A stretch of 64,000 nt of DNA, taken from Cyanobacteria bacterium SIG27 (GTDB lineage: Bacteria > Cyanobacteriota > Vampirovibrionia > Gastranaerophilales > Gastranaerophilaceae). How positions within the stretch are numbered: the first letter of the stretch is position 1; each line of letters opens with the position of its first letter. Location: positions 1 to 64,000 of the forward strand of contig SUTT01000004.1 of the NCBI GenBank assembly GCA_015152565.1. The letters run 5' to 3'. The notes beneath the pieces were generated by a model, which was not told the DNA's origin, did not search any database, and worked only from the letters and a program-made list of their open reading frames with translations. This document shows, piece by piece, positions 1 through 64,000 of the stretch. Position numbers and translations under genes: made by a program.

Positions 1-30
1 ATTCAATCAAGCCGTGTTTTTCTCTTTTCC

Positions 31-81
31 GTCTACTTTTCTCTTTTTCGTCGGCGCATGAGAAAAAAGAGAAAAGTAGAC
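31..81. repeat. 18-bp perfect inverted repeat
   Basis: The arms GTCTACTTTTCTCTTTTT (31-48) and its exact reverse complement (64-81) flank a 15-nt G+C-richer loop. A second small hairpin (AAGAAAC-TTTA-GTTTCTT, 82-99) follows directly. The stem is too long and lacks the layout of a simple terminator, so it may be a repeat copy or the remnant of a mobile element. No gene is visible in 1-180. Confidence 0.6.
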
Positions 82-99
82 AAGAAACTTTAGTTTCTT

Positions 100-126
100 T
101 AAAACAAATTAGGGCGAAAGCCCTAA
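100..126 (-). terminator. Rho-independent terminator of purA
   Basis: On the minus strand the stem TTAGGGC, tetraloop TTTC and stem GCCCTAA are followed by TTTGTTTT. It lies about 55 nt beyond the purA stop codon. Confidence 0.75.
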
Positions 127-180
127 ATAAAAATATAACTAATTTTGTATAAATAGCATGCGCTGTGTAATTTTATTCTA

Positions 181-1494
<1,314 letters not shown>

Positions 1495-1506
1495 TCAACC
1501 AACCTA

Positions 1507-1534
1507 TTTTACTATGAAATTATTTATAGTAAAA
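1507..1534. promoter_or_regulatory. Palindrome in the purA/cysS divergent promoter region
   Basis: TTTTACTAT and ATAGTAAAA (9 bp, 10-nt centre) form a perfect inverted repeat midway between the two divergent genes. Each arm carries a TAAAAT-like -10 in opposite directions, so it may be a bidirectional promoter or an operator. Function is inferred from position only. Confidence 0.35.
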
Positions 1535-1580
1535 TCATCTTAGCGAGAAAAATTTTGAGCAAAATTTGTTGAGGAAAATT

Positions 1581-2972
1581 ATGTTAAAAATTTATAATAC
1601 ACTATCTAACCAAATAGAAGTTTTTAAACCATTAGAAGAAAACAAAGTTAAAATGTATGTTTGTGGTCCTACTGTTTATGACCATGCGCACTTAGGGCAT
1701 GCAAGATGTTATATTACTTGGGATACATTATACCGTTATTTAAAATTTAAAGGTTATGATGTAACGTATTGTAGAAATGTAACCGATGTTGATGATAAAA
1801 TTCTTAAAAAATCAGATACAGAGGGAGTTGAACCATCTGTAATTACTGATAGATATTATAAATCTTTTATTAATTCCATGAATGGTTTAAACGTTTTAAA
1901 ACCAGATATTGAACCAAGAGCAACTAAAACACTTGGCGAAATGATTGCTATGGTTAAAAAATTAGAAACAGATGGCTTTGCTTATGCTGTTGATGGTGAT
2001 GTTTATTTTAGAGTTGAAAAATACGCTAAATATGGACAATTATCTTCTCAGCCAATTAAAGACTTGTTAAATGGTGCTCGTGTTGAAGCGAATGACAAAA
2101 AAGAATCGCCGCTTGATTTTGCATTGTGGAAAAAAGATGAAAAATTTGGCTATAAATCTCCTTGGGGTGTAGGTCGCCCTGGTTGGCACATTGAATGCTC
2201 TGCAATGAGCAAAAAGCATTTAGGTAACACTATTGATATTCACGCTGGTGGAGCTGACCTTGCTTTTCCTCACCATGAAAACGAAAGAGCGCAATCAGAA
2301 TGTGCTAATGGTTGTCAATTTTCTAAATATTGGATGCATAATGGCTTTGTTACAATAAACAAAGAAAAAATGTCTAAATCGTTAAATAACTTTTTAACTA
2401 TTGATGATGTATTAAAAACGTATGATACAAACGCAATTAGATTGTTCATTTTAACAAATCATTATCGCATGCCTGTAGAATTTAATGATGTTGCTTTGTC
2501 TGGCGCTGCGTCTGGAGCTAAACGTTTGATTAATTCTATTGCAGGTATTGTTATAGGTGAAGAATATGATAGCGAAGCTATAAAAGCTTTTGAAGAAGCA
2601 ATGGATGAAGATTTAAATACATCTAAAGCTTTGGCAATTCTTTTTGGATTAGCTGAAAAAGTAAGAAAGGGTGAAAATAAGCAAATTAGCGCTAATACTT
2701 TATCTTATCTTGGTTCTGTTTTAGGTTTTGATTTTAGTTTATCTCAAAAAGAAGTTTCAGCAGATGAGCTAAAAGCAATAGTTGAACCATTGTATGATGA
2801 ATTTAATATTGATAAAAATAACGAAAATCCGATTGATGAAATAATTAAACTAAGAAAAATTGCAAGAGATAATAAAGACTGGGCAAAATCTGATGAAATC
2901 AGAGATAAGCTTTTAGCTCATAAAATTCAACTTAAAGACACAAAAGAGGGCACAACTTGGCAAATAATATAG
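1581..2972 (+). CDS. cysS: Cysteinyl-tRNA synthetase
   Basis: Charges tRNA-Cys with cysteine. The protein is 463 aa from the ATG at 1581, which has GAGG upstream. The ORF track extends to a TTG at 1566, but that adds five residues and would sit before the SD. The HIGH-type motif appears as HAHLGHAR and the KMSKS motif as EKMSKSLN. Zinc ligands are visible in YVCGPTVY, HIECSAMS and the FPHHENERAQSE segment. The stop lies 16 nt inside rsmI, so the two genes are probably co-translated. Standard length and layout. Confidence 0.97.
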   Translation: MLKIYNTLSNQIEVFKPLEENKVKMYVCGPTVYDHAHLGHARCYITWDTLYRYLKFKGYDVTYCRNVTDVDDKILKKSDTEGVEPSVITDRYYKSFINSMNGLNVLKPDIEPRATKTLGEMIAMVKKLETDGFAYAVDGDVYFRVEKYAKYGQLSSQPIKDLLNGARVEANDKKESPLDFALWKKDEKFGYKSPWGVGRPGWHIECSAMSKKHLGNTIDIHAGGADLAFPHHENERAQSECANGCQFSKYWMHNGFVTINKEKMSKSLNNFLTIDDVLKTYDTNAIRLFILTNHYRMPVEFNDVALSGAASGAKRLINSIAGIVIGEEYDSEAIKAFEEAMDEDLNTSKALAILFGLAEKVRKGENKQISANTLSYLGSVLGFDFSLSQKEVSADELKAIVEPLYDEFNIDKNNENPIDEIIKLRKIARDNKDWAKSDEIRDKLLAHKIQLKDTKEGTTWQII

Positions 2973-3778
2973 AAAATGCTCTATATGTTGTTGCAACTCC
3001 TATTGGTAATTTAGATGATATTACCCTAAGAGCCATAGAAACGCTAAAACAAGTTGATATAATTGCAGCGGAAGATACTAGAAACACAAGTGTTTTACTA
3101 GAAAAATATGGAATAACTACAAGACTTATTAGTTATCATAAATATAGTGAGACTTCTCGCTGTGAGCTATTTTTGAGCTATTTAAATGAAGGTAAATCAA
3201 TCGCACTTGTATCTGACGCAGGGACTCCTTTGATATCTGACCCTGGAGCGATTTTAGTTGAAGCTGTGTTAAATGCAGGGTTTAGAGTTGTTCCAATAGT
3301 AGGAGCAAGTGCAGTTATTGGGTTATTATCTGCAATTCCAAGAAAATGCGAAGATTTTAAATTTATTGGATTTTTGCCTAGAGTTAAAAATCAAATACTT
3401 GAAGTTATTTCAAAAAACCAATACGAAAACTTGGTTTTTTATGAAAGCCCAAATCGTTTAATTGAAACCTTAGAAACTATTGCAATTGAATATCCAGATA
3501 AAAAAGTTGCAATTGGAAGAGAATTAACTAAAAAATTTGAAGAAATAAAAGTTGGTAAAATAACTGAAATTATTGAATATTTTAAAAATAATACCTTAAA
3601 AGGTGAAATTGCAGGACTTTTATATAAAGATGAAAAACAAGAAGAGATTGATGTTTCATCCAAAATAAAAAAATTAAAAACCCTAAATTTAAAAGATAAA
3701 GAAATCGCTTCAATAATTGCGACACTTTACGATGTGAATAAAAATCAAGTTTATAAAAAATGTCTTGAAATTGATTAA
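2957..3778 (+). CDS. rsmI: 16S rRNA 2'-O-ribose (C1402) methyltransferase
   Basis: Member of the tetrapyrrole-methylase fold family that methylates the ribose of C1402 in 16S rRNA using SAM. Visible motifs are VATPIGNLDDITLRA at the N-terminus, AAEDTR, SDAGTPLISDPG, the VPIVGASAV SAM loop and FYESPNRL. No ATG is available near the conserved N-terminus. The start is a TTG at 2957 preceded by a good GAGGG SD, overlapping the end of cysS by 16 nt. The protein is 273 aa, typical of the family. Confidence 0.93.
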   Translation: MANNIENALYVVATPIGNLDDITLRAIETLKQVDIIAAEDTRNTSVLLEKYGITTRLISYHKYSETSRCELFLSYLNEGKSIALVSDAGTPLISDPGAILVEAVLNAGFRVVPIVGASAVIGLLSAIPRKCEDFKFIGFLPRVKNQILEVISKNQYENLVFYESPNRLIETLETIAIEYPDKKVAIGRELTKKFEEIKVGKITEIIEYFKNNTLKGEIAGLLYKDEKQEEIDVSSKIKKLKTLNLKDKEIASIIATLYDVNKNQVYKKCLEID

Positions 3779-3785
3779 TTTTAGA

Positions 3786-4190
3786 TTATATCGCACATAA
3801 ATTTTGCGCAAAATCTAATATTTTTCTTAAAACTTGTTGTGTAACTCTAGCGTATGCTAATTTTTTCAATAAATTATAATCAATCGATTTTAAACCTTTT
3901 GAAAGTTTGAAAGTTTTGATTAAAGTTATCAATTGGATAATATCTAAACTCATCATGACTATTTTTTTAATTTGATATAGTTTTTTATTTGTCAAAATTC
4001 TCATAACTTTATTGATTTTAGATAAAACTTTTCTTATTTCGTCGTTAATTTCAAGAATTTGTTTTGCTTTTTCAAGCATAGTTATATGAATTTTATTAAC
4101 CTTATTTTCAAGTCTAATTAAGCCTTTTATAGCGAAAAAGGCAACAACAATTTCAAGAATTATTAAAACTATGTGCGCAAAAACAAGCAT
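3786..4190 (-). CDS. Hypothetical single-pass membrane protein
   Basis: This 134-aa protein was not recognised. It has one strong N-terminal hydrophobic segment (about residues 3-25, VFAHIVLIILEIVVAFFAI), followed by a basic Lys/Ile/Leu-rich helical region with a coiled-coil look (residues 28-75) and a second amphipathic helical stretch. It is probably anchored with a cytoplasmic helical domain. No SD is present; TATAAT lies exactly 6 nt before the ATG, so the mRNA may be leaderless. It is convergent with rsmI. Confidence 0.6.
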   Translation of the reverse strand: MLVFAHIVLIILEIVVAFFAIKGLIRLENKVNKIHITMLEKAKQILEINDEIRKVLSKINKVMRILTNKKLYQIKKIVMMSLDIIQLITLIKTFKLSKGLKSIDYNLLKKLAYARVTQQVLRKILDFAQNLCAI

Positions 4191-4196
4191 TTATGT

Positions 4197-4202
4197 ATTA
4201 TA
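4197..4202 (-). promoter_or_regulatory. -10 element 6 nt before ATG (leaderless candidate)
   Basis: TATAAT on the minus strand lies 6 nt upstream of the ATG of the 134-aa membrane protein, with ATGAAA 17 bp further up as a possible -35. No SD lies between. Confidence 0.5.
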
Positions 4203-4254
4203 ATAAGTGTAAAGATTAATTTCATCATCAAACTATATTATTTTTAAGGATAAA

Positions 4255-5628
4255 ATGAATTATAAAGCCTCGATACTTTGGTCAGGACGACTGTATAAGC
4301 TTTTAGAAAAGTTAAATTTAGAAGAAAAATTTAACCTTGATGCGCTTGTTGATAACAACATGCCTGAAGTTTTATCTAAATTGCAAAATTCCGCATCGTT
4401 AAAAAAGGTAGCAATTTGTCAGACAAACGGAAAAGCAAGCACTGCTAATTTTTTAAATCAAATTATAGCTGCCGATGATAAAACTTTTGTTTCAAATATT
4501 TCAAAAACAGGTAAAAAATATCCTCCGCTGACTTCGATTATTATGGATTTAGCTAAAGGTTTTGATATTTTTGATTCTGAATGTCATAAAGATTACTATG
4601 TTATGGCTCTAAATGAATTTGAACTTGATAATTATTTTAATTCAATGCGTTTCGATTATCTTTTGTTAGGTAATTTATTTATTGATCAAAAAGACTATGC
4701 AACTCTAGAAGAAAAAAGAGAAAAAATTCAAAGTGCCATAACACTAAATTCTAAGCTTGATTTGATAATCAATGCCGATGACCCCTTGTTTTATCGTATT
4801 GATGAAATTAAAAATGACACTCTTTTAAATAAAAAAAGAAATAAATTTTATTATGGTTTTAATAATATCGAATTTGGAGATAACAATAAAAATCTTTCTC
4901 AAAAAAACGATTTTCTAACTTGCCCAAATTGCTCTTGCAGATTGGATTATAGAAAAATATTTTATTCTCATATTGGAGATTATGATTGCGCTTGCGGTTT
5001 TAAAAGACCAAAGCTTGATTTAAGTGCAGATGCTAAAATATTTGACGACTATTCGTTTTTAACCGTTTATTATAAAGATAATAAAATGGTCTTTAGAGTT
5101 CCAGTTGGAGGAATTGAGGGCGCTTATAATGCGCTTGGCGCTATTGCGGTTGCAATTAATTTGGGAATTGAAAGAAAAATAATTTCTAATGCTTTTGATG
5201 ATTTTAAAAGCATTAAAGGAATTGATGAAATTTTAAATTATAAAGATAAAACTATTAAAATTAAAACAGCCAAAAACCCAACATCTTTATCTTTGGCGCT
5301 TAGAGAACTTTATGCTAAAAAAAATACGAAAGTTGTTTTTTGCTTAAATGATAGTTTAGCTGATGGAATTGATACAAGTTGGATTTGGGATAGTAATTTC
5401 AACAGTGTTTCTCAATTTGAAAATAAAATTTTTGTTAGTGCGAACAGGTTTGATGATATGGCACTAAGATTGAAATATGCTAATGTTAATCCAAGTTTAA
5501 TTATTATGGATGGTTCAATTAAAAATGCAATTCGTTGTTGTTATTGGGATTTAGAAAAAAACGAATCAATGTTGATCATCACAAGTCCATCTTTAATTGA
5601 TGAAATTTACGATATTTTAAATAAATAG
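4255..5628 (+). CDS. MurT-like Mur ligase (DUF1727)
   Basis: Resembles MurT, the ligase half of the MurT/GatD complex that amidates lipid II D-glutamate. The order is a Mur-ligase core with an inserted Cys4 zinc ribbon (CPNCSCRL...CACG, about residues 223-247), the adenine-side motif NADDP, and a C-terminal DUF1727 domain with AKNPTSLSLALREL and DSLADGIDTSWIWD, which holds the partner-binding/catalytic Asp region. Unusually, the P-loop reads CQTNGKAST rather than GTNGKTT, and the NLFRDQLDRYGE-type motif is reduced to NLFIDQKDYATL, so ATP use is doubtful. No gatD lies next to it. AAGGA precedes the ATG. Confidence 0.8.
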   Translation: MNYKASILWSGRLYKLLEKLNLEEKFNLDALVDNNMPEVLSKLQNSASLKKVAICQTNGKASTANFLNQIIAADDKTFVSNISKTGKKYPPLTSIIMDLAKGFDIFDSECHKDYYVMALNEFELDNYFNSMRFDYLLLGNLFIDQKDYATLEEKREKIQSAITLNSKLDLIINADDPLFYRIDEIKNDTLLNKKRNKFYYGFNNIEFGDNNKNLSQKNDFLTCPNCSCRLDYRKIFYSHIGDYDCACGFKRPKLDLSADAKIFDDYSFLTVYYKDNKMVFRVPVGGIEGAYNALGAIAVAINLGIERKIISNAFDDFKSIKGIDEILNYKDKTIKIKTAKNPTSLSLALRELYAKKNTKVVFCLNDSLADGIDTSWIWDSNFNSVSQFENKIFVSANRFDDMALRLKYANVNPSLIIMDGSIKNAIRCCYWDLEKNESMLIITSPSLIDEIYDILNK

Positions 5629-5753
5629 TTTGCAATTGAAGAAAAAAAGTTATAAAATAAGACAAAATCAAACTATTTGCGCTATACATTCTTTATTTTT
5701 AAAAAATTATTGCGCCGACGGTCTGAAAAAATACAACTAAAAAGGAGACCAAA

Positions 5754-6029
5754 ATGTACGAAGACAAAAATTTAGTGTGCGAAGAATGCTCAAAAGAATT
5801 TGTTTTTAGCGCAGGAGAACAAGAGTTCTATGCTCAAAAAGGACTTGTTAATATTCCAAAAAGATGTCCTGAATGCAGAAAAGCAAGAAAGCATAAATCA
5901 AAAAGAAAATTGTATGACGCAGTTTGCTCTGCATGTGGAGTTGAAACAAAAGTTCCTTTTAAACCAACTGAAGGAAAAGAAGTTTTCTGTAAAGAATGTT
6001 TTGCAAAGCAAAAAGAAGCTCAACAATAA
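5754..6029 (+). CDS. Small double zinc-ribbon protein
   Basis: A 91-aa protein with four CxxC knuckles. The first half (VCEECSKEF...RCPECRKARK) matches the zinc-ribbon family often annotated as 'probable zinc-binding domain'. The second half (CSACGVETKVPF...FCKECF) resembles the CxxCG/CxxC ribbon that often follows it. It is basic between the ribbons and probably binds nucleic acid. Function in this family is not established. A strong SD (AAAGGAGA) and a long AT-rich leader suggest high expression. A terminator follows the stop. Confidence 0.75.
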   Translation: MYEDKNLVCEECSKEFVFSAGEQEFYAQKGLVNIPKRCPECRKARKHKSKRKLYDAVCSACGVETKVPFKPTEGKEVFCKECFAKQKEAQQ

Positions 6030-6050
6030 CAATAAAAAAATAATATTAAA

Positions 6051-6077
6051 ATACACCCAAAAAGGGTGTATTTTTTT
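6051..6077 (+). terminator. Rho-independent terminator
   Basis: Stem ATACACCC / GGGTGTAT with an A-rich loop, followed by a T run, 21 nt after the zinc-ribbon gene. Confidence 0.9.
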
Positions 6078-6132
6078 GGAACTTTTTTAAAAATTTAACG
6101 TCAAATAAGGTATAAATGCCGTATTTGCTACT

Positions 6133-6169
6133 AGGCTCTTGGGAGGAGAGAACTAAGAGCCTTTTTTTA
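6133..6169 (+). terminator. Second, orphan terminator-like hairpin
   Basis: Stem AGGCTCTT / AAGAGCCT with a 14-nt purine-rich loop (GGGAGGAGAG...) and a T run on the plus strand. It lies after an already good terminator and has no plus-strand gene between, so it may end a short untranslated transcript. Confidence 0.65.
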
Positions 6170-6706
6170 TTTTTTCTTGTAAATCAAAGCTAAAACAACC
6201 ATTGAACAATAAAGCATAAATTCAACAGTTTCTTCAACGCATGAATTATGCAGAGTTTTTTCAGAAATAATTTGAATTAAAACGCATAAAACTGCAATTA
6301 GAAATGTCCAAAATGGAAATTTTATGTTTTTAATCATATCAATAATATCAACCCAAATTTTCTTGATTAAGGCATATAAAACCCCGATACCAATATAAAT
6401 TCCAACTAAAATATGGCAGAGTTTTTTGTTAAATTGAACTACACTTTCATCAACAAATACTCTTCCATAGCTAATTTCTCTTGCAAACATTAAAAGAAAA
6501 AGCATAGCTAAAAAAGTAAAAAATGTTTTATGATTTTTTGTTTTAATTGAAACAAAAAAACCGCCTAAAAGTGCAACAAGCTGCAAATTTTCTAATAGTG
6601 TATTTTCTTCGATGGTTTCTAAATTAAAAATTTTTATAAAAATAACGCTTGCGATAAGCGATAGAATAATTAAAAAGTTTTCTTTATAAAATTTGAAATC
6701 CAACAT
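6167..6706 (-). CDS. Hypothetical multi-pass membrane protein
   Basis: A 179-aa integral membrane protein with about five hydrophobic helices (around residues 9-27, 40-53, 61-77, 95-113 and 130-149) plus a C-terminal one. The acidic/Arg motif FAREISYGR after the third helix resembles the EEISWGQR motif of an uncharacterised bacterial membrane family, and EETVEF near the end fits the same pattern. No function can be given. It is divergent from the FlhA-C-like gene. The start has a weak AAGGGAGTT SD. Confidence 0.65.
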   Translation of the reverse strand: MLDFKFYKENFLIILSLIASVIFIKIFNLETIEENTLLENLQLVALLGGFFVSIKTKNHKTFFTFLAMLFLLMFAREISYGRVFVDESVVQFNKKLCHILVGIYIGIGVLYALIKKIWVDIIDMIKNIKFPFWTFLIAVLCVLIQIISEKTLHNSCVEETVEFMLYCSMVVLALIYKKK

Positions 6707-6788
6707 TTTTAACTCCCTTTGTAAAATTAGCCTTAATTTATCTCAATTTTACCACATTTTTATTCAAATCTATGTTAAAATTAATATT

Positions 6789-8240
6789 ATGAGTAAAGAA
6801 TTTAAACAAGAATTTTCAATTAAATCTATCCCTACAGATGACACACTATTATTAGAAAATACACTTAATGCTATGAGCACAAGTGGTTGGGAATTATATT
6901 CAATTTATGAAGCAGAACAAAATTCTAAAATTGTCTATAATTGCATTTTTGTAAAAGAAACAGCAGTTGAGGAAGACGAAACAACTGATGAAATAATTAA
7001 TTTCAGAAGTACGGTTGAGCGTATGCTTTATACTAGCGATGAGCCTTACGAGCTTTGTTTAAATCTTCAAAAGAAAATTAGAGATAAAAAAGAAAAAATA
7101 GAGCGTGTTAAAAAGTTTCTTGAAAATTCAAAAGAAGATGAAAGAGAGCTTTTAAACGAAGAAATTAAAAAAGATATTGATGAATTAAATAATCTAAAAA
7201 GAGATTTAAAAGAAATTTTAGCTCCATCTAAAATGTCTAAATTTTTAGGAGAAGAAAAGCTTTCAATCAGTTTATCAAGCGAAAACTATTCATTGTGTGA
7301 TCCTAAAAATGAGAAAAATTTACTTTCTCAAACTGTTAGAGTTCGCCAAGAATTAACTAACGATTTAGGCTATATCATTCCAAAAGTACAATTTATTGAA
7401 AACGCTTCATTGGATGAATTTGATTTTTCAATTAATATCCACGGTGTAAGCGTAGTTAGCGCTAAAGCATATCCTGATTATTTAGCATTTTTTGAAGATG
7501 AGTTAAATTTTGAAAAAGCTCCAAAAGAAGCAATTAAAGAAAAAGACCCATTAACCAAAAGAAAAATGCTTTGGATTCCAAAAGAATTATGTGAAAACTA
7601 TTGGGTTGAGGGGCTTGAAGCCACAGAATATATCGCTCAATATTTAGCTCATTATTCAATTGTTCATGTTGATGAAATTTTTGATTATAAAGATTTAAAT
7701 CGCTATGTTGAATATGTAACTGAACAAAATGAATTTTTAACTGAGTCAATTTTAGGCGAATTTATTAGCGTTTCAGAGCTAAAATATATCTTAACTCAGT
7801 TGATTAGAGAAAGAGTTTCGATTAAAGATATCGTTTACATTTTTGAAAAATTAAACGATTTTTCAGATGACCCTAATAAAGCTGATTTATTAGATAAATT
7901 AAGAATATCTTTATCAAGACAAATTTCAGCTTCAGTCGCTTCAAAAGATAAAGAAATCTTAGCTTACGAGCTTGACGATGATACATTAGAACTTCTTGAA
8001 GCACAAACAAACAAAGAAGAATCTAACGTTAAAATTGATTTATCCAAGTTTTCAAAATTTAAAAAGATTTTAAAAGAAACAAGAAAAGATATAATTGAAC
8101 AAAATGCAATAATTGTTGCTCCTGCTCAATATAGACAAGTTATTTTCATTTTGGTTTCTCAATTATTTATGGATATTCCTGTAATTTCTTTTGAAGAAGT
8201 TAATTTGGATTATAAATTAACTATTTTAGGTAAAATATAA
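6789..8240 (+). CDS. Soluble FlhA C-terminal-domain (export gate) homologue with DUF4177-like head
   Basis: A 483-aa protein from the ATG at 6789; the ORF-track start at 6693 lies over the divergent neighbour's promoter. Residues about 10-60 look like DUF4177 (SGWELYSIYEAE). Residues about 75-140 are charged coiled coil. From about residue 155 to the end it follows the cytoplasmic domain of FlhA/SctV: VRVRQELTNDLGYIIPKVQF, WIPKE...GLEATEYIAQYL, LTQLIRERVSIKDIVYIFEKL, LRISLSRQIS, and a final PVISFEEV. In flagellar and type III secretion systems this domain forms a nonameric ring that docks substrates. The N-terminal half of FlhA with its membrane helices and FHIPEP signature is absent. prfB starts 2 nt after the stop. 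TAAAAT lies 7 nt before the ATG, with no SD. Confidence 0.85.
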   Translation: MSKEFKQEFSIKSIPTDDTLLLENTLNAMSTSGWELYSIYEAEQNSKIVYNCIFVKETAVEEDETTDEIINFRSTVERMLYTSDEPYELCLNLQKKIRDKKEKIERVKKFLENSKEDERELLNEEIKKDIDELNNLKRDLKEILAPSKMSKFLGEEKLSISLSSENYSLCDPKNEKNLLSQTVRVRQELTNDLGYIIPKVQFIENASLDEFDFSINIHGVSVVSAKAYPDYLAFFEDELNFEKAPKEAIKEKDPLTKRKMLWIPKELCENYWVEGLEATEYIAQYLAHYSIVHVDEIFDYKDLNRYVEYVTEQNEFLTESILGEFISVSELKYILTQLIRERVSIKDIVYIFEKLNDFSDDPNKADLLDKLRISLSRQISASVASKDKEILAYELDDDTLELLEAQTNKEESNVKIDLSKFSKFKKILKETRKDIIEQNAIIVAPAQYRQVIFILVSQLFMDIPVISFEEVNLDYKLTILGKI

Positions 8241-8242
8241 TC

Positions 8243-9341
8243 ATGGATATTAATCTTTTAATTGATGAACTAAAACAAAAGATAAATTCTTTAAAAGAAC
8301 GCTTTTTTTCAATAGAAAGGTGTCTTTGACTTTGACAACTTAAAAAGTCGCAGTTTAGAAATTGAAGAAGAACTAAAACAAGAAAATATCTGGTCTAATC
8401 AAGAATTATCTTCAAAGCTCTTAAAAGAACAAAAAGAAATTAAATCAAAACTTGAAAACCTTTCTTCTTGGAGCTCTGTAATTGAAGATTCTCTTGTTGC
8501 TCTTGAATTAGAAGATGAAAGTTTAATTGAAGAAACAAAGAAAAATCTTTTAAAACTTGAAAGTGATTTTGATAAGTTTGACCTTGAAAACATGTTAAAT
8601 GGTGAATATGATAAGTGTGACGCTATTTTAACAATTAATTCTGGAGCAGGTGGCACTGATGCTCAAGATTGGGCAGATATGCTATTTAGAATGTATCTTA
8701 GATGGGCGCAAATTAAGGGTTATACAACAGAACTTCTTGATAAATCTGATGGAGATGAAGCAGGGATAAAATCTGCAACCTTTAAAGTTTGTGGTTTATA
8801 TGCTTATGGTTATTCAAAAGCAGAAAAAGGAGTGCACAGGCTCGTTAGAATTTCTCCGTTTAATGCTAACGGTAAAAGACAAACAAGCTTTGCTTCGCTG
8901 GAAGTTTCCCCTGTTGTTGAAGATTTTTCATCTAAAATTGAAATTAAACCTGATGAAATCGAAGTGGACACCATGCGCTCAGGTGGTGCCGGAGGGCAAA
9001 ACGTTAATAAAGTTGAAACAGCGGTTAGAATTAAACACTTGCCAACGGGAATTGTTGTAAAATGCCAACAACAGCGCTCTCAATTACAAAACAAAGAAAC
9101 AGCTATGCAAATGTTGGCTTCAAAGCTTCTTGCAATTAAACAAGCTGAATATGAAGCTAAAATGGGCACTTTAAAGGGTGAAGTTATGGATGTGAATTTT
9201 GGTTCTCAAATTCGCTCATACGTTTTTCATCCATACAAAATGGTTAAAGACCACAGAACAAGTTTTGAAACTGCAAATGTTGACGCTGTTATGAATGGTG
9301 AAATTGATGGGTTTATTGAAAGTTATTTAAGAAATAAATAA
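8243..9341 (+). CDS. prfB: Peptide chain release factor 2 (programmed +1 frameshift)
   Basis: Reads UGA and UAA stop codons and triggers peptide release. The ORF track shows only the C-terminal part (8592 on). The full gene starts at ATG 8243, runs 28 codons to an in-frame TGA at 8327, and continues in the +1 frame from GAC 8328, giving 365 aa, the normal RF2 length. The catalytic GGQ is in [10 protein letters not shown]. The codon-recognition region is present before it, although I could not map the SPF tripeptide beyond [10 protein letters not shown]. It lies 2 nt after the FlhA-C-like gene. Confidence 0.95.
8316..8330 (+). promoter_or_regulatory. RF2 autoregulatory frameshift site
   Basis: AAAGG followed by TGT CTT TGA C. 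This is the conserved RF2 slippery site: an internal SD-like AAAGG three nt before CTT, then a UGA stop in a poor context (UGAC). Low RF2 lets the ribosome slip +1 and make full-length RF2. Confidence 0.95.
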
Positions 9342-9365
9342 AAGCGCAAATTTTTTCTTTCACGC

Positions 9366-9383
9366 TCCTTGTATAAACAAGGA
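9366..9383 (+). promoter_or_regulatory. Hairpin covering the SD of the AAA ATPase gene
   Basis: TCCTTG-TATAAA-CAAGGA forms a 6-bp stem whose 3' arm is the SD (AAGGA), 7 nt before the ATG at 9391. It could make translation temperature- or ribosome-dependent. Regulation is inferred. Confidence 0.4.
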
Positions 9384-9390
9384 AAAACTC

Positions 9391-10767
9391 ATGAGAATAT
9401 CATCAATTAACAACACAAATTTTGGTTATAATAAAAAATTAAATAGACGTCTTAATGAAAAGCTTGATAGTACTCCTGCAACATCTACAACTAAGCTAAT
9501 TAAAGACCTTAATTATTTTTGCAATCAAACAGAAAACGATATTATTCAGCTTGAAAATGACGCCTATGGTGGAACGGCAAGAAATGAAGAACAAATTGCT
9601 CTTAAATTGCCTATTTTTATGGCAGCAAAAAGGCAGTGTTGTTTGCTAGTTGAAAGAATTTTTCCTGAATTAGATTTTTTAAGAACAACCCTTGATACTT
9701 TAGAAAACGAAGAAGAGGGAAGATATGACTTATACGACAAGTTGTATGATTTAGAAAAAGAAAAATTATGCTACAAATGGCGTGATGAACTTTTTAAAAT
9801 ATTAGATGATGATCTAGACAACATGACAGCTTTGGTATCAACCCCATCTAGAAGTGGTGTTGGTGTTGGTTCGGATGAATCTGAAAGAGAATTGCTACAA
9901 AAATTTGAAGCAGGTTCATCCTCTCCAAAATCATTAGAAGATGTTGTCGGTTTAAGCGAACAAATTGAAGATATCAAAGATTTAATCCTGTTTCCATTGG
10001 AACATCCTCAAGAAGCTCAACAAAGAAAAGAAGATTATGGAATTGAAATTCCGCATTTTATAATTTTGTATGGTCCACCAGGTTGCGGAAAAACTATGAC
10101 CGTTGAAGCACTGGCTTCTGAAAGCGGATGTGATATGTATCATATCAATTTAGCTGATGTTGGCTCTAGCTTTGTAAATGGCACAGCTATTAAAGTTGCA
10201 AAAGCGTTTGACGAAGCTTTTAAATTAGCTCAAAAATCTGATAAACCAATAATTCTTTTCATGGATGAAATGGATTCTTTGTTGGCTCAAAGGCATGATG
10301 CAACTGACGGCGGAAAAGAAGATAATAAAGTAGTTAATACATTTTTGCCATTAATTGAAAAATCAAAAGATAAAAATATTATCATTGTTGGTGCAACAAA
10401 TATGTATGAATTACTTGATAAAGCAGTTAAAAGAAGAGTAAAATATGAAGCTTATATTGGTTTACCAAATCAAGATGAAATCAAAAAGCTTTTAATTAAA
10501 CAATTATCTAAAATTAAAATGGGTCAAACCCTTGCAACAGATGAAGAAGTGCTAGAAAGAATTTCGCATTCTTTAATAGGTTATAGCCCATCAAACATTG
10601 TTAAAATAATATCCGATGCTTCAATGTTAGCTTATAGAGCTAAAAAAGAAATAGATGAACTAGATATTTCTTATGCAAAACAACGTGGTTCATATAATAA
10701 AATTAACGAACAAGAATATCTGCCAGAAAGTAAAAAGCGTTCAACAAAAATCGGAATTACATATTAA
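9391..10767 (+). CDS. AAA-family ATPase
   Basis: A 458-aa protein with one AAA module at about residues 185-430. Walker A is GPPGCGKT, Walker B is ILFMDEMDSLL, sensor 1 lies in IIIVGATN, and the arginine-finger region is AVKRRVKYEA. The arrangement (GLSEQIEDIKDLILFPLEHPQ before Walker A) is that of the classical Vps4/FtsH/p97 clade, but no protease or MIT domain is attached. The N-terminal about 180 residues are helical and unrecognised. The first residues, MRISSINNTNFGYNKKL, resemble the start of the 61951 protein. Substrate unknown. dnaK follows 96 bp downstream but has its own SD. Confidence 0.8.
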   Translation: MRISSINNTNFGYNKKLNRRLNEKLDSTPATSTTKLIKDLNYFCNQTENDIIQLENDAYGGTARNEEQIALKLPIFMAAKRQCCLLVERIFPELDFLRTTLDTLENEEEGRYDLYDKLYDLEKEKLCYKWRDELFKILDDDLDNMTALVSTPSRSGVGVGSDESERELLQKFEAGSSSPKSLEDVVGLSEQIEDIKDLILFPLEHPQEAQQRKEDYGIEIPHFIILYGPPGCGKTMTVEALASESGCDMYHINLADVGSSFVNGTAIKVAKAFDEAFKLAQKSDKPIILFMDEMDSLLAQRHDATDGGKEDNKVVNTFLPLIEKSKDKNIIIVGATNMYELLDKAVKRRVKYEAYIGLPNQDEIKKLLIKQLSKIKMGQTLATDEEVLERISHSLIGYSPSNIVKIISDASMLAYRAKKEIDELDISYAKQRGSYNKINEQEYLPESKKRSTKIGITY

Positions 10768-10860
10768 ATTATTAAGAAATTGTTTATTTTTTAAAGAATT
10801 TAAAAAAACAGTGTTATTTTAATGTCATAAGGAAAAATATATTTTATAGGAGAGATATAA

Positions 10861-12705
<1,845 letters not shown>

Positions 12706-12719
12706 AAGCTGATATAAAT

Positions 12720-12749
12720 AATAACGGGGCTTATAGCCCCGTTATTTTA
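12720..12749 (+). terminator. dnaK terminator
   Basis: AATAACGGGGC-TTATA-GCCCCGTTATTTT, a strong stem with a short T run just after dnaK. Confidence 0.9.
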
Positions 12750-12752
12750 TGC

Positions 12753-12806
12753 AAAAAAAAGGAGAGGTTTCCCTCTCCAACACGATTTAAAAATAACATG
12801 AAATCC
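12753..12806 (-). terminator. Conserved 3' UTR and terminator of prepilin-like gene 1
   Basis: On the minus strand, starting directly after the stop codon: TTTCATGTTATTTTTAAATC then GTGTTGGAGAGG-GAA-ACCTCTCC and eight T. The same about 50-nt sequence follows the second prepilin-like gene at 23487-23537, with one 1-nt indel and changes mainly in the hairpin loop. Confidence 0.85.
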
Positions 12807-15800
12807 TTACGGCAGCTTACTTGTTTCAATTACACATCGAACCGAATTGAAACTAGCAGCTCTTGCCCCGCCATCATCATAACTACAGATTTTTCCATAG
12901 CTGCTTCCATAGTAATATGTGTAATAAGCATCAGATGCACAGGTTGAACTTGTATCTGACCAAATTACATTTGGCCAACCAGTAGAGCCACCCGCAGAGC
13001 TTTTTGGACAATATGAAGCTCCATCAATTTGATTAGACGAACATAAATTTAGCCCACCATCACCAAGATTGGTTGAATAAGTTCCCCAAGCAACCATTTC
13101 TTCAAGTTTTGGCAGCCTCCAACCGCTTAGTCCTTGTACTTCCATTTGACCACAAACTACTCTCGAAGCGGCTCTATTACACAAGGTTCTTGGTGTTGCT
13201 TGATAAGTTCCTTGTTTTGTACCGCCTAATGTTGAATAAGCAACATGACATGCACCTGAAGTTGGTGCTTTGTAATTATAATATGTACTATCTCCGTAAT
13301 TTCTTCTTTGAACACATAAACCATTAATTGTTATAGCGTCATATTTAAGACATTTATCAATTTTGCATTGTCCGCTTGTTTCATCATAAAGTTGACCTGA
13401 TGGACATGCTTCACACTTGCCATCTTTAACAAAATAATCTCTTTCGCACTTTGTGCAAGCATTATTTGAACATTCTGCACAATGCTCTATGCTTCGACAT
13501 TTATTTATTACGCAACGAACAGAAGAATAATCGCCAGCTCTTGCGCCGCTATCTGCATAAGAACAATGTTGTCCATAATTATTTATAAAACCATATTTAT
13601 GATATGCGTCACTTGCACAAGTGCTACCAGAAGTTGACCAAAACATATGAGGTGCTATATTTGTGGCCGAATTACCACAATGAGAAGTACCATATCCACC
13701 TGATGATTTAGAACAAATCATTAAACCGCCATCACCTAAATTTGTTGAATTTTCTTCCCAATCAATTTGTTCAGATATATTTGGCAAACGCCATCCAGTC
13801 AAACCTTGAACGTCTAAATTAATACAAACAACTTGAGCTGCGGCACGGTTGCAAATTGTCCTTGGGCTTCCGGGGTAGCTCCCATTTGCATCAGACCAAG
13901 AATCAGATACATGCGCTTGTTTACAATCTCCTGAGGTTGGAGCAGTGTATGAATATAGCTGGCTATCACCATAGTTTCTTCTTGCAACACATAAATCATT
14001 AATTGTTATTGCATCATATTTTAAACAAGTATCAACTTCGCACTTGCCATTTGATGAATTATATAATGTACCCTCTGGACATTTCACGCATACACCATTT
14101 TCATCAGGGTGATAATCTTTTTCGCAAGTTGTACATTTTTCATTAGTGCAAGAAACACAATGTTTATCCAGTGCTTTACATCTATCAATTACACAGCGAA
14201 CAGAATTATAATCACCAGGTCTAGCTCCGCCCTCAGCATAAGAGCAAAGAGATTTCCAAGACCCATTTAAATATGCATAGTTTGTATAAGCATAATCACT
14301 ACCATCAACGCAGCTGCCAATTGTGCCTGCCCATAATACATATGGCCATTTACTGCTAGTCAAAGGGCACCAGGAAACCCCGTTTATCTGATTGGAAGAA
14401 CAAAGCATAATTCCACCATTGCCAAGACCCTTATTATAACTATTCCAATGGCTCATCTCTGATAACATTGGCAAGCGCCAACCCGTTAAGCCTTTGATAT
14501 TCAACTTTCCGCAGGCATTTGCTGCACCTGTTCTATTGCACAATGTTCTAGGAGAGCCAGAATAATCGCCATTATCATTTGTATAATTTGTTAAAGCGAC
14601 ATTTTGAGAACAAGCACCACTTGTTGGAGCAACGTAGGTATAGTAATCACTATCGCCATAATTTCTTTTTGAAACGCAAAGATTATCTATTGCTACTGCA
14701 TCATACTTATTACATGGGTCTTTTTCGCATTTTTTAGTTGTTGGGCTGTAAGAGTAACCTTCTTCGCATTTTTGGCATTTTCCGTATTGATTTACTTCAT
14801 AGTCATAATCACAAAGAGTGCATTTTTTATCGTCGCATTCTTGACAATGATTGTCTATAGCTCTACATCTACTAATTACGCAGCGAACAGAGTTATAACT
14901 TCCTGCTCTTGCTCCACCGTCATCATAAGAGCAAATTTGTTGCCAAGATGTGCTATTATAAGCATAGTTATAATAGGCATCAGAAGCGCAAGTGTCTTCT
15001 CTTTGTGTCCAAATTACATAAGGCCAGTTGCCACTTCCTTTCGTACAACGATTTTTCCCTGCTACAACAGTGTTTGTGCATAATTGCAGCTCTGGAAGCG
15101 AACCAAAATCATTTGCTTCTGTTGAAGTTGGTAATCTCCAACCTTTCAAGCCTTTAACATCTAAATTCCAGCAAGCTGTTTTTGCTGCAGGTCTAGTACA
15201 AACAGTTCTTCTGCAGCCCGAATAGCTTCCGCTATCTTCTGTGCATGTATTTGCAGTTTGAAGACCAGTTTTGCAAGCTCCTTGTGTATTTGGAATAGAT
15301 GCATAATGATCTGGGTCATCTCCAATATTTCTTGCTGTAACGCAAAGTTTACCTAATGTTATAGCGCCATATCTTGTACAAGGATCACCCACACAAGCGC
15401 CATCAGTAAAAACAAAACCAGAATCTGCGCACTCATCGCAACCATAAGGACCAGAAGCAGTGCACTTTGCACAACCTTCAATTTCACAATCAAGACATTT
15501 TTTGGTTACTGTGTCCCAATATTTTTTGTTTAGTTCGCAAACTTGCTTTTTTAGCTCCAAATTTTCTGGAGTATCTTCTTCTGCTGCTCCACCACCACCT
15601 GAGCCACCACCAATGATAGTAATAGAAGAACTTGAAAGTTTTTTAGTGATTACTGGGGCAAGCGCTGCGGTAATTAATGAAACTATTATTAGGGCTACTA
15701 GTATTTCAACTAATGAGAAACCCGAAACGAGTGAACCTAGCAATGCTTTGCTTGGTGAACGACGTTGAGCGGCATTAGTGTGTGAAGCTCGTGACGGCAG

Positions 15801-15896
15801 ACCGTTGAGGTCTGGCGGACAGAGCGGAAACCGTACTAATTCGACGTGGAAATCTATGATTTCCTCAGGAGAGAGCACTTTGCTATTTTTTTTCAT
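12807..15896 (-). CDS. Giant prepilin-like protein with four DUF1566-like repeats
   Basis: A 1029-aa protein from the ATG at 15896; the ORF-track start at 16016 lies upstream of the likely promoter. A long 59-residue leader ends in SG, followed by FSLVEILVALIIVSLITAA, a type IV prepilin cleavage site with the Glu+5. After a Gly-rich hinge come four repeats of about 190 aa, each with a GWRLPxxxE core and ending NSVRCVI, the look of the DUF1566/C-type-lectin-like fold. Between them are short Cys-rich modules (CxxCxxxxC, e.g. HCQECDDKKCTLCDYDY) resembling growth-factor-receptor cysteine-rich repeats. It is probably assembled or anchored through the pilin helix and exposed outside. It is divergent from an XRE regulator and shares promoter and 3' UTR with the gene at 20891. 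Confidence 0.8.
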   Translation of the reverse strand: MKKNSKVLSPEEIIDFHVELVRFPLCPPDLNGLPSRASHTNAAQRRSPSKALLGSLVSGFSLVEILVALIIVSLITAALAPVITKKLSSSSITIIGGGSGGGGAAEEDTPENLELKKQVCELNKKYWDTVTKKCLDCEIEGCAKCTASGPYGCDECADSGFVFTDGACVGDPCTRYGAITLGKLCVTARNIGDDPDHYASIPNTQGACKTGLQTANTCTEDSGSYSGCRRTVCTRPAAKTACWNLDVKGLKGWRLPTSTEANDFGSLPELQLCTNTVVAGKNRCTKGSGNWPYVIWTQREDTCASDAYYNYAYNSTSWQQICSYDDGGARAGSYNSVRCVISRCRAIDNHCQECDDKKCTLCDYDYEVNQYGKCQKCEEGYSYSPTTKKCEKDPCNKYDAVAIDNLCVSKRNYGDSDYYTYVAPTSGACSQNVALTNYTNDNGDYSGSPRTLCNRTGAANACGKLNIKGLTGWRLPMLSEMSHWNSYNKGLGNGGIMLCSSNQINGVSWCPLTSSKWPYVLWAGTIGSCVDGSDYAYTNYAYLNGSWKSLCSYAEGGARPGDYNSVRCVIDRCKALDKHCVSCTNEKCTTCEKDYHPDENGVCVKCPEGTLYNSSNGKCEVDTCLKYDAITINDLCVARRNYGDSQLYSYTAPTSGDCKQAHVSDSWSDANGSYPGSPRTICNRAAAQVVCINLDVQGLTGWRLPNISEQIDWEENSTNLGDGGLMICSKSSGGYGTSHCGNSATNIAPHMFWSTSGSTCASDAYHKYGFINNYGQHCSYADSGARAGDYSSVRCVINKCRSIEHCAECSNNACTKCERDYFVKDGKCEACPSGQLYDETSGQCKIDKCLKYDAITINGLCVQRRNYGDSTYYNYKAPTSGACHVAYSTLGGTKQGTYQATPRTLCNRAASRVVCGQMEVQGLSGWRLPKLEEMVAWGTYSTNLGDGGLNLCSSNQIDGASYCPKSSAGGSTGWPNVIWSDTSSTCASDAYYTYYYGSSYGKICSYDDGGARAASFNSVRCVIETSKLP
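15727..15845. repeat. G+C-rich in-frame insert in the prepilin leader
   Basis: About 120 bp, clearly richer in G+C than its surroundings, encodes the leader residues ELVRFPLCPPDLNGLPSRAS and onward. It contains the perfect hairpin CAGACC-GTTGA-GGTCTG. The paralogous gene at 20891 has only a 7-residue leader, so this looks like an inserted palindromic element that stayed in frame. Boundaries are approximate. Confidence 0.45.
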
Positions 15897-15939
15897 ATTA
15901 TTTTTTATTCCATGTGCTAATGTAGAAATCTTAAAAACT

Positions 15940-15968
15940 ACAGTACAAAATAATAAAATAAAAGTCAA
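15940..15968 (-). promoter_or_regulatory. Promoter of prepilin-like gene 1
   Basis: TTGACT-N17-TACTGT on the minus strand, giving a transcript start near 15933 and a leader of about 37 nt to the ATG at 15896. Its sequence, including much of the spacer, matches the promoter at 20821-20849. Confidence 0.75.
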
Positions 15969-16052
15969 GCTGTATTTTTTTAAAAAACAACAGTAGAACA
16001 TTATGTAAAAAATCAATCTTCCTTTTTAAAATTGTTATAAAAGTAGGTTAAA

Positions 16053-16367
16053 ATGGATAATAAAGTATTATTAGGCAAAAGAATTCGAGAACTTCGAAAA
16101 AGAAACAACTTAAAGCAAGAAAAACTTGCCGAACTTGTTGGACTTGAACCTACATCAATTAGTAACATCGAAAATGGCTACAACTATCCAAGTTTTCAGA
16201 ATTTAGAAAAAATTGCTAATGCACTTGATGTTACTTTTGTTGATATTTTTAAGTTTGAACAACATAAGGAAACTGAAAATTTAATAGCAGAAATTAATCA
16301 AATTTTAAAAAATAATCCAGAAAAAACAAAAGATTTTTATAAAATAATTAAAGCTTTAGCAGAATAA
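16053..16367 (+). CDS. XRE-family helix-turn-helix regulator 1
   Basis: A 104-aa protein with a Cro/C1-type HTH at residues 7-61 (IRELRKRNNLKQEKLAELVG, then the recognition helix TSISNIENGYNYPSFQNLEKIANAL) and a short helical C-terminus suited to dimerisation. It is paralogous to the 106-aa regulator at 20426-20746. It is divergent from prepilin-like gene 1 with 156 bp between, so it probably controls that promoter and itself (inference). Its stop abuts the stop of the convergent MFS gene. Confidence 0.85.
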   Translation: MDNKVLLGKRIRELRKRNNLKQEKLAELVGLEPTSISNIENGYNYPSFQNLEKIANALDVTFVDIFKFEQHKETENLIAEINQILKNNPEKTKDFYKIIKALAE

Positions 16368-17537
16368 TTATTCTTTTAACATTTTATTTTTAACACTTAA
16401 AAGCCCGACTACAAAAGCAATTATCGCCATTAAAATTAAAATTTTATCTACACCATAGTTTTGCCCAATAATGCCAAGTGGAGCCAAAAACAGTGCTCCA
16501 ACTCCCCAACTAAACCCTTGCATTACACCTGAAACAACGCCAGTGTGAGCTGGAATTGCATTTTGTGCTTGAACTAAAATTACGCCAACAGAAAGCAAAA
16601 TAAAAAATCCTGTTAAAATAAACAAAGTACAAGCAAGAGTTTTAGAATAATTTAAACTATACAAAAATCCTAAAACTAAAGGTAAAATTGTTATAAATGA
16701 CAAAAATACAACACCATTTGCCCCGATTTTATTTTCAATTTTGGAGCTAAATATTGTTGCTGCACCGCCTGAAATAAAAAATAAAGTTACGATTATTCCT
16801 ATCATATCAAGTGAAAAACCGTTGTTTTTTAGCAAAAACGGAATATATGTTCCAAATGAAATACTAACGGCAGATTTAACAGTTGAAATAAAAGTTAAAT
16901 ACATACATTTTTTATTTTTTAAAATTTCAAAAATAATTTTAAAAAAATTTCCGTTTTCAACTAAATCTTTAGCTGGTTTTTTAGGAACAAAAAAGTAGAT
17001 AAAAATTGCTGTTATAATTCCTAATAAGCTTAAATATAAAAACGCATTTTCACCAAAATTATTAAAAACCGACGTTGAAATATATGGCCCTATAGCATAA
17101 CCAATGGTACCAAGACCCAAAAATATCCCCATATCACGAGATAAATCAGGATTATTTTTATTAAAATCTTTAACTAAAGCGCTAACTTGCGGATGAAAAA
17201 AGGCATTTCCTATCATTCCTAATAATAAACAAACTAAAAATAAAGCTACGCTTGGAGCTTTAACAGCTAAAGGAATAAAAATTGAGCTAAAAACTAAACC
17301 CCAAATCATAAAGGTTCGATGTTTTAATTTATCTGCAATAAAACCAAATAATGGTTGCATCATAGATGAAACTAAATGCCCTAGGGCAATAATTGAGCTA
17401 ATTAAAGCTAAATTAATTCCTAATTTTGTTGTTATTATTGGATATAATGGTACTAATAGTGCAGCATAAAGGTCAATACTGAAATGACCCAAGCTTAGTC
17501 CTAATATCGCTCTTTTTTCTTTTTTTAAAATGTTCAT
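16368..17537 (-). CDS. Major facilitator superfamily transporter
   Basis: A 389-aa secondary transporter with about 12 hydrophobic segments. The first half carries the loop between helices 2 and 3, GFIADKLKHRTFMIWG, which is the MFS GxxxDRxGRR-type motif in relaxed form. The pattern LGLGTIGYAIGPY and VLVQAQNAIPAHTGVVSGVMQG resembles the Fsr/NarK-like fosmidomycin-resistance subfamily, but the substrate cannot be assigned. The gene follows the AICARFT-like gene with only a TAACAATG junction (2-nt spacer), so it is probably translationally coupled and in the same operon. Confidence 0.85.
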   Translation of the reverse strand: MNILKKEKRAILGLSLGHFSIDLYAALLVPLYPIITTKLGINLALISSIIALGHLVSSMMQPLFGFIADKLKHRTFMIWGLVFSSIFIPLAVKAPSVALFLVCLLLGMIGNAFFHPQVSALVKDFNKNNPDLSRDMGIFLGLGTIGYAIGPYISTSVFNNFGENAFLYLSLLGIITAIFIYFFVPKKPAKDLVENGNFFKIIFEILKNKKCMYLTFISTVKSAVSISFGTYIPFLLKNNGFSLDMIGIIVTLFFISGGAATIFSSKIENKIGANGVVFLSFITILPLVLGFLYSLNYSKTLACTLFILTGFFILLSVGVILVQAQNAIPAHTGVVSGVMQGFSWGVGALFLAPLGIIGQNYGVDKILILMAIIAFVVGLLSVKNKMLKE

Positions 17538-17539
17538 TG

Positions 17540-18481
17540 TTAATGCTTAATGTGTTTTATTCCTGTTGTAATAATTGAAACTTCAAGTTTATCGGCTAGT
17601 GCTATAACTTCGCTGTCTTTTGAAGTTCTGCCACTTTGAATTGCTCCTGATATTCTGTTTTGTGCTATCAGTTGAATATCTTCAATTGATTTAATAGCAT
17701 CATCAAACGCTACAATAGAATTTTTAGTCGAATCACAAACTCGATTAATTGCAACTTCAAGAGCATTAATTGAATTACTTTGACCAGCACAAATTGCAAG
17801 AGTTCTTAAATCTTTAGCAATAACAATTGCAGATGATTTAGCATGTTTTGCGATTTTAGAAGCAAAAATCATATCTTCAACTTCGTTTTGTTCTGGTTTT
17901 TTCTTTGTCGCAACTTTGAATGTTTCAACATCTAATTCTTTAGTATCTTTTTGTTGAATTAAAGCACCAAAAGGGGTAATTTTAATTTCTTCTTGATAAT
18001 ATGTTGGAATTTCTTGAAGTGGCGTATTAATTTTAACTAATTTTAAATTTTTAACACCTTTTAAAATTTCAATTGCACCTGATGAAAAACTTGGAGCAAT
18101 CAAAACTTTTAATTTCATTTGAGAAAGTTTTTTAGCTAAATCTTCGTTTATTTCTCTAGTAAATGTTATAACGCTATCAAAAACGCAAAGCGTATCAGCG
18201 TCTAGTACTTTATCAAACGCATTTTCAATTGTATTAGCTAATGCTACAGCAGATGGATTAGCATGATGAGAAACAATACAGGCTGCAACATCAAAAAATT
18301 CTGCCGCAATTTCAAGACCACAAGTTGCATCTAAAATGTTATTATAAGTTAATAAATTACCGTTTATAATTTCAAAATCAATTTGTTTATTAAAAGAATA
18401 TAAGCTAGCTTCTTGATAAACATTTTCGCCACATTTAAAATTTTGAATTTTATTAAAATTATATGTTTTATTATCTTCCAT
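17540..18481 (-). CDS. Stand-alone AICAR-transformylase-like protein (divergent PurH C-terminal domain)
   Basis: At 313 aa this matches the AICARFT half of PurH; the IMP cyclohydrolase half is missing. Landmarks are FKCGENVYQEASLY (for RYGENPHQ.A.LY), VSHHANPSAVA (for VKHANPCGVA), AKHAKSSAIVIAKDLRTLAICAGQ (for KHVKSNAIVLAKD...GAGQ) and the ending TTGIKHIKH. The catalytic Lys of the KH pair is His, the SNAIV Asn is Ser, and the FFPFRD segment is not recognisable, so normal transformylase activity is doubtful. SD AAAGG is present. Downstream is the coupled MFS gene. Confidence 0.75.
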   Translation of the reverse strand: MEDNKTYNFNKIQNFKCGENVYQEASLYSFNKQIDFEIINGNLLTYNNILDATCGLEIAAEFFDVAACIVSHHANPSAVALANTIENAFDKVLDADTLCVFDSVITFTREINEDLAKKLSQMKLKVLIAPSFSSGAIEILKGVKNLKLVKINTPLQEIPTYYQEEIKITPFGALIQQKDTKELDVETFKVATKKKPEQNEVEDMIFASKIAKHAKSSAIVIAKDLRTLAICAGQSNSINALEVAINRVCDSTKNSIVAFDDAIKSIEDIQLIAQNRISGAIQSGRTSKDSEVIALADKLEVSIITTGIKHIKH

Positions 18482-18521
18482 TTTTTACCTTTCCATTAAT
18501 AATTTAATTTTATAACGAAAA

Positions 18522-18881
18522 TTATAAACTGATATCTTCGATAAAATCTATTTTTGAAACTTCTTCTTTATTTAAAACTATTCCAATAACATCAATTTGA
18601 TATTTTTTGAATTTTTCTTTTGATTTTGAGATATATTCTATAGCACAAGAATAAATATGTTTTAGTTTCGTTGGGGTTACGGCTTCAATTGGTGAGCCAA
18701 AGAAGTTTTGAGTTCTAGTTTTTACTTCAACAAAATGTAAAATATCTTTTTTAGTAGCAATTATATCGATTTCTGCAACACGAGAAAAACGATAATTCAT
18801 TTCTAAAATTTTATAACCTTTTTTTATTAAGAAATTTTTTGCTATATCTTCGCCAACTTTACCAATAATTTTATTTGTCAT
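18522..18881 (-). CDS. YraN/UPF0102 family nuclease-fold protein
   Basis: A 119-aa protein with the family layout: GKVGEDIAKNFLIKKGYKILEMN, then AEIDIIATKKDILHFVEVKTR, the E-D-ExK restriction-nuclease-like core, and a C-terminal DVIGI strand. The cellular role of YraN is not firmly known. It is divergent from gatA with 39 bp between. No SD; TAAAAT lies 6 nt before the ATG. Confidence 0.92.
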   Translation of the reverse strand: MTNKIIGKVGEDIAKNFLIKKGYKILEMNYRFSRVAEIDIIATKKDILHFVEVKTRTQNFFGSPIEAVTPTKLKHIYSCAIEYISKSKEKFKKYQIDVIGIVLNKEEVSKIDFIEDISL

Positions 18882-18887
18882 ACAATT

Positions 18888-18893
18888 ATTTTA
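18888..18893 (-). promoter_or_regulatory. -10 element 6 nt before yraN ATG
   Basis: TAAAAT on the minus strand, with TTTACT 17 bp upstream as a possible -35. No SD is available in the 6-nt gap. Confidence 0.45.
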
Positions 18894-18920
18894 AGACAAA
18901 TATTATATGGAGTAAAATTA

Positions 18921-20381
18921 ATGGAATTACTTAAAAAGACGGCTGTTGAACAACATAAAGCCCTTGTTAATAAAGAAGTAAGTGCGCTTGAATTAACAAA
19001 AGCTTCAATTGAAAGAATTGAAAAACTTGATAATGAACTTGGATGTTTTAATTCAACAACATTTGATAGCGCAATTGAAACTGCTAAAAAAGTTGACGAA
19101 AAAATTGCCGCAGGTGAAGAAATTCCAATGCTAGCTGGTATTCCAACAGCTCTTAAAGATAATATGAATATGACAGGTTCAAAAACTACTTGCTCATCTA
19201 AAATTTTAGAAAATTTTGTATCTCCATATGATGCAACAATAACTACAAAATTAAAAGAAAACTTGGTTCCAATTTTGGGAAAAGCAAATTTAGACGAATT
19301 TGCAATGGGTTCAAGTAATGAAAACTCCGCTTTTGGAATAGTTAAAAACCCATATAACTTAAAAAAAGTTCCAGGGGGTTCTTCTGGCGGTTCTGCTGCA
19401 AGTGTTTCAGCAAGCGAAGTAACTTTATCATTAGGTTCAGATACAGGTGGATCAATCAGACTTCCAGCATCATTTTGTGGTATTACAGGCTTTAAACCTA
19501 CTTATGGTAGAGTTTCAAGATATGGCTTAATTGCTTTTGCTTCATCATTAGATCAAATTGGTCCTTTTGGAAGAAGCATTGAAGATACAACTTTATTATA
19601 TGAAGCAATTGCAGGCTACGATGCTAAAGATTCAACAAGCTTAAAACTTGAAGTTGGTGATATTTATAACAATTTAAAAAGAGATATCAAAGGTTTGCGT
19701 GTTGGCGTTATTAAAGAATTAATGGCAGAAGGTGTATCGGATGATGTTAAAGCATCAATTGAAAATGCTATTAAAACTTATGAAAAATTAGGAGCTGAAA
19801 TTAAAGAAATTTCTCTTCCATTATTAAAACACTCAATTGGTGTTTATTATATCGTTGCAACAGCAGAAGCAAGCTCAAATTTAGCTCGTTTTGATGGTGT
19901 TAAATATGGCTATAGAGCAGCTGACTGCGAAAACTTATTAGATATGTATTGTAAAACCAGAGCCCAAGGCTTTGGTCCTGAAGTAAAAAGAAGAATAATG
20001 CTTGGAACTTATGCTCTATCAAGCGGTTATTATGATGCATATTATAAAAAAGCTCAACAATTAAGAAGATTAATTGCAAATGATTTTAATAAAGCATTTG
20101 AACAAGTGGATATCTTAGTTTCTCCAACATGTCCAACTACAGCATTTGATTTAAATTCTAAGGCAAATAATCCTCTTGAAATGTATTTAACAGATATAGC
20201 AACAATTTCATCTAACCTTGTTGGAGCACCTGCGCTATCAATGCCTTGCGGATTTGATAAAGAAGGAATGCCAATTGGTTTACAAGTTATAGCAAAAAAC
20301 TTAGATGAATTAACTCTTCTTCAAGCATCTTATGCATTAGAACAAGAACTTGGAGTTTATCTACAAAGACCAAATATTTAA
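18921..20381 (+). CDS. gatA: Glu-tRNA(Gln)/Asp-tRNA(Asn) amidotransferase subunit A
   Basis: Glutaminase/amidase subunit of the GatCAB complex, supplying ammonia to convert misacylated Glu-tRNA(Gln) or Asp-tRNA(Asn). The protein is 486 aa, full length. The amidase-signature catalytic triad is visible: Lys in PTALKDNM, cis-Ser in PGGSSGGSAAS, and nucleophile Ser in GSDTGGSIRLPA. SD GGAG precedes the ATG. gatB and gatC are not adjacent. The final hairpin serves as a terminator shared with the convergent XRE gene. Confidence 0.97.
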   Translation: MELLKKTAVEQHKALVNKEVSALELTKASIERIEKLDNELGCFNSTTFDSAIETAKKVDEKIAAGEEIPMLAGIPTALKDNMNMTGSKTTCSSKILENFVSPYDATITTKLKENLVPILGKANLDEFAMGSSNENSAFGIVKNPYNLKKVPGGSSGGSAASVSASEVTLSLGSDTGGSIRLPASFCGITGFKPTYGRVSRYGLIAFASSLDQIGPFGRSIEDTTLLYEAIAGYDAKDSTSLKLEVGDIYNNLKRDIKGLRVGVIKELMAEGVSDDVKASIENAIKTYEKLGAEIKEISLPLLKHSIGVYYIVATAEASSNLARFDGVKYGYRAADCENLLDMYCKTRAQGFGPEVKRRIMLGTYALSSGYYDAYYKKAQQLRRLIANDFNKAFEQVDILVSPTCPTTAFDLNSKANNPLEMYLTDIATISSNLVGAPALSMPCGFDKEGMPIGLQVIAKNLDELTLLQASYALEQELGVYLQRPNI

Positions 20382-20397
20382 AAAGTTATAAGATACT

Positions 20398-20427
20398 AAA
20401 AAGACTGGGCTAAAACCCAGTCTTTTT
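20398..20427. terminator. Bidirectional terminator gatA / XRE regulator 2
   Basis: AAAAAGACTGGG / CCCAGTCTTTTT with a short loop, with A and T runs on both sides. It overlaps the stop codon of the minus-strand regulator gene. Confidence 0.9.
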
Positions 20428-20746
20428 AGTTAAAAATATTTGCTATAATTTTAAAAACTAATTCAACATCGCTTTTTGAAGCATTTTTTAAATAATTATT
20501 AATTTCTTTAATTAAAACTTCTTTATCGTTTTTATGCTGAAAAGAAAATAAGGCATTAATTTCAACATTTAGTGCAGAGGCTATTTTTTCAATGTTTTCT
20601 AATGTTGTAAAGCTTCTTCCTGTTTCAATTCTGCTTATATGGCGAGATTCCATATTTACCATTTCAGCTAATTGTTCTTGGTTTAAGCCTCTTTTTTCTC
20701 TAATTTCTTTAATTCTTGCGCCAAAATTTTTCTTAGCTGAATTCAT
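20426..20746 (-). CDS. XRE-family helix-turn-helix regulator 2
   Basis: A 106-aa Cro/C1-type regulator. The HTH spans about residues 10-64 (IKEIREKRGLNQEQLAEMVN, then ESRHISRIETGRSFTTLENIEKIASAL), followed by an about 35-residue C-terminal helix region ending VFKIIANIFN. It aligns along its whole length with the regulator at 16053 (NLEKIANALDVT / NIEKIASALNVE). It is divergent from prepilin-like gene 2 with 144 bp between, the same arrangement as module 1. SD AGGGGAG is strong. Confidence 0.87.
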   Translation of the reverse strand: MNSAKKNFGARIKEIREKRGLNQEQLAEMVNMESRHISRIETGRSFTTLENIEKIASALNVEINALFSFQHKNDKEVLIKEINNYLKNASKSDVELVFKIIANIFN

Positions 20747-20820
20747 TTTTTCTCCCCTATTTTTGTCTATTATAATTTTTTAAATTATTTTTATAAGGAC
20801 TAATTGTGTAGAATTACATG

Positions 20821-20849
20821 TTGACTTTCATCATTTGATGTTGTACTAT
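20821..20849 (+). promoter_or_regulatory. Promoter of prepilin-like gene 2
   Basis: TTGACT-N17-TACTAT, with an expected start near 20856 and a leader of about 35 nt. It matches the module 1 promoter over most positions including the spacer (TTGACTTTyAT...TTGTACTrT). Confidence 0.75.
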
Positions 20850-20890
20850 CAATTTGATTTATTGAAAAAAGTAATGGAATTCTATATTTA

Positions 20891-23473
20891 ATGTCTAAAA
20901 AGTATAATGCTTTCTCTTTAGTTGAAATATTAGTTGCTTTGATAATTATCTCTCTAATAACGGCGGCTATGGCACCAGCCATCACAAAAAAACTTTCAAG
21001 CTCAGCTATTACAATCGTTGGTGGTGGAGGAGGTGGCTCTTACAATCCTTTTGGAAACGTGTCTTCTCAGGAAGATTGCGATAAATTAGGAGAAAATTTA
21101 TTATATGTTGAAACCGATAGCGAAAATCATACCGGAAAATGCGTTGAACATGAAACTGGTCCAACGGCTTGCAAAGATACAAACGGGGCTCCCAGTAAAG
21201 AATGTTGTAAAGAAGTTGGAGCTGTATATATATCCTCTGAAACAACTGATGGATTGTATACAGGAACACCAATTTGTATGACTTCATTCAATCCATCGGA
21301 TGATGCGAATTTTCAAACAAATGATTTGAACTTTCCAAAAATTGGTGTATCGATGCTACCCAGCGGTATTGCATGTAAATCATCAGGAAATTGTTGTTGG
21401 AAAGGTAATAGCAGTAGCAGTAATTGCGATAATGTAACAGGTTATTCTGGTTGCACAAGAACAGTTTGCCAATATAAAGCCGCAAAAGCAATTTGTGAAA
21501 ATTGGGCGCCTGCTAATTCTAAAGTAGGTTCTTGGAGGCTGCCAACGGATAGCGAATTAACTAAAATCGCAAATGTTATTTCCAATGAAACTTCTGAAAA
21601 AAGCTATATTGATAGATATATGGGTTCTCAAGGTTTAAAATTTTGCGCAACAGCAAATACATCTGGTGACGCTTGTGATGATGATGGTTCGTCAAGTTTA
21701 TGCAAGGGCGCTTCTACTCATACAAGCGAGTCGGAAGGAAATACCACTTCTTGTGTTCCATATAATATTTGGTCACTAACATCAAATTCAATGGAAGTTA
21801 TTAATGGTGGCGCAAGGATTGGTTACCTTTTAAATTCAATTACATTACCGACTGACCACGCCAATTTCGCTTTTTCATATAGATGTGTAAGTGAAAATGT
21901 AAACAAAATTGATGCAACTTATGTTGCACCTCCGACAAGAACACCTGATGAAAATGAACCAAAAAACCAAGCTGATTGTAGCGCAATTTCTCCCAACTTA
22001 TTATTTATTGAAGCAAAATACAATGGAGTAAATGGGAAAAATTTATGTGTAACTAAGTATAATACAGGTGATGTCAAAGGTCCGCAAATAAATTACATAG
22101 AAAATAGCGTTTCAATGCTTGATTCAGGAGTTTTATGTAAATCAAGCGGAAATTGCTGTTGGGGCAATGGACAAACAGCTTCAACTGATGACGTCACCTC
22201 AGTATGTACCGATAGCACAGGTGATTATTCAGGTTGTACAAGAACCGTATGTCAACATAGGGCAGCAAAAACAATTTGTGAAAATTGGGCACCTAATTCA
22301 GCCACTTATGGTAATTGGAGATTACCAACCAACAGCGAAGTTGCAAGCTGGAAAGAATATTTATTATTAGAATCTTCTTTATATAGTTTTTTAAATAGTT
22401 ATCAAGGTAAAAACGGATTACAGTTATGTTGTGACCACGGTGGGTGCAACACAACAGGCGCGGCTAATGATTGTGATGATAATTATACTAGTTCATATTG
22501 TAACGGTGCAGCCGTATTAGGTAGTTATGAAGGTTCTACATATAATACTTCATGCATTCCATCTAATTTATGGACAAATACTGCTTCAACTCTAGATGTT
22601 GCAGAAGAAGGTAAAATTTGCACAGGATATTTATTTGATTGCAATTATGCTCTACCTACTAATCCAGAAAATTATGCACTTTCAGCAAGATGCGTAACCG
22701 ACAATATAAAAGTACCATCAAAAACAGAAGATGAGTATATTCCTGATACAAATGAGCCAAAAAATCAATCTGATTGCGATGCTATAGCAAATAATTTGCT
22801 TTTTGTTAAAGCTAAATATAATGGGCAATATGGTAAAAACTTATGTGTTACAAAGTTTAATGCAGGTGAAACAAATGGAGCACATTTAACAGAGGAGCAA
22901 TATCAAAATTTAGGAATAAGTGTTGTGAATTCTTCAACTTCTTGCACAAGTGGATATTGCTGTTGGGGAAATGGTCAAACAGCTTCAAGTTCAAATTGTA
23001 CGGACATTGTTGGGAATTATTCAGGTTGCACAAGAACAGTTTGTCAATACAAAGCAGCAAAAGCAATTTGTGAAAATTGGGCGCCTGATGAACAAAGTGC
23101 GCATAAATGGCGTTTGCCAACAATTAATGAAGCAACGGGTTGGATGGACACTTTGAATTTAGAATCAAGACAATCGCATATTTTATCTATATATGCGGGT
23201 CTTAACGGCTTGCAATTGTGTGCAGGTAATGCGCTAAATGGAGCAAATACGTGCGATGATAATAGTACATCTAATTATTGCAAAGGTGCAAGTATTGATA
23301 GTACGATGGGCACTTCTTGTGTTCCCTATAATCTTTGGGTTGATGGTGTTACCAGTCTTCAATTACTTTCTAGTAAAACGGTTTTAGGATATTTATATGA
23401 CGGAACAAAAGTATTGCCTTCAAATCCGCAAAATTATGCTTTTTCTACAAGATGCGTTTATGATGGAGGATAA
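20891..23473 (+). CDS. Giant prepilin-like protein with three DUF1566-like repeats
   Basis: An 860-aa protein. The short leader MSKKYNA is followed by FSLVEILVALIIISLITAAMA, a type IV prepilin motif with Glu+5, then a Gly-rich hinge. Three repeats of about 260 aa follow, each with NLLFV(E/K)AKYNG-like entry, a CCW(G/K)NG segment, YSGCTRTVCQ(Y/H)(K/R)AAK(A/T)ICENWAP, a WRLPT core and a closing RCV. The repeats belong to the same fold type as those of the 12807 gene but lack the Cys-rich spacer modules. No pilus assembly gene is in the window. It is probably surface-exposed through the class III signal; the ligand is unknown. Promoter and 3' UTR are shared with the first gene. Confidence 0.8.
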   Translation: MSKKYNAFSLVEILVALIIISLITAAMAPAITKKLSSSAITIVGGGGGGSYNPFGNVSSQEDCDKLGENLLYVETDSENHTGKCVEHETGPTACKDTNGAPSKECCKEVGAVYISSETTDGLYTGTPICMTSFNPSDDANFQTNDLNFPKIGVSMLPSGIACKSSGNCCWKGNSSSSNCDNVTGYSGCTRTVCQYKAAKAICENWAPANSKVGSWRLPTDSELTKIANVISNETSEKSYIDRYMGSQGLKFCATANTSGDACDDDGSSSLCKGASTHTSESEGNTTSCVPYNIWSLTSNSMEVINGGARIGYLLNSITLPTDHANFAFSYRCVSENVNKIDATYVAPPTRTPDENEPKNQADCSAISPNLLFIEAKYNGVNGKNLCVTKYNTGDVKGPQINYIENSVSMLDSGVLCKSSGNCCWGNGQTASTDDVTSVCTDSTGDYSGCTRTVCQHRAAKTICENWAPNSATYGNWRLPTNSEVASWKEYLLLESSLYSFLNSYQGKNGLQLCCDHGGCNTTGAANDCDDNYTSSYCNGAAVLGSYEGSTYNTSCIPSNLWTNTASTLDVAEEGKICTGYLFDCNYALPTNPENYALSARCVTDNIKVPSKTEDEYIPDTNEPKNQSDCDAIANNLLFVKAKYNGQYGKNLCVTKFNAGETNGAHLTEEQYQNLGISVVNSSTSCTSGYCCWGNGQTASSSNCTDIVGNYSGCTRTVCQYKAAKAICENWAPDEQSAHKWRLPTINEATGWMDTLNLESRQSHILSIYAGLNGLQLCAGNALNGANTCDDNSTSNYCKGASIDSTMGTSCVPYNLWVDGVTSLQLLSSKTVLGYLYDGTKVLPSNPQNYAFSTRCVYDGG

Positions 23474-23486
23474 TTTATAAAGTTTT

Positions 23487-23537
23487 TCATGTTATTTTTT
23501 AAATCGTGTTGGAGAGGTATACCTCTCCTTTTTTTAT
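23487..23537 (+). terminator. Conserved 3' UTR and terminator of prepilin-like gene 2
   Basis: TTTCATGTTATTTTTTAAAT, then CGTGTTGGAGAGG-TAT-ACCTCTCC and a T run. The hairpin stem is at 23511-23528. It is nearly identical to the element after the first prepilin-like gene. Confidence 0.88.
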
Positions 23538-23543
23538 TTTAGA

Positions 23544-23630
23544 CTGTCATTCAAAGGGCGAAGCCCGAAGAATCTAGTTAAAAGGTAAAAAGTTAGCATA
23601 TAGATTCTTCGCTATTGCTCAGAATGACAG
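23544..23630. repeat. Palindromic repeat unit 1 (GTCATTC family)
   Basis: Ends CTGTCATTC and GAATGACAG, with inner arms GAAGAATCTA / TAGATTCTTC. It looks like a non-autonomous palindromic repeat. Together with units 2 and 3 it fills the 314-bp gap 23474-23787, in which no gene is visible. Confidence 0.8.
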
Positions 23631-23654
23631 GTTATTATAATTATTTAAGCACTC

Positions 23655-23730
23655 GTCATTCAGAAGGCGATGTCCGAAAAATCTTTTGTATTTTAAAGAT
23701 CCTTCGGTCGTTTCACTCCCTCTGGATGAC
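23655..23730. repeat. Palindromic repeat unit 2 (GTCATTC family)
   Basis: Begins GTCATTCAGA and ends TCTGGATGAC, with AAAATCTTT and AAAGATCC as inner arms. A diverged copy of unit 1. Confidence 0.7.
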
Positions 23731-23741
23731 AATTCTATGCT

Positions 23742-23773
23742 ATCGTTCTGAGTGCAAAGCCCGAAGAATCTAA
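23742..23773. repeat. Half repeat unit 3
   Basis: CGTTCTGAGTGCAAAGCCCG and AAGAATCTA, matching the left half of the family without a right arm. Confidence 0.6.
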
Positions 23774-23787
23774 TAAAATATTTGCGG

Positions 23788-24267
23788 CTATCTTTTAATC
23801 GTCAATCTTTCTAAAAACCTTGCAAAGCGAACAATTGGAGTTTCTTCATCTTTTGAAATTGAATCAACTAAAATTGTAACCATACCAGCTCTTTCACCAC
23901 CCAAAATATCACTTAGAGGTCTATCACCTATCATTGCAACATTAATTGGATCAAGCTCTAAATCTTTGCAAGCTTTTAATAGTACGTGGGTTGCTGGCTT
24001 TGCAGCTTTGGCATAAATTGGAATATCGGTTTGTGATTTTGCTTTTTTAATGTATTCCATATTTTTATTATTTGAAATTATCGCAAGCTTAAAGTTAGAT
24101 TTTAAATCATTTAAAAATTGAACTGTTTGAAAAGAAAACTTTCCACTTTTTGATTTCATTAAAGTAGAATCTAAATCGAAAAATAGTCCTTTTATCCCAT
24201 CTTCTCTTAATTTTGCAATATCAATATCATAAATTGATTCTAGATTATAATTAGGCCTTAATAGCAT
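23788..24267 (-). CDS. YqeG-family HAD-IIIA phosphatase
   Basis: A 159-aa cytosolic HAD-superfamily protein of the YqeG type. Motif I is FFDLDSTLM (nucleophile Asp), motif II is LAIISNN, a Lys follows in AKAAKPA, and motif III is MIGDRPLSDILGG. The family resembles phosphatidylglycerophosphate phosphatases of cyanobacteria and plastids, but the substrate is not settled here. The start overlaps the stop of the U32 peptidase gene by 1 nt (TAATG), so it is translationally coupled. Confidence is high for the family, moderate for function. Confidence 0.9.
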   Translation of the reverse strand: MLLRPNYNLESIYDIDIAKLREDGIKGLFFDLDSTLMKSKSGKFSFQTVQFLNDLKSNFKLAIISNNKNMEYIKKAKSQTDIPIYAKAAKPATHVLLKACKDLELDPINVAMIGDRPLSDILGGERAGMVTILVDSISKDEETPIVRFARFLERLTIKR

Positions 24268-25496
24268 TAGTTAAATTCCTTCATACCTTTTGTTCTAATA
24301 AGAGCAAAGTTTGCTTCTTTTTTCCATTTATCATCGTCACATTTGAAAGTTAAATTAATCTCATCATTAGTATTTGCAGTGTCTACTTCGCCTTTTTTAT
24401 TGTGATTAATTTTAATTACAGTTGCTAATGTTGAATAATTTGGGGTGATAATTTCAATTTCATCATTTAAAAGAATTTTATTTTTAATTAAAAATTCATA
24501 CTCATTTTCATTAATTTGCTTTTGACAAATTCCAAGAAAATCAGAACCCGCTAGCCCTTTTGAAATATCATAAGAATAGCTTGATGAATTATTATTATCT
24601 AAGAAAAATCCCTCAGTATAGCCTCTATTTCCTACTTTTAATAGTTCATTAAATGCGACATCAGTGTTCATTTTATTATCAATAACTTGGCGATAAGTTT
24701 TAGCCACAGCAGAAACGTAATATAGGCTTTTTGTTCTTCCCTCAACTTTAAATGAATCTATTCCAAGGTCGCAAAGTTTTTTAATATGATGAACAAGACA
24801 CAAATCCTTGGTTGACATAATATGAGAACCTTTATCATCTTGGATTATTTCAAAATATTCATTTGGTCTTGTTTCTTCAAGTAGCTTATAGCTCCATCTG
24901 CAAGCTTGGGCACAATTTCCTTGGTTTGCTTGGCGCTCGCCTTTAGTCATATAATCTGATAATAAACATCTTCCAGAATAGCCCATACACTGAGCTCCAT
25001 GGATAAACATTTCAAGCTCTATATCAGGGCAATTTTTTCTTATTTTTTCGATTTTTGAATATGACAATTCTCTAGCTAAAACCACCCTTGTTGCACCCAT
25101 ATCTTGCCAAAATTTAACAGTTTCAGAGTTTAAAATATTTGTTTGAGTTGAAATATGAATTTCCATATCTGGAATTTCTTTTTTAATAACTCTATATATT
25201 CCAAAATCGCTTACAATAACCGCATGAGGTTTAGCATTGGCTAAGACTTCAATTGTTTTATAAAGCTTTTCAATATCTTTATCATAAGCAAAGATATTTA
25301 AAGTACAATAAACTTTTTTATTTAAAGCATTGGCAATATCAACTGCTGTTTTAAGATTGGTTTCATCGATTAATTCACCTTTGCGAAGTGCACGAAGTGA
25401 AAAATCTACCAATCCAAGATAAACTGCGTCTGCTCCATAAGCAAATGCATATTTCATTTTTTCGATACTACCTGCTGGCATTAATAATTCATTCAT
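24267..25496 (-). CDS. Peptidase family U32 protein (TrhP/RlhA-like)
   Basis: A 409-aa protein starting MNELLMPAGSIEKMKYAFAYGADAVYLG, the classic U32 N-terminus. The U32 signature region ELEMFIHGAQCMGYSGRCLL is followed by NQGNCAQACRWSYKL, whose Cys residues are the Fe-S or catalytic cysteines conserved in this family. SFKVEGRTKSLYYV and a C-terminal beta domain complete it. Family members such as TrhP and RlhA act in RNA hydroxylation rather than proteolysis; which applies here is not known. It is the first gene of a two-gene unit with yqeG. TAAAAT lies 6 nt before the ATG. Confidence 0.9.
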   Translation of the reverse strand: MNELLMPAGSIEKMKYAFAYGADAVYLGLVDFSLRALRKGELIDETNLKTAVDIANALNKKVYCTLNIFAYDKDIEKLYKTIEVLANAKPHAVIVSDFGIYRVIKKEIPDMEIHISTQTNILNSETVKFWQDMGATRVVLARELSYSKIEKIRKNCPDIELEMFIHGAQCMGYSGRCLLSDYMTKGERQANQGNCAQACRWSYKLLEETRPNEYFEIIQDDKGSHIMSTKDLCLVHHIKKLCDLGIDSFKVEGRTKSLYYVSAVAKTYRQVIDNKMNTDVAFNELLKVGNRGYTEGFFLDNNNSSSYSYDISKGLAGSDFLGICQKQINENEYEFLIKNKILLNDEIEIITPNYSTLATVIKINHNKKGEVDTANTNDEINLTFKCDDDKWKKEANFALIRTKGMKEFN

Positions 25497-25502
25497 AGGA
25501 AA

Positions 25503-25508
25503 ATTTTA
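25503..25508 (-). promoter_or_regulatory. -10 element 6 nt before U32 gene ATG
   Basis: TAAAAT on the minus strand, 6 nt before the start codon. The gap (TTTCCT) holds no SD. Confidence 0.4.
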
Positions 25509-25547
25509 TCATAAACTATGGTAAAATTAACTAAAAAAGGAGTTTAT

Positions 25548-26612
25548 ATGAAAAAATTATTACTTAGTGCATTTTGCGCTCTCTTAATGACAGGTTGCGC
25601 TGTAAATGTAGAAGATGAAACTTTAAGCACTATGGCTAATCCAAATCCTAAAATTTTGACGTTGTTTTCTTCAAAATCTGTTGCAACAGACAAAGTTTGG
25701 GTTGGAACTTTTCAATTGGCATTTAACGATATGAAAAATAATATCATTAAAAAAGATGTTATTTTTGAAAACACAGAGCCAACAAAAGACTTAATTGGTT
25801 TAAATAAAGAAGAATTTAATTCTTCAATGTTAAACGAAAGCTCATACTATACAAGCTACGGTGAAACTTCTCCTGAAGCAAAAGAAAAAATTAAAAAAGG
25901 TATTAAGGAAAAATTTAACGAAACATCAGATGTTCTTGATTTAGCTGACTGGGAAAGAGGCGTTGGAAAATATTACGCTTATGCAATGCTTAAAAAAGAA
26001 TTTGAATACAATGTTGCATTTGATATTTTAGAAAAAGCTTCTTTTAATAATTCAAAAAAACAATATAACTACTTCGGAATTAATAGCGATACAAACGAAA
26101 AAGTATACAAAAACGTAGATGTATTATTCTATAATGATGAAGATGATTTTGCAGTACAACTTTTAACAAAATCAAATGATATAGTTTTATTATATAGAAC
26201 TCAAGAAAATGCTGATTTTAAAACGTTATATGAAGAAATGAATAAAAAAGCTTCTGATTATAAGGGCAGACGTCATTTTTCAGAAGATGATACGCTTAAA
26301 ATTCCAAATATAAAAATTGATTTAATTAAAAGGTATCAAGAATTATGCAATAGAAAAATTGTAGGTACAGATTTAGTATTCTCTGAAGCTCTAGAAACGC
26401 TAAAATTAGAACTAGACAACAAAGGTGGAAAAGTTAAATCTGAAGCAATTATCATGACAAAAAATGATATGGTAATGGCTCCAGTTGCGCTGCAACCAAT
26501 GCATTTAAATTTTGATAAAACATTTGTGATGTTTTTAATTGATGCAGGAAAAGCTGACCCATATTTAGCTTTAAGGGTTGAAGATTTAGAAAAATTTCAA
26601 ACAGAAAAATAA
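25548..26612 (+). CDS. Lipoprotein, possibly serpin-like (tandem copy 1)
   Basis: A 354-aa protein starting at ATG 25548 with SD AAAGGAG; the ORF-track start at 25518 is upstream of the SD. The signal peptide MKKLLLSAFCALLMTGC has a lipobox with Cys17. The mature domain runs LFSSKSVATDKVWVGTFQLAFNDMKNN, then YYAYAMLKKEFEY, and ends ETLKLELDNKGGKVKSEA...NFDKTFVMFLIDAGK...ALRVEDL. That ending follows the serpin pattern of hinge, reactive loop and C-terminal strand (EVNEEGTEAAAAT...FLFLIRD...GRV), but the similarity is weak. It is about 50% identical by eye to the next gene, 9 bp downstream. Confidence 0.7.
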   Translation: MKKLLLSAFCALLMTGCAVNVEDETLSTMANPNPKILTLFSSKSVATDKVWVGTFQLAFNDMKNNIIKKDVIFENTEPTKDLIGLNKEEFNSSMLNESSYYTSYGETSPEAKEKIKKGIKEKFNETSDVLDLADWERGVGKYYAYAMLKKEFEYNVAFDILEKASFNNSKKQYNYFGINSDTNEKVYKNVDVLFYNDEDDFAVQLLTKSNDIVLLYRTQENADFKTLYEEMNKKASDYKGRRHFSEDDTLKIPNIKIDLIKRYQELCNRKIVGTDLVFSEALETLKLELDNKGGKVKSEAIIMTKNDMVMAPVALQPMHLNFDKTFVMFLIDAGKADPYLALRVEDLEKFQTEK

Positions 26613-26621
26613 GAGGTAAAA

Positions 26622-27746
26622 ATGAAAAAAGTTTTATTAACTATCTTGAGTTCTTGTATTTTGTGTGGATGTTCTAATGTAACTCCAGAAGAACCAAAAC
26701 AAAAAACAATTGAGCCGCAAAAAGAAGTTCAGCAAAAAGAAGTTCAAAAACAAGTAAAAAACGAAACAGATGAAAATAAAATTGACTTGTTGACACTATT
26801 TTCATCTAAAACAAAATCTCCGGATAGAGCTTGGGTTGGAACATTTCAACTCGTTTGGAATGATATGAAAAACAATATCATTAAACGTGATATTAAATTT
26901 GTTGACATTACCCCAAGCGAAGAATTAATCGGGTTAAATAATGAAGAATTTAATTCTTCAATGTTAAATGAAAGTTCATATTATACAAGCTACGGTGCAA
27001 CTTCATTTGAAGCAAAAGAAAAAATTAAAAAAGATATCAAAAGAAAATTCAACGAAACATCAGATATTTTAGATATGGGCGATTGGACACCTGGAATTGG
27101 AAAATATTATGCCTATGCAATGCTTAAAAAGAAATTTGAATTTTTAAAAGAGTTTGATGAACTAGAAGAAATGCCATTTAATAATTCGCAAGAGAAATTT
27201 GATTTCTTTGGAGTTAAACCAAGTTCCAATGATGATTTAGATGATAATGTTAGAGTTTTATTTTACGAAAACGAAAATGAATATGCTGTTCAACTTTTAA
27301 CAAAAAATGATGATATTGTTTATTTGTATAGAACAAATGACGATAAAAGCTTTGAAACACTTTATAAAACAATGATTAAAAAATCTAATAATTATACCGG
27401 AGCAAGAAAATTTCAAGAAATTGACACTTTAATGGTTCCAGAATTAAAAGTTGATTTAATGAGAGATTATCCTGAACTTTGCGGAAAAGAAATCGAAGGC
27501 ACAAACCCTCCAATGATATTTTCAACAGCTATTGAAACTTTGAAATTTGAAATGGATAGAAAAGGCGGAAAAATTAAATCGGAAGCATTGATAATGACAG
27601 ATATGGCAATGGTAGCAGCTCCTGATCTTAATAAACCAAGACATTTCAATTTTGATAAAACTTTTAATCTGTTCTTAATTGATGCCGGAAAAGAAAATCC
27701 ATACGCTGCTTTTAGAATAGAAAATCTAAAAAAATTCCAAGAGTAA
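26622..27746 (+). CDS. Lipoprotein, possibly serpin-like (tandem copy 2)
   Basis: A 374-aa paralogue of the preceding gene, 9 bp away, with its own SD (AGAGG). Signal peptide MKKVLLTILSSCILCGC with lipobox; Cys17 is the likely lipidated residue. A Gln/Lys-rich linker (residues about 20-50) is present only in this copy. The conserved blocks are WVGTFQLVWNDMKNNIIKRD, FNSSMLNESSYYTSYGATS, KFNETSDILDM and NFDKTFNLFLIDAGKENPY. The variable segment between hinge-like KGGKIKSEA and FNFDKTF differs between copies, as a reactive loop would. Function unknown; likely envelope-anchored. Confidence 0.7.
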   Translation: MKKVLLTILSSCILCGCSNVTPEEPKQKTIEPQKEVQQKEVQKQVKNETDENKIDLLTLFSSKTKSPDRAWVGTFQLVWNDMKNNIIKRDIKFVDITPSEELIGLNNEEFNSSMLNESSYYTSYGATSFEAKEKIKKDIKRKFNETSDILDMGDWTPGIGKYYAYAMLKKKFEFLKEFDELEEMPFNNSQEKFDFFGVKPSSNDDLDDNVRVLFYENENEYAVQLLTKNDDIVYLYRTNDDKSFETLYKTMIKKSNNYTGARKFQEIDTLMVPELKVDLMRDYPELCGKEIEGTNPPMIFSTAIETLKFEMDRKGGKIKSEALIMTDMAMVAAPDLNKPRHFNFDKTFNLFLIDAGKENPYAAFRIENLKKFQE

Positions 27747-27772
27747 TGTTATGAAAATAATATATCGGGAAT

Positions 27773-27886
27773 TATAATATTACCACGCAATGCTGTTCGT
27801 GGAGATAAATGCCCAAGACTGCCTGCGTGTGAAGATTAATTGTTTAATCCTAGATTAAAAGCTCCTTAAAAGGAGCTTTTTAGTTT
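27773..27886 (+). ncRNA. Candidate structured small RNA
   Basis: A TATAAT at 27773-27778 is followed by a non-coding stretch and a terminator. CACGCA (27783) can pair locally (CCACG/CGTGG) or with a distal TGCGTG, and TTTAATC-CTA-GATTAAA forms another hairpin before the terminator. It does not match SRP, 6S or tmRNA as far as I can see. It could instead be only the 3' UTR of the lipoprotein operon. Confidence 0.35.
27858..27886 (+). terminator. Terminator after the lipoprotein pair / candidate sRNA
   Basis: AAAGCTCC-TTAAAA-GGAGCTTT followed by TTAGTTT. Confidence 0.85.
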
Positions 27887-27926
27887 GCAAAAATTTCATC
27901 AAACTAGACTTACCCTTTAAAAATGT

Positions 27927-27932
27927 TATAAT
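27927..27932 (+). promoter_or_regulatory. -10 element 7 nt before the FliI-type gene
   Basis: TATAAT, with TAGACT 16 bp upstream as a weak -35. Transcription would start at or next to the ATG at 27940, leaving no room for an SD. Confidence 0.5.
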
Positions 27933-27939
27933 TATCTTG

Positions 27940-29286
27940 ATGAAAGAAGAATTAGAATATAAAATTCAAAATCTTAAGCAAAAAACTTCGACTGCTTTGG
28001 AAAATGCTCCTTTATACAAATATAAAGGCGTTGTTTCAAAGCTTCTGGGTTTAACTGTTGAAGTTAAATTACCAGGATTGAAAATCGGAGATTTATGTTA
28101 TATTCAAACTCATACAGGAGAAAGAAAGGCAGCAGAAGTTCAAGCTTTTAAAGGTGACGTTGCTCAGCTTTTGCTTTTATATGACGGAGAAGGCATAGGG
28201 CAAGGTTCACTGGTTGAAACAACGGGTGCGCCAATTCTTTTTCCGGTGGGAGATTTTTTGCTTGGTCGCTTAGTTAATCCTTTAGGCGAACCCATGGATT
28301 CTCGCCCTATGGATATATCTGGCGCTAAATATATGAATATTAACGGTACAATTCCTGATGCTTTTCATAGGCCAATCATCACAGAACAAATGTCTACAGG
28401 TGTTCGTGTAATTGATGGGCTTCTAACAATGGGAACAGGTCAACGTATGGGTCTTTTTGCGGGTTCTGGTGTTGGTAAATCTACTTTACTAGGTATGATA
28501 GCAAGAAACTCAGACGCTGATGTCAATGTTGTTGCGCTAATTGGAGAACGTGGAAGAGAAGTAAAAGAATTCATTGTTGATGCCCTAAAAGAAGAGGGTA
28601 TGAAAAAATCTGTCCTAGTTTGTGCGACAGGTGACCAACCCCCTCTTATCAGAATGAAATGCTTACTTGCCGCAACAACAGTTTGCGAATATTTTAGAGA
28701 TCAAGGAAAAAAAGTATTCTTAATGACAGATACAGTCACTCGTTGTGCTATGGCAGGGCGTGAAGTAGGCTTGTCATTAGGTGAACCTCCAACAATGAAA
28801 GGTTATCCACCATCAATATTTTCTTGGCTTCAAAGAGCGCTAGAGCGTACAGGAAACTCTGAAAAAGGTTCAATTACAGCATTATATACAGTATTAATGG
28901 AGGGTGATGATGTTAATGACCCTATTGTTGATATTGTTCGTGGTATTGTAGATGGTCATATTTTCTTATCAAGAAAAGTAGCAGAACAAAACCACTATCC
29001 TGCAATTGATTCACTTGGTTCAATCTCTCGTTTATTTAGTGCAATTTGTGATGATGAACACAAAGCTGCCGCAGGTAAAATGAGAAATTTACTTGCTTTA
29101 TATCGAGAAAATAAAGATTTAATTGACGTTGGAATGTATCAAATGGGTTCAAACCCTAAACTTGATGTTGCAATTGAATTAATGCCTCAAATTAATGCCT
29201 TTTTACAACAAAAAACAACCGATATTGTATCTATGGATACTACAATTGGTGCACTTAAAGATATGATGAGAAGTGTAAATTTGTAA
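27940..29286 (+). CDS. FliI/SctN-type export ATPase
   Basis: A 448-aa ATPase of the flagellar/type III secretion class, related to F1 beta. It starts at ATG 27940; the ORF track takes the preceding TTG. Walker A is GLFAGSGVGKSTLL, followed by the class-typical ALIGERGREVKEFI. The Walker B region is VFLMTDTVTRCAMAGREVGL, then GEPPTMKGYPPSIF and DGHIFLSRKVAEQNHYPAID, all hallmarks separating FliI/YscN from F1 and Rho. These ATPases unload chaperones and feed substrates to the FlhA gate. No flagellar, FliJ, FliH or ring gene is adjacent. The only other export-type gene in the window is the FlhA-C homologue at 6789. Confidence 0.92.
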   Translation: MKEELEYKIQNLKQKTSTALENAPLYKYKGVVSKLLGLTVEVKLPGLKIGDLCYIQTHTGERKAAEVQAFKGDVAQLLLLYDGEGIGQGSLVETTGAPILFPVGDFLLGRLVNPLGEPMDSRPMDISGAKYMNINGTIPDAFHRPIITEQMSTGVRVIDGLLTMGTGQRMGLFAGSGVGKSTLLGMIARNSDADVNVVALIGERGREVKEFIVDALKEEGMKKSVLVCATGDQPPLIRMKCLLAATTVCEYFRDQGKKVFLMTDTVTRCAMAGREVGLSLGEPPTMKGYPPSIFSWLQRALERTGNSEKGSITALYTVLMEGDDVNDPIVDIVRGIVDGHIFLSRKVAEQNHYPAIDSLGSISRLFSAICDDEHKAAAGKMRNLLALYRENKDLIDVGMYQMGSNPKLDVAIELMPQINAFLQQKTTDIVSMDTTIGALKDMMRSVNL

Positions 29287-29307
29287 TAAACTTTGCTAGA
29301 AATATTT

Positions 29308-29351
29308 AAAATGTGCTAATGTTGGTTCAAGTTCTTATAATAGCGCATTTT
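29308..29351. terminator. Possible bidirectional terminator after the FliI-type gene
   Basis: AAAATGTGCTA and TAGCGCATTTT can pair with one G-U across a 22-nt loop, between two convergent genes. Confidence 0.35.
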
Positions 29352-29356
29352 TAAAT

Positions 29357-29836
29357 CTATTCTTGCTCTAAAATATCCATAATCCAATTTCTTAAATCTA
29401 ATCTTGAAGCATTTTCAGTATCTTTTTTTGCAATACCGTGCGCTTTAGTTATTTTTTCATAATATAAAAGCTGTTTTTTGGTTGGTTTAAGTTTGGACAT
29501 TTTAAAATCTTGGGCACGCTTTCTTAATTCTTTTGCAATTTGTTTTTGCTTATCTAAATATGGCTCCATCAGTTCTTTTTGCTTTTTTTCATAAGCAAGA
29601 TAATCAAAGAATTTTTTTAAATCTTTGAAAAATAAATCATCTTCAAGATAATCTTTAACAAATTCAAAATGCGGATTTTCAATATCAAGATAATATTTTT
29701 CATCTTCTAAAAATTTATAAGCTAAATCTTCGCTATTTAAGCTAAATTTTTTAGAATATGACTTTAAAGTGCCTAAAAGTTGTGATTTTTGACGAGGAGT
29801 TAAATATAAAAAAAGAGAATTTTTAATATTTTGCAT
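29357..29836 (-). CDS. Hypothetical charged helical protein
   Basis: A 159-aa protein, strongly charged (Lys/Glu-rich) and predicted largely helical, with no signal peptide or membrane segment. The middle (about residues 80-112, KKQKELMEPYLDKQKQIAKELRKR) looks like coiled coil. Not recognised. Its ATG directly follows the TAA of a 54-codon upstream gene, indicating coupled translation. It is convergent with the FliI-type gene. Helical charged proteins beside FliI can be FliJ/FliH-like, but the opposite strand and lack of motif make that only a possibility. Confidence 0.55.
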   Translation of the reverse strand: MQNIKNSLFLYLTPRQKSQLLGTLKSYSKKFSLNSEDLAYKFLEDEKYYLDIENPHFEFVKDYLEDDLFFKDLKKFFDYLAYEKKQKELMEPYLDKQKQIAKELRKRAQDFKMSKLKPTKKQLLYYEKITKAHGIAKKDTENASRLDLRNWIMDILEQE

Positions 29837-30001
29837 TTAAAATAAATCTTTAATTGATATTTCACGTTTTAATTTTTGAAAAGTATTAAACTTTGCTTGA
29901 ATTGGATTTTGAGCAAAGCTATTTTCAAGAAATCTAGCATTTTCGTTTGCTTTTTTCTTGAATTCTTTTTCTTTTAAAAATGTGATTTTGTTTTTTTCCA
30001 T
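29837..30001 (-). CDS. Small basic protein (54 aa), not in ORF track
   Basis: Reads MEKNKITFLKEKEFKKKANE and ends KREISIKDLF, followed by TAA that touches the ATG of the next gene (TAAATG). It is basic and helical, with no known motif. The back-to-back arrangement with the 159-aa gene and a TATAAT exactly 6 nt before its ATG support it as a real first gene of a two-gene unit. Confidence 0.55.
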   Translation of the reverse strand: MEKNKITFLKEKEFKKKANENARFLENSFAQNPIQAKFNTFQKLKREISIKDLF

Positions 30002-30007
30002 AGTGAT

Positions 30008-30013
30008 ATTATA
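30008..30013 (-). promoter_or_regulatory. -10 element 6 nt before the 54-aa gene
   Basis: TATAAT on the minus strand, 6 nt before the ATG, with no SD between. No clear -35 was found. Confidence 0.45.
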
Positions 30014-30168
30014 TCATTAAAGATTATCTCTCTTATCTATATAAAGTAGTATTTTTTTAAAAAAATGCTAAAAAAATTATATAAAAGTTAATTTAATTTA
30101 ACAAAAGAGCTTAAAAATGTGTACAAGTAACTTTTTTTGCTATAATCCTTTTAGAAAGATGGATTTTA

Positions 30169-30933
30169 ATGGTTGTTTTAAAAAGAAAAATAATAGATTT
30201 TATTAAAAAAACCAATATTATTAAAAAAATCAATTACAATGAATTTGTATTTTATTTCCTTTTTGGTTTAAAAAGTCAATTTGGACAGTTTAAAATCAAT
30301 ATCAATACAAATTGTCTTGTTTTATCGCAATATCCTGGTGCAGAAACAAAGGGCTTGGGTGGTTTAATTGCTCAATACCCTAAAAATTTTGAAATTTTAT
30401 GTTTAACCAATGGTTCAGCAATGTTGAGCGAATTTAATCCGATTGAATCGGCAAGCATTAAAAAACAACAGTTTAGCGACGTTATGAAATCAATTCGTGT
30501 TAAAGGGCATAAAATATTTGATATTGATTCAAAAACATTAAAAAATTACTATTCAACTTTCAAAAAAATCGATATTTCGGAAGCTGATTATATTTTTGTT
30601 CCAAATGTTTATGATAATAACATTGATACAATTGCTCTTTTGAGGCATTTTAAACAAATTTTAAAAGATAAAGAGCACAAAGAAAATTTGAAAATCATTA
30701 TGTTTGAATCGGATTTTCCAATGTGCACTTTGGATTATTTTGTTAATATTGAAACAATTTTGGAAACTAAAAAAAGAATGTTGAGTTATTATTATCCACA
30801 AGATAAATTTCCAAATTTAATTGATAAAATTCTTGGACTTAATGCTTTTAGGGCAATTCAGCATAATTGCGAATATTGTGAAGCGTTTATGTTTTTTAGT
30901 GTGGAAGAATTTTTAAAAATCCCTCATATATAA
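30169..30933 (+). CDS. Degenerate LmbE/PIG-L-like protein
   Basis: A 254-aa protein that follows the layout of LmbE/PIG-L N-acetyl-sugar deacetylases. VLSQYPGAETKGLGGLIAQY sits where VVxPHPDDExxGxGGTIA is expected, then a strand FEILCLTNGSAM (for VTxTDGS), and an IESASIKKQQF helix (for R..E...A). The zinc ligands are not conserved: HPDDE reads YPGAE and the later HxxH is PNVYDNN. If the relation is correct it is probably not a zinc deacetylase. An N-terminal basic, hydrophobic stretch precedes the fold. A TATAAT lies about 30 nt upstream. Confidence 0.5.
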   Translation: MVVLKRKIIDFIKKTNIIKKINYNEFVFYFLFGLKSQFGQFKININTNCLVLSQYPGAETKGLGGLIAQYPKNFEILCLTNGSAMLSEFNPIESASIKKQQFSDVMKSIRVKGHKIFDIDSKTLKNYYSTFKKIDISEADYIFVPNVYDNNIDTIALLRHFKQILKDKEHKENLKIIMFESDFPMCTLDYFVNIETILETKKRMLSYYYPQDKFPNLIDKILGLNAFRAIQHNCEYCEAFMFFSVEEFLKIPHI

Positions 30934-30938
30934 TAAAA

Positions 30939-31195
30939 GCCGCACTATATCTATCGAAAGACTAATTACAAGCCTACGATTGAAAAATCTCCTAAATAAA
31001 TTTCTATACCCGCAAAACCTGCCTTAGAGCTGCTATGTTTCCATCCTGACTCGGTTGGGGCGATTTTACGCCATAAAAACCTAAATTCTCAACAATTTTT
31101 CAATTTTCAATCTTACAATCAATCCGCCTCATGATATACTCTGCGCCCGACATAAGCTTTCGGTCAAGAGGAAGCAACCCCCCACGAAGTGCGGC
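30939..31195 (-). ncRNA. ffs: Signal recognition particle RNA, large (Alu-containing) type
   Basis: On the minus strand the conserved domain IV reads GAGTCAGGATGGAAACATAG then CAGCTC, matching the SRP GUCAGG...GGAA...AGCAG loop. The termini pair: 5' GCCGCACT with 3' AGTGCGGC, followed by TTTTATT. The 5' part GGGGGTTGCTTCCTC and the loops after it fit the Alu domain. The length of about 257 nt is that of the Bacillus-type large SRP RNA rather than 4.5S. It partners Ffh in co-translational membrane targeting. It fills most of the 345-bp gap between protein genes. Confidence 0.92.
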
Positions 31196-31223
31196 AAATA
31201 TATTTTATCATAAAATTATATTA

Positions 31224-31252
31224 TTGGCATAAATTCTAAAATTAGGTATAAT
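31224..31252 (+). promoter_or_regulatory. Promoter of the 116-aa gene
   Basis: TTGGCA-N17-TATAAT, a near-consensus sigma70-type promoter. It is followed by SD AAGGAG before ATG 31279. The tRNA-Leu lies just downstream and may be co-transcribed. Confidence 0.75.
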
Positions 31253-31278
31253 ATTTTTAGAATTAAGGAGTAAAGTTA

Positions 31279-31629
31279 ATGACAAAACAACCATCAGATA
31301 CAACCCCAATCGAAGTAAGTATAATAACAAAAGACCATGAAATTAAGGGGACTGTTTATGTTTCAAAGTTTACAAAATCAAACCGTGAATTGACCGAACT
31401 TCTTAATGATAAAGATAGAAGATTTTTGGCGGTTACTAATGCTGAAATTGTTGCTTTAAGCGGAAACGCCACTCCAAGAAGATATGATTTCTTAGAAATT
31501 CATGTTGATTCAATTATGATTATGCATCCTGCTTCTCAAACATTATTTAAAGAAAGTTCTAAAGCTTCTGAAGATATTATGAAATTTAGAGAATTGAGAA
31601 ATAGATTATCTCAAACTAAACCTTTTTAG
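31279..31629 (+). CDS. Conserved hypothetical protein
   Basis: A 116-aa soluble protein. It has a beta-rich first half (VSIITKDHEIKGTVYV), then SNRELTELLNDKDRRFLAVTNAEIV, a strand FLEIHVDSIMIMHP and a charged helical tail. The pattern 'RelTdLLN...FLalTdAei' resembles a small uncharacterised bacterial family, but no function can be named. It has a near-consensus promoter and a good SD, so it is probably well expressed. tRNA-Leu begins 8 nt after its stop. Confidence 0.65.
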   Translation: MTKQPSDTTPIEVSIITKDHEIKGTVYVSKFTKSNRELTELLNDKDRRFLAVTNAEIVALSGNATPRRYDFLEIHVDSIMIMHPASQTLFKESSKASEDIMKFRELRNRLSQTKPF

Positions 31630-31637
31630 CTAAACTT

Positions 31638-31718
31638 GCTGACGTGGTGGAATGGTAGACACGCATGCTTGAGGTGCATGTGGCGAGAGCTGTGGGAGTT
31701 CGAGTCTCCCCGTCAGCA
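31638..31718 (+). tRNA. tRNA-Leu (anticodon GAG)
   Basis: Acceptor arms GCTGACG / CGTCAGC pair fully, with discriminator A. D-arm region TGGTGGAATGGTAGACAC, anticodon stem ATGC-TTGAGGT-GCAT giving GAG, a short variable arm and the T-loop GGGAGTTCGAGTCTCCC. CCA is not encoded. It decodes CUC/CUU leucine codons. Confidence 0.97.
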
Positions 31719-31765
31719 TTATTTAAAATATTTTTATATTAAAATATCATTAACTGGAGGAAATT

Positions 31766-32581
31766 ATGAAAAAGATTTTAGTTATTTTTTGTTTAATGAT
31801 GTTTAATTTGGCTTTTGCTACGACAGACTGGAATAGTACCGCTGCCTTAAAACGTGTAAATACTATTGGAACAAAGCTTTTAAAAGCAAACAATGTGAAT
31901 TACGATATTGAATTTAAAGTTTCAAATGAAGAAGACGTTAACGCTTATGCTAATTTAGATAAAGAAATTTATGTTTATAAAGGCTTATTAGAATTTGTAG
32001 ATAACGATGAAGAACTTGCTGGTGTAATTGGTCACGAAATGGGTCACATTATTAATGGTCACTGCGCAAAACAAGGAGTTTTAGGCACTGCAATTGCTGT
32101 TTTTGCTAACTTAGTAAGCAAAAATGAAATAGTAACTGCAATGGGTACAACTTTGGCTCAAAGCAAATTATCAAGAAATGATGAGTTTGAAGCTGATATC
32201 ACCGGGGTTGATTTAATGGAAAAAGCCGGATATAACCCACTAGCTATGGTTTCATTGTTAAACAAAATTTCCGGTAATTATATCGATATCTTGCAAACCC
32301 ATCCAAGTGGCGAAAAAAGAATTTTAAATGTTTATAATTATGTTGATTATAACTATAATTCTAAAATTTCAAAAGGTTATCCAACAGATTCATATCAAAA
32401 AGCTCTTGTTATGATTAAACCGACAATTGAAAAAAGAAAAAATTCTGAAGCCTTGGCGCAAAAATTCAATAAACAACAAGAAAAATTGTTGAAAAAGAAA
32501 GAAAAAAGGGCTAAAAAAATGCAAGGAACATCTTCTGTTTGGGATGGATATTATACAACTTTGCAATATTTAGCTAATTAA
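31766..32581 (+). CDS. M48-family metalloprotease, exported
   Basis: A 271-aa protein with a Sec signal peptide (MKKILVIFCLMMFNLAFA). The zinc motif is in AGVIGHEMGHIINGH (HExxH), and the third ligand Glu lies in FEADITGVDLMEKAGYNP. This is the compact periplasmic BepA/LoiP-like layout, without membrane helices after the signal peptide. The later part ends in a Lys-rich helix and a short tail. A role in envelope protein quality control is likely from the family. SD TGGAGG precedes the ATG. Confidence 0.9.
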   Translation: MKKILVIFCLMMFNLAFATTDWNSTAALKRVNTIGTKLLKANNVNYDIEFKVSNEEDVNAYANLDKEIYVYKGLLEFVDNDEELAGVIGHEMGHIINGHCAKQGVLGTAIAVFANLVSKNEIVTAMGTTLAQSKLSRNDEFEADITGVDLMEKAGYNPLAMVSLLNKISGNYIDILQTHPSGEKRILNVYNYVDYNYNSKISKGYPTDSYQKALVMIKPTIEKRKNSEALAQKFNKQQEKLLKKKEKRAKKMQGTSSVWDGYYTTLQYLAN

Positions 32582-32679
32582 GGTTGAAAAATATTCATAC
32601 AGTGCCCAAAATTTTAGCTCGATAAATCTCGTAAATTCCAGGAAGTTTAGCATGACGGGGTATAATTATTTTAACATTC

Positions 32680-32712
32680 GTCATTCTGAGGGAGTGAAGC
32701 GAGCGAAGAAAT
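32680..32712. repeat. Half copy of the GTCATTC repeat family
   Basis: GTCATTCTGAGGGAGTGAAG then CGAGCGAAGAA, matching the left arm of the units at 23544 and 50155, with no right arm. Confidence 0.65.
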
Positions 32713-32742
32713 TGAAAGCTCCTAAGGAACTTTGTTCTTATG

Positions 32743-32788
32743 CCCTTGCAGCGTTCGCTCGACTAGCGTCGGCTCCTTGCTGCAAGGG
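32743..32788. repeat. G+C-rich inverted repeat
   Basis: CCCTTGCAGC and GCTGCAAGGG (perfect 10 bp) enclose 26 nt that contain a further CGCT-CGACT-AGCG hairpin. It stands out in base composition from its surroundings and is followed by a T run after a few bases, so it could also terminate transcription. Confidence 0.6.
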
Positions 32789-32824
32789 TGCGCAATTTTT
32801 TTATTGTTTTGGTTTTATTGAAAT

Positions 32825-33121
32825 ATGAATAATTCTCCATTGAATCTAAATTCTATTCGTCAGCCGGCACCAAGCGTTGGGGGCAGTGAAGTTCAACAAG
32901 AACGAAAATTTAATTTGCCAAATGTCGGAGTGGTTAGTGTGCCAAATATTTCTAAAACACCTCTAAGTGATGTTTTAGCGCTCAAAAAACAGCAAAATCC
33001 AAAAATGGCATACAAATTAACTCCAAAATCCAAAAAAGGATTCAATCTTCAAGCATTTTTTTCTTTATCAATTGTTGGCTGTTCGATAGGGGCTTTATTA
33101 AAATTGATAAAGAAAAAATAA
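32825..33121 (+). CDS. Hypothetical C-terminally anchored protein
   Basis: A 98-aa protein with a polar, Pro/Asn/Ser-rich N-terminal 70 residues (low-complexity look) and a single hydrophobic segment near the C-terminus (about residues 75-93, LQAFFSLSIVGCSIGALLKLI) followed by Lys residues. It is therefore a possible tail-anchored protein. Not recognised; no SD is evident. A clear terminator follows, which supports it being transcribed. Confidence 0.45.
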   Translation: MNNSPLNLNSIRQPAPSVGGSEVQQERKFNLPNVGVVSVPNISKTPLSDVLALKKQQNPKMAYKLTPKSKKGFNLQAFFSLSIVGCSIGALLKLIKKK

Positions 33122-33125
33122 ACCT

Positions 33126-33152
33126 AAAACCTCCCTTTTGGGAGGTTTTTTA
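33126..33152. terminator. Bidirectional terminator
   Basis: AAAACCTCCC-TTTT-GGGAGGTTTT between two convergent genes, with T and A runs on either side. Confidence 0.9.
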
Positions 33153-34622
33153 TCAATCAATCTGTATTATATTAACACCAAAATCTTCTTTTAAACTTTC
33201 TACTACGTGTGGATTAATCAACATGTGAGAACAATTTGCAATATGTAAATCTACATCTTTATTTAAAAGCATAAATAATATTGCTAAATTTGAAAGATTA
33301 CATTGAGAGAAAAACGCAACAATTTTAATATCTTTTTCTTTTAATTTTTCAACCGATTCAAGCAAAATATCGCCCTCCAAAGGACAATTTAGCTCAACAA
33401 TTTCTTTTGTTTTAAAATCAATTTTTCTATCTATTTTTCCTGAAATTGCAATGACTTCTTTTGCTGTTGTGTTGTTTATAAATTTTATTATTTTTTCTCT
33501 ATCATATTCAATGTTTAAATCTTCGCTTTCTTTCGATTTTTCACACTTATTTAACTTCAAAGCCGCTTCAATGACAGGTTTATAATCATCATTTTTAATA
33601 TCAAGCACCTTAGAAAAAGAGATTAATTTATTTGAAAAAATTTCGCCTCTATATAAACTATCAATTTTTTGGATAAAATTTTGCGTAATTAAAATTGACC
33701 CATTAAAAATTGAAAAGTCATATTCAGGATTATCAGCTCCAAAATGCCCTTTTAGAAATTTATTATTTTTAAAATAAGGATAAAAATGAGCTAAAAATAA
33801 CGGTCCATGGGTATAGACATTAACATTTTCTTTTAAATCCATCTCTTCTAGAGTTTTTAAAAGTTTTTCAAGTTCATCAAGGTCATCTCCTGAAGCTAAA
33901 ATGCAATGTCCTTCAATGGCACTTCTTTTTGTTTTAGCACTTTCTTTTTTACCATATCTTTCTTGATAAATTGATGATAATTCAATAGCAATTTTTAATG
34001 AAAAATCAGAAAATTCGTAAATTCTTCTTTTAATTTTTTCATTTCTAATCGAATATGAACTAGTCAAAGCAAAAAAGCGTAAAACTTCAAACTTGAACTC
34101 TTTGCATTCTTTTTTAAATTTGCTGATTTTTATAAGCTCAATTGCACAAAGCCTTGAAAACAAAGTCACCACTTCAAAAAGTCTTTGTTTTGTTTTATCA
34201 ACATTTTTTTGATAATTAACAAAGCTATTTTGAGAGCAATTAATAAGCTCTGAAATAGTCATATTTTTATCAAAATTGAAATTAGAATTAATGGATTCTG
34301 TGGGAAAATTATTTAATTTACAATGTTCACCATACTTCTTTTTAACTCGATTTTTAGCTTCGTTTAATTTTTGAACAATTTTAAGATAATCTTTTTGATT
34401 GTAACTTGTGTTTATCAAAAAAATCGATAACCCATCAATTGAAAGGTCAATTGCTTCATTGTCTACTATTTTAAACTCTTTCAATTTAACAAGGTAAAAA
34501 GAAATTTCTCTAATTTCATTTAGAATAATCTGATATAGCGCACTGACGCTAGGATGTATTGAACAAGCTCCGTTTAAGGTACAGGAATTTTTCTCTGCTA
34601 TATTTTTAAAAAAATTATACAT
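33153..34622 (-). CDS. Degenerate hybrid cluster protein (Hcp) paralogue
   Basis: A 489-aa protein that follows Hcp throughout. The N-terminus NSCTLNGACSIHPSVSALYQ matches the GCT..G.CGK.PEVAALQ part of the proximal cluster site. The centre is ILASGDDLDELEKLLKTLEE, then VNVYTHGPLFLAHFYP and FNGSILITQNFIQ. The end is HMLINPHVVESLKEDFGVN. The hybrid-cluster ligands are largely replaced: GHD is GDD, THGEM is THGPL, TTNC is TQNF, and the persulfide AGCDG is SGKID. One Cys is kept in FSQCN. It is therefore unlikely to bind the hybrid Fe-S-O cluster or reduce hydroxylamine/NO. Role unknown. Confidence 0.75.
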   Translation of the reverse strand: MYNFFKNIAEKNSCTLNGACSIHPSVSALYQIILNEIREISFYLVKLKEFKIVDNEAIDLSIDGLSIFLINTSYNQKDYLKIVQKLNEAKNRVKKKYGEHCKLNNFPTESINSNFNFDKNMTISELINCSQNSFVNYQKNVDKTKQRLFEVVTLFSRLCAIELIKISKFKKECKEFKFEVLRFFALTSSYSIRNEKIKRRIYEFSDFSLKIAIELSSIYQERYGKKESAKTKRSAIEGHCILASGDDLDELEKLLKTLEEMDLKENVNVYTHGPLFLAHFYPYFKNNKFLKGHFGADNPEYDFSIFNGSILITQNFIQKIDSLYRGEIFSNKLISFSKVLDIKNDDYKPVIEAALKLNKCEKSKESEDLNIEYDREKIIKFINNTTAKEVIAISGKIDRKIDFKTKEIVELNCPLEGDILLESVEKLKEKDIKIVAFFSQCNLSNLAILFMLLNKDVDLHIANCSHMLINPHVVESLKEDFGVNIIQID

Positions 34623-34703
34623 AATGATAAAGTTTATATAAAACCAATCAAAATTTAATTGCCAAAAAGCGCTAAATTTAACTACTACATTTATAGGATT
34701 AAT

Positions 34704-34732
34704 TTGAAAAATTTAAAAACATAGCGCATAAT
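34704..34732 (+). promoter_or_regulatory. Promoter of the 94-aa Cys-containing gene
   Basis: TTGAAA-N17-CATAAT, with an expected start near 34739 and a leader of about 30 nt. Confidence 0.65.
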
Positions 34733-34769
34733 GTAACTATAACAAGATTTACTACGACTTGAGGGAAAA

Positions 34770-35054
34770 TTGATAGAAAATTACGGAAATTCGTTTAAAG
34801 AAGAACATTTTGAATGTCAAACAAACGGTATTATTTCAGATTCGATAGTCCAAAATTGGACACTGCAAGCTCTAGAATGTTATAAATTAAATTCAAATTG
34901 TGCTGTTTGTCCAATTACAAAAGCAAGATACTCTTTTAAATGTCAAATGAAACATATTGTTGATATTCTTTTAAAAACAAAAGGATTACCGGATGAAAAA
35001 GAGATTTTAAAAGGTGCTAATGTAACCCAAGTGGTTGATAATATTGTAGCTTAA
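34770..35054 (+). CDS. Small cysteine-motif protein, possibly DNA-binding
   Basis: A 94-aa protein with the block NWTLQALECYKLNSNCAVCPITKAR followed by FKCQMKHIVDILLKTKGLP. The pattern C-x5-C-x2-C...C with a following helix occurs in small uncharacterised proteins and suggests a metal site or a helix-turn-helix-like fold. The start is a TTG at 34770 after GAGGG; no ATG is available. It is transcribed from a near-consensus promoter, divergent from the Hcp-like gene. Function unknown. Confidence 0.6.
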   Translation: MIENYGNSFKEEHFECQTNGIISDSIVQNWTLQALECYKLNSNCAVCPITKARYSFKCQMKHIVDILLKTKGLPDEKEILKGANVTQVVDNIVA

Positions 35055-35085
35055 AGTTGTAATATAATTTTTAAATAACATAAAA

Positions 35086-35114
35086 TTGCACCTAAATAAA
35101 TTTTTTTGTAAAAT
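35086..35114 (+). promoter_or_regulatory. Promoter of the MacB-type permease, leaderless
   Basis: TTGCAC-N17-TAAAAT, then only 6 nt (AAAGCT) to the ATG at 35121. This is the clearest leaderless layout in the window because both hexamers are good and the spacing is ideal. Confidence 0.65.
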
Positions 35115-35120
35115 AAAGCT

Positions 35121-36347
35121 ATGATAGATTTTAAATCCACACTTTCAATTGCCCTAAATTCATTAAGAGTCAACAAAATGCGCTCTGCCTTAACGTCATT
35201 AGGTATCATTATTGGTGTTGCGGCAGTTATTATTATGCTTGCAATAGGTTCAGGCGCAAATAAATCTGTTCAAGAAAATATGGAATCTATGGGTTCTAAC
35301 CTTTTGACCATTAGAAGTGCAACCGCTAAAACGGGTGGTGTTTCAATGGGAATGGGTACAAAACCAACTCTAAATATAAAAGACGCTCAAGCAATTCAAA
35401 AGCAAGCAAGAGGAATTGAGGCTGTTGCTCCTGTACTAAATTCATCTAAACAAGTAATGTATGGTAATCAAAACTGGTCTACAACGGTTTATGGCATAAC
35501 TAATCCTTATCTTTATGCAAAAAACTATGAAATAAAATTAGGAAAAAGATTTACAGCGGATGATGATAGAAACGCTGCAAAAGTTGCAATAATTGGGAAA
35601 ACCATTGAAACAGAACTTTTTGGAGATGTTAACCCAATTGGAAAAACAATAAGAATTGGCAATGTTCCTTTTCAAGTTATCGGAACGCTTGCTCCAAAAG
35701 GACAAATGGGGATAATGGATCAAGATGATTTAATTTTTATTCCAATTACAACAGCGCAAAGAAAAGTTTTTGGAACGGATTTCCCAGGAGCCGTTAGTCA
35801 AATTATTGTTAAAGCAAAATCAATTGAAGATTCAACAATCGCTCAAAAAGATATTGAAGAAATCCTAAGATGTCGTCATAACCTTGGCGTTAGTCAAGAA
35901 AATGATTTTCAGGTTAGAAATAGCGCTGAATTTCAAGAAAGAATGAAATCCACTGTTCAAACTTTTGGAATTTTATTAGCCTCCATTGCTTCTGTTTCGC
36001 TTATTGTAGGTGGTATTGGAATTATGAATATTATGCTTGTTTCTGTAACAGAAAGAACAAAAGAAATCGGCATTCGTATGGCAATTGGCGCTCGTGCAGT
36101 TGATATTAGAACTCAATTTTTAATTGAAGCATTGGTTTTATCTCTTTTGGGTGGTCTAATTGGTGTTATCGCAGGGATTGTTATTGCACTTTTAGTTGGA
36201 AAAATCTTTGCAACAGCAATTGTAATTTCAATTTCTCCAATTCTTTTGTCTTTTGGTTTTTCAGGTCTTGTTGGAATTGGCTTTGGATATTATCCAGCTT
36301 ATAAAGCAAGCCTATTAAATCCAATTGATGCACTAAGATATGAATAA
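35121..36347 (+). CDS. MacB/FtsX-family ABC transporter permease
   Basis: A 408-aa permease of the MacB type. N-terminal helix about residues 20-43 after NSLRVNKMRSALTSLGIIIGVAAVI, then a periplasmic domain (about 50-280). The last three helices follow, with the characteristic VGGIGIMNIMLVSVTERTKEIGIRMAIGA and a FGYYPAYKASLLNPIDALRYE end. It would need an ATPase and usually an adaptor and outer-membrane channel to export peptides, lipoproteins or drugs; none is adjacent. Convergent with the diguanylate cyclase gene, stop to stop. Confidence 0.92.
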   Translation: MIDFKSTLSIALNSLRVNKMRSALTSLGIIIGVAAVIIMLAIGSGANKSVQENMESMGSNLLTIRSATAKTGGVSMGMGTKPTLNIKDAQAIQKQARGIEAVAPVLNSSKQVMYGNQNWSTTVYGITNPYLYAKNYEIKLGKRFTADDDRNAAKVAIIGKTIETELFGDVNPIGKTIRIGNVPFQVIGTLAPKGQMGIMDQDDLIFIPITTAQRKVFGTDFPGAVSQIIVKAKSIEDSTIAQKDIEEILRCRHNLGVSQENDFQVRNSAEFQERMKSTVQTFGILLASIASVSLIVGGIGIMNIMLVSVTERTKEIGIRMAIGARAVDIRTQFLIEALVLSLLGGLIGVIAGIVIALLVGKIFATAIVISISPILLSFGFSGLVGIGFGYYPAYKASLLNPIDALRYE

Positions 36348-37727
36348 TTAATTAGCAATGATAACTCTATTTCTTCCTGTTTCTTTAGCAGTGTATAGTG
36401 CTTCGTCTGCTTTTTTATAAAGCATTTCATAATCTTTTTCGTTTTTATATTCGCTAACACCAATTGAAACAGTAACAGAGATTTCTTTAATATTTTTTAT
36501 TTTATATTCTTCAATATTGATTTTTTTATTTTCAACTGCTTCTTTTAAACGGTTTGCAACGATTATCGCTTCATCTAGTTTTGTTTGGGGCAATAAGAAA
36601 ACGAATTCTTCTCCGCCATATCGTGACGCTATGTCTGATTCTCTAAGTTCTTTTTTAATGGTTTTAGCAACATTTTTTAAAACGCAATCGCCAACAGCAT
36701 GACCATAAGTATCATTTACTTTCTTAAAGAAATCAATGTCAGACATAATGCAACATAATGGTTGATTTTGTCTTTTAGCATGCGCTGTTGTTTCTTTTAA
36801 GCGTTTTTCAAATTGATGACGGTTGTTGTATCCAGTCAGCGCATCAAGTGTCGCATGTTCTAAAACTTCAACATAAGATTTAGCACGAGTTAGGGTGGTT
36901 ATTGCTTGATTTTTGATTTCATCAAGATATTCAATTTCTTTATTTGTGATTTTATCAAAATGATTGTATGCAACAATTGCCCCATAAGGTTTATTATCAA
37001 CTATTAATGGAAATATTCCCATTTTTCCATCTTGTTTTAAAATAGTTGTTGATTTTGGGGTAATACTCTCTAGGTATTCATAAATTCTAGAATCAGAACA
37101 TTTATTTGGCCAAATTAACTTATATTCTTTTTTATTTTTATTTTTGATGAAAATATAAATTAAGTGCTCTTGAATAAAACCATCAATCATTTCACCCATA
37201 ATTGGTAAAATATAATCCAGTTCATATTGTGTTTGAGTAATTTGAGCTATATTTCTTAGAGTTTGATGGAATTTTGAAGAAATTTTTATTTGTTCAGAAT
37301 TTTTCAAAGTTGTAATAAACATTGAAATTTGAGAACTAACAAGTGGAAAAATATTAAAAAATTCATTTTTTTCTTTGATTTCTTCTCTAGAATTTAACTT
37401 AGCCAAACCAAGAGTTTTATTTTTTTGTTTAATTGGAAAATAAAGAATATTTTTTTCTTTTTCATATTGACTTTTTTGTACTAAAAAATTATCGAAATAT
37501 TTTTTAATTTCTTCATTTTCGCAATTTGAAGATAAATTTTCCCAAGGTTTAGTAAAATCCTTTAAAAGAAAAGAAAATTCATCCATCATGTAGATTTTTA
37601 GTTCTTCTACAGGAAAAAACAATGACAAAGCTTTTTTAAAACCTTCAACAAGAGCAGGTCTATCATTTGCTTCATCATATAGTTTAGTTAAAGAATATGT
37701 AAAATCATATAGTGTTTGAAAATCCAT
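36348..37727 (-). CDS. GAF-like/GGDEF diguanylate cyclase
   Basis: A 459-aa protein with a C-terminal GGDEF domain (about residues 295-459) that makes c-di-GMP from two GTP. The active site reads SRYGGEEFVF, and an inhibitory I-site RESD sits five residues before it, so product feedback is expected. The N-terminal 270 residues hold two GAF-like sensory regions (LYFPIKQKNKTLGLAKLN and MGIFPLIVDNKPYGAIVAYN). There is no membrane segment, so it is cytosolic. SD AGGGGAG. It lies 4 nt after the TPR protein gene, probably in one operon with both TPR genes. Confidence 0.94.
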   Translation of the reverse strand: MDFQTLYDFTYSLTKLYDEANDRPALVEGFKKALSLFFPVEELKIYMMDEFSFLLKDFTKPWENLSSNCENEEIKKYFDNFLVQKSQYEKEKNILYFPIKQKNKTLGLAKLNSREEIKEKNEFFNIFPLVSSQISMFITTLKNSEQIKISSKFHQTLRNIAQITQTQYELDYILPIMGEMIDGFIQEHLIYIFIKNKNKKEYKLIWPNKCSDSRIYEYLESITPKSTTILKQDGKMGIFPLIVDNKPYGAIVAYNHFDKITNKEIEYLDEIKNQAITTLTRAKSYVEVLEHATLDALTGYNNRHQFEKRLKETTAHAKRQNQPLCCIMSDIDFFKKVNDTYGHAVGDCVLKNVAKTIKKELRESDIASRYGGEEFVFLLPQTKLDEAIIVANRLKEAVENKKINIEEYKIKNIKEISVTVSIGVSEYKNEKDYEMLYKKADEALYTAKETGRNRVIIAN

Positions 37728-37731
37728 TTTC

Positions 37732-38790
37732 TTACTCCCCTATGAAAATTTCTCTATTAGCGCAAGTTTTAAAGCTTTTAACGAATTCATTATTTTCACT
37801 ATCATCTAAATTGATAACTAATTTCCCTGCTTTATACTTGGCAACAGATTTTTTTTCTTCTTCCTCTTTTAATTTTTTGAAATAATCACTGTCTTTATCT
37901 GTGGCAATTTTTTGATTTACTTCTGATAGAATATCATAAATGAAGATGGTTTTGGAGTTATCTCCAATGGAATCTAATAGCATTCCTGCTTTTTTAAATT
38001 CAGATGCAGCACCCTCATATTCTTTCATATCATTCAATAAAACCGCAAGATTAAAATGAGCTTCGTAGTTCATTGGCTCTTTTTCAATCGCTTTACAATA
38101 ATAATATCCTGCTTGGTTTTTGTTTTTCAAAAGCTGATGAATTAAACCAAGGTTGTAGTTTGAATTATATGAATTTAAAATTTCAACCGCTTCTTCGTAT
38201 GATTCTGTTGCTTTTTCAAGATATTGTCTGCTTTTTGCTTTGTTTAAACCTGCAAGCATAGATTTTGTTTTGTATGCAATTCCCATATTATAATAAGCAA
38301 CGCCTGTGTTATAAATATAAGACTTTTTATTATCTACTAAAAATGGGATTTTAATAAATTTTGGTTTATTTGCAATTACTTTTTTGTATTGTTCTATTGC
38401 TTCATCTGTTTTAAACGTTTCAGACAAAATAATAGCGTAGTCTATTCTTGCTACTTCATAATCTGGTTTAACCAAAAGTGCTTTTTCATAGTTTTTTAAA
38501 GCATTATAGTAATCTTCATAAACAACATATAAATTAGCAAGGTTATACATTGCTCTATAGTGTTTTGGATGAAATTTTATACCTTTTTCATAGTGATTAA
38601 TGGCGTTATGCAAATCTTGCTTTTTAAAGGCTTTATCGCCTTGATGAACCCAATAATAACCTTGAACTTTTTCAATTTGTCTTTTATAAAAATCAAAAAA
38701 TAAAAAAACGCTGAGCGCAAAAATTAAAATAAGACTAATGCTTATTACTTTTGCTATTGTTGATTGAAATATTTTTTTTAATTTTTTCAT
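37732..38790 (-). CDS. Membrane-anchored TPR protein
   Basis: A 352-aa protein with one N-terminal transmembrane segment (about residues 13-33) and several tetratricopeptide repeats in the rest, for example HYEKGIKFHPKHYRAMYNLANLYVVYEDYYNALKNYEKALLVKP. It ends with a short charged tail. TPRs bind proteins; the partner is unknown. It sits between another TPR gene upstream (30 nt) and the GGDEF gene downstream (4 nt), so it may link c-di-GMP signalling to an envelope complex (inference). Confidence 0.88.
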   Translation of the reverse strand: MKKLKKIFQSTIAKVISISLILIFALSVFLFFDFYKRQIEKVQGYYWVHQGDKAFKKQDLHNAINHYEKGIKFHPKHYRAMYNLANLYVVYEDYYNALKNYEKALLVKPDYEVARIDYAIILSETFKTDEAIEQYKKVIANKPKFIKIPFLVDNKKSYIYNTGVAYYNMGIAYKTKSMLAGLNKAKSRQYLEKATESYEEAVEILNSYNSNYNLGLIHQLLKNKNQAGYYYCKAIEKEPMNYEAHFNLAVLLNDMKEYEGAASEFKKAGMLLDSIGDNSKTIFIYDILSEVNQKIATDKDSDYFKKLKEEEEKKSVAKYKAGKLVINLDDSENNEFVKSFKTCANREIFIGE

Positions 38791-38820
38791 TCTTTATTTT
38801 AACTGGTGATGACGTATTAA

Positions 38821-40488
38821 TTAAGCTTCAAAAAGCTTGTAAAGTCTTTCTTCGATTATTTTATTATCTAATTCGTTATGAATTTTATTTAAGTTTAGCG
38901 CTTTTTGATATTGTTTTGCAGCGTTAATTTTTTCATTCATTGTTTCGTGGCTTCTTGCTAAGTTGAAGTGAGCTAAAACATAATTAGGATTAATTTCTAC
39001 TGCTGTTCTAAAATAATCCATTGCTCTTGTAGCATCGCCAAGTCCATCAAGGAATACAACGCCAAGGTTATTGTATGCTATATCATAGCTTGAATCTAGT
39101 TCAATTGCTTTTGAATAGAAAATTATTGCTTTTTCTATACAATCTTTTTCCCAAAAAGCCATAGCTAAACGAGAATATAATTTTGGATTTTCGCTATCAT
39201 CTCTTAGTGCTAGTTGATAATATTCAACAGCGTGGTCTAAATCTTCAACATCATAATAAATGTCTGCGATTGCTTCATAAATTTGAGATTTATTTTTAGT
39301 TAAAAGTAAGCTATTTTCAAGCATTGAAATAGCAGCTTCTGAGTTTCCTTTAACTTGATGATAGATTGCAGCTAAAGCTTGCGCAACAACCGCTGACCAT
39401 TCATCGTTAGGATTAGCTTCTAGAGCTTTTTTATATAATTCAATAGCGCTATCATATTGTTCTAATTGAACATAAGCATAAGCTAGAGAATTTTGGAAAT
39501 ATGGATTATCGTTATCATATTTTAGAGCTAATTTAAAAGCTGAAAGTGCATTAATTTTTTCATCTTTTTTAAGATATAAATGCCCTAATTCATAGTAGCA
39601 TTTTGGTAATTCAGGATATTTATTAGCTAAAATTGTGTAATAATCAATTAATTCATTAACTCTATCGTTTTGATATTGTTCAACATATTCGATAGCGTCA
39701 ACTACTTTCATTGGGTCATTGTTTGATAAAATTACAACGTTATTCAAACAATCAAAAGCAATATCATGACGGTTTTTCTTGATTGCAATTTTAGCCATTC
39801 TTTCATAAAGTGCGATTGATTTTTTAGAATTATCAACTGCGCTCAAATAAATATTATAAGCTTTCTTTTCTGAATTAATTTTTTCAAAAAACTCTCCAAT
39901 AGCCCTGTATTTTGCAAAATTAAGGTCATCTACCACATTTTGGCAAACCATTTTAATGCTTGCTTTGTCAAACATACTCATTAAAGCGCCTGTAAAACCA
40001 TAATAAAGAGCGTTTGTATAATCTTTAACAGATTTTTTAGTTGTTGAATTTTTAATTTTTTCTAAACAAGTTAAAGCTAGAACCAAACGAGTTCTAGAAG
40101 TTGATGGTTTTAATTTAATTGCTGTTTTAAATTCATTTTTTGCTTCATCAAATTGTTGATTTAAAGATAGGAAATATCCAAGATACATGTGAGCATTAGC
40201 ATCGTTTGGATTTAAATCTACAGCTCTGTGACATTGTTCGATTGCGTTTTCAACCCCAATTTGACCATTTTTGTGTAAAAGTGTTGCAAGGCGATAATAT
40301 GCACTAGACTCATCAGGGTCTTGCTTGATTGTTTCAATATAGCAATTAATTGCTGTGGTTAAATCTTCGTTTGTAGATTTTAATAAATATCTTTGATGAG
40401 CTTCAACTGCTCTATCTAAACTTTTTTGCGCATTTGTCATAATGGTATCGTCTTCTTTTTGGGGAAATTTACTCTCTTTTGTAATCAT
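38821..40488 (-). CDS. Large TPR protein
   Basis: A 555-aa soluble protein made of about 12-14 tetratricopeptide repeats. Clear ones are AYYRLATLLHKNGQIG, PYFQNSLAYAYVQLEQYDSAIELYKKALEANPND and IAYNNLGVVFLDGLGDATRAMDYFRTAVEINPNYVLAHFNLARSHE. There is no signal peptide or membrane helix. Function is not recognisable beyond scaffolding. It is the first gene of the TPR-TPR-GGDEF unit and is divergent from speD. Confidence 0.88.
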   Translation of the reverse strand: MITKESKFPQKEDDTIMTNAQKSLDRAVEAHQRYLLKSTNEDLTTAINCYIETIKQDPDESSAYYRLATLLHKNGQIGVENAIEQCHRAVDLNPNDANAHMYLGYFLSLNQQFDEAKNEFKTAIKLKPSTSRTRLVLALTCLEKIKNSTTKKSVKDYTNALYYGFTGALMSMFDKASIKMVCQNVVDDLNFAKYRAIGEFFEKINSEKKAYNIYLSAVDNSKKSIALYERMAKIAIKKNRHDIAFDCLNNVVILSNNDPMKVVDAIEYVEQYQNDRVNELIDYYTILANKYPELPKCYYELGHLYLKKDEKINALSAFKLALKYDNDNPYFQNSLAYAYVQLEQYDSAIELYKKALEANPNDEWSAVVAQALAAIYHQVKGNSEAAISMLENSLLLTKNKSQIYEAIADIYYDVEDLDHAVEYYQLALRDDSENPKLYSRLAMAFWEKDCIEKAIIFYSKAIELDSSYDIAYNNLGVVFLDGLGDATRAMDYFRTAVEINPNYVLAHFNLARSHETMNEKINAAKQYQKALNLNKIHNELDNKIIEERLYKLFEA

Positions 40489-40666
40489 TAATTTTTGACC
40501 TTGATAGAAAAAATCATACTATCAAGTTAACGATTATATAGAATTATGCTTTAATTAAGTTGCTATTAAATCATCTATATAGATGAAAAGGCTTATTAAT
40601 AATACGAAATTTGTCTTATTATTAAAATTTGTTAAAATTTTATGTAAAGATAGTCAATATCTCATG

Positions 40667-40695
40667 TTGCATGTTTTTTTGATATAGTGTATATT
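40667..40695 (+). promoter_or_regulatory. speD promoter
   Basis: TTGCAT-N17-TATATT, with an expected start near 40702 and a leader of about 40 nt. The 253-bp gap 40489-40741 otherwise holds only AT-rich sequence. Confidence 0.65.
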
Positions 40696-40741
40696 TATTT
40701 TTGCAACAAATGTAATAGTTAATTATAAGGGGGAATATGAA

Positions 40742-41191
40742 TTGGCAGTAATGACACCTATCGGAATGACTAACGTGACCGAAACATCTCAACAACAGGC
40801 ATACTTAGGACGTCACATTTTAGCAGAATTTTTTGATTGTGATCCTAATGTTTTAAATAATCCATCATTAGTAGAAAAATATATGTTAGATGCAGCTTTA
40901 GAATGTGGCGCTACAATTGTTAATAAGTGTTTTCATTTATTTGCTCCACATGGTGTTTCAGGAGTTGTTATCATTTCAGAAAGTCATTTAGCAATTCATA
41001 CTTGGCCTGAATTTGGATACGCTGCAGTTGATTTATTCACTTGTGGCGAACAATGCGATCCAAAAGTTTCTTATGAATTTTTGAAAAGAAAGTTCAATTC
41101 AAGAGATGCAAAATATTCTCAATTGAACCGTGGAATGATGGATGCTGACCAAGTTGAACATAAATCATTCTTAGTTTCAGAGAATTTCTAG
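40742..41191 (+). CDS. speD: S-adenosylmethionine decarboxylase proenzyme
   Basis: Pyruvoyl enzyme making decarboxylated SAM, the aminopropyl donor for spermidine. At 149 aa it is the short bacterial class 1B form. Self-cleavage is expected at the Glu-Ser bond in IISESHLAIHTWPE, which also contains the proton-donor His; the catalytic Cys is in DLFTCGEQC. I chose the TTG at 40742, 8 nt after AAGGGGG; the ATG at 40751 is 17 nt away. The spermidine synthase gene is not adjacent. It ends at a terminator shared with cysE. Confidence 0.93.
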   Translation: MAVMTPIGMTNVTETSQQQAYLGRHILAEFFDCDPNVLNNPSLVEKYMLDAALECGATIVNKCFHLFAPHGVSGVVIISESHLAIHTWPEFGYAAVDLFTCGEQCDPKVSYEFLKRKFNSRDAKYSQLNRGMMDADQVEHKSFLVSENF

Positions 41192-41216
41192 TTAAAATAA
41201 ATTTATTTGCATAGAT

Positions 41217-41253
41217 AAAATGCCAAGTTGCAATTATTCAACTTGGCATTTAT
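41217..41253. terminator. Bidirectional terminator speD / cysE
   Basis: AAAATGCCAAGTTG and CAACTTGGCATTT with an AT loop and T run, between two convergent genes. Confidence 0.9.
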
Positions 41254-41907
41254 TTAATTATTTTTAACAACTTCTTTTAATTTTTCTTGAAGTTCCATAA
41301 CTTCATATTTTAAACGATTAAGTTCGCAAGCTATTGGGTCAGGTATTCTATTATGTTGTAATTGTCCTTCGACGTATTTTGTTTGTTTAACAATTCGTCC
41401 GGGAATACCAACAACAGTACAATGCTCAGGTACATTATCAATTACAACAGAACCTGCGCCAATTGTTGAATAATTTCCTATTTCAATATTACCCAAGACT
41501 TTTGCTCCAGCGCCCACTGTTACAAAATTGCCAATCGTAGGATGGCGTTTGCCTTCTTCTTTTCCTGTGCCGCCAAGGGTTACACCTTGATAAATTAAAA
41601 CATCATCACCAATTATGGTGGTTTCGCCAATAACAACTCCCATCCCATGGTCAATAAAAAAGCGTTTTCCTATAGATGCTCCCGGGTGGATTTCGATTCC
41701 TGTAAAAAATCTAGCTATTTGAGAAATCATTCTTGGAATAAACGGTATTCCCCAATAGCGCAATTTATGAGCAATTCGGTGTGCCAATAAAACGTGAAAA
41801 CCTTGATATAAAAAAATAACCTCTAAGACGCTACGAGCTGCAACGTCTTTTTCTTTAATAGTGTTTATATCTTCTATTATTGTTTTTATCCAACTTGTTA
41901 TTCTCAT
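41254..41907 (-). CDS. cysE: Serine O-acetyltransferase
   Basis: Makes O-acetylserine for cysteine synthesis. It is 217 aa, with an N-terminal helical domain ([20 protein letters not shown]) and a left-handed beta-helix hexapeptide domain: [25 protein letters not shown], with catalytic Asp-His in DHG, then [28 protein letters not shown]. This is the shorter SAT form typical of cyanobacteria and Gram-positives. Its C-terminal tail is not the Ile-ending peptide of E. coli. TATAAT lies exactly 6 nt before the ATG, with no SD. Confidence 0.95.
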
Positions 41908-41913
41908 AGCTTA

Positions 41914-41919
41914 ATTATA
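41914..41919 (-). promoter_or_regulatory. -10 element 6 nt before cysE ATG
   Basis: TATAAT on the minus strand, 6 nt (TAAGCT) before the start codon. No SD is possible in between. Confidence 0.5.
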
Positions 41920-42016
41920 TTACAAAATTTTTTAAGGTTAATCAATATTAAGGCTATTTCTTTGAATTGGAAAATGTTTGTGATAACATAAAAAGGACAA
42001 TAAAAAAGGAATAAAA

Positions 42017-42238
42017 ATGACAACATTTTTTTATGGTTTACAAATAGCAAGCGCAATATTAAGTGTACTTTTAATCTTATTGCACTCACCAAAAGGTGAT
42101 GGAATGGCTGCAATTGGTGCTGCAAGCCAATTGTTTGCGTCACAAAAATCAACAGAAAAAGGACTAAACAAAGTGACATATTTCTTTGTTGGTTTATTTG
42201 TTCTATCAACATTTATGCTTGGTTTTATTTTAAAATAG
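42017..42238 (+). CDS. secG: Preprotein translocase subunit SecG
   Basis: A 73-aa inner-membrane protein with two hydrophobic helices (about residues 7-23 and 53-71). They flank the conserved short loop HSPKGDGMAAIGAASQLFASQKSTEKGLNKVT, where the GMAA...GxxxQLFxxxKSxEKxLxK pattern is that of SecG. It stimulates SecA-driven translocation through SecYE. SD AAAGGA. The minus-strand ORF drawn across it is a shadow. mscL follows 9 nt downstream. Confidence 0.93.
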   Translation: MTTFFYGLQIASAILSVLLILLHSPKGDGMAAIGAASQLFASQKSTEKGLNKVTYFFVGLFVLSTFMLGFILK

Positions 42239-42247
42239 GAGTGTGAA

Positions 42248-42715
42248 ATGCTTAACAGAGTTAAAAGATGGTCAGACGAATTTAAAACTTTTGCAATCAA
42301 AGGTAATGTTATCGATATGGCTGTCGGCATCATTATTGGTGCAGCTTTTGGTAAAGTTGTAAATTCAATCGTTGCAGATATCATTATGCCTCCAATTGGT
42401 TGGTTAATGGGTAAAGTTGATTTTACTAATTTATACATTAGTTTATCTGGAAATAACGATTATCCAACACTGGCAGCAGCACAAGCGGCAGGCGAAACAA
42501 CAATTAACTATGGTTTGTTTATTAACACTATAATCAATTTTGTTATCGTGGCTTTTGCAGTATTTTTATTAATCAAATTTATTAATAAATTAAGAGCAAC
42601 TGTTGAGAAAAAAGAAGAAGTAGTTGAAGAGGCAACAACAAAAGAATGTCCTAAATGCTTCTCAACAATCAACATCAATGCTACAAAATGCCCATATTGT
42701 ACATCAGATATTTAA
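42248..42715 (+). CDS. mscL: Large-conductance mechanosensitive channel with zinc-ribbon tail
   Basis: A pentameric osmotic release valve of the inner membrane. It is 155 aa with the conserved [31 protein letters not shown] first helix (pore) and the second helix [25 protein letters not shown]. After the charged cluster, a C-terminal ribbon [22 protein letters not shown] replaces the usual cytoplasmic helix end. Such tails occur in some MscL proteins and are otherwise unexplained. It lies between secG and ychF in one apparent operon (9 and 14 nt gaps). Confidence 0.95.
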
Positions 42716-42729
42716 TTAAGGAATTATAA

Positions 42730-43821
42730 ATGTTAAAAGTTGGTATCGTAGGTCTTCCAAATGTTGGAAAATCAACATTATTTAATGCTCTAACAAGTGC
42801 TAAAAATGCTCAGAGCGCAAACTATCCTTTTTGCACAATTGAGCCTAACGTTGGAGTAGTTAATGTTCCTGATGAAAGATTATATAAACTTCAAGATTTA
42901 GTTCATACGCAAACCGTAATCCCAACAGCAATTGAATTTGTTGATATTGCAGGTCTGGTTAAAGGCGCTTCTCAGGGTGAAGGCTTAGGAAACCAATTCT
43001 TACATAACATCAGGGAAGTTGATGCTATTGTTCAAGTTGTTCGCTGTTTTGATGATGTTAATACAATCCATGTAAACGGCAAAGTTGATCCTATTGATGA
43101 TATTGAAACGATTAATATGGAGCTTGCTTTAGCTGACCTTTCAACATTAGATAATATTTCAAAACGCATTGCAAAACAAGTCAAAGGCGGAGATAAAGAA
43201 GCAGTTTTGCAAGATACCGTAATTAAAAAATGTATGCCATTTTTAGAAAAAGGTAAATTTATTGATTCATCCGATTTTACTCCTGATGAAAAACGTGCGC
43301 TTCACATGTGTCATTTATTAATGTCAAAACCTGTGATTTATTGTGCTAATGTTTCAGAAATGGATTTAAAAGACGGCAATGCTTATACTAAAAAAGTTCA
43401 AGAATTTGCAGGAGATGACGCTCAAGTTGTGTTCATTTGCGCAAATTTAGAAGAAGAACTTGTTGATTTAGGTGAAACTGAAGCAAAAAATTATCTTGCT
43501 GAGCTGGGAATTGAAAACTCGGGTATTGAGCGAATGATTAAATCGGCTTATGATATTTTAAATTTAAGAACATATATCACAGCAGGCGAAAAAGAGGTTC
43601 GTGCTTGGACAATCACAAAAGGAACAAAAGCTCCGGCTGCGGCAGGGGTTATTCATACAGATTTTGAAAAAGGCTTTATTAAAGCAGAAGTTGTTTCTTA
43701 TGATGATTTTATTTCTGCTGGTTCTTGGGCAGCAGCAAGAGAAAAAGGAGTTGCTCGCTTAGAGGGGAAAGAATATGTTGTTCAAGATGGCGATATAATG
43801 CTATTTAGATTTAACAACTAA
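42730..43821 (+). CDS. ychF: Redox-regulated ATPase YchF (OLA1 family)
   Basis: A 363-aa Obg-like P-loop protein that hydrolyses ATP in preference to GTP and associates with ribosomes. G1 is GLPNVGKSTLFNALT, the G3 region is FVDIAGLVKGASQGEGLGNQFL, and the G4 position reads CANVSE instead of NKxD, as in YchF. The C-terminal TGS domain is YITAGEKEVRAWTITKGTKAPAAAGVIHTDFEKGFIKAEV. Length and motifs are normal. SD AAGGA. Confidence 0.97.
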   Translation: MLKVGIVGLPNVGKSTLFNALTSAKNAQSANYPFCTIEPNVGVVNVPDERLYKLQDLVHTQTVIPTAIEFVDIAGLVKGASQGEGLGNQFLHNIREVDAIVQVVRCFDDVNTIHVNGKVDPIDDIETINMELALADLSTLDNISKRIAKQVKGGDKEAVLQDTVIKKCMPFLEKGKFIDSSDFTPDEKRALHMCHLLMSKPVIYCANVSEMDLKDGNAYTKKVQEFAGDDAQVVFICANLEEELVDLGETEAKNYLAELGIENSGIERMIKSAYDILNLRTYITAGEKEVRAWTITKGTKAPAAAGVIHTDFEKGFIKAEVVSYDDFISAGSWAAAREKGVARLEGKEYVVQDGDIMLFRFNN

Positions 43822-43830
43822 TTAAAACTA

Positions 43831-43872
43831 CAATAAAAAGAGTGTGAAGATAGTTTCACACTCTTTTTATTG
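43831..43872. terminator. Bidirectional terminator after ychF
   Basis: AATAAAAAGAGTGTGAA and TTCACACTCTTTTTATT form a long stem between convergent genes. Confidence 0.92.
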
Positions 43873-43884
43873 TATCTATTTTAC

Positions 43885-44316
43885 TTATTTACTACGATTT
43901 AAAAAAGCCTTAAGTGCATCTTGACGATTATCCGGAGTTGATAAATCAAAAGCTTCAAAATAATCTTCTTCATCGGGATTAACAAAAGCACTGCTATAAT
44001 ATTTTTTAACAAATATCAAAATAAAAAATACTAATATTGCAGATAAAATCACTCCACAAGCTGCTCGTAATAAGTATGCAAATACTTTTTTAGCTTCGCT
44101 TCTAGTATCTGGAACAACTTCTTTTTTAATTCCTTGGGTATTGATTGGTTCAATATCAAGGTCATTAACTTTAACATCCTTTTGAATTAATTTCATTTGC
44201 TCAGGAGTAATGCTCTCCAGTGCAATTAAATCATTTTTTGCTTGCACATTTGGATTTAGAGCAATTAAACCCGTAAAACAAAGAGTTAAAATAATTCTAT
44301 GAAGATGTTTTAGCAC
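43885..44316 (-). CDS. Hypothetical exported single-pass membrane protein
   Basis: A 143-aa protein from a GTG at 44316 with SD AAGGAG. The ORF-track start at 44394 lies in the Lys-rich tail of the RNase E/G gene and has no SD. It has a signal-peptide-like N-terminus (LKHLHRIILTLCFTGLIALNPNVQA), a short polar region with repeated acidic and Ile residues, one transmembrane helix (about residues 88-108, LLRAACGVILSAILVFFILIFV) and an acidic C-terminus. Not recognised. It overlaps the RNase E/G stop by 20 nt, so expression is coupled. Confidence 0.65.
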   Translation of the reverse strand: MLKHLHRIILTLCFTGLIALNPNVQAKNDLIALESITPEQMKLIQKDVKVNDLDIEPINTQGIKKEVVPDTRSEAKKVFAYLLRAACGVILSAILVFFILIFVKKYYSSAFVNPDEEDYFEAFDLSTPDNRQDALKAFLNRSK

Positions 44317-46111
44317 TTTTTGTTCTCCTTGTGATTCTTGTTGTTCTTTTTTTAGGCTTTTCTTCTTTTTCTTCTTTTTCTGTTTTTTCTTCAACTACTT
44401 TTTCTTCAGCCTTCTCAATTTCAGCTTCTTTTATGATATTTTCTTCTTTTACTTCTTCTTTTTTCTTGGTTTTTTTAGCTTTTCTAGACAGTTTAGCAGG
44501 TTTTTCTTCTTTTTTCTCGCTAACTTCTTTTTGTGCTTTTTCTTCTATATTTTCATCATTTTTTTCTTCTTTGATTTCTTCGACAGCTTCAAGTGCATTA
44601 TCAATAACAACGTCTTTAATCAAATCATCAATAAGCTCGTTAACCTTTGCCTTTGTAAGCTCTTGAACTTCTTTTTCAACTTGAACATTTTGAACTTGTT
44701 CTTGATTTTCAAAGTTTTGTTCTTGTTCTTGATTTTGGTTTTGATTTTGGAATTTATTTCTGTTTTTATCACGTCTATTGTTTTTATCAAATTTGTGATT
44801 TTTATTATTTTGCGGAGCTTGTTCTGATGAATTATTAAAGTTAGAGCTAAATGGTCCTTTAATTTTGTTCATTTTGGCTCTATTTTCGCCAACTGCTGTT
44901 GCTGTAGCAAATTTTAAATCATCAATAATAAAACCTTGTCCATTACATTTATCACATTTTTTAGTGAAAATCTCAGATAAGCTTTGACCTTGTCTATGGC
45001 GAGTAAGCTCAACAAGCCCTAAATCGGATAATTGTCCAATTTGTGGTTTGGCTTTGTCTTTTTCTAGGGCTAATTCAAAGTGTTCTAAAAGCGCCAATTT
45101 GTCCATACGAGAAGTCATATCGATAAAATCAACAATTACCATACCGCCAATGTTTCTTAATTTTAATTGACGAGCAATTTCATCAGCTGCTTGCATATTT
45201 GTTTTTAAAATTGTTTCAGCTTGATTTGATGAAGAAGTAAATTTACCAGAGTTAACATCAACTACGGTTAGAGCTTCTGTTTGTTGAATAAATAAATATC
45301 CGCCTAATGGTAAATTAACTTTTGTATTTAGTGCATTAACAATTTCTTTATTAACCCCTGTTGTAACCAACAATGGGTCGTTGCCTTTATGTATCGTAAC
45401 TTTAACTTGCATATTCCAATGTTGCAACAATTGAGTAGTCCTGTGGAGCGCAAAAGCAGTATCTACAACAATTTCTTCGACATTAGCATCACATGCTTCA
45501 CGGATAACTCGATACAGTAAATCTTGATCACGATATAAAAGAGTTGGAGGGTTAGCGCTATCTGCAGCGTTAACGATAGAATTCCATTTTTCTAATAAGA
45601 TTTCTAAATCTTCTTGAATTTCAGCGTCAGTTTGTCCTTCTGCTTCAGTTCTTACAATCACACCCACGCCAACAGGTTTTAATAAACTAACAATTGATTT
45701 TAGTCTTGCTCTTTCTTTTTGAGAAGTAATTTTTTTAGAAACATTTACCCCTTTTTCATCAGGAAGTAAAACTAAAAATCTTCCAGGTAATGATAGCGCT
45801 GTTGTTACTCTTGGACCTTTGTGTCCTGTTGGTTCTTTAACAACTTGAACGATTAATTTTTGGTTAGGTTTAACTTTTTCTTTCAAAGTTCCTTTGCCCA
45901 TAATATCATCGGTATGAATAAAGCCCATTTTATCTGGCATGCCAACATCAACAAAAGCTGCTTCAATTGATGGTAAAACGTTATCTACACGGGATAAATA
46001 AACATCACCTAATAAAACATCTCCTTTTGAAACAAAAAATTCGCAAACCTTATTATCTTCTAAAACTGCTGCGATATTATCTTTTTCAGAAATGATAATT
46101 TTCTTTGTCAT
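44297..46111 (-). CDS. rng: Ribonuclease E/G
   Basis: A 604-aa endoribonuclease for rRNA processing and mRNA decay. The S1 domain is at the start (GDVLLGDVYLSRVDNVLPSIEAAFVDVG). The catalytic Asp residues are in VVDVNSGKF and GGMVIVDFIDM. The zinc-link Cys pair is in CDKCNGQG, marking dimer/tetramer formation. After residue about 405 the protein becomes a low-complexity Asn/Gln/Lys/Glu tail, longer than RNase G and shorter than E. coli RNase E, as in cyanobacterial RNase E/G. It lies downstream of the TIGR03936 gene. Confidence 0.95.
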   Translation of the reverse strand: MTKKIIISEKDNIAAVLEDNKVCEFFVSKGDVLLGDVYLSRVDNVLPSIEAAFVDVGMPDKMGFIHTDDIMGKGTLKEKVKPNQKLIVQVVKEPTGHKGPRVTTALSLPGRFLVLLPDEKGVNVSKKITSQKERARLKSIVSLLKPVGVGVIVRTEAEGQTDAEIQEDLEILLEKWNSIVNAADSANPPTLLYRDQDLLYRVIREACDANVEEIVVDTAFALHRTTQLLQHWNMQVKVTIHKGNDPLLVTTGVNKEIVNALNTKVNLPLGGYLFIQQTEALTVVDVNSGKFTSSSNQAETILKTNMQAADEIARQLKLRNIGGMVIVDFIDMTSRMDKLALLEHFELALEKDKAKPQIGQLSDLGLVELTRHRQGQSLSEIFTKKCDKCNGQGFIIDDLKFATATAVGENRAKMNKIKGPFSSNFNNSSEQAPQNNKNHKFDKNNRRDKNRNKFQNQNQNQEQEQNFENQEQVQNVQVEKEVQELTKAKVNELIDDLIKDVVIDNALEAVEEIKEEKNDENIEEKAQKEVSEKKEEKPAKLSRKAKKTKKKEEVKEENIIKEAEIEKAEEKVVEEKTEKEEKEEKPKKRTTRITRRTKSAKTSS

Positions 46112-46129
46112 AGTAAAATTCCTTTAAAC

Positions 46130-46819
46130 TTAAATAACTCTCAAGTCGGTATCGAAAAATTTTACCCTTTTAATTTTGAAAATATTACTTTCACCAAATA
46201 TTGTTTTGAGAAATTCATCCGCACGAAGCGACGGGATTTGCTCATTTTGTCCAGCTTTTAATATAAAGCTCAGAACACCATCATCCTTAATTTCAAATGT
46301 TTTTAGGGAATTTCGATAGTTAATTGTTTTTTCTATACCTTTTTTAGTTTTCTTCGTGATTAAAATTTCATCCGAAGACAAACACTTTTCTATAATATAT
46401 CTTATTTTTTCCAAATTGTAAAGTTGGTTTTTTTCAAAATCATATATAGCTTGATATTGCGCCCATTGAATATAATTTTCTAATGATTTTGGCTCTTGAA
46501 TACTTTCATCAATTTCAATTAATTCAATAACTTTAACTCCATTAGGAGAATATTTTTCAAATTGTTCAATAAAATCGGATTTCAAAGGTTCATAAGTTTG
46601 AAAGTTAACAAGTTCGCAATCTGATTCTAAAAATATAGGTAATGCTGGAGAATACGAAACCTTTGGCATTGGATTAAAACCTTGCGATAAAACAAGTTTC
46701 AGCTCAAGGCGTCTAAAAACTTTCAAAATCAAGTTTTGCCAATCAAGATGGGAAATAAAACACAATTCCTTATTTTTAGTAACTTTTAATCTATGCTTGT
46801 AAATTTTTTCGTTTTGCAT
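46130..46819 (-). CDS. TIGR03936 / DUF2344 family protein
   Basis: A 229-aa protein starting KHRLKVTKNKELCFISHLDWQNLILKVFRRLELKLVLSQGFNPMPKVSYSPALP, the family's hallmark block. It is usually encoded next to, or fused to, a B12-binding radical SAM protein (TIGR03960); that partner is absent here, but the RNase E/G neighbour is typical of the arrangement. Function is unknown; the Lys/Arg-rich block suggests RNA contact. It starts inside the end of a 74-aa gene (29-nt overlap). Confidence 0.88.
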   Translation of the reverse strand: MQNEKIYKHRLKVTKNKELCFISHLDWQNLILKVFRRLELKLVLSQGFNPMPKVSYSPALPIFLESDCELVNFQTYEPLKSDFIEQFEKYSPNGVKVIELIEIDESIQEPKSLENYIQWAQYQAIYDFEKNQLYNLEKIRYIIEKCLSSDEILITKKTKKGIEKTINYRNSLKTFEIKDDGVLSFILKAGQNEQIPSLRADEFLKTIFGESNIFKIKRVKFFDTDLRVI

Positions 46820-47015
46820 TGTTTATTTTTTTGATAAATTCTAGTTCTTCATTTTGAGATGGCGTAAAATCACTTTTTGAAATAATATGACTTTGAAGCT
46901 CGTTTAGATAACTAAGCTCAGAAATTGCACTATCAAGCTGTTCACGTCTAATTTCTTTTGCTAAACGTGATAAAACCTTAGTATTTATAAATTCATCTTG
47001 AAAAAACGATTTCAT
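46791..47015 (-). CDS. Hypothetical 74-aa protein
   Basis: A small charged helical protein with no signal peptide: MKSFFQDEFINTKVLSRLAK, then EIRREQLDSAISELSYLNEL. Not recognised. Its C-terminal codons overlap the start of the TIGR03936 gene, and TACAAT lies 7 nt before its ATG, which would make it the first, leaderless gene of the TIGR03936-rng-43885 unit. The fixed overlap supports a real gene; homology is not checked. Confidence 0.5.
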   Translation of the reverse strand: MKSFFQDEFINTKVLSRLAKEIRREQLDSAISELSYLNELQSHIISKSDFTPSQNEELEFIKKINNAKRKNLQA

Positions 47016-47022
47016 AAAATAA

Positions 47023-47028
47023 ATTGTA
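47023..47028 (-). promoter_or_regulatory. -10 element 7 nt before the 74-aa gene
   Basis: TACAAT on the minus strand, 7 nt before the ATG, with no SD between. Confidence 0.4.
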
Positions 47029-47159
47029 TCATTATAAATTTTAAAAAGGCTAAAAGTTAAAGTTTTGTAATATATAAAATACTGTAAAATATTGTTTCAA
47101 AAATAACTTATTTTAAACATTTTCTGCTACAATATTTTTATTAGGATAGAGGTGTTTAT

Positions 47160-49487
47160 ATGTTGAAGTTATTAACAAGAAAAGACAAATGCGAAGCAAA
47201 TTTTTCCCCAAAAGAACTTGATACTCTTTTAGCGAAAGTTGCTCAAATTTATAGAATTGATGAAATTGACAAAGATAGAAAAAAATATCTTTCAAATACA
47301 ATTAAAAAATATGGTTATCTGCCATATCCTCAATATAAGGTTTTGCAAGAGTTAACTCCTGCTGAAACAATTTATTGTCTTGTTGAAAAATTGATTTATG
47401 CTAAAACTTTTGTTGTTAATAAATTTATCGATTTTAAAAACCCATCTGTATTAGCAAGAAAAAACATTAAAAACTCAAACTGGTTCAAGCAAGAAGGACA
47501 CAACATCAAGCTTCTATCATTAAGCGGACTTGGGGATGGCAACGCTTCAACAAACGCCGGTAAATTTATAGATTGGGTAAAATGCCTAATTACGCTTGAT
47601 ATTGGTAACGAAGAATTTGATATTTTACCAACTACATTATATTTAATTCCATTTTTCGAGCGTGAATTTGATTGTGCATATTTACCAAAATCTTCTGAAG
47701 TTTCAAAAAATCTTCAAGATGATAATTTGATGAAGTTTTTAGGATTAGACGCAAAAGATCAAGTAAAATTATTCATTGAATTTGCGCAATTGGCAGGTCA
47801 TCCTGTAATTTATGATGTTTTACCTCAAACTGCAAGATTTTCAAAAATCGTTCTATCAAAACCATACGTTGCAAGATGGATAGATATAAATGAGCTAACC
47901 ACAAGCATAATGGGTTATTTGAATGCTCTTGTAGCTCAAATTATGCAAAAAAGAACATATAAAGATGAAGATGTATTAAATGCTCAAAAAGCATATATTG
48001 AAATCTTAAAAGGTAATCCTAAAAAATATAGCGATAAAATTCAAAAAATTATTAATGAAATTGAAGAAGATATTAAAGAATATAAAATTCTTGAATCATA
48101 CAAAATGAGCTTTGCGGGCGTGCAAGACGAACTTCAAAAGAAAGCTCAAGAAATTATCAATCGAGTTAACAAAAAGCATCCAAAAACAGAAGAAGATATT
48201 GTCAATCAAGATGAAATCACAGCTGCTTTAATTAATGCTGGTCTTTGGACAATGCCTGGTGGAGCTTGGTGCAGCGCAGGCGTTCCTGTATTTGATAAAA
48301 TGAATAAAGGTAGACAATATCCCCTATTTAAACACTATAACTATAAAGGTGAAGATGTAACTCATTTTGCTAATTTAGATTGTCAAACTCCATATTATTT
48401 CTACCATTTTGAATTAAATAAATATAATGGAGATGTTATTGATTTTTATGTTGATTACATGTTAAATCTTCAAAAAGAATATAACTTTGATGGTTTTAGA
48501 GTTGATCATATTGATCATATTGTTGATGAAGTTTCGCAAAACAAAAAAGCTCAACCATTAAGCTATAGAATACCATCTAAAGTTTTAGGAAAAGTTAATT
48601 CTACTCTTAAAAAGAAAATTCCATATTTTGCAACATTAGCAGAATATATGCTTTGGGATGGATATTTTAAGGAATATCACAAAGATATGAAATTTGATTT
48701 ACTTTGGGGTGATGATATTGTTGCTCAAAGCATTAAAACTCCGGAACAAATCATTAACGATAATTTAAGATTATCGACATATAACCAAAAACAAGGTAAA
48801 ACCAATGCTCTATCTATCTTAAAAGGCTATAATAACCAAGATGGCGAATTTAGAGATATCAACCAATACCCAGGGCAATTAGGCGCAAACGGAGCTTTGT
48901 TTAAATGGTTTAAAATGAAATTCATTCCGGGTGGAAAATTCGCTTCTCGCCCAACATTATTAGTTGATGGAGATGAAAGTTTTACAAAAACAGGAATTGA
49001 AAGAGTTATTTCAAAAGAATCTTCTATGATTAGAAATTTTGATTGGGATTTCTTTGAAAAGTTCCATGCACTAAACCACTTTGCTCAACATGATAAACTT
49101 TTAAACCAAGGAAGAGCAATTTTGCACACTCAAGAATCAAACGGTTTTGTTTGTTGGGAAGTTGTAGCTGATAGCGACATTAAAGCTAAAAAAGGCGAAA
49201 AACAAGAAACATATTTAATTGTTGCAAACTACTTCTCGCCTTATGAAATAAAAGAAGTTCAAGATGAAAAAGGTCATAGCGAAAAGAAAAATGTTCGAGG
49301 AACAATCACACGTGACAATTTAGTTAAATTAAAACGTGGTAAAAAACTTGTTTCATATTTTGAATTTGAATTGGACGAAATGAACAAATGTCATTTTGTT
49401 GAAAAAATAATGGAAAGTCCAATTTCGAAAGAAATAACATTCAAAGAATTAAGACCTGGTGAATTTAAAGTTTATAAGATGGTATAA
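47160..49487 (+). CDS. Divergent GH13-like alpha-amylase-family protein
   Basis: A 775-aa protein with a glycoside-hydrolase-13-like barrel in its middle. The nucleophile region is YNFDGFRVDHIDHIVDE (matching GFRxDxxxH), the acid/base region is FATLAEYMLWDGYF, and an earlier region-I-like piece is VIYDVLPQTARF. The last about 120 residues are beta-rich (ETYLIVANYFSPYEIKEV) like a GH13 C domain. The N-terminal 280 residues include long helical segments and an inserted charged coil (about 265-340). No signal peptide, so cytosolic. The substrate cannot be told; alpha-glucan metabolism is likely. SD GAGG, then a strong terminator. Confidence 0.7.
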   Translation: MLKLLTRKDKCEANFSPKELDTLLAKVAQIYRIDEIDKDRKKYLSNTIKKYGYLPYPQYKVLQELTPAETIYCLVEKLIYAKTFVVNKFIDFKNPSVLARKNIKNSNWFKQEGHNIKLLSLSGLGDGNASTNAGKFIDWVKCLITLDIGNEEFDILPTTLYLIPFFEREFDCAYLPKSSEVSKNLQDDNLMKFLGLDAKDQVKLFIEFAQLAGHPVIYDVLPQTARFSKIVLSKPYVARWIDINELTTSIMGYLNALVAQIMQKRTYKDEDVLNAQKAYIEILKGNPKKYSDKIQKIINEIEEDIKEYKILESYKMSFAGVQDELQKKAQEIINRVNKKHPKTEEDIVNQDEITAALINAGLWTMPGGAWCSAGVPVFDKMNKGRQYPLFKHYNYKGEDVTHFANLDCQTPYYFYHFELNKYNGDVIDFYVDYMLNLQKEYNFDGFRVDHIDHIVDEVSQNKKAQPLSYRIPSKVLGKVNSTLKKKIPYFATLAEYMLWDGYFKEYHKDMKFDLLWGDDIVAQSIKTPEQIINDNLRLSTYNQKQGKTNALSILKGYNNQDGEFRDINQYPGQLGANGALFKWFKMKFIPGGKFASRPTLLVDGDESFTKTGIERVISKESSMIRNFDWDFFEKFHALNHFAQHDKLLNQGRAILHTQESNGFVCWEVVADSDIKAKKGEKQETYLIVANYFSPYEIKEVQDEKGHSEKKNVRGTITRDNLVKLKRGKKLVSYFEFELDEMNKCHFVEKIMESPISKEITFKELRPGEFKVYKMV

Positions 49488-49517
49488 AAAAGAGAGGCTC
49501 TAAGCCTCTCTTTTTTA
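49487..49517. terminator. Terminator between the GH13-like gene and clpP
   Basis: AGAGAGGCT-CTA-AGCCTCTCT with flanking A and T runs; works for both convergent genes. Confidence 0.9.
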
Positions 49518-49530
49518 TATATTAATTTTT

Positions 49531-50139
49531 TTATTCTTTAGTAATAATTTTATCAATTAAACCATATTCAAGTGCTTCTTGAGCTGTCATAAAATTATCA
49601 CGCTCTGTATCTTTTGCAATTTTTTCAATTTTTTGACCAGTGTGCTCAGCTAAAAGACCATTTAGCATAGCTTTCATTCTTAAAATTTCTTTAGCTTCAA
49701 TTTCAATATCAGTAGCCTGACCTTTAGCTCCACCTAGAGGTTGGTGAATCATAATTCTAGCGTTAGGTAGTGCTAAGCGTTTACCTTTTGTTCCGCCTGA
49801 AAGTAAAAATGCACCCATAGAAGCAGCGTCACCAAGACAAATTGTTGAAACTGGAGCTTTGATTAATTTCATTGTGTCATAAATTGCCATACCAGCAGTG
49901 ATTACACCACCAGGAGAGTTGATATATAGCATAATATCTTTTTCTGAATTTTCGCTATCTAAAAGCAAAAGTTGTGCTACAACAGAATTTGCAACGTCAT
50001 CATCAATTTCAGAACCTAAGAAAATAATTCTTTCTCTTAATAATCTTGAAAAAATATCAAAACTGCGTTCACCTCTGCTTGAATTTTCAACAACGGTTGG
50101 CACATAATCAACAATTTTAAATTCGTTTAATCCGTACAT
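49531..50139 (-). CDS. clpP: ATP-dependent Clp protease proteolytic subunit
   Basis: A 202-aa serine peptidase forming the 14-mer chamber used with ClpX or ClpA/C. The Ser is in [12 protein letters not shown], the His in [13 protein letters not shown], and the Asp in the following [21 protein letters not shown]. The conserved [20 protein letters not shown] and the oligomer region are present. SD AGGAG. A GTCATTC repeat lies directly upstream. No clpX or tig is adjacent. Confidence 0.97.
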
Positions 50140-50154
50140 TTTATTCTCCTATGT

Positions 50155-50222
50155 GTCATTCTGAGTGCGGAGCACGAAGAACTTTTTCGTGCCTGAGATT
50201 CTTCGCTTTCGCTCAGAATGAC
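50155..50222. repeat. Complete palindromic repeat (GTCATTC family)
   Basis: Ends GTCATTCTGAG and CTCAGAATGAC with an inner stem GCACGAA-GAACTTT-TTCGTGC. It is the most symmetrical copy in the window and lies between clpP and the FAD oxidoreductase gene. Confidence 0.85.
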
Positions 50223-50371
50223 CATAACTTAGCCATACAAAGAACCCTATTTATACTATATTAAAGGAATGTTAAAAATTCAAGGCTAAAATTAATTAAT
50301 TAGTTTTTTTGTAGTAAAATGAGATAGGAATTATTCCCCACTAGATTTTATTATTAATAAGGAAGATAAGA

Positions 50372-51745
50372 ATGTACAACGTTGCAATTGTTGGTGGCGG
50401 TCCTGCTGGTATTTTTACTGCTTTAGAGTTAGCGAAATTAAAACCTGAATGGAAAATTTTATTAATCGAAAAAGGCAGAAAAATTGAAAAAAGAATTTGC
50501 CCAATCAGAGAAGGTCAAAAGAAATGTTTAAGCTGCAAAACTTGCGGACTTCTTTGCGGATGGGGTGGAGCAGGTGCATTTTCAGATGGTAAATTGACTT
50601 TAACTCCTGAAGTTGGTGGACACTTAGTTGATTATATGCCATATTCAGACGTTGAAAACTTAATCGAATATTGCGACAATATCTATCTTGACCATGGCGC
50701 TACTCAAACCGTTTTTGGAAGAAATAGAGCTGAATTTGCAGACATTGAGCACGCTGCAACGTTAGCTGAATTAAAACTTGTTCATTCTCCTGTTCGTCAC
50801 TTAGGAACAGAAAAATCTTTATCTGTTTTAAAATCTATGCAAGATTATTTAATGGATAGAATTGATATTATTAACAACGAAAATGTTGATGAATTAATCA
50901 TTAAAGATTCAGTTATCAAAGGTTTTACAACCAAAGAAGGTAAAGAATATTTAGCAGATTACGTTGTTGTAGCTCCAGGAAGAGAAGGGGCTGATTGGTT
51001 ATCTAATCAATTTATTAAAAATAAAATTGAAATGGTAAATAACGCTGTTGACGTTGGTGTTCGTGTTGAACTTCCTGCACCTGTTATGGAGCCAATCACA
51101 TCAAGACTTTATGAATCAAAATTAATTTATCATACTCCAACATTTGGTGATGAAGTTAGAACATTCTGTATGAATCCAAATGGCGAAGTAGTAAATGAAA
51201 ACTATAACGGCATTTCAACAGTTAATGGACACTCTTATGCAGATAAGAAAACTCCAAACACAAACTTTGCTCTTTTGGTTTCCAAAAAATTCACAGAACC
51301 ATTCCATGAACCAATTAAATATGGTCAGCATATCGCTTCATTAGCTAATATGCTTTCAGGTGGCATTTTAGTTCAAAGATTTGGTGATTTAATTGATGGA
51401 CGTCGTTCAACTCCTCAAAGAATTAAAGAATCAATCATTCAACCAACCCTAGAATGCGCAACCCCAGGCGACCTTAGCTTAGTTTTACCATATCGTCAAC
51501 TATTAAGCATTATTGAAATGCTTTATGCTCTTGATAAAATTGCACCTGGCGTTGCTTCAAGATATACATTATTATATGGCGTTGAAGTTAAATTCTATTC
51601 AGCAAGGGTATTAATCTCTAATGAATTAGAAACACTTGGCGTTAAAAACTTGTTTGCAATTGGTGATGGCGCTGGCGTAACTCGTGGCTTAATGCAAGCA
51701 AGTGCTTCAGGGGTTCACGTTGCAAGAGTAATTGCTTCAAGATAA
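50372..51745 (+). CDS. NAD(P)/FAD-dependent oxidoreductase (COG2509-like)
   Basis: A 457-aa flavoprotein with an N-terminal Rossmann fold (VAIVGGGPAGIFTALELAK) and a second FAD-contact region near the end (LGVKNLFAIGDGAGVTRGLMQASASG). The Cys-rich stretch KRICPIREGQKKCLSCKTCGLLCGWGGAGAFSDGKL is typical of this uncharacterised dehydrogenase family. It is predicted cytosolic. The substrate is unknown. SD AAGGA is present. A terminator follows. Confidence 0.88.
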   Translation: MYNVAIVGGGPAGIFTALELAKLKPEWKILLIEKGRKIEKRICPIREGQKKCLSCKTCGLLCGWGGAGAFSDGKLTLTPEVGGHLVDYMPYSDVENLIEYCDNIYLDHGATQTVFGRNRAEFADIEHAATLAELKLVHSPVRHLGTEKSLSVLKSMQDYLMDRIDIINNENVDELIIKDSVIKGFTTKEGKEYLADYVVVAPGREGADWLSNQFIKNKIEMVNNAVDVGVRVELPAPVMEPITSRLYESKLIYHTPTFGDEVRTFCMNPNGEVVNENYNGISTVNGHSYADKKTPNTNFALLVSKKFTEPFHEPIKYGQHIASLANMLSGGILVQRFGDLIDGRRSTPQRIKESIIQPTLECATPGDLSLVLPYRQLLSIIEMLYALDKIAPGVASRYTLLYGVEVKFYSARVLISNELETLGVKNLFAIGDGAGVTRGLMQASASGVHVARVIASR

Positions 51746-51762
51746 AATATTTAACTATATTA

Positions 51763-51795
51763 TTAAAGCCTCTGAAATTCAGAGGCTTTAATTTT
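51763..51795. terminator. Bidirectional terminator
   Basis: TTAAAGCCTCTG-AAATT-CAGAGGCTTTAA followed by a T-rich tract, at the end of the FAD oxidoreductase gene and overlapping the end of the 68-aa gene. Confidence 0.85.
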
Positions 51796-51994
51796 CAAAA
51801 GGATTAATTTCGCCATCTTTGAGCTTATAAAGCTCTCCACATTTTGAGCAAGCAAGAATTTTTCCTGTTGAATCAATTGGCACAAAAAGATGTGAGCAAG
51901 TTTCAATTTCATTTATTGGTTGTTGAATTTTCTTTTTAAACTTGCCGTTTTTAAAATCTTCTTTTAGTTTTAAAAATAGTTCAATAATATACAT
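51788..51994 (-). CDS. Small zinc-ribbon-like protein
   Basis: A 68-aa protein with a ribbon-like motif CSHLFVPIDSTGKILACSKCGELYK (C-x-H, then C-x2-C) after a basic N-terminal helix. The block 'HLFxPIDSTGKxLACxKCG' looks conserved in character, but its role is unknown. The gene is divergent from the TIM-barrel gene with only 20 bp between ATGs. Confidence 0.65.
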   Translation of the reverse strand: MYIIELFLKLKEDFKNGKFKKKIQQPINEIETCSHLFVPIDSTGKILACSKCGELYKLKDGEINPFEN

Positions 51995-52014
51995 TTTTAA
52001 TTTATAATTAGATT
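51995..52014. promoter_or_regulatory. 20-bp divergent intergenic region with overlapping -10 elements
   Basis: The 20 bp hold TATAAT (52003-52008, plus) and TATAAA (52001-52006, minus), each exactly 6 nt before its own ATG. No SD fits for either gene. -35 contacts would lie in the opposite coding region. Confidence 0.6.
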
Positions 52015-52827
52015 ATGGACAAAAAATTGCACAAATTCATATCCTCAACTGTATCATACCATGATTTTAGGGAAGCTGTTGAAATTGCTTCAAATTTAAA
52101 TTGCGGAATTGAGATTTCTCGTTTTGGAAGATTGGCAGATATTGAGGATAATTTTGAAAAAAACAAAAAAGAATATAAAGCAATTTTGGCTGATTTCGAT
52201 AATGAAGTAACACTTCATGGGTTCTTTTCAAATTTAAATATTGCAGCAAAAGACCCTTTAATATCTGATATTTCTAAAAAAAGATATTATCAAAGTCTAG
52301 AATTAGCAGCAGAATTTGACGTTACAACGGTAGTTTTTCATACATGTTATAACAATCTTTTAAAGCATAAAGAATATCAACAAATGTTCTTTTTAAAAAA
52401 TATCGAATTTTATAATGAATTTATCAAAAATTTTGAAGATTTAGGAATTATGGCAACCATTGAAAATGTTCATGAGCCCAATTCGGAATTCATTAGAAAT
52501 CTTGTTGCGGCGATTAATTCTCCAAATCTTGGGGTTACTGTTGATATTGGGCATTGTAACTTGCATTCTGATATTAAACCATCAGATTGGATAAAAGATT
52601 ATGGAATAATGCTAAAACATATGCACTTTCATAATAACTTTAAAGATGAAGACTCTCATTCAAGCCTTTTGAGGGGTAATTTAAATATTGAAGAAATTCT
52701 TTTAACATTGAAAGAAATGCAACTTTACCCACAAATTACTTTTGAAATCTTTGAAAAAGAAGATTTATTGGAATCTGTGGAATATTTTAATAATTTATGC
52801 TCTAAACTTGAAATTAAAACAAACTAG
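52015..52827 (+). CDS. Sugar phosphate isomerase/epimerase-like TIM barrel
   Basis: A 270-aa protein of the AP-endonuclease-2/xylose-isomerase-like TIM-barrel family. Likely metal ligands appear in VVFHTCYN, MATIENVHEPNSEF, GVTVDIGHCNLH and LKHMHFHNNFKDEDSH. Such proteins act on sugars, inositols or DNA abasic sites; the exact reaction cannot be read. There is no signal peptide. Its stop codon overlaps that of the HDOD gene in a shared CTAG. Confidence 0.82.
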   Translation: MDKKLHKFISSTVSYHDFREAVEIASNLNCGIEISRFGRLADIEDNFEKNKKEYKAILADFDNEVTLHGFFSNLNIAAKDPLISDISKKRYYQSLELAAEFDVTTVVFHTCYNNLLKHKEYQQMFFLKNIEFYNEFIKNFEDLGIMATIENVHEPNSEFIRNLVAAINSPNLGVTVDIGHCNLHSDIKPSDWIKDYGIMLKHMHFHNNFKDEDSHSSLLRGNLNIEEILLTLKEMQLYPQITFEIFEKEDLLESVEYFNNLCSKLEIKTN

Positions 52828-53654
52828 CCCGGGGTAGACATTTCTTTTAAGAAGATTGTAGCTTTAGCTAGGATTGTTTCTCTCATTGCTACAGGGTCTG
52901 AAATAGTGAAATCCATTTTGTTCATAACTCTTGGTTCTAATAATGGATTTGGCATATTTGTTTGAACCATTCTATCTGCGCAATATACAATACCGCACAC
53001 TGCTGGCAATGAACTTTGAGCAGGGTCATGGTGATATCTAATACAATTTGTTAAAATTACAGGTAATTGCCATTTTTTAGATACTAATGCACCTAAGACA
53101 CAGTGGTTTGTGCCAAATTGAGCATCTTCAATGTCAACTAGATTTACGTTATCTTGTGCAGCTAAATAACGCACTTTTGAATATTTTAAAGGATTTTTAG
53201 AATTTAAAAGAATTTTTCCTATATCATGCAAAAAACCAATAACAAAAGCGTCGTCAGGATTAATTACCTTAAATTCTTTAGCTAAAATTTCAGCTGCAAC
53301 TGCACATTTAATGGAATGTTCCCATAATTCACGGCTACCTTGCGCTGTCATCATTTGTTTTAGAGCTAAGCTCATGATGATATTTTTTGCTTTCATCATA
53401 CCCAAAACAACAAGCGCTTTTTGAATAGATGTAATTTGTTGTCTAAATCCATAAAATGCAGAGTTAACAAGGCTTAAAGTTTTTGTTGAAATTGCTTGGT
53501 CCACTTGCATAATTTTTGCAAGCTCCGCTATACCTGTTGCAGGGTTTTTAATAACACTCAATGCTTTTACCATAACATTTGGCATTGGTGGAATATCTTT
53601 AAATTCTGCTACGACTTGCTGCGGATCTAATCTATTTGGATTGTTATTCATCAT
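52824..53654 (-). CDS. HDOD domain protein
   Basis: A 276-aa protein composed of one HDOD domain (about residues 14-215): IPPMPNVMVKALSVIKNPATGIAELAKIMQVDQAISTKTLSLVNSAFYG, then AAEILAKEFKVINPDDAFVIGFLHDIGKILL. A partial HD motif (LHDIG) is retained. HDOD proteins act in signalling, often alongside c-di-GMP pathways, without known enzymatic activity. It follows ftsX by 6 nt and is probably co-transcribed with ftsEX. Confidence 0.9.
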   Translation of the reverse strand: MMNNNPNRLDPQQVVAEFKDIPPMPNVMVKALSVIKNPATGIAELAKIMQVDQAISTKTLSLVNSAFYGFRQQITSIQKALVVLGMMKAKNIIMSLALKQMMTAQGSRELWEHSIKCAVAAEILAKEFKVINPDDAFVIGFLHDIGKILLNSKNPLKYSKVRYLAAQDNVNLVDIEDAQFGTNHCVLGALVSKKWQLPVILTNCIRYHHDPAQSSLPAVCGIVYCADRMVQTNMPNPLLEPRVMNKMDFTISDPVAMRETILAKATIFLKEMSTPG

Positions 53655-53660
53655 AATATT

Positions 53661-54575
53661 CTATACCTGTAAATGTTTTTTGATACTTAGGAAGCTACCG
53701 ATTGAGCTAAATGCTACTCCGAGTACCAATACACTAAATAGTACGGCAAATTGTGCCATTGGGTCAATTGATATCATGAAAAATTCGTGCATTTTTATGA
53801 TATAGTTTTGAACTACATCAATCGGAATAATGGCAACTAGTGCCCCTAAAAAGCCGTATACTGCGCCTTGTAGTATTAAAGGAGTTTTAATATACCAATT
53901 TGAAACACCCATTAATCGCATAATTTCTATTTCTTCTTTTCTTGATTGAATTACAAGCTCAATCGTGTTGTTAATAATTGCAATTGTAAGCATACAAACT
54001 ATCACAACAAAAACCAATGTTGCAGTATTGATGATTTTATTAATCATTTCAAACTTTTGAACCAAGTCTTTAGCGTAACTTGTATCATTAATGCCATCAA
54101 TATTTTTTAAATTGTTCATAACCACTGTTATATTTTTGGTATCGTCCAATTTAACATGCAAAGTATCAGGCAGTGGGTTTGTAATATCAGGAACATCAAT
54201 TTCTTTTTTTAATTGTGCCCAAGAAGTATCTTTTGAAATATATGTTACTTTTTCAACATGTTCTAATTCTCGAACTTTTGTTATTGTTGAATTGATATCT
54301 GCCTCAGGAGATAAATAAGCGCTAACTTCCAAAGCTGAACCCATAGAAGTTACAAAAGAATTAACCGCTAAAGTTACTCTAAAAATTGAACCAAAAATTG
54401 TTAAAATTGCAGCAATTGTTGTGATAATTGCAAGATTAACAAGTCCTGTTTGCGCAATGCCTTTTGCTGTTTCAATTACAATTCGATATGCAATTCTAAT
54501 CTCAGACATCCAATCTTTTGGAATGCGAGATTTTACTTTTTGTTTTAAATTTTGATTTTTAGGTCTTCTAGTCAT
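53661..54575 (-). CDS. ftsX: Cell division protein FtsX
   Basis: Membrane subunit of the FtsEX complex that controls septal peptidoglycan hydrolases. It is 304 aa from the ATG at 54575, which has CAGGA 4 nt before it; the ORF-track start at 54593 lacks an SD. It has a basic cytoplasmic N-terminus, a first helix (LVNLAIITTIAAILTIFGSIF), an extracytoplasmic domain (ALEVSAYLSPEAD...VEKVTYISKDTSW) and three C-terminal helices with EEIEIMRLMGVSNWYIKTPLILQG. It overlaps ftsE by 8 nt. Confidence 0.94.
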   Translation of the reverse strand: MTRRPKNQNLKQKVKSRIPKDWMSEIRIAYRIVIETAKGIAQTGLVNLAIITTIAAILTIFGSIFRVTLAVNSFVTSMGSALEVSAYLSPEADINSTITKVRELEHVEKVTYISKDTSWAQLKKEIDVPDITNPLPDTLHVKLDDTKNITVVMNNLKNIDGINDTSYAKDLVQKFEMINKIINTATLVFVVIVCMLTIAIINNTIELVIQSRKEEIEIMRLMGVSNWYIKTPLILQGAVYGFLGALVAIIPIDVVQNYIIKMHEFFMISIDPMAQFAVLFSVLVLGVAFSSIGSFLSIKKHLQV

Positions 54576-55242
54576 ATGTTCCTGCTTGTACATCGTTTAA
54601 TACTTGACCATGGTCAAGGGTTATTACTCTTTTTCTGAAATAATTTACCATTGCATGATCATGAGTTGATACTAAAATGGTAATTCCTCTTTGATTAACT
54701 TGTTCTAGAATTTGCATAACTTCTAGAGAGTTTTTAGGGTCCAAGTTTCCTGTTGGCTCGTCTGCAATTAATAATGGTGGGCCATTAACAATGGCGCGAG
54801 CAATTGCAACCCTTTGTTGTTCACCACCTGATAGCTCGCATGGTTTTGAGCGATATTTATCTTCTAAACCAACAACTTTTAGCGCTCCCATTACACGAGA
54901 TTCAATTTCACGAGATGAAATACCCATTGTGCGAATAACATAAGCAATATTATCATACACAGTGTGATTTTGAAGAAGTTTATAATCCTGGAAAACTATT
55001 CCCATACATCTTCTTAATGATGGAATTTTGTTGGCAGACAAATTTCCAATATTAATTCCTGCAACAAAAACATCTCCTCTTGTAGGTTTTTCTTCAAGAT
55101 ATAACATCTTCATTAATGTTGATTTACCAGCTCCAGAAGAACCTACCAAAAATACAAATTCACCTGGGCGAATATGAAGATTGATACCTCTTAGGGCGTA
55201 TTTATTTTTATATTGTTTTACTACGTCACTTAATATTATCAT
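54568..55242 (-). CDS. ftsE: Cell division ATP-binding protein FtsE
   Basis: A 224-aa ABC ATPase partner of FtsX. Walker A is VGSSGAGKSTLMK, the Q loop is FQDYKLL, the signature is LSGGEQQRVAIARAI, Walker B is LLIADEPTGNLDP, and the H-loop is VSTHD. The order transketolase C - ftsE - ftsX - HDOD, with overlapping ends (4 nt and 8 nt), suggests one transcript. Confidence 0.97.
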   Translation of the reverse strand: MIILSDVVKQYKNKYALRGINLHIRPGEFVFLVGSSGAGKSTLMKMLYLEEKPTRGDVFVAGINIGNLSANKIPSLRRCMGIVFQDYKLLQNHTVYDNIAYVIRTMGISSREIESRVMGALKVVGLEDKYRSKPCELSGGEQQRVAIARAIVNGPPLLIADEPTGNLDPKNSLEVMQILEQVNQRGITILVSTHDHAMVNYFRKRVITLDHGQVLNDVQAGTYD

Positions 55243-56192
55243 TTTACATCCATAAATTCGATTATTTTTTCATAAATTTTCTTATCTGTAAGACCGTAAA
55301 ATTCCATTAACTGTCTTTGTTCGCCAGATTGTCCAAAAGTGTCTTTTGTTCCAATTCTATAAACTTTTGTTGGGTAATATTGGCAAAGTGCTTCACAAAC
55401 TGCACTTCCTAAGCCGCCAATAATGCTATGATTTTCAACAACTACAACTTTTCCGGTTTTCTTTGCGCTTTGCTTTAGCGCAATATGGCGGAAAGGTTTA
55501 ACAACAGGATAGTGAAGAATTTCAGCTTCAATACCAACTTCTGATAATTTTTTAGCAGCTTCAACAACTTCGTATAAAGTTTCACCGTTAGTAACTATGG
55601 TAATATCGTCACCATCTTTAACTTTAACACCTGCTGTTTGGTTGAATTTATATGTTTCAGGGTTGAAAACTGATTTTAAATTTGTCCTTGGAATTCTAAT
55701 ATACATAGGTCCAGGGGTATTTGCCGCATATTCAATAACTTGTTTAACTTCTTCGCAATCTCCAGGGACTAAAACTCTCATATCTGGAATTGAGCGCATA
55801 TAAGAAATATCTTCTAATGCTTGATGAGATGCTCCGTCTTCGCCTACTGTAATACCGCCATGGGTAGCTACAATTTTAACGTTTAATTTTGAATAGCAAA
55901 TCGTGTTTCTAATTTGATCTAAACATCTTGCAGTTGCAAACATTGCAAAAGTAGAAGCAAAAACAGTTTTACCCCCATAAGCAAGACCAGCTGCTGTTGT
56001 CATCATGTCTTGTTCTGCTATACCGCAATTAAAAAATCTTTCAGGAAATTGTTTTGCAAATTTGCAAGTTTGAGTAGAGCATGATAAATCAGCATCTAAA
56101 ACCACTATATTAGGGTTTTTTGCCCCTAATTCACATAATGTTTCACCGTATACATTTCTTGGCGATTTAACTTCGATATTCTTTGCTAACAT
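55239..56192 (-). CDS. Transketolase C-terminal subunit
   Basis: A 317-aa pyrimidine-binding plus C-terminal half of transketolase. It has CELGAKNPNIVVLDADLSCS, the catalytic Glu region NCGIAEQDMMTTAAGLAYGGK, the ATHGGITVGEDGASHQALEDISYMR loop, and the C-terminal domain GKVVVVENHSIIGGLGSAV. It pairs with the N-terminal subunit encoded directly upstream (7-nt overlap). Split transketolases are common in anaerobic Gram-positives and related lineages. It supports the non-oxidative pentose phosphate pathway. Confidence 0.94.
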   Translation of the reverse strand: MLAKNIEVKSPRNVYGETLCELGAKNPNIVVLDADLSCSTQTCKFAKQFPERFFNCGIAEQDMMTTAAGLAYGGKTVFASTFAMFATARCLDQIRNTICYSKLNVKIVATHGGITVGEDGASHQALEDISYMRSIPDMRVLVPGDCEEVKQVIEYAANTPGPMYIRIPRTNLKSVFNPETYKFNQTAGVKVKDGDDITIVTNGETLYEVVEAAKKLSEVGIEAEILHYPVVKPFRHIALKQSAKKTGKVVVVENHSIIGGLGSAVCEALCQYYPTKVYRIGTKDTFGQSGEQRQLMEFYGLTDKKIYEKIIEFMDVK

Positions 56193-56992
56193 AATTCCTC
56201 CAAAGCTTTAGCTAATTGTTCATCATTTGGAGCTTTGCCATGCCAGCCTGCGGCATTTTCCATGAATGAAACACCTTTACCTTTTATAGTATTTGCAATA
56301 ATTGCACAAAGTTTATTTGAAGCTTTTGCTTCTTTTAAAGTAGCTTCAATTTCATCGTAGTTGTGTCCGTCGATTGAATAAACTTCAAAACCGAAAGCTT
56401 TTAATTTTTCATCAAGAGGTTCTAAAGATTTAACTTCACAAGTTGCACCGTCAATTTGAAGATTGTTTTTATCAACAATTACAATTAAATTATCAAGATT
56501 TTGATTTTTAGCATTCATTAATGCTTCCCAAACGCTACCTTCTTGCATTTCGCCATCACCCATTAAAACAAAAACTTTTGAATCTTTGTTTTTATCAAGT
56601 CTTAGCGCTAGCGCCATTCCAATACCGATTGAAAGACCTTGTCCTAGCGAACCTGTTGATACTTCAATGCCGGCTAAACCAGCTCTCGAACTTGGGTGTC
56701 CTTGAAGTTTAGAACCTAGCATTCTAAAACTCATTAACATGTTGGTTGGGAAAAATCCTAAATGAGCCAAAACTGTATATAAAGCGGTTGAGGCATGACC
56801 TTTTGATAAGATAAATCTATCCCTTTTATCAAAATTAATATCTTTATCCCATTCAACTGGAACATTTAAGATTTTTTTGTATAAAACAGCTAAAATATCA
56901 ACACAAGATAATGCTCCACCGGGGTGACCAGATTTTGCATTGTGTATCATTTTTAAAATGTCGCATCGAAGTGCATTTGTAAACGTTTTCAA
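56186..56992 (-). CDS. Transketolase N-terminal subunit
   Basis: A 268-aa thiamine-diphosphate-binding half. NAKSGHPGGALSCVDILAVLY, then LSKGHASTALY, and the ThDP motif MGDGEMQEGSVWEALMNAKNQNLDNLIVIVDKNN. The start is a TTG at 56992 preceded by AAGGG; no ATG is available at the conserved N-terminus. It overlaps the C-terminal subunit gene and follows the glycosyltransferase gene by 4 nt. Confidence 0.94.
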   Translation of the reverse strand: MKTFTNALRCDILKMIHNAKSGHPGGALSCVDILAVLYKKILNVPVEWDKDINFDKRDRFILSKGHASTALYTVLAHLGFFPTNMLMSFRMLGSKLQGHPSSRAGLAGIEVSTGSLGQGLSIGIGMALALRLDKNKDSKVFVLMGDGEMQEGSVWEALMNAKNQNLDNLIVIVDKNNLQIDGATCEVKSLEPLDEKLKAFGFEVYSIDGHNYDEIEATLKEAKASNKLCAIIANTIKGKGVSFMENAAGWHGKAPNDEQLAKALEELC

Positions 56993-56996
56993 AATA

Positions 56997-57728
56997 TCAA
57001 CCCTTCTTATTTATACTAGCAATTATACACTTTATTAAAAATATTGGCAAAACAGGAAATATGCGCTTTATGCGCTCCGGTTGCAATATTGTACGGTATA
57101 ACCATTCAAGCCCAAGCTTTTGAAAGATTTTCGGTGACTCTTTTACAATTCCCGAAAAAACATCAAAACTACCACCAACCCCAACCATAACACAACCAAG
57201 CAACTCGTTTTTTAGTTTTGCAATAAGTTCTTCTTGTTTTGGTGAGCCTAAACCAACAAGCAGAATTTGAGGATTGACCTGTTTTAGCTCATTTATTATT
57301 TCATCGTCATTTGAAAAATATCCATTTCTGACATAAACAAAATTTAAATTTGGATATTGATTTAAAAAGTTTTCTTTTGCTTTTTGGATGATTTCTTCTT
57401 TTGCTCCCAAGAAAGCAATGCGATAGTTATTTTCACTTGCCAATTTAACAAGCTCACGAGAAAAATCAACTCCTCGAATTTGAGCTTTGTTAATTCCTTG
57501 AAGCTTAAGAGCAATCTTAACACCAACACCATCCATAATGTTTAAATTTGAATTTTTAATAATTTTAAAAAATTGCTCATTTTTTTGAGCATTCATAATC
57601 ATTTCAGGATTAATTGTAATAATTTGAAAATTGGTTTTATCTTCAATTGCTTTTTTAGCAATACAAAGTGCATCATTAATATCTAATAAATCAACCGGAC
57701 AATTTAATACAGATGCTCTCATACTCAT
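56997..57728 (-). CDS. WecG/TagA/CpsF-family glycosyltransferase
   Basis: A 243-aa family 26 glycosyltransferase. IITINPEMIMNAQKNEQFFKI, then NIMDGVGVKIALKLQG, RIAFLGAKEEI, and ILLVGLGSPKQEELIAKL, the family's ordered blocks, with the likely active-site Asp in MDGVG. It ends GLEWLYRTILQPERIKRIFPVLP, the C-terminal membrane-binding region. It transfers a sugar (such as ManNAc(A)) to a lipid-linked acceptor in surface glycan synthesis; the substrate is not assigned. It is the first gene of the run leading to the transketolase and ftsEX. Confidence 0.92.
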   Translation of the reverse strand: MSMRASVLNCPVDLLDINDALCIAKKAIEDKTNFQIITINPEMIMNAQKNEQFFKIIKNSNLNIMDGVGVKIALKLQGINKAQIRGVDFSRELVKLASENNYRIAFLGAKEEIIQKAKENFLNQYPNLNFVYVRNGYFSNDDEIINELKQVNPQILLVGLGSPKQEELIAKLKNELLGCVMVGVGGSFDVFSGIVKESPKIFQKLGLEWLYRTILQPERIKRIFPVLPIFLIKCIIASINKKG

Positions 57729-57853
57729 AAAACTATACTATCATAAACATTTATTTTTGGGAAATTTATCTTTATAAAATCTTTGTTTGACTATGAAATA
57801 TTAGCTTATTAAAATAGAATATACGAAAAACTGTTAATTTAAGGAAAAAATAA

Positions 57854-58846
57854 ATGAAAAAGTGTACGGCAGTAGTTGGTTGCGGTCTTTGGGGAAGAAA
57901 TATCGTTAGAAATTTCTACAATCTTGGAGCACTTCACAGCGTTTGCGATTTAGACAAAGAAAACCTAAAAATGATTCAAGAGTTATATCCAGATGTTGAA
58001 ACAACAAGTGATTTCAATGGATTGTTATCAAACCCAGATATTAAAGCTCTTTGCATTGTAACTCCTAGCCATACTCACTTTAATCTTGTTAAAAAAGCGA
58101 TTTTAGCAGGTAAACATGTTTACGTTGAAAAACCAATTTCGACATCAGCCAAAGAAGCACTTGAACTTAAAGATTTAGCTGAAGAAATGAATGTTAAACT
58201 TTTAGTTGGACATTTATTACTTTATCATCCAGCGGTTAACAGGCTTAAAATGCTTATTGCACAAGGGGTTTTAGGCGAAATTAAATACGTACAATCTGAT
58301 AGATTGAATATTAACTATTTTAAAAACGATAGAAGTGTTATGTGGGATTTAGCTCCGCATGATGTTTCAATGATAGCTCACGTTACAGGAAAAGCGCCAC
58401 TAAGAGTATTAAATGCGGTTGGTGCTGATACTGAGTTTGAAAACATTTGTGATATTACTCATCTAACAATCGAATTTGAAGATGGAGTTATTGGACAAGT
58501 TTCAGATTCTTGGATTCATCCTCAAAAAAGAGTTAGCTTGCTTGTTCGAGGCACAAAAGCAACTGCAATTTTAGATGATACCATCCAAGAAGGCAAATTA
58601 AAAGTTTACGATAATAAAAAAGGTTCTCAAAACGAAATTGAAGTTTTTGATTATCTTGAAATTGAACCATTAAAACTTGAGTGCCAACATTTTCTAAGCT
58701 GCATAGAAAACGATAAAACACCTCGTTCTGATGGTGAAAATGGATATATGATTGTTAAAATTTTAGAACAAGCAGAGGCTATGATGCTTGGAGCAGATAA
58801 AGCCATACTTGATAATCACGAATTTAAATTATCTCGTTCTAAATAA
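57854..58846 (+). CDS. Gfo/Idh/MocA-family oxidoreductase
   Basis: A 330-aa NAD(P)-dependent sugar dehydrogenase-type protein. The Rossmann start is AVVGCGLWGRNIVRNFYNLG, the EKP motif is VYVEKPIS, and the C-terminal domain has WDLAPHDVSMIAHVTG, the catalytic Asp/His region of the family. The pattern fits the WlbA/UDP-sugar dehydrogenase-like members that act on nucleotide sugars, consistent with the divergent WecG-type neighbour, but the substrate is inferred. SD AAGGA is present. It is convergent with clpB. Confidence 0.9.
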   Translation: MKKCTAVVGCGLWGRNIVRNFYNLGALHSVCDLDKENLKMIQELYPDVETTSDFNGLLSNPDIKALCIVTPSHTHFNLVKKAILAGKHVYVEKPISTSAKEALELKDLAEEMNVKLLVGHLLLYHPAVNRLKMLIAQGVLGEIKYVQSDRLNINYFKNDRSVMWDLAPHDVSMIAHVTGKAPLRVLNAVGADTEFENICDITHLTIEFEDGVIGQVSDSWIHPQKRVSLLVRGTKATAILDDTIQEGKLKVYDNKKGSQNEIEVFDYLEIEPLKLECQHFLSCIENDKTPRSDGENGYMIVKILEQAEAMMLGADKAILDNHEFKLSRSK

Positions 58847-61426
58847 TTAACCTTTTAAAAATACAATTTCATCGTTTTGAAAATCGATTTTAATACTATC
58901 GTTATCTTTAAAATTGCCTTTTAAGAGTTCTTTAGATAGCGGATTTTCAATTAATTGTCTAATTGTTCTTTTTAATGGTCGAGCTCCATACACAGGGTTA
59001 TAGCCTTGAATTGCAAGGTGTTCTTTAGCGTCAGCCGTGATTTCAAGTTGGATTTTTCGCTCAGCTAAAAGATTTTTTAAATATTCAACTTGAATATCGA
59101 CAATATGAGATAAATTATCCAATGTTAAAGCGTCAAAGAATATTGTTTCATCAATTCTATTTAAAAATTCTGGTTTAAAATATTCTCTTAATTTTTGAGT
59201 TATTTCTTCTCTTTCTTGTTCTTTATTTTTTTCACCCATCATACCTTTTAGGGCATTATCAAGAATAATATTAGAGCCAATATTAGATGTTAAAATGATA
59301 ATTGTATTTTTAAAATCAACAGTTTTACCTTTTGAATCTGTCAATCTGCCGTCATCAAAAATTTGAAGCATAATATTAAACACATCAGGGTGTGCTTTTT
59401 CTATTTCATCAAAAAGAATAACAGAATATGGTTTTTTTCTGACAGCTTGAGTTAATTGACCACCCTCGTCATAACCAACGTATCCTGGAGGGGCACCAAT
59501 TAATCTTGCTACAGAATGTTTTTCCATATATTCTGTCATATCAATTCTAATTAAGCTATCTTCATCTAAAAACATAAATTTGGATAATGCTTTAGCAAGT
59601 TCTGTTTTACCAACACCTGTTGGACCTAAGAATAGAAATGTTCCAATAGGACGTTTTGGGTCAGATAAACCACTTCGAGCACGGCGAATACTATCTGCTA
59701 TTTTTTCAACTGCTTCATCTTGTCCTATAACTTGTTTATGTAAAGTATTTTCCATATCTAAAAGCTTTTGACTTTCTTTTTCAACAAGCTTAGAAACTGG
59801 CACTCCTGTCCATTTTGAAATAATGGCAGCTATATCTTCTTCATCGATTTCTTCTTTTAAAAGAGTGTTTTTGTGTTCTTGATTTTTGGCATTTTTTAAT
59901 TGTTCAATTAATTCTGGCAATTTACCATATTGAAGCTTTGCAGCAAGTTCAAGATTATAATCTCTTTGAGCTTGTTCAATTTGATGTTTAACTTCTTCAA
60001 TTTCAGCTTTCAAGCCAACTTCACCTTTAATTGATGATTTTTCTTTTTCCCATTGCGTTTTAAGTACATCAATTTTAGAATTGATTTCATCAAGTGTTTT
60101 TTGGACTTTAGCTATTTTTTCAACATCGTTTTCATCTTTTAAAGATTGCAATTCAATCTGCAATTGAAGTTTTTGACGCTCTAATTTATCTAATTCTTCT
60201 GGCATAGAATCAATTTCAATTCTAATAGCAGAACTTGCTTCATCAACAAGGTCAATTGCTTTATCAGGTAAAAATCTATCTGTTATATATCGAGCAGATA
60301 ATTTTGCAGCAGCGACAAGAGCAGAATCTTTAATTCTTATTCCATGGTGAACTTCATATTTATCTTTTAAGCCACGAAGAATTGAAATTGTATCTTCAAC
60401 AGATGGTTCTTCAACCAAAACAGGCTGAAAACGGCGCTCTAGCGCTGGGTCTTTTTCGATATATTTTCTATATTCATTTATTGTTGTTGCCCCTAATGTT
60501 CTTACTTGCCCACGAGCAAGCATTGGTTTTAAAAGATTTCCAGCATCAGATGTCCCTTCTTGACCCCCTGCACCCACAACAGTATGCAGTTCGTCAATAA
60601 ACATGATTATTTGACCATCTGATTTTTCAACTTCTTTTAAAACTTTTTTTAATCTTTCTTCAAATTCACCTCGATACTTGGCCCCAGCAATTAAAGCACC
60701 CATATCAAGAGAAATTAAAGTAGTATTTTTAAGGCTTTCAGGAACATCTCCACGAATTATTCTTTGAGCCAAGCCCTCAACAATCGCAGTTTTACCAACG
60801 CCAGCTTCCCCAATTAAACAAGGGTTATTTTTAGAGCGACGATTCAAAACTTGAATAATTCTTCTGATTTCTTCATCTCTACCAATAACAGGGTCTAATT
60901 TACCATCATGAGCTAATTTTGTTAAATCAATTGAATATTTTTCTATTATTTTATAATCTTCATCAGCGTTTTTATTGTCCACTTTTTTATCCCCCCTAAT
61001 ATTTTTCATAGCGGTTAGAATTTTAGTTTCATTAATTTGATATTTTTCAATAATTCTTTTCAAATCTGAATTGTCAGTTTCAACCATTGCAAGCAGAATA
61101 TGCTCTGCACTAACAAACTTGTCTTTTAAATTTTCAGCTTTTTCGACTGCTTTTTCAAAAAGAGATAGTGTGTTTTTTGAAAAATAAATTTTAGATTGAA
61201 TTTCATCCACTTTTGCAAGATTTTTTAGTGCATTTTTTAAATCTTGGTTAAAAAGGTTTGTGTTTAACTTCAATTCATGAAAAAGTAAATTAACACTTTC
61301 AATGTTGCTTAAAGTCATTGAAGATAAAATATGAATAGGTTCAATAATCGTGTTATGATTTTCAAGTGCTAAATTTTGTGCGTTAAAAATCAGTTCTTTA
61401 GTTGAATCTGTGAAGTTATCAAACAT
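58847..61426 (-). CDS. clpB: ATP-dependent chaperone ClpB
   Basis: An 859-aa hexameric disaggregase that works with DnaK. Order: N domain (1-140); NBD1 with GRDEEIRRIIQVLNRRSKNNPCLIGEAGVGKT and GAKYRGEFEERL; coiled-coil M domain (about 400-525), which marks ClpB rather than ClpA/C; NBD2 with GPTGVGKTELAKAL, IRIDMTEYMEKHSVARLIGAPPGYVGYDEGG and FLNRIDE. SD GAGGG. No HrcA or other heat-shock element was seen upstream. Confidence 0.97.
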   Translation of the reverse strand: MFDNFTDSTKELIFNAQNLALENHNTIIEPIHILSSMTLSNIESVNLLFHELKLNTNLFNQDLKNALKNLAKVDEIQSKIYFSKNTLSLFEKAVEKAENLKDKFVSAEHILLAMVETDNSDLKRIIEKYQINETKILTAMKNIRGDKKVDNKNADEDYKIIEKYSIDLTKLAHDGKLDPVIGRDEEIRRIIQVLNRRSKNNPCLIGEAGVGKTAIVEGLAQRIIRGDVPESLKNTTLISLDMGALIAGAKYRGEFEERLKKVLKEVEKSDGQIIMFIDELHTVVGAGGQEGTSDAGNLLKPMLARGQVRTLGATTINEYRKYIEKDPALERRFQPVLVEEPSVEDTISILRGLKDKYEVHHGIRIKDSALVAAAKLSARYITDRFLPDKAIDLVDEASSAIRIEIDSMPEELDKLERQKLQLQIELQSLKDENDVEKIAKVQKTLDEINSKIDVLKTQWEKEKSSIKGEVGLKAEIEEVKHQIEQAQRDYNLELAAKLQYGKLPELIEQLKNAKNQEHKNTLLKEEIDEEDIAAIISKWTGVPVSKLVEKESQKLLDMENTLHKQVIGQDEAVEKIADSIRRARSGLSDPKRPIGTFLFLGPTGVGKTELAKALSKFMFLDEDSLIRIDMTEYMEKHSVARLIGAPPGYVGYDEGGQLTQAVRKKPYSVILFDEIEKAHPDVFNIMLQIFDDGRLTDSKGKTVDFKNTIIILTSNIGSNIILDNALKGMMGEKNKEQEREEITQKLREYFKPEFLNRIDETIFFDALTLDNLSHIVDIQVEYLKNLLAERKIQLEITADAKEHLAIQGYNPVYGARPLKRTIRQLIENPLSKELLKGNFKDNDSIKIDFQNDEIVFLKG

Positions 61427-61534
61427 AATTTATCCCTCAAAATAATTTATAATCTAGCTTGGCTTTCTATTTTTATTTTATAAGGATTTTTTGAAAAACT
61501 TCAAAAATTAATTTTATTTTAATTATTTAAAATT

Positions 61535-61951
61535 TTATTGTAAATCTTCCATCATAATTGCCATCGGAAAAGTACTTGTTTCTTTTATTAAAGTTTCGTT
61601 ATATTCACCTTTTTCAATAAAATCTAAAGCTTCTAAATTGGCATCATTTGCTGCTGGAAATTTTTGTGCATATAAAAATTCTTCTTTTGTAAAAGACAAA
61701 GTAGGTTCAACTACAACTTCAAATTTCGTATATGGTCTATATGGAGATTGATTAAATTTATTTGAAAAACTTCCATTCATAAATTTATCAACAGCACAAT
61801 CAAGTTCAGCTTGGCTTTTGTATTCATCTTTAAACGGGTGAATATGTTGAATATATTTAACAGAGTCAACCCCGCTACCTTGATGACGATAAATTTCTCT
61901 TTTTCCCATTAATGCTTTAAAATTTGGTTGAAAATTGTTGCTTATTCTCAT
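61535..61951 (-). CDS. Hypothetical protein with MRIS...NF start
   Basis: A 138-aa protein with no membrane segment. It begins MRISNNFQPNFKALMGKREIY, similar in form to the start of the AAA ATPase at 9391 (MRISSINNTNFGYNKKL). The rest is polar with many Phe/Tyr residues and a helical end. Not recognised. SD AAAGGAAA precedes the ATG, supporting the start. The shared start may be a targeting or docking signal (see findings). Confidence 0.6.
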   Translation of the reverse strand: MRISNNFQPNFKALMGKREIYRHQGSGVDSVKYIQHIHPFKDEYKSQAELDCAVDKFMNGSFSNKFNQSPYRPYTKFEVVVEPTLSFTKEEFLYAQKFPAANDANLEALDFIEKGEYNETLIKETSTFPMAIMMEDLQ

Positions 61952-62044
61952 TATTTATTTCCTTTTTTGTGTTTTTACAAAACTTGGGAAAAATATTTTT
62001 TGCTATTTTGGGTTAAAGATTATTTTTGTTTAAAAAATTGAATT

Positions 62045-62073
62045 TAAAAAACAATTGGGGCTTTCGCCCCAAG
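62045..62073 (-). terminator. Terminator of the AGCS symporter gene
   Basis: Minus-strand hairpin TTGGGGC-GAAA-GCCCCAA followed by TTGTTTTTT. Confidence 0.88.
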
Positions 62074-62084
62074 TAAATTCTTTG

Positions 62085-63590
62085 TTATGCTTTCTTTTGA
62101 AACAACTTATGTCTTTCACAATATCCTGCTAAATCTTTTTTGATTTCAGGACATAATATATAAAGCGCTATAACGTTTGGAATACACATTGCAATCATCA
62201 TCGCATCAGTTATATCAATAATAGATTTAACATTCATAACTGAACCGATTACGATAAATATGCAATAAATCAAATTGAAAGCTAAAACACGTTTTTTGCC
62301 TTCGCCAAACATAAATGTCCAAGCTTTTTGTCCGTAATATGCCCAAGAAATTAATGTAGACATTGCAAACAATGTTGCAATAACGGATAAAAGAATTGGT
62401 AAAAACGCTGCAACTGTTCCAAAAGCATTAGAAGCAAGTTCAATACCTGAAATTGAACCGATATGAGTTGTGTCTAGTACTCCTGAAAAAATAATTACGA
62501 ATGATGTGAATAAACAAAGTACACCAGTTAAGAATGTTTCTAATAGCGCAACGAAACCTTGCGAAACCGGTTCTTTTGTTTGAGCGGCAGCATAAACGAT
62601 TGCAGCAGCCCCTGTTCCTGCTTCGTTAGATTGAACTGATCTTCTTAAACCAATTACGATTACACCAAAAATACCGCCTGCAACTGCCTGAGGTGCAAAT
62701 GCTTGAACAACAATTGCTTTTAGTGCTTCGCCTAGATGAGTAATGTGAGCTAGAATTACAACTGAACCAGCCAAAAGGTATAATGCGCACATTGATGGAG
62801 TTAAAATTGTTGTAACTTTAGCAATTCCTTTAATTCCCCCAACAATAACAAGTCCAATTAAAATTGCAACTGTTAAACCTATAATCCAAGCGTTTGTTGC
62901 AAAAAAGCTATTTTCACCCCCAGTGATGGTTGCGATTTGTCTTGCAACTTGGTTGATTTGAATCATATTACCGCCAGTTATGCCACCGCCGATACATAAA
63001 ATTGCAAAAAGGACAGATAAGGGTTGCCCCAGCCATCTTAATTTTTTTCTTGTTAAACCATGGGCAATATAGTGCATTGGTCCGCCAGAAACTGAGCCAT
63101 CTTCGTTAAAGCGTCTATATTTAACAGCTAAAGTTGCTTCAATAAATTTAATAGACATTCCTAATAATGCGCCAACAAAAATCCAAAAAGCAGCCCCAGG
63201 TCCACCAATTGAAATTGAAATTGCCACCCCTGCAATTGAACCAATACCAATTGTTCCAGACAATGCTGTAGCTAGTGCTTGAAATGATGAAACATCGCCA
63301 CAATCGCCTTTTGATTTGTCGGCTGGTTTAATAATATTATCTACGGCGTGTTTAAAGCCCCAGATGCAAATTCCTTTAAAATAAATAGTAAAGAAAATTC
63401 CAGCAAATAAAATCCAAAGAATAATTAAAGGTACTTTTGTACCAAAAAAGTTAACTTGTAAGAAAATAACATCAGCGATTGCGTCAGTTATTGGTGCAAC
63501 CTTTTCGTCAATAAACGCATCAACGTTCATTCCTAGGGTGCGAGTCGTGCTCAATAGCAGTGCTATTGCTACGGCTAAAAATCTTGTCAT
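62085..63590 (-). CDS. Alanine/glycine:cation symporter (AGCS family)
   Basis: A 501-aa inner-membrane sodium or proton symporter for alanine/glycine. About 11 hydrophobic helices follow an N-terminal segment. The family block ALSGTIGIGSIAGVAISISIGGPGAAFWIFVGALLGMSIKFIEATLAVKYR (conserved GxGNIAGV-like and GPGAxFW motifs) and RSVQSNEAGTGAAAIVYAAAQTKEPVSQGF are present. SD AAAGGG is present. Substrate choice within the family is not determined. Confidence 0.95.
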   Translation of the reverse strand: MTRFLAVAIALLLSTTRTLGMNVDAFIDEKVAPITDAIADVIFLQVNFFGTKVPLIILWILFAGIFFTIYFKGICIWGFKHAVDNIIKPADKSKGDCGDVSSFQALATALSGTIGIGSIAGVAISISIGGPGAAFWIFVGALLGMSIKFIEATLAVKYRRFNEDGSVSGGPMHYIAHGLTRKKLRWLGQPLSVLFAILCIGGGITGGNMIQINQVARQIATITGGENSFFATNAWIIGLTVAILIGLVIVGGIKGIAKVTTILTPSMCALYLLAGSVVILAHITHLGEALKAIVVQAFAPQAVAGGIFGVIVIGLRRSVQSNEAGTGAAAIVYAAAQTKEPVSQGFVALLETFLTGVLCLFTSFVIIFSGVLDTTHIGSISGIELASNAFGTVAAFLPILLSVIATLFAMSTLISWAYYGQKAWTFMFGEGKKRVLAFNLIYCIFIVIGSVMNVKSIIDITDAMMIAMCIPNVIALYILCPEIKKDLAGYCERHKLFQKKA

Positions 63591-63732
63591 ATTCTATAAA
63601 CCCTTTCTCTTGTTTTTTTGGGGTAGCACAAGTGTAGCAAGAACAAAGCAAAATTACTATTTATAGAGTCAATATTTTAACATTTTGTAAATAAACGTAG
63701 GTTTTTAGAGTTTTTTATATTATTCTTTTCTT

Positions 63733-64000
63733 ATGAAAAATATATTTAAATTCTTAATTTTAGCAGTTTTATTTTTAGTTTTAAATGCAAATGCAAAAGA
63801 GGTTCGTTTAATTCACATTACAGATATTGAACTGAATTCTAAAAATGCATATAAACTTCAAGAAACAATTAAAGAAATAAATTCTTTCAAAGATATAGAT
63901 TTTGTTTTGTTTGGTGGAAATAATATCGCAAAAGCTGAGATTATTAATTTAAGAACATTTATTCATTTATTAAAAAAAGTGAATAAAAAATGTGTTGTGC
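63733..64000 (+). CDS. Exported calcineurin-like phosphoesterase fragment (cut by window end)
   Basis: Not in the ORF track because it is open at the window edge. From ATG 63733: signal peptide MKNIFKFLILAVLFLVLNANA, then EVRLIHITDIELNSKNAYKL and DIDFVLFGGNNIA. This follows the start of calcineurin-like metallophosphoesterases (ixxxSDxHxx...DxVxxxGDxi), but the metal-binding His of DxH is Glu here and the GD is GN. It is therefore either a divergent or an inactive member. The remainder lies beyond the window. Confidence 0.5.
   Translation, partial: MKNIFKFLILAVLFLVLNANAKEVRLIHITDIELNSKNAYKLQETIKEINSFKDIDFVLFGGNNIAKAEIINLRTFIHLLKKVNKKCVV

What the first reader, a model, noticed from the sequence alone, without database searches (positions are those of the whole stretch)
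6789..8240. Export-gate (FlhA-C) domain without a membrane domain, fused to a DUF4177-like head
The C-terminal about 330 residues follow the FlhA/SctV cytoplasmic domain through all subdomains to its end. The FHIPEP membrane half is missing, and a SGWELYSIYEAE (DUF4177-like) domain plus coiled coil is present instead. FlhA is normally essential as a membrane gate, so a soluble form suggests a decoy, regulator, or a ring used outside the flagellar context.
Basis: partly seen in the sequence, partly recalled or inferred. Interest (0 to 1): 0.78.

Follow-up and report, generated by a model that had tools for sequence, protein, structure and literature searches.

The report
Soluble stand-alone paralogue of export-gate ring
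A group of gut bacteria related to cyanobacteria carries, besides two complete protein-export gates, a conserved stand-alone copy of the gate's inner ring with its membrane anchor replaced by another domain, apparently an added part of a second, non-motile secretion machine that was previously read as broken flagella.

Summary
It has a complete FlhA/SctV cytoplasmic domain (FHIPEP E=1.6e-46; Foldseek TM 0.84 to Salmonella FlhA-C). It lacks the membrane half and has instead a DUF4177-like head and a coiled-coil hairpin. It is not a frameshift or a pseudogene: the same architecture is in 143 of 144 Gastranaerophilales genomes screened, with dN/dS about 0.1.

The same genome encodes two full-length gates. 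One is the flagellar FlhA. The other (G2) belongs to a second type III apparatus (FliPQR2, FlhB2, FliEFHI2, SpoA, rod proteins, lytic transglycosylase) that is kept where flagellin, FlgI and flagellar FlhA are lost. The soluble protein descends from the G2 side of the family, is absent from sister orders that have G2, and is kept in flagellum-less genomes.

Ring parts (linker Pro/Met, D1, D3) are conserved with G2. The GYXLI switch, the chaperone dimple and D4 are remodelled. Best reading: a soluble, ring-competent accessory of the second type III system with a new ligand, not a simple decoy. Ring formation and partners are inferred, not shown. I found no published equivalent in the papers searched.

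The parts
6789..8240 (+). Gene for the soluble FlhA-C paralogue (483 aa plus stop)
   Evidence: dN/dS about 0.09-0.13 against same-genus orthologues
6789..6968 (+). DUF4177-like head, residues 1-60 (strand-helix-strand-strand); contains the GWELY stretch with nearly invariant W34
   Evidence: PF13783 in 24 of 46 members; model secondary structure; DUF4177/DUF1737 fold matches
7044..7220 (+). Coiled-coil hairpin, residues 86-144, in the place of the membrane domain
   Evidence: Two long helices 86-112 and 116-144 in the model
7221..7253 (+). Linker equivalent (FlhA-L), residues 145-155, with Pro146 and Met149 at the positions of Salmonella Glu351 and Trp354, shared with the G2 gate but not with flagellar FlhA
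   Evidence: role of the Salmonella positions from PMC8166844
7254..8237 (+). FlhA-C domain D1-D4, residues 156-483
   Evidence: full FHIPEP profile match is 7164-8207
7275..7289 (+). Position of the GYXLI switch (Salmonella 368-372): Gly368 is Ser in 47 of 50 soluble sequences, SSENY in this protein
   Evidence: motif function from PMC10965912
27937..29286 (+). FliI/SctN-family ATPase, assigned to the second type III system; in relative G040 its orthologue directly follows the G2 gate gene
   Evidence: TIGR01026 540 bits, above its cut-off; gene order in L044

Best explanation
The gene encodes a soluble paralogue of the export-gate cytoplasmic ring. It branches on the side of the second (non-flagellar) gate, G2, and appears to have arisen at the base of Gastranaerophilales by loss of the membrane half and gain of a DUF4177-like head and a coiled-coil hairpin. 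It most likely works as a cytosolic accessory of the second type III system: it uses the conserved linker, D1 and D3 surfaces to make, join or stack on the gate ring, and it offers a remodelled D1/D2 pocket and D4 surface to a ligand different from the standard chaperone-substrate complexes, so feeding or gating a particular class of substrate. Shown here: fold, missing membrane half, conservation, purifying selection, grouping with G2, retention without a flagellum, pattern of kept and changed surfaces. Inferred: ring formation, contact with G2, ligand and step controlled.
For: Fold. Tree: soluble and G2 sequences are separated from flagellar FlhA and reference FlhA with 100/100 support; the soluble clade is monophyletic at 100/100. 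Identity is 28-29% to G2 against 20-25% to flagellar FlhA. Kept in genomes that lack flagellin, FlgI and flagellar FliP, FlhB and FlhA but keep the second system (G010, G028, G033, G034). 72 of 117 family genomes lack a flagellar-type FlhA, and all of them that were also, except G029, have the soluble gene. Sister orders f9, f14 and f15 have two full-length gates and no soluble copy. D3 is the best-kept subdomain (60% identity within the family; 36% to G2, where G2-flagellar is 34%), while D4 falls to 19% against 35%. Linker Pro351 and Met354 equivalents are invariant or nearly so in both soluble and G2. The changed pocket is itself conserved: Thr at 459 in 41 of 50, Phe/Tyr at 440 in 46 of 50. 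dN/dS about 0.1.
Against: The gene is not in an operon with second-system genes; its neighbours vary and are mostly housekeeping genes. In G040/G045 it lies upstream of FliJ, FliK, FlgD and FlgE genes of the flagellar type. G029, G030 and G054 lack it although they have at least one full-length gate (G029 and G030 are confirmed to have second-system FliP). G141 and G242 have it without a detected full-length gate, possibly because of assembly gaps. Because both genes are almost universal in the order, co-occurrence has little power. No ring or complex was tested. SctV sequences of injectisomes were not put in the tree.
Confidence: 0.5

Rival explanations
1. It acts on the flagellum: a soluble decoy or timing switch that competes with FlhA-C for hook- or filament-type chaperone-substrate complexes.
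For: Next to FliJ-FliK-FlgD-FlgE genes in G040/G045; a soluble copy of a docking domain could titrate chaperones.
Against: Retained in flagellin-less and FlgI-less genomes. Phe459, Thr490 and Gly368 equivalents are lost. It groups with G2, not with flagellar FlhA.
Confidence: 0.12
2. It has left type III secretion altogether and is a cytosolic scaffold in another process, its FlhA-C fold reused.
For: No operon link to secretion genes; present in G141 and G242 without a detected full gate; not needed by the G2 system of sister orders; upstream neighbours include a RicT/PSP1-like gene and thymidine phosphorylase.
Against: Ring-linker and D3 residues stay as close to G2 as G2 is to flagellar FlhA, which a freed scaffold would not need. 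The second system's own genes are also dispersed over the genome, so lack of an operon says little.
Confidence: 0.25
3. It is a soluble homo-oligomeric ring that docks substrate or the ATPase complex away from the membrane, without ever mixing with G2 (a separate sorting platform).
For: All four subdomains are kept and D3 and the linker are conserved; the coiled-coil hairpin could take the place of a FliJ-type stalk (inference only).
Against: Homo-ring formation was not tested; D4, where the FliJ homologue CdsO binds in CdsV according to PMC8166844, is the most diverged part.
Confidence: 0.1
4. Decayed fragment of a gate gene or annotation artefact.
For: Membrane half missing.
Against: Same start and same 483-506 aa architecture in 143 of 144 genomes, dN/dS about 0.1, many invariant residues in head, coiled coil and FlhA-C.
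Confidence: 0.01

Closest known systems
FlhA (flagellar) and SctV (injectisome) cytoplasmic domain, FHIPEP family PF00771
   Same: D1-D4 fold, linker and D3 conservation, 14 positions invariant or nearly so across soluble, G2 and flagellar sequences
   Different: No membrane domain; GYXLI motif and most of the chaperone dimple replaced; N-terminal DUF4177-like head and coiled coil; encoded in addition to two full-length gates
FlhX, the stand-alone soluble relative of the FlhB cytoplasmic domain in Campylobacterota (listed among secretion proteins in PMC9321776; its description as an FlhB-C relative is from my own knowledge)
   Same: A separate soluble copy of the cytoplasmic domain of an export-gate membrane protein, kept beside the full gate
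   Different: Concerns FlhB, not FlhA; no head domain is known to me; here the copy has diverged in its ligand surfaces
DUF4177 (PF13783) and DUF1737 small domains
   Same: Head residues 1-60 by profile and by fold
   Different: DUF4177 has no known function; here it is fused to FlhA-C
Incomplete flagella of non-motile Gastranaerophilales (PMC4040986)
   Same: The same set of flagellum-like genes in non-motile members of the order
   Different: [quoted passage not shown] here they look like a second, conserved type III apparatus that coexists with a complete flagellum in motile members

Membership tests
FlhA/SctV export gate (FHIPEP) | N-terminal multi-span membrane domain (FHIPEP half) | tested here: not met
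   Profile match starts at position 321 of 657; the only strongly hydrophobic stretch (451-469) lies in the D4 core
FlhA/SctV export gate (FHIPEP) | Cytoplasmic D1-D4 fold | tested here: met
FlhA/SctV export gate (FHIPEP) | GYXLI switch motif in D1 | tested here: not met
   Gly368 to Ser in 47 of 50; G2 keeps Gly and Leu but not the Tyr
FlhA/SctV export gate (FHIPEP) | Chaperone dimple (Asp456, Phe459, Thr490 and hydrophobic rim) | tested here: not met
   Asp456 kept in 48 of 50; Phe459 mostly Thr; Thr490 mostly Arg, Ser or Lys; Leu461 mostly charged
FlhA/SctV export gate (FHIPEP) | Nonameric ring with linker latch | not testable with these tools
   Only the sequence pattern (linker, D3) was examined
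FlhA/SctV export gate (FHIPEP) | Encoded with other export-apparatus genes | tested here: inconclusive
   Variable neighbours; near flagellar genes only in some genomes
DUF4177 | PF13783 profile match | tested here: met
   24 of 46 members at E up to 1, best 3.1e-4, but not the window protein itself: a distant relative
Second (G2) gate as a true FHIPEP protein | Full membrane half with the charged residues known from Salmonella FlhA | tested here: met
   Full profile 2-656, E=1.4e-215; STR and KFVKGD motifs present; partner FlhB2 keeps NPTH

The most novel reading that the evidence does not exclude
Gastranaerophilales possess a second, flagellum-derived but filament-less type III secretion system as a stable, order-wide organelle, and have added to it a soluble FlhA-C paralogue that forms a mixed or stacked export-gate ring, giving the gate a second, exchangeable set of ligand sites.
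Probability: 0.3. Interest if true: 0.85.

Novelty: new variant of a known kind. Interest (0 to 1): 0.66.

Why it matters
FlhA/SctV is taken as a membrane protein whose nine-fold ring is homomeric. A conserved soluble paralogue with changed ligand sites would be a natural case of a two-component gate ring or of a free cytosolic sorting ring. It would also let one ask what the ring does apart from the membrane channel. The same data suggest that the partial flagellar gene sets reported in non-motile gut Melainabacteria are, at least in part, a conserved second type III system, so an abundant and mostly uncultured gut lineage may secrete proteins by a route not described in the papers I could search.

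Tried and rejected
Frameshift or split-gene explanation: rejected. Single-gate genome, in which the soluble form would replace FlhA: rejected, two full-length gates exist. Second system lacking FlhB: considered when no FlhB gene was found next to FliPQR2, rejected. Operon linkage: examined in 122 loci (some places counted twice, because the same genome can come from two collections), no constant secretion neighbour. A 177-aa upstream neighbour in 26 loci was considered as a partner; its own-genome relative lies about 6 kb from FliR2, too loose to conclude. The protein between FliF2 and FliH2 was folded to test whether it is FliG: no Pfam/NCBIfam match and no PDB fold match, so its identity stays open. 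First report call lacked fields.

Full report
WHAT IS THERE. Window 6789-8240 (+) encodes 483 aa. Residues 126-473 match FHIPEP positions 321-654 at E=1.6e-46, and NCBIfam FlhA residues 323-678 at 1.6e-42, better than SctV at 6.4e-26. An AlphaFold2 model from 46 window-family sequences (mean pLDDT 81.9; pTM 0.64) has a small alpha/beta head (1-60), a disordered stretch (60-84), a two-helix hairpin (86-144) and an FlhA-C fold. Against the PDB the best matches are all FlhA-C or SctV-C, E to 5.7e-21, TM normalised to the target up to 0.84. The head is DUF4177-like by profile in 24 of 46 members, though not in the window protein itself, and by fold (E-values weak).

WHERE IT IS FOUND. A scan of named genomes with the window protein gave 80 loci, nearly all titled Gastranaerophilales, Melainabacteria, cyanobacterium or uncultured bacterium; one record is titled Clostridia. 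The host is therefore a Gastranaerophilales bacterium (Cyanobacteriota, Vampirovibrionia). By whole-genome search the gene is in 54 of 57 order members of one sample and 143 of 144 of another (my count of the rows), always as an open frame of about 484-540 aa except for contig ends and two shortened cases. It is not in other orders of the class, where only full-length gates appear. dN/dS against same-genus orthologues is 0.09-0.13, with synonymous sites close to saturation in the farther pairs.

TWO OTHER GATES IN THE SAME GENOME. FHIPEP search of the own genome finds a 702-aa gate on contig 32 and a 695-aa gate on contig 7. Contig 32 carries FlhA, FlhB, FliR, FliQ and FliP, the flagellar set. 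Contig 7 carries a lytic transglycosylase, FliE, an FliF-like protein, an unidentified 317-aa protein, FliH and the second gate, here called G2. Contig 34 carries a SpoA-domain protein (FliM/FliN/SctQ-like), FliO, FliP2, FliQ2 and FliR2. FlhB2 is on contig 11 and keeps NPTH. The ATPase FliI2 is in the window at 27937-29286. Rod-like genes for this set are on contig 19. The second-system proteins FHIPEP2, FliF2, SpoA and FliI2 score below the flagellar equivalog cut-offs in NCBIfam, as they also do for SctV-type models.

THE SECOND SYSTEM SURVIVES LOSS OF THE FLAGELLUM. Genomes G010, G028, G033 and G034 (97-99% complete) have only the second-type FliP, FlhB and gate, no flagellin and no FlgI P-ring protein. 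G027 is alike but keeps one flagellin. They keep rod-like genes, and G033 also has FliJ-, FliK- and hook-like genes in a row. Of 117 family genomes at least 95% complete, 45 have a flagellar-type FlhA (E of 1e-256 or better) and 72 do not (my count). All of those 72 that were also screened keep the soluble gene, except G029. Soo et al. [quoted passage not shown] I read at least part of such subsets as this second system. That is my inference; I did not examine their genomes.

ORIGIN. A maximum-likelihood tree of the cytoplasmic domains (11 soluble, 6 G2, 3 flagellar, 3 PDB reference FlhA) puts the soluble proteins in one clade (100/100) and separates soluble plus G2 from flagellar plus reference FlhA (100/100). 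Sister orders f9, f14 and f15 have both full-length gate types and no soluble copy. The simplest history is that G2 is older than the order and that the soluble copy arose from the G2 side at its base. The tree has no injectisome SctV, so a more distant source is not excluded.

WHICH SURFACES WERE KEPT. On an alignment with Salmonella FlhA, using residue roles from PMC10965912 and PMC8166844: the linker positions 351 and 354, which in Salmonella latch onto the neighbouring subunit, are Pro and Met in soluble (50 and 47 of 50) and in G2 (6 and 6 of 6), unlike flagellar FlhA. Gly368 of the GYXLI switch is Ser in 47 of 50. In the chaperone dimple Asp456 is kept (48 of 50), Phe459 becomes Thr (41 of 50), Thr490 becomes Arg, Ser or Lys, Leu461 becomes mostly charged, and Ile440 becomes Phe or Tyr. 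By subdomain, soluble-G2 identity in D1 and D3 is close to G2-flagellar identity (34 and 36% against 36 and 34%), but D4 drops to 19% against 35%. Within the family D3 is the best conserved part (60%). The changed pocket is itself conserved, which points to a new ligand rather than decay.

MECHANISM. Best supported: a soluble, ring-competent accessory to the G2 gate that presents a different docking surface. Shown: fold, loss of membrane half, conservation, lineage, retention without flagellum, pattern of kept and changed residues. Inferred: that it forms or joins a ring, that the ring is that of G2, that it binds a substrate class, gatekeeper or ATPase component, and that the head and hairpin replace the membrane anchor as a docking handle. 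Rivals are listed in their field. The main weakness is that the gene is not in an operon with secretion genes. Near-universality of both genes also makes co-occurrence uninformative, and there are exceptions both ways (G029, G030, G054; G141, G242).

NOVELTY. In the open-access library no paper joined Gastranaerophilales or Vampirovibrionia with a type III system in a relevant way, and none described a stand-alone soluble FlhA-C paralogue. The library misses most subscription journals, so this is weak evidence of absence. I file it as a new variant of a known kind.

Noticed in passing
G000 contigs 7, 11, 19, 34, 52 (loci L035, L174, L172, L053, window 27937-29286): A complete second, flagellum-like type III apparatus with rod-like proteins, dispersed over the genome and kept in members of the order that have lost flagellin, FlgI and flagellar FlhA.
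   Followed up: partly
L035:7792-8742 (G000 contig 7): All-helical 317-aa protein between FliF2 and FliH2, the usual place of FliG; no Pfam, NCBIfam or PDB fold match; duplicated in G040 (L044:8872-10406).
   Followed up: partly
L082, L128 and 24 other loci, directly upstream of the soluble gene; relative at L053:605-1111: A 177-aa protein family of unknown function sits just upstream on the same strand of the soluble gene in 26 loci; the own-genome relative lies about 6 kb from FliR2.
   Followed up: partly
window 12807-16016 (-) and 20891-23473 (+): Two long proteins that begin like type IV pilins (SLVEILVALIIVSLITAALAPVITKKL and similar) and continue with several long Cys-rich repeats.
   Followed up: no
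G132, G149, G157, G181, G200 (genus g31) and G220: Four FHIPEP matches without a flagellar-type FlhA, and nine matches in G220: possibly further soluble copies or broken gates.
   Followed up: no
G141 and G242: Soluble gene present but no full-length gate detected at 97-99% completeness.
   Followed up: no
G000:C52:66848-68307, just right of the window: FlgB- and FlgC-like genes and a further gene in the place of FliE, scored as the stronger, flagellar-type rod genes.
   Followed up: no
G060:C1:89440-90006 and G060:C118:8091-8723 (another order of the class): Short partial FHIPEP matches (211 and 308 aa open frames) outside the order, possibly other cytoplasmic fragments or contig-end pieces.
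   Followed up: no
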